Below are positions 1 to 6,280 of a stretch of 6,280 nt of DNA, piece by piece. The notes beneath the pieces were generated by a model. The model had not been told where the DNA came from. It did no database searches and was given only the letters and a program-made list of their open reading frames with translations. The translations under genes and the position numbers were made by a program. Numbering within the stretch: the first letter of the stretch is position 1; each line of letters starts with the position of its first letter. Source of the DNA: Thermoleophilia bacterium (GTDB lineage: Bacteria; Actinomycetota; Thermoleophilia; Gaiellales; SKUG01); contig JAOPYU010000276.1 of the NCBI GenBank assembly GCA_025964455.1, forward strand, positions 1 to 6,280, in the 5' to 3' direction.

Positions 1-333
1 TACTCCGACGGCGTCGCCCAGGAGATCGACCGCGAGATCCAGCGCATCATCGACGAGGCCCACGCAACCGCGCGCCTCGTGCTCGAGGAGCACCGCGACG
101 AGCTCGAGCGCATGGCCGACATCCTCGTGATCCACGAGAACATGGATGCCGAGCAGCTCGAGCGCCTGCTGCGCGGCGAGGATCCGACGACCGTCTTCGA
201 GGAGACTGCTGCCGCGATCGCCGCCGAATCCGCCGCTGCGGAGGCCGAGGATGCCGCGGAGGCCGAAGCCGAGCAGGTGGAGAAGCGCTCGCCCGGCACC
301 GGGCAGCTGCGTCCCGGATTCAGTACCGAATGA
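1..333 (+). CDS. ftsH: ATP-dependent zinc metalloprotease FtsH, C-terminal end (5' partial)
   Basis: The reading frame is open from base 1 to a TGA at 331-333 and gives about 110 residues. The first part (YSDGVAQEIDREIQRIIDEA, followed by a long charged helix with LEEHRDELERMAD and LERLLRGE) matches the end of the FtsH peptidase domain, where a conserved helix pair follows the zinc site. The AAA+ ATPase module, the HEXXH motif and the transmembrane helices lie upstream of the window. FtsH is a hexameric inner-membrane protease that degrades misfolded membrane proteins and some regulators. The last 45 or so residues are an Ala/Glu-rich, poorly conserved tail, which is common in actinobacterial FtsH. 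The stop overlaps the folB start by 4 bp (ATGA), so the two genes are probably translationally coupled. Identification rests on family recognition of the C-terminus only. Confidence 0.88.
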   Translation, partial: YSDGVAQEIDREIQRIIDEAHATARLVLEEHRDELERMADILVIHENMDAEQLERLLRGEDPTTVFEETAAAIAAESAAAEAEDAAEAEAEQVEKRSPGTGQLRPGFSTE

Positions 334-725
334 GCGCAGCTGCCCCTGCCGCCCCCGCGACGATCCGGCTCGAGGGCCTGAGCGTCTACGCACACCACGG
401 CATGGTCGCCGAGGAGCGGTCGCTCGGGCAGCGCTTCGAATTCGACGTCGAGGTCGACCTGCCGCACTGCGCGGCGTGTCGCACCGACGAGGCGAGCGAT
501 TCGGTCGCCTATGAGGCCATCGCAGCGGTCGTGGTCGAGGTCGCCACGAACTTCCGCTTCAGCCTGATGGAGGCGCTCGCGGACGCCGTCTGCATGGAGC
601 TGCTGGCCGAGTTCCCGGTCTCGAGCGTGCGGCTCTCGGTCTCGAAGACGGCGCCGAGCATCCCGCATTCGGTGGCGCGCGCCACCGTCACCATCGAGCG
701 CACGCGCGCCCACCTGTCCGAGTAG
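330..725 (+). CDS. folB: Dihydroneopterin aldolase
   Basis: This 131-residue protein matches the usual FolB length of about 120. FolB converts 7,8-dihydroneopterin to 6-hydroxymethyl-7,8-dihydropterin and glycolaldehyde in folate synthesis, as a cytoplasmic octamer. Family landmarks appear in order: IRLEGLSVYAHHGMVAEER (12-30) with conserved Glu29 before GQ-F; TDEASDSVAYE with the active-site Tyr61; SLMEALAD with the pterin-binding Glu81; and SVSKTAPSIPH with the catalytic Lys106. The C-terminal strand VARATVTIERTR closes the tunnelling fold. Residues 2-10 are an Ala/Pro extension. The ATG overlaps the ftsH stop (ATGA) and has no strong Shine-Dalgarno sequence, which suggests coupling to ftsH translation. 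All expected catalytic residues are present, so the enzyme is probably active. The folE, folP and folK neighbours often found beside it are not in this window. Confidence 0.93.
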   Translation: MSAAAPAAPATIRLEGLSVYAHHGMVAEERSLGQRFEFDVEVDLPHCAACRTDEASDSVAYEAIAAVVVEVATNFRFSLMEALADAVCMELLAEFPVSSVRLSVSKTAPSIPHSVARATVTIERTRAHLSE

Positions 726-750
726 CGTTCCCGGACGGTGCCACAGGGGT

Positions 751-757
751 ACGGGGG
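751..757 (+). promoter_or_regulatory. Ribosome binding site deciding the DUF2469 start
   Basis: A G-run (ACGGGGG) ends four bases before the ATG at 762. A second purine run (CACAGGGG) lies a few bases further upstream. An in-frame GTG at 738 would add eight residues, but it has no comparable purine run and would extend beyond the usual family N-terminus. The ATG at 762 is therefore preferred. Confidence 0.5.
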
Positions 758-761
758 TCTC

Positions 762-1223
762 ATGGCGAATTCCGACGAGCTGGACGAGTACGACGCGGGC
801 CTCGAGCTACGGCTCAAGAAGGAGTACGCGGACGTCTTCCAGATCTTCCAGTTCTGCGTGGTCACCGACGAGGCGACCTACCTGTGCAACGAGCTGGAGA
901 TCGACTGCGTCCCGCACGCCGCCTACCTGCTGTTCGAGCTGGACATGCAGGACGTGTGGGTCTGGGATCGCAACCGCCCGACGCGGATCATCCCGCGCGC
1001 GCACGTGTTCACGACCGGTGACGTGACGGTCGAGCAGCTCCGTGGCGAAGGCGCAGAGCTCGAGGCAGCCCTGCCGACGGGGGTGCTGGACCAGCTGCGT
1101 GCCCACCTGGCAGCCGAGGACGACGTCGAAGATGGCGAGGCCACCGACGAGGAAGAGTCCGATGGTGAGGAAGCCGGAACGTCCGGAGCGGACGGCACGA
1201 CGGACGCCCCGCCCGAAAACTGA
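762..1223 (+). CDS. DUF2469 family protein (conserved actinobacterial, function unknown)
   Basis: This 153-residue soluble protein matches the DUF2469 family. Recognisable blocks are DELDEYDAGLELRLKKEYAD (5-24), a central TYLCNELEI segment, an L-F-E-L-M-Q-D-VWVWDRNRPTR block, and a closing VFTTGDVTVEQL. Relatives share the pattern E-Y-L-L-EY-DV, YL-NE, D-WVWD--RP-R and DV-VE-L. The family is nearly confined to Actinomycetota, is cytoplasmic, and has no established function. Conservation ends near residue 100. The rest is a strongly acidic Asp/Glu/Gly/Thr tail with no hydrophobic segment, longer than in the typical short members of about 100-110 residues. The start at 762 puts the conserved helix close to the N-terminus, as in relatives. 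The gene sits 36 bp after folB on the same strand and may be co-transcribed with ftsH-folB. Confidence 0.85.
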   Translation: MANSDELDEYDAGLELRLKKEYADVFQIFQFCVVTDEATYLCNELEIDCVPHAAYLLFELDMQDVWVWDRNRPTRIIPRAHVFTTGDVTVEQLRGEGAELEAALPTGVLDQLRAHLAAEDDVEDGEATDEEESDGEEAGTSGADGTTDAPPEN

Positions 1224-1272
1224 CGGGGAACCGCCAGAACCGGCCTGAGTCTCCTGCAGCGAATTTCCGCTC

Positions 1273-1315
1273 ACCACCTGCTCCGGCTTGATCGATTGAT
1301 TCGACTACAGGTGGT
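1273..1315 (+). promoter_or_regulatory. Inverted repeat enclosing the Shine-Dalgarno of the next gene
   Basis: ACCACCTG (1273-1280) and CAGGTGGT (1308-1315) are perfect 8-base complements separated by 27 bases. The right arm contains AGGTGG (1309-1314), the best Shine-Dalgarno match for the GTG start at 1324, with nine bases between them. In RNA the left arm would act as an anti-Shine-Dalgarno and could hide the ribosome site. The loop is relatively AT-rich and contains a smaller TCGA/TCGA pair (1292-1295 and 1301-1304). There is no T-tract, so it does not look like a classical terminator for the gene upstream. It does not match the cyclic-di-GMP riboswitch core as far as I can tell by eye. 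The pairing is read directly from the sequence; a regulatory role is inference. Confidence 0.4.
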
Positions 1316-1323
1316 CCCTGCCA

Positions 1324-2418
1324 GTGCCGATAGGCCGAGCAGGCATGTACCGGCTTTCACCCGCACCCTTCGCGATCCTCGCGTTCCTTGTCGCGTCCTT
1401 CGTCACTCCCGCCCTCGCGGGGGCCGAGGAGACGCCGGCTGCCACGGTCGCGCCGGTGCTTGAGACACCTGCCGTCGGCGCCGCGAACTTCACCGAGGGC
1501 GGCTCCATGACCTTCGAGTGGCGCGGGTCCCTCCAGGGCGACGAGGACGCGCTCGAGCGCTCGTCCTTCCGGCTCGAGGTCATCAAGTCCAGCGAGCTGC
1601 CGTCCGGATCGCAGACGGCCTGGCCCGATGCAGAGCTCTTCGCCCAGACCACCGCGGGCCAGAACGAGACGAGCGCCCAGGTCGGCGTCCCCGATGCCGG
1701 CGACTACCGCTGGCGCGTGTGCGCGTGGGGAGTCGTCGACGACGTCGTCGACAACACGATCCAGCAGATCCCCGGTGGCTGCAGCAGCTCGCGCGCCTTC
1801 ACGACGATCGCGGCGACGATCAAGTCGTCCACCATCGGCGAGCTCAAGATGCAGACCAAGGTCCAGCAGGAGGGCGAGGTCAAGAAGGTCTTCGTCACCA
1901 AGGAGACCGACACCACGGAGTCGACCCCGGCTCCCACGACCACCACGAATCCCGTGACCAAGGTCGCCAAGGAGATCCTCAAGCCGGCGATCTTCCAGCG
2001 CGTCACGCGCGAGAACACGACGCGCGGCGGCGGATCCTCCGTGACGTTCGGCAGCGACAAGGCTGCGATCCCGGGCGACCTGGACTCCGAGGCCACGGCC
2101 GACAAGGAGCGCACCGTGGGTGGCCGCGTCGCGAGCGGCCTGACGACCACCCTGCCGGGCGTGCCGATCCCCTTCTGGACCCTCGCGCTGCTCCTGGCCA
2201 CCGTGCCGATCGCGCGTGCCTGGCGGCGCAGCGTGCTCGGAATGTTCGACTGGGCTGACGGCTCGGTCGACGGTTCCGGGACGTTCGACGATCCGATCGA
2301 CGATTTGCGGAACGTTCAGGACGCTCCTGTACTCAAGCCTGCCCCGATCAACGCCGATGGCTCCGCACCGGGCCTCACCTCCGACTCCGCACCGGATCGG
2401 AGGCGCCGCGCGGCTTAA
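1324..2418 (+). CDS. Exported single-pass membrane protein with fibronectin-like outer domain
   Basis: The protein has 364 residues and no family I can name with certainty. An N-terminal signal sequence (hydrophobic residues about 13-31) ends in an ALA-G site near 32/33. Residues about 50-163 look like a fibronectin type III or related beta-sandwich: SMTFEWRG, then SFRLEVIKSS, then DAGDYRWRVCAWG, ending SSSRAFTT. Cys133 and Cys153 are the only cysteines and could form a disulfide outside the cell. A Thr/Ser/Pro-rich linker (about 190-215) and a charged region follow. One transmembrane helix (about 281-299) is closed by RAWRR, and a 60-residue acidic/Pro tail should lie in the cytoplasm. The GTG at 1324 is chosen because AGGTGG lies nine bases upstream; an in-frame ATG at 1345 is an alternative that keeps the signal peptide. 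The cyclase gene starts 6 bp after the stop, so the two probably form one operon and the protein may present a ligand or partner to that receptor. Confidence 0.75.
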   Translation: MPIGRAGMYRLSPAPFAILAFLVASFVTPALAGAEETPAATVAPVLETPAVGAANFTEGGSMTFEWRGSLQGDEDALERSSFRLEVIKSSELPSGSQTAWPDAELFAQTTAGQNETSAQVGVPDAGDYRWRVCAWGVVDDVVDNTIQQIPGGCSSSRAFTTIAATIKSSTIGELKMQTKVQQEGEVKKVFVTKETDTTESTPAPTTTTNPVTKVAKEILKPAIFQRVTRENTTRGGGSSVTFGSDKAAIPGDLDSEATADKERTVGGRVASGLTTTLPGVPIPFWTLALLLATVPIARAWRRSVLGMFDWADGSVDGSGTFDDPIDDLRNVQDAPVLKPAPINADGSAPGLTSDSAPDRRRRAA

Positions 2419-2424
2419 GGACTG

Positions 2425-4560
2425 ATGGACCGATTCCGAGACCGATATGACGCGATCTCCTTCCGAGGGCGGCTCCTGCTGCTCCTGGTTGCGGTGTCGC
2501 TGATCCAGGCTGGCGTTGCTGCGTACGTCTTCTTCGACCTGCAGTCCAAGCCCGCCGAGCAGCGCGTGCAGGCGCAGCTCAACGCCGCGCTCCGGGGCAT
2601 CGCCCCCGTCGTGGATTCCGAGATGAACCGGGCCTCGGATCGACTGGGCACCCTGCTCGAGGAGCCCGCGCTGAAGCCCGCGATCGAGGCGCAGTCCTGG
2701 GGCGAGGTGGAGCAGCTCGTCAACGATGGCCAGGCCGACCCCGCTGCCGTCGCTCCCGATCCGGCAGCTGCCGTCGACGGCTTCGAGGAGCAGGGCAAGC
2801 CCGCCGCTGCCCCTGGCGAACTGCGCGCATACGTCACCGATGCAACCGGCGAGGTCGTCGCGGGAACCCGCCCCGATGGCGCCCTCCTCGAACAGGGCGG
2901 CGTGACGTCGAGCAAGCTCGTGCAGGACGGCAAGCTCCTCGCCACCGTGCATGTCCCGGTCGTGGTGGATGCAGCGTTCCTGCGGGACCGCATCTCCAGC
3001 TACGTGCCCAAGGGCGTCGACGTGTTCGTCGCCGACCAGGACAGCATCGTGTCGACAGCGGTCGACGGTGGCGCCGAGCAGGATCGCCCCGCGACCCTGC
3101 GCGAGGGCCTGCGTGAGGTCGACCTCGGTGGCACCGCCCAGCTCGCACTGACCCAGCCACTGCTCGACGGCAGCGTGCTCGTCGGTGCCTCGATCCCCGC
3201 GGAGACCGCCGCCGCGCAGCGCCGCGAAGGACTCAGCTCGCTCTGGGGCTTCATCGCCCTGCTCGCCATCATGATGGTCGGCGTGTCGTGGTTCATCACC
3301 CGCGCCGTGGGCGAGACGCTCCGCAAGTTCGCAGGGATCGCCCGTGAGCTGGCGGGTGGCCAGCTGAATCGACGCATCCCGGTGACGGGCGACGACGAGA
3401 TCGCGATCCTCTCTTCCTCCTTCAACGACATGGCCGAGAACCTCGAGGACCGCATCGGTCGGCTCACCGAGGCACGCGCGAGCATGCGGCGCCAGGTCGA
3501 CCTGTTCGGCGAGGCGCTGGCCAACGCGACCGAGGTCGACGAGATGCTGCACGCGGTCTGCAGCCTCGCGATGGAGTCCACCTCCGCCACCCACGCACGT
3601 TTCTGGACCGTCGACGACGAGGGTCGGTTCGAGCACGCCGCGTGCATCGGCCTGCGCCCCAACGACACCGAGCCGTGCGGTCTCGAGAAGGCTGTTCCGG
3701 TCCGCAACGCCTCCGTGCGTGGCGAGGGCGAGCCGCACTGGCTGGTCGTGCCGGCGCGCATGCGCGACGGGCAGATCGTGGGCCTGCTGACGCTCGTCTC
3801 CACCCGCGAGGCCTTCGCAGACGACGACGTCCGCATCGCCGAGCGCATCGCCATCCAGGCCGCCGTGGCGATCGACAACGCACGCATGCACGAGCAGCTC
3901 CGACTGCAGGCGACGCGTGACGGGCTCACCGGCCTGCCGAACCACCGCTCCCTCCAGGACGAGCTCACCAAGCGTCTTGCCGAGGCGTACGAGACCGGCA
4001 TGCCGCTCGGCATCTGCCTGCTCGACATCGACAACTTCAAGCGTGTCAATGACACGTACGGCCACCCGGTCGGCGACGAGGCGATCAAGGCGATCGGCCG
4101 CACGCTGGCTCACGGCGTGGGCGGCATGGGCATGGTCGGGCGTTACGGCGGCGAGGAGTTCGTCGTCATCATGCCGGGCTGCGACGCCGACGCCGCGATG
4201 CGGATCGCCGATCGACTGCGCGAAGACATCACCTACATCGAGGTTCCGCTCGAGGATGGCGGCGTGCTCAAGGTGACGTCATCGTTCGGTGTCACGAACG
4301 TCGATCAGCAGCACCCGGGCGTGCGCGTCGAGAATGCCGAGCTGCTCCACCAGGCAGACGTCGGTCTCTACAACGCCAAGCGCTCCGGCAAGAACAAGTG
4401 CATGCTGGCCGGCCCCGACACGATCGTCATCGAGATGAGCGACGCCGAGAAGGCCAAGCTCGCAGCTCGCGAGAGCGGCGACCTGGCAGCCGAGAATGCT
4501 GCTGCCGACCTGCTCGCTGCCAGCCAGGCCGCGTCGGATCCGCTCGACCTCGCCGCCTGA
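2425..4560 (+). CDS. Membrane receptor diguanylate cyclase (sensor-HAMP-GAF-GGDEF)
   Basis: This 711-residue protein should condense two GTP into cyclic di-GMP. Order of parts: TM1 (about 17-38); an extracytoplasmic sensor region (about 39-270) that I cannot assign to a named family; TM2 (about 273-293); HAMP linker (about 292-345, with PVTGDDEIAILSSSFNDM); GAF domain (about 360-490, ending in AIQAAVAIDNARMHEQL); GGDEF domain from DGLTGLPN (499-506). Catalytic features look intact: the metal-binding DID of DIDNFKRVND (534-543) and the signature RYGGEEF (573-579). The inhibitory RxxD site normally found just upstream reads GGMG, so product feedback is probably absent. After the GGDEF domain there is an Ala-rich tail of about 55 residues. 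AAGGA lies three bases before the ATG, overlapping the previous stop, so expression is probably coupled to the surface-protein gene. The outer domain and GAF could both receive signals. Confidence 0.93.
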   Translation: MDRFRDRYDAISFRGRLLLLLVAVSLIQAGVAAYVFFDLQSKPAEQRVQAQLNAALRGIAPVVDSEMNRASDRLGTLLEEPALKPAIEAQSWGEVEQLVNDGQADPAAVAPDPAAAVDGFEEQGKPAAAPGELRAYVTDATGEVVAGTRPDGALLEQGGVTSSKLVQDGKLLATVHVPVVVDAAFLRDRISSYVPKGVDVFVADQDSIVSTAVDGGAEQDRPATLREGLREVDLGGTAQLALTQPLLDGSVLVGASIPAETAAAQRREGLSSLWGFIALLAIMMVGVSWFITRAVGETLRKFAGIARELAGGQLNRRIPVTGDDEIAILSSSFNDMAENLEDRIGRLTEARASMRRQVDLFGEALANATEVDEMLHAVCSLAMESTSATHARFWTVDDEGRFEHAACIGLRPNDTEPCGLEKAVPVRNASVRGEGEPHWLVVPARMRDGQIVGLLTLVSTREAFADDDVRIAERIAIQAAVAIDNARMHEQLRLQATRDGLTGLPNHRSLQDELTKRLAEAYETGMPLGICLLDIDNFKRVNDTYGHPVGDEAIKAIGRTLAHGVGGMGMVGRYGGEEFVVIMPGCDADAAMRIADRLREDITYIEVPLEDGGVLKVTSSFGVTNVDQQHPGVRVENAELLHQADVGLYNAKRSGKNKCMLAGPDTIVIEMSDAEKAKLAARESGDLAAENAAADLLAASQAASDPLDLAA

Positions 4561-4572
4561 CCTCAGAGGTCG
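4545..4572. terminator. Inverted repeat spanning the two convergent stop codons
   Basis: GACCTC-A-GAGGTC (4559-4571) is a perfect 13-base dyad containing the stop of the cyclase gene (4558-4560, which it overlaps) and the stop of the convergent gene (4563-4565). A longer alternative stem pairs CGACCTC (4545-4551) with GAGGTCG (4566-4572) around a 14-base loop. No T-tract follows on either strand. The convergent genes are 2 bp apart, so any transcription stop between them must use sequence such as this. A terminator role is inferred from position and is weakly supported. Confidence 0.3.
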
Positions 4573-5270
4573 TCGCCCGATTCGGAGAAAGCGTCGGTGT
4601 TGCCGAGCGCGCTGGTGACATCGCGCACGACGTGACCGTGGTTCTGCTGACCCGATGCGCTCGCGAGCTTCATGACCAGCTTGGGATCCACGCGGCCTGA
4701 CACCAGCATCTGCTCGAGCTTCTCGACGGCGCCCGTGACGTAGGACATCTGCTGCTTGAAGATCGCGAGGCGCGCCGGGTCCTGGATGAGCGACGGATCC
4801 TTCGCCTGTGACGCGACGCTGTCGCCCGCGGCCTCGAGCGACGCGATGGTGGCTGCGACCTTGCGGGCGCCGGCCAGGTCCACGCGGTGTTCGTCAGCCG
4901 CGATGGCGAGCTTGAGCCGCGCGCGGTCACCTGAGTTGAGCGAACCTCCGCCCTCGAGCCGGGCGAGCATCGACGCGAGCATCCGCCGAGCGTTCGATCC
5001 TGGAGCGGCGCCGACCATGCCGCGCAACTCGTGCAGCTGGGCCGCCTGGCCCTTCGACTCCTGGGCGAGCGCGAGCTTCGCCGGATCGCTCCTGTCGGCG
5101 CCGGTCGCGCTGGCAGCGAGCTTCGCTTCGAGTGCGCGGCCGCGCCCCTGCAGGTTCATGAGCTGGCCGAAGGTCTCGCGCTTGCCGCTCGGCAGCGCGC
5201 CGTATGCGGGCCGTGGCTCGATGGCGGCGGGCTGGGTGAAGCCCGGTGTGGTGGCGTTGATCTCGGTCAT
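4563..5270 (-). CDS. Hypothetical helical protein with two DPA(K/R)LA repeats
   Basis: This 235-residue protein is one I do not recognise. It has no signal peptide, no hydrophobic segment and no cysteine, and it is rich in Ala, Leu, Ser and Lys with helix-forming stretches throughout, so it is probably soluble. The first 30 residues are Pro/Thr-rich and look disordered. Two stretches have a similar layout: DPAKLALAQ (62-70), followed by a helix to LRGMVGA, and DPARLAIFKQQ (164-174), followed by a helix to LEQMLVSG. This suggests an internal duplication of about 25 residues. A short helix after a DP-x-x-L turn is loosely reminiscent of type III secretion rod or needle subunits, but that is too weak to name it. 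Third-position GC is high on this strand. The ATG at 5270 has a C-rich leader without a Shine-Dalgarno sequence, so initiation may be leaderless or unusual. The gene lies downstream of a membrane-protein gene on the same strand. Confidence 0.68.
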   Translation of the reverse strand: MTEINATTPGFTQPAAIEPRPAYGALPSGKRETFGQLMNLQGRGRALEAKLAASATGADRSDPAKLALAQESKGQAAQLHELRGMVGAAPGSNARRMLASMLARLEGGGSLNSGDRARLKLAIAADEHRVDLAGARKVAATIASLEAAGDSVASQAKDPSLIQDPARLAIFKQQMSYVTGAVEKLEQMLVSGRVDPKLVMKLASASGQQNHGHVVRDVTSALGNTDAFSESGDDL

Positions 5271-5280
5271 GGGGAGCCCA

Positions 5281-5316
5281 AGGGGGATCGGCGCGCCACT
5301 AGGGGGAGGGCGCGCC
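5281..5316. repeat. Tandem AGGGGGA-GGCGCGCC repeat forming a hairpin
   Basis: Two near-copies lie next to each other: AGGGGGA TC GGCGCGCC (5281-5297) and AGGGGGA G GGCGCGCC (5301-5316), with a period of 19-20 bases. GGCGCGCC is itself a palindrome, so the copies at 5290-5297 and 5309-5316 can also pair as an 8-base GC stem around an 11-base loop. The element lies 11 to 46 bases upstream of the start of the minus-strand gene at 5270, inside its probable leader. It could be a protein-binding site, a leader hairpin or simply a local duplication. The repeat is plain; its role is unknown. Confidence 0.5.
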
Positions 5317-5354
5317 TGCTAACTCCACGATGGGCCCGAATGCCCACGCCGTCA

Positions 5355-5367
5355 AGGGAAAGTCCCT
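5355..5367 (-). terminator. Short hairpin just after the 5370-5954 gene
   Basis: On the minus strand, AGGGA and TCCCT flank a 3-base loop and begin two bases after the TGA stop at 5370-5372. A short TTGACGG follows rather than a T-tract. The stem is only 5 bp, so it is a weak terminator candidate at best. TTGACG could instead be a -35-like hexamer for the next minus-strand gene, but I see no convincing -10 at the right distance. Confidence 0.18.
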
Positions 5368-5369
5368 GC

Positions 5370-5954
5370 TCAGCGGGTGGGGCCGGATGCAGCGGCGCCG
5401 CGTGGCACCGGGGCATCCGTGGCTGCCGCGGCGCGTGCGCGTTCGCGCGCGCGATCCAGGTCTTCCTGGATCGGCTTGGTGAGCCAGTCGGCGACCAGGT
5501 TGGAGACGATCGCCACCGCCGGCGCCATCACGATGCCCTTGGAGGCGCCCATGCCGGCGCTGCGCAGTCGCGAGGCGCGAATGCCGTCGACCGATCGCGC
5601 CGGGATGAGCCCACCCACGAGCGCGCCCCACGTGCCACCGAGTGCGGAGCCGACCAGGAGGCTCGGCACGATGCCGGGGTCCTCATCGTGCGACACCAGG
5701 CTCAGCACGGCCGGGGTCGTGGCGGCGACCATCGGCACGCCGACCTTGAACAGCAGTCCTGCACCCAGCTTGGCCGGCATCGCATGCGCGAACTCCTTGG
5801 CCTTCTGGATGAACTCGACGCGGCGCGCGCTCGGAAGCCCGAGCGGCAGCTCCAGCTGCACGTCGTGTGGCGTACCGCGCAGTCGTTCGACCAGCGCGCG
5901 CACACCGTGATTGTTCGGCCCCTCGACCATGACCCGTCCCGGTATCGACAACAT
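5370..5954 (-). CDS. Small unknown membrane protein with three hydrophobic segments
   Basis: This 194-residue protein belongs to no family I recognise. A soluble N-terminal part of about 60 residues includes a charged helix (VEFIQKAKEFAHAMPAK, 46-62). Three Gly/Ala-rich hydrophobic segments follow at about 63-88, 96-118 and 138-157. The middle one (LLVGSALGGTWGALVGG) has small-residue spacing typical of tightly packed or glycine-zipper helices. The C-terminus is a charged Arg/Ala helix (about 160-178) and a Pro/Ala tail, probably cytoplasmic. The ATG at 5954 has GGGG directly against it, which is too close for a normal Shine-Dalgarno sequence. The in-frame ATG at 5930 has GGGACGGG a few bases upstream and may be the true start, giving 186 residues. 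An in-frame TAG just upstream rules out a longer gene. Two large dyad elements lie upstream and may control it. Opposite-strand frames here are Arg-rich and look like shadows. Confidence 0.68.
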   Translation of the reverse strand: MLSIPGRVMVEGPNNHGVRALVERLRGTPHDVQLELPLGLPSARRVEFIQKAKEFAHAMPAKLGAGLLFKVGVPMVAATTPAVLSLVSHDEDPGIVPSLLVGSALGGTWGALVGGLIPARSVDGIRASRLRSAGMGASKGIVMAPAVAIVSNLVADWLTKPIQEDLDRARERARAAAATDAPVPRGAAASGPTR

Positions 5955-6065
5955 CCCCTACCGGTCCATCGGTCCCGGCGCCCTCCCCGTTTCGCCGCTC
6001 CCTCCACGACAGCCGAACCCGGATCGCAGGGTGCGCGAGCGCCGCACCCACGCGCGTCGACGCCG

Positions 6066-6106
6066 ACTGTTCAGAATCGATAACCCCTCGATCGTTTCTG
6101 TACAGG
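6066..6106. repeat. Dyad repeat element, copy 1
   Basis: This 41-base element has arms at 6067-6081 (CTGTTCAGAATCGAT) and 6091-6105 (ATCGTTTCTGTACAG) around a 9-base loop, AACCCCTCG. The arms pair at 13 of 15 positions, with T opposite T at 6071/6101 and 6077/6095. The right end, CTGTACAG, is a perfect palindrome on its own. The element is more AT-rich than its surroundings. It lies in the gap between two minus-strand genes, about 110 bases upstream of the 5954 start, so it could be an operator, a leader or terminator hairpin, or a member of a dispersed repeat family. Confidence 0.72.
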
Positions 6107-6136
6107 TGATGGGGAGCGCAGGGGTGTCCATCCACC
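6105..6136. repeat. Bulged inverted repeat between the two dyads
   Basis: GGTGATGG (6105-6112) can pair with CCAT-C-CACC (6128-6136), leaving one bulged C and a 15-base loop. It fills most of the spacer between the two dyad copies, giving three consecutive potential hairpins. An 8-base stem with a bulge can arise by chance in GC-rich sequence, so support is modest. Confidence 0.25.
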
Positions 6137-6137
6137 A

Positions 6138-6178
6138 ACTGTGCAGAACCGATAACCCCTCGATCGCTTCTGTACAGG
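6138..6178. repeat. Dyad repeat element, copy 2
   Basis: This second copy of the 41-base element lies exactly 72 bases after copy 1 and matches it at 38 of 41 positions. Its arms are 6139-6153 (CTGTGCAGAACCGAT) and 6163-6177 (ATCGCTTCTGTACAG), with the identical loop AACCCCTCG. Unpaired positions are 6143/6173 (G opposite T) and 6149/6167 (C opposite C). The three substitutions relative to copy 1 (at 6143, 6149 and 6167) all fall at these positions. It begins 20 bases beyond the stop of the minus-strand gene at the window edge, so it could also act as that gene's terminator, although no T-tract follows. Confidence 0.72.
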
Positions 6179-6197
6179 CGCGCAGGCTGGCGCTGCG

Positions 6198-6280
6198 TCA
6201 GCCCCCGCCGAAGGCCGAGACGGGCAGCTCGATCACACGGTCGGTAGCGTCGGGATAGCGCACGGTCGCCTCGAGCTCGT
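6198..6280 (-). CDS. C-terminal end of an unidentified minus-strand gene (partial)
   Basis: Reading the minus strand from the window edge, an open frame runs 26 codons to a TGA at 6198-6200 and ends RYPDATDRVIELPVSAFGGG. Third positions are mostly G or C, and the peptide has a reasonable composition (a beta-strand-like VRYPDATDRVIELPV, then a Gly tail), unlike the Arg-rich frames on the other strand. The fragment is too short to assign to a family. It fits the minus-strand orientation of the two genes that follow it. It could be a chance open frame. Confidence 0.45.
   Translation of the reverse strand, partial: ELEATVRYPDATDRVIELPVSAFGGG

Follow-up and report, generated by a model that had tools for sequence, protein, structure and literature searches.

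Two near-identical inverted repeats (dyads) lie head-to-tail in one intergenic region of the Thermoleophilia DNA analyzed here (a stretch of 6,280 nucleotides, the window), and all of the bases that differ between them occupy positions at which the arms do not pair. We tentatively read the dyads as lineage-specific intergenic hairpin repeats that work like a REP/BIME unit and would be recognized as a folded single strand, a reading that we hold to be possible and somewhat short of probable. Its main rival is a pair of operators, from which three differences between two copies can hardly separate it. The coordinates are collected in Table 1.

Table 1. Features in and around the intergenic region that carries the dyads (window positions; dyad columns numbered 1–39).
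Feature	Position	Strand	Description
P0001 gene	5370..5930	minus	186 aa; hydrophobic, membrane-like by eye
Intergenic region with both dyads	5931..6197		267 nt
Dyad copy 1	6067..6105		CTGTTCAGAATCGATAACCCCTCGATCGTTTCTGTACAG; arms 6067-6081 and 6091-6105; centre 6082-6090 (AACCCCTCG); unpaired columns 5/35 (T,T) and 11/29 (T,T)
Spacer between dyads	6106..6138		33 nt; unrelated to flanks
Dyad copy 2	6139..6177		CTGTGCAGAACCGATAACCCCTCGATCGCTTCTGTACAG; arms 6139-6153 and 6163-6177; centre 6154-6162 (identical); columns 5/35 (G,T) and 11/29 (C,C)
Gene X, 3' end (cut by the contig end)	6198..6280	minus	stop codon 6200-6198

The dyad proper is 39 nt in each copy (two 15-nt arms and the 9-nt centre AACCCCTCG), not the 41 nt of the original prediction; with one flanking base added per side, the copies share 38/41 bases, and the dyads themselves, repeated with a period of 72, are identical at 36/39 columns within an aligned common block of 44 nt. 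In both copies 13 of the 15 arm columns are Watson-Crick paired, leaving columns 5, 11, 29, and 35 without pairing, and the half-site CTGTnCAGAAnCGAT is exact in all four arms. The centre is asymmetric and unchanged on the same strand, that is, the pair is head-to-tail. Between the copies, columns 5, 11, and 29 differ (three of three differences among the four unpaired arm columns). The partner columns 11/29 change together, T opposite T becoming C opposite C; at 5/35, T opposite T in copy 1 becomes G opposite T in copy 2, which would make a G-U pair in RNA of the plus strand. The near-identity, the arms with their identical loop and 13/15 pairing, the placing of the three substitutions, and the change on both sides of one mismatch had all been predicted, and we find each of them in the sequence. 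The G+C contents of the dyads (46% and 54%) compare with 66% over the whole intergenic region.

For three differences placed at random over the 39 columns, the probability that each hits one of the 4 unpaired arm columns is 4.4e-4, a value that is post hoc; given the 13 columns that are unpaired when the loop is included, the probability that the loop is spared is 0.014. Mutation bias at single-stranded bases explains this less well, since the loop is just as unpaired and carries no change. The original prediction had taken this pattern as selection on the dyad; selection is suggested but, with three differences between two copies counted post hoc, not demonstrated. It had also judged that the pair is not a fresh duplication, and for a 72-nt tandem this holds: similarity between the copies ends near the dyad edges, with 11/33 identical positions in the left flank and 10/33 in the spacer.

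A single dyad of such strength is not rare in sequence of this make-up. In 60 simulations with the dinucleotide make-up of the window, dyads this strong (13/15 pairs, loop 3–30) occurred at a mean of 0.87 sites per simulated sequence (registers counted), and 17/60 sequences contained at least two, the number in the window. The non-chance feature is the repetition of the same sequence, which stands out because no other 39-nt ungapped alignment to either copy, over the entire window and both strands, exceeds 21/39. Folded as RNA, the plus strand gives z-scores of −2.10 for copy 1 and −5.25 for copy 2 (8/200 and 0/200 shuffles equally good), and the minus strand −1.34 and −1.82 (21/200 and 13/200).

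The dyads lie between two genes on the minus strand. Copy 2 ends 20 nt from the stop codon of gene X, the reading frame of which has G or C at 85% of its third codon positions (27 codons); on the other side, 136 nt separate the near edge of copy 1 from the P0001 start codon, upstream of which it lies. We set this start at 5930, where the database protein P0001 begins; MV or MI begins 10 of 14 aligned members of the family. The family (51 listed proteins, P0001 included) obtained no Pfam name at E ≤ 0.001 in a scan that used a longer start, and the predicted structure of P0001 is too poor for a structural search (mean pLDDT 59.4, pTM 0.27). The three organism-named relatives (P0014, P0021, and P0031) are all Thermoleophilia MAG proteins, an indication of that class. 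Among the homologues listed, which come from scoring the 7997 candidates with the most shared words, the nearest is 80% identical to P0001 and the other 49 are 42–55% identical; by this comparison the genus thus looks thinly sampled. A search of viral contigs for relatives of P0001 gave 64 candidate stretches, of which none was confirmed, and plasmids yielded no relative.

Elsewhere in the window, the plus strand encodes folB, a DUF2469 gene, an unnamed ORF, and a HAMP-GAF-GGDEF gene, and the minus strand encodes an unnamed 235-aa ORF in addition to the P0001 gene and the end of gene X. Two further sites were noticed: by eye, a spaced dyad, ACCACCTG / CAGGTGGT (1273-1280 and 1308-1315), in the gap preceding the ORF that is listed from 1324; and a strongly folding stretch at 5276-5335 (−30.7 kcal/mol, a raw energy with no shuffle control), between the P0001 gene and the 235-aa ORF, that has GGCGCGCC on both sides. 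No tRNA was found in the window, and the five weak Rfam 15 matches in it (E up to 5) do not include one over the dyads. The original prediction had recognized no known operator in the motif, and as far as tested this stands, with no Rfam match and with four centre strings absent from 5.39 million full-text papers. One 10-mer is shared with the AtoC paper (PMC3118216).

Further copies were sought within the window and by pattern scans of GTDB species representatives and viral contigs, and no third copy was found. In the GTDB representatives, one full arm plus the inner part of the second arm gave a single match, in a Bacillus coding stretch (MreB by eye) in which the second outer arm is absent; in viral contigs, the same pattern gave none, as did the centre plus inner arms. 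The inner arms gave eight viral matches, none of them with the outer arms and two with the same surrounding sequence, and the outer arms gave another eight, none with inner CGAT/ATCG arms. The central 17-mer has two viral matches, both with 7/15 pairing and inside long ORFs that, by eye, would encode a phage portal protein. A distant BLAST of 5956-6280 returned 22 plasmid and 7 phage records, and no listed alignment (20 of the 22 for plasmids) spans a whole dyad. The lack of a third copy is weak evidence, because exact patterns miss diverged copies and the organism's own genome and sister genomes lay outside the search.

The reading as REP-like hairpin repeats would have the folded strand formed as single-stranded DNA, at replication or excision, or as RNA in the 3' UTR of gene X; the features recognized would be the stem together with the mismatches and the asymmetric loop, the latter two being fixed, and the bases in the mismatch columns would be free to vary provided that they do not join the stem. 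We infer the folded-strand recognition, the genome-wide dispersal, and any binding protein. In favor of this reading, identity is bounded near the dyad edges and the differences occur only at unpaired arm columns. The 9-nt centre is asymmetric and unchanged, a property for which a symmetric dimer bound to duplex DNA would have no need; because of this centre, and because the mismatch columns change without Watson-Crick pairing, recognition of a folded strand fits better than such a dimer. Identity at 36/39 columns also exceeds the sequence that one operator usually needs. The site directly behind the gene X stop codon, the plus-strand folds that beat shuffles, and the G+C content below that of the intergenic region point the same way. 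Two papers describe such repeats downstream from coding regions (PMC3733652) and, in Escherichia coli REPs, conserved stem mismatches that transposase recognition requires (PMC8266576).

Against the REP-like reading, GTAG and its complement are absent from both strands of 6031-6215, and the CGTC tag is not found at the dyad ends: CGTC occurs at 6055 and 6196 and GACG at 6059-6062, of which the closest lies 4 nt beyond the edge of copy 1 and has no counterpart at copy 2. No transposase is encoded by the six ORFs scanned (a scan that excluded gene X and the first 329 bases), the minus-strand folds are just slightly better than shuffles, and the possible G-U at 5/35 in the plus-strand RNA of copy 2 means that the mismatch is not strictly kept. 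The lack of a third copy and the ordinary strength of the dyads count against it as well. A bolder proposal, which we consider unlikely, is that the dyads represent a new Thermoleophilia class of palindromic repeats that has neither the GTAG nor the CGTC tag, that is defined by a fixed asymmetric loop and obligately unpaired stem positions, and whose folded DNA or RNA would be recognized by a novel enzyme. Should other copies vary just at the four unpaired columns, they would be a clear natural case of mismatches as a recognition mark; judging from a limited literature search, little may be in print about palindromic repeats of Thermoleophilia.

As a pair of operators, a rather doubtful explanation in our estimate, each 39-bp dyad would be bound as a duplex by a dimeric or two-dimer regulator that reads the half-site and controls the gene starting at 5930, and the free columns would be degenerate operator positions. 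The exact half-site in four of four arms is what such a regulator might be expected to read, and CTGTnCAGAAnCGAT would then be a concrete binding motif for a putative regulator. The dyads lie in the upstream region of that gene at a centre-to-centre distance of 72 bp, or 6.86 turns. CTGTnCAG sub-palindromes, of which the plus strand of the window has just these four, are at 0, 2.95, 6.86, and 9.81 turns (10.5 bp per turn), that is, near one face of the helix. However, the 9-bp centre between the half-sites is both identical and asymmetric, 136 nt separate the nearer dyad from the start codon, and no sigma-70-like promoter was found in 5900-6280; the GTDB scan with a full arm and part of the other gave the Bacillus coding match only, by an exact pattern that misses diverged sites. 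The hairpins could instead serve gene X, terminating or stabilizing its transcript as tandem RNA hairpins that lack a U-tract. The first would begin close behind the stop codon, and its stem and loop sizes are near those of the mapped termination units in PMC8355165 (stem 4–14, loop 5–10), which reports a poly-A/U pattern as not essential and places 98% of correctly identified termination sites within 80 bases of the stop codon. In that paper, however, clustered hairpins are <15 nt apart, and here they are 33 nt apart; the rule for a T-tailed terminator (a G+C-rich stem followed by a T run) gives no site in 5900-6280, the minus strand, which is the one transcribed from gene X, has the weaker fold z-scores, and termination needs structure but not identical stem and loop sequence. 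We judge this role improbable. Neutral duplication, in which a stretch of ~44 nt was copied recently and acquired three substitutions that fell in unpaired columns by chance, strikes us as quite improbable: the differences are just three and were counted post hoc, dyads of this strength are not rare (17/60), and the three differing columns share one codon phase (2 mod 3; 0.031), but the placing in unpaired columns has the low probability given above, and a 72-nt tandem would have left similarity in the spacer and flank, which is absent. Read in the plus-strand frame with this phase at the third codon position, none of the three changes alters an amino acid. A protein-database search with short peptides taken from five of the dyads' six reading frames gave three candidates, none at E ≤ 10. 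Coding was rejected on the in-frame TAA in each copy (by eye).

The layout of arm, centre, and arm, with an identical asymmetric centre and few arm differences, would also suit two directly repeated site-specific recombination sites with inverted arms around an asymmetric overlap (Cre/loxP-like, Xer-like, or res-like), between which recombination would excise the 33-nt spacer and one site. We consider this explanation improbable. In its favor, a serine resolvase gene (Pfam Resolvase) at a viral locus (L015) is closely preceded by a dyad of 42 nt with the same outer arms, CTGTACAGAA/TTCTGTACAG. Among the 23 viral-contig loci of this family of small resolvases (L018-L040; L018 is the L015 record again), 20 have an inverted repeat of at least 10/12 pairs just upstream, most of them similar in layout (that of L022 in another register); each is a single copy, 10–92 nt ahead of the point at which the protein match starts. 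This count has no shuffled control and 10/12 repeats also occur elsewhere (L041 and L043), so the shared core sequence (CAACGAACGT or CAACCAACGT type by pattern in 15/23 loci) is the better sign. The repeat, in our own reading roughly TGTACAnAnCTGC-GCAACGAACGTTAG-GCAGnTnTGTACA, may be the resolvase's own site. The dyads are like these repeats in their outer TGTnCA-like arms, conserved asymmetric centre, and variable mid-arm columns; they are unlike them in that the repeats of L015/L018 have an even length and that the family's repeats have a different centre and a single copy. The family centre (CAACGAACGTT type, 15/23 loci by pattern) is absent from our dyads; the likeness is one of layout and not of membership. 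TGTnCAGAA occurs upstream in 1/23 loci, namely L018, itself picked by the search pattern, and TGTnCAGA in none of the seven plasmid relatives fetched (from 30 listed of at least 5000 records). A serine-recombinase crossover site is a dyad of even length with a 2-bp centre, but our dyads have an odd length (39) and a 9-nt centre, and no recombinase is encoded by the six ORFs scanned. A strong dyad close upstream of the recombinase gene was seen in two of the seven plasmid relatives (L046 and L047): in Hymenobacter, one of 12/12 pairs with a loop of 14, and in Magnetospirillum, a long one centred on TAACGGACGTTA.

A CRISPR array was also considered and rejected: there are only two repeats, the adjoining 72-nt slots match at best 10/39 and 15/39, and no cas family is found among the six proteins scanned.

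Returning to the REP-like reading, the dyads resemble REPs as intergenic imperfect palindromes of ~40 nt that have stem mismatches, are paired, and lie directly behind a stop codon. In PMC3733652 and PMC8266576, GTAG REP families have loops of 2–20 and stems of 5–13 and CGTC families have stems of 8–9, and REP dimers are mostly head-to-head or tail-to-tail (PMC3733652); the main text of PMC3733652 has no occurrence of ‘actinobacter’. The dyad loop of 9 is within the GTAG range, but the dyads are unlike REPs in having neither tag, a head-to-tail arrangement, a stem of 15 columns, and no transposase among the six ORFs scanned. With neither tag present and the two units running in the same direction, we do not file the element as a REP.

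REPINs are two palindromic units that are able to fold into one long hairpin, and here too two such units, ~115 nt end to end, can do so (−46.4 kcal/mol on the plus strand and −40.4 on the minus). As a special structure this hairpin was rejected: it follows from two copies of a palindrome, since shuffled spacers fold equally well (145/500 on the plus strand and 202/500 on the minus), and the self-complementarity of the spacer is weak and not significant (463/5000 shuffled spacers score equally well). The dyads differ from REPINs in that the units are direct, not inverted, and that the long hairpin gains nothing significant from the spacer. CIRCE-type operators have 9-bp arms inverted around a 9-bp spacer; our dyads have arms of 15 and an unrelated sequence, and share with these operators the inverted arms and the 9-bp spacing.
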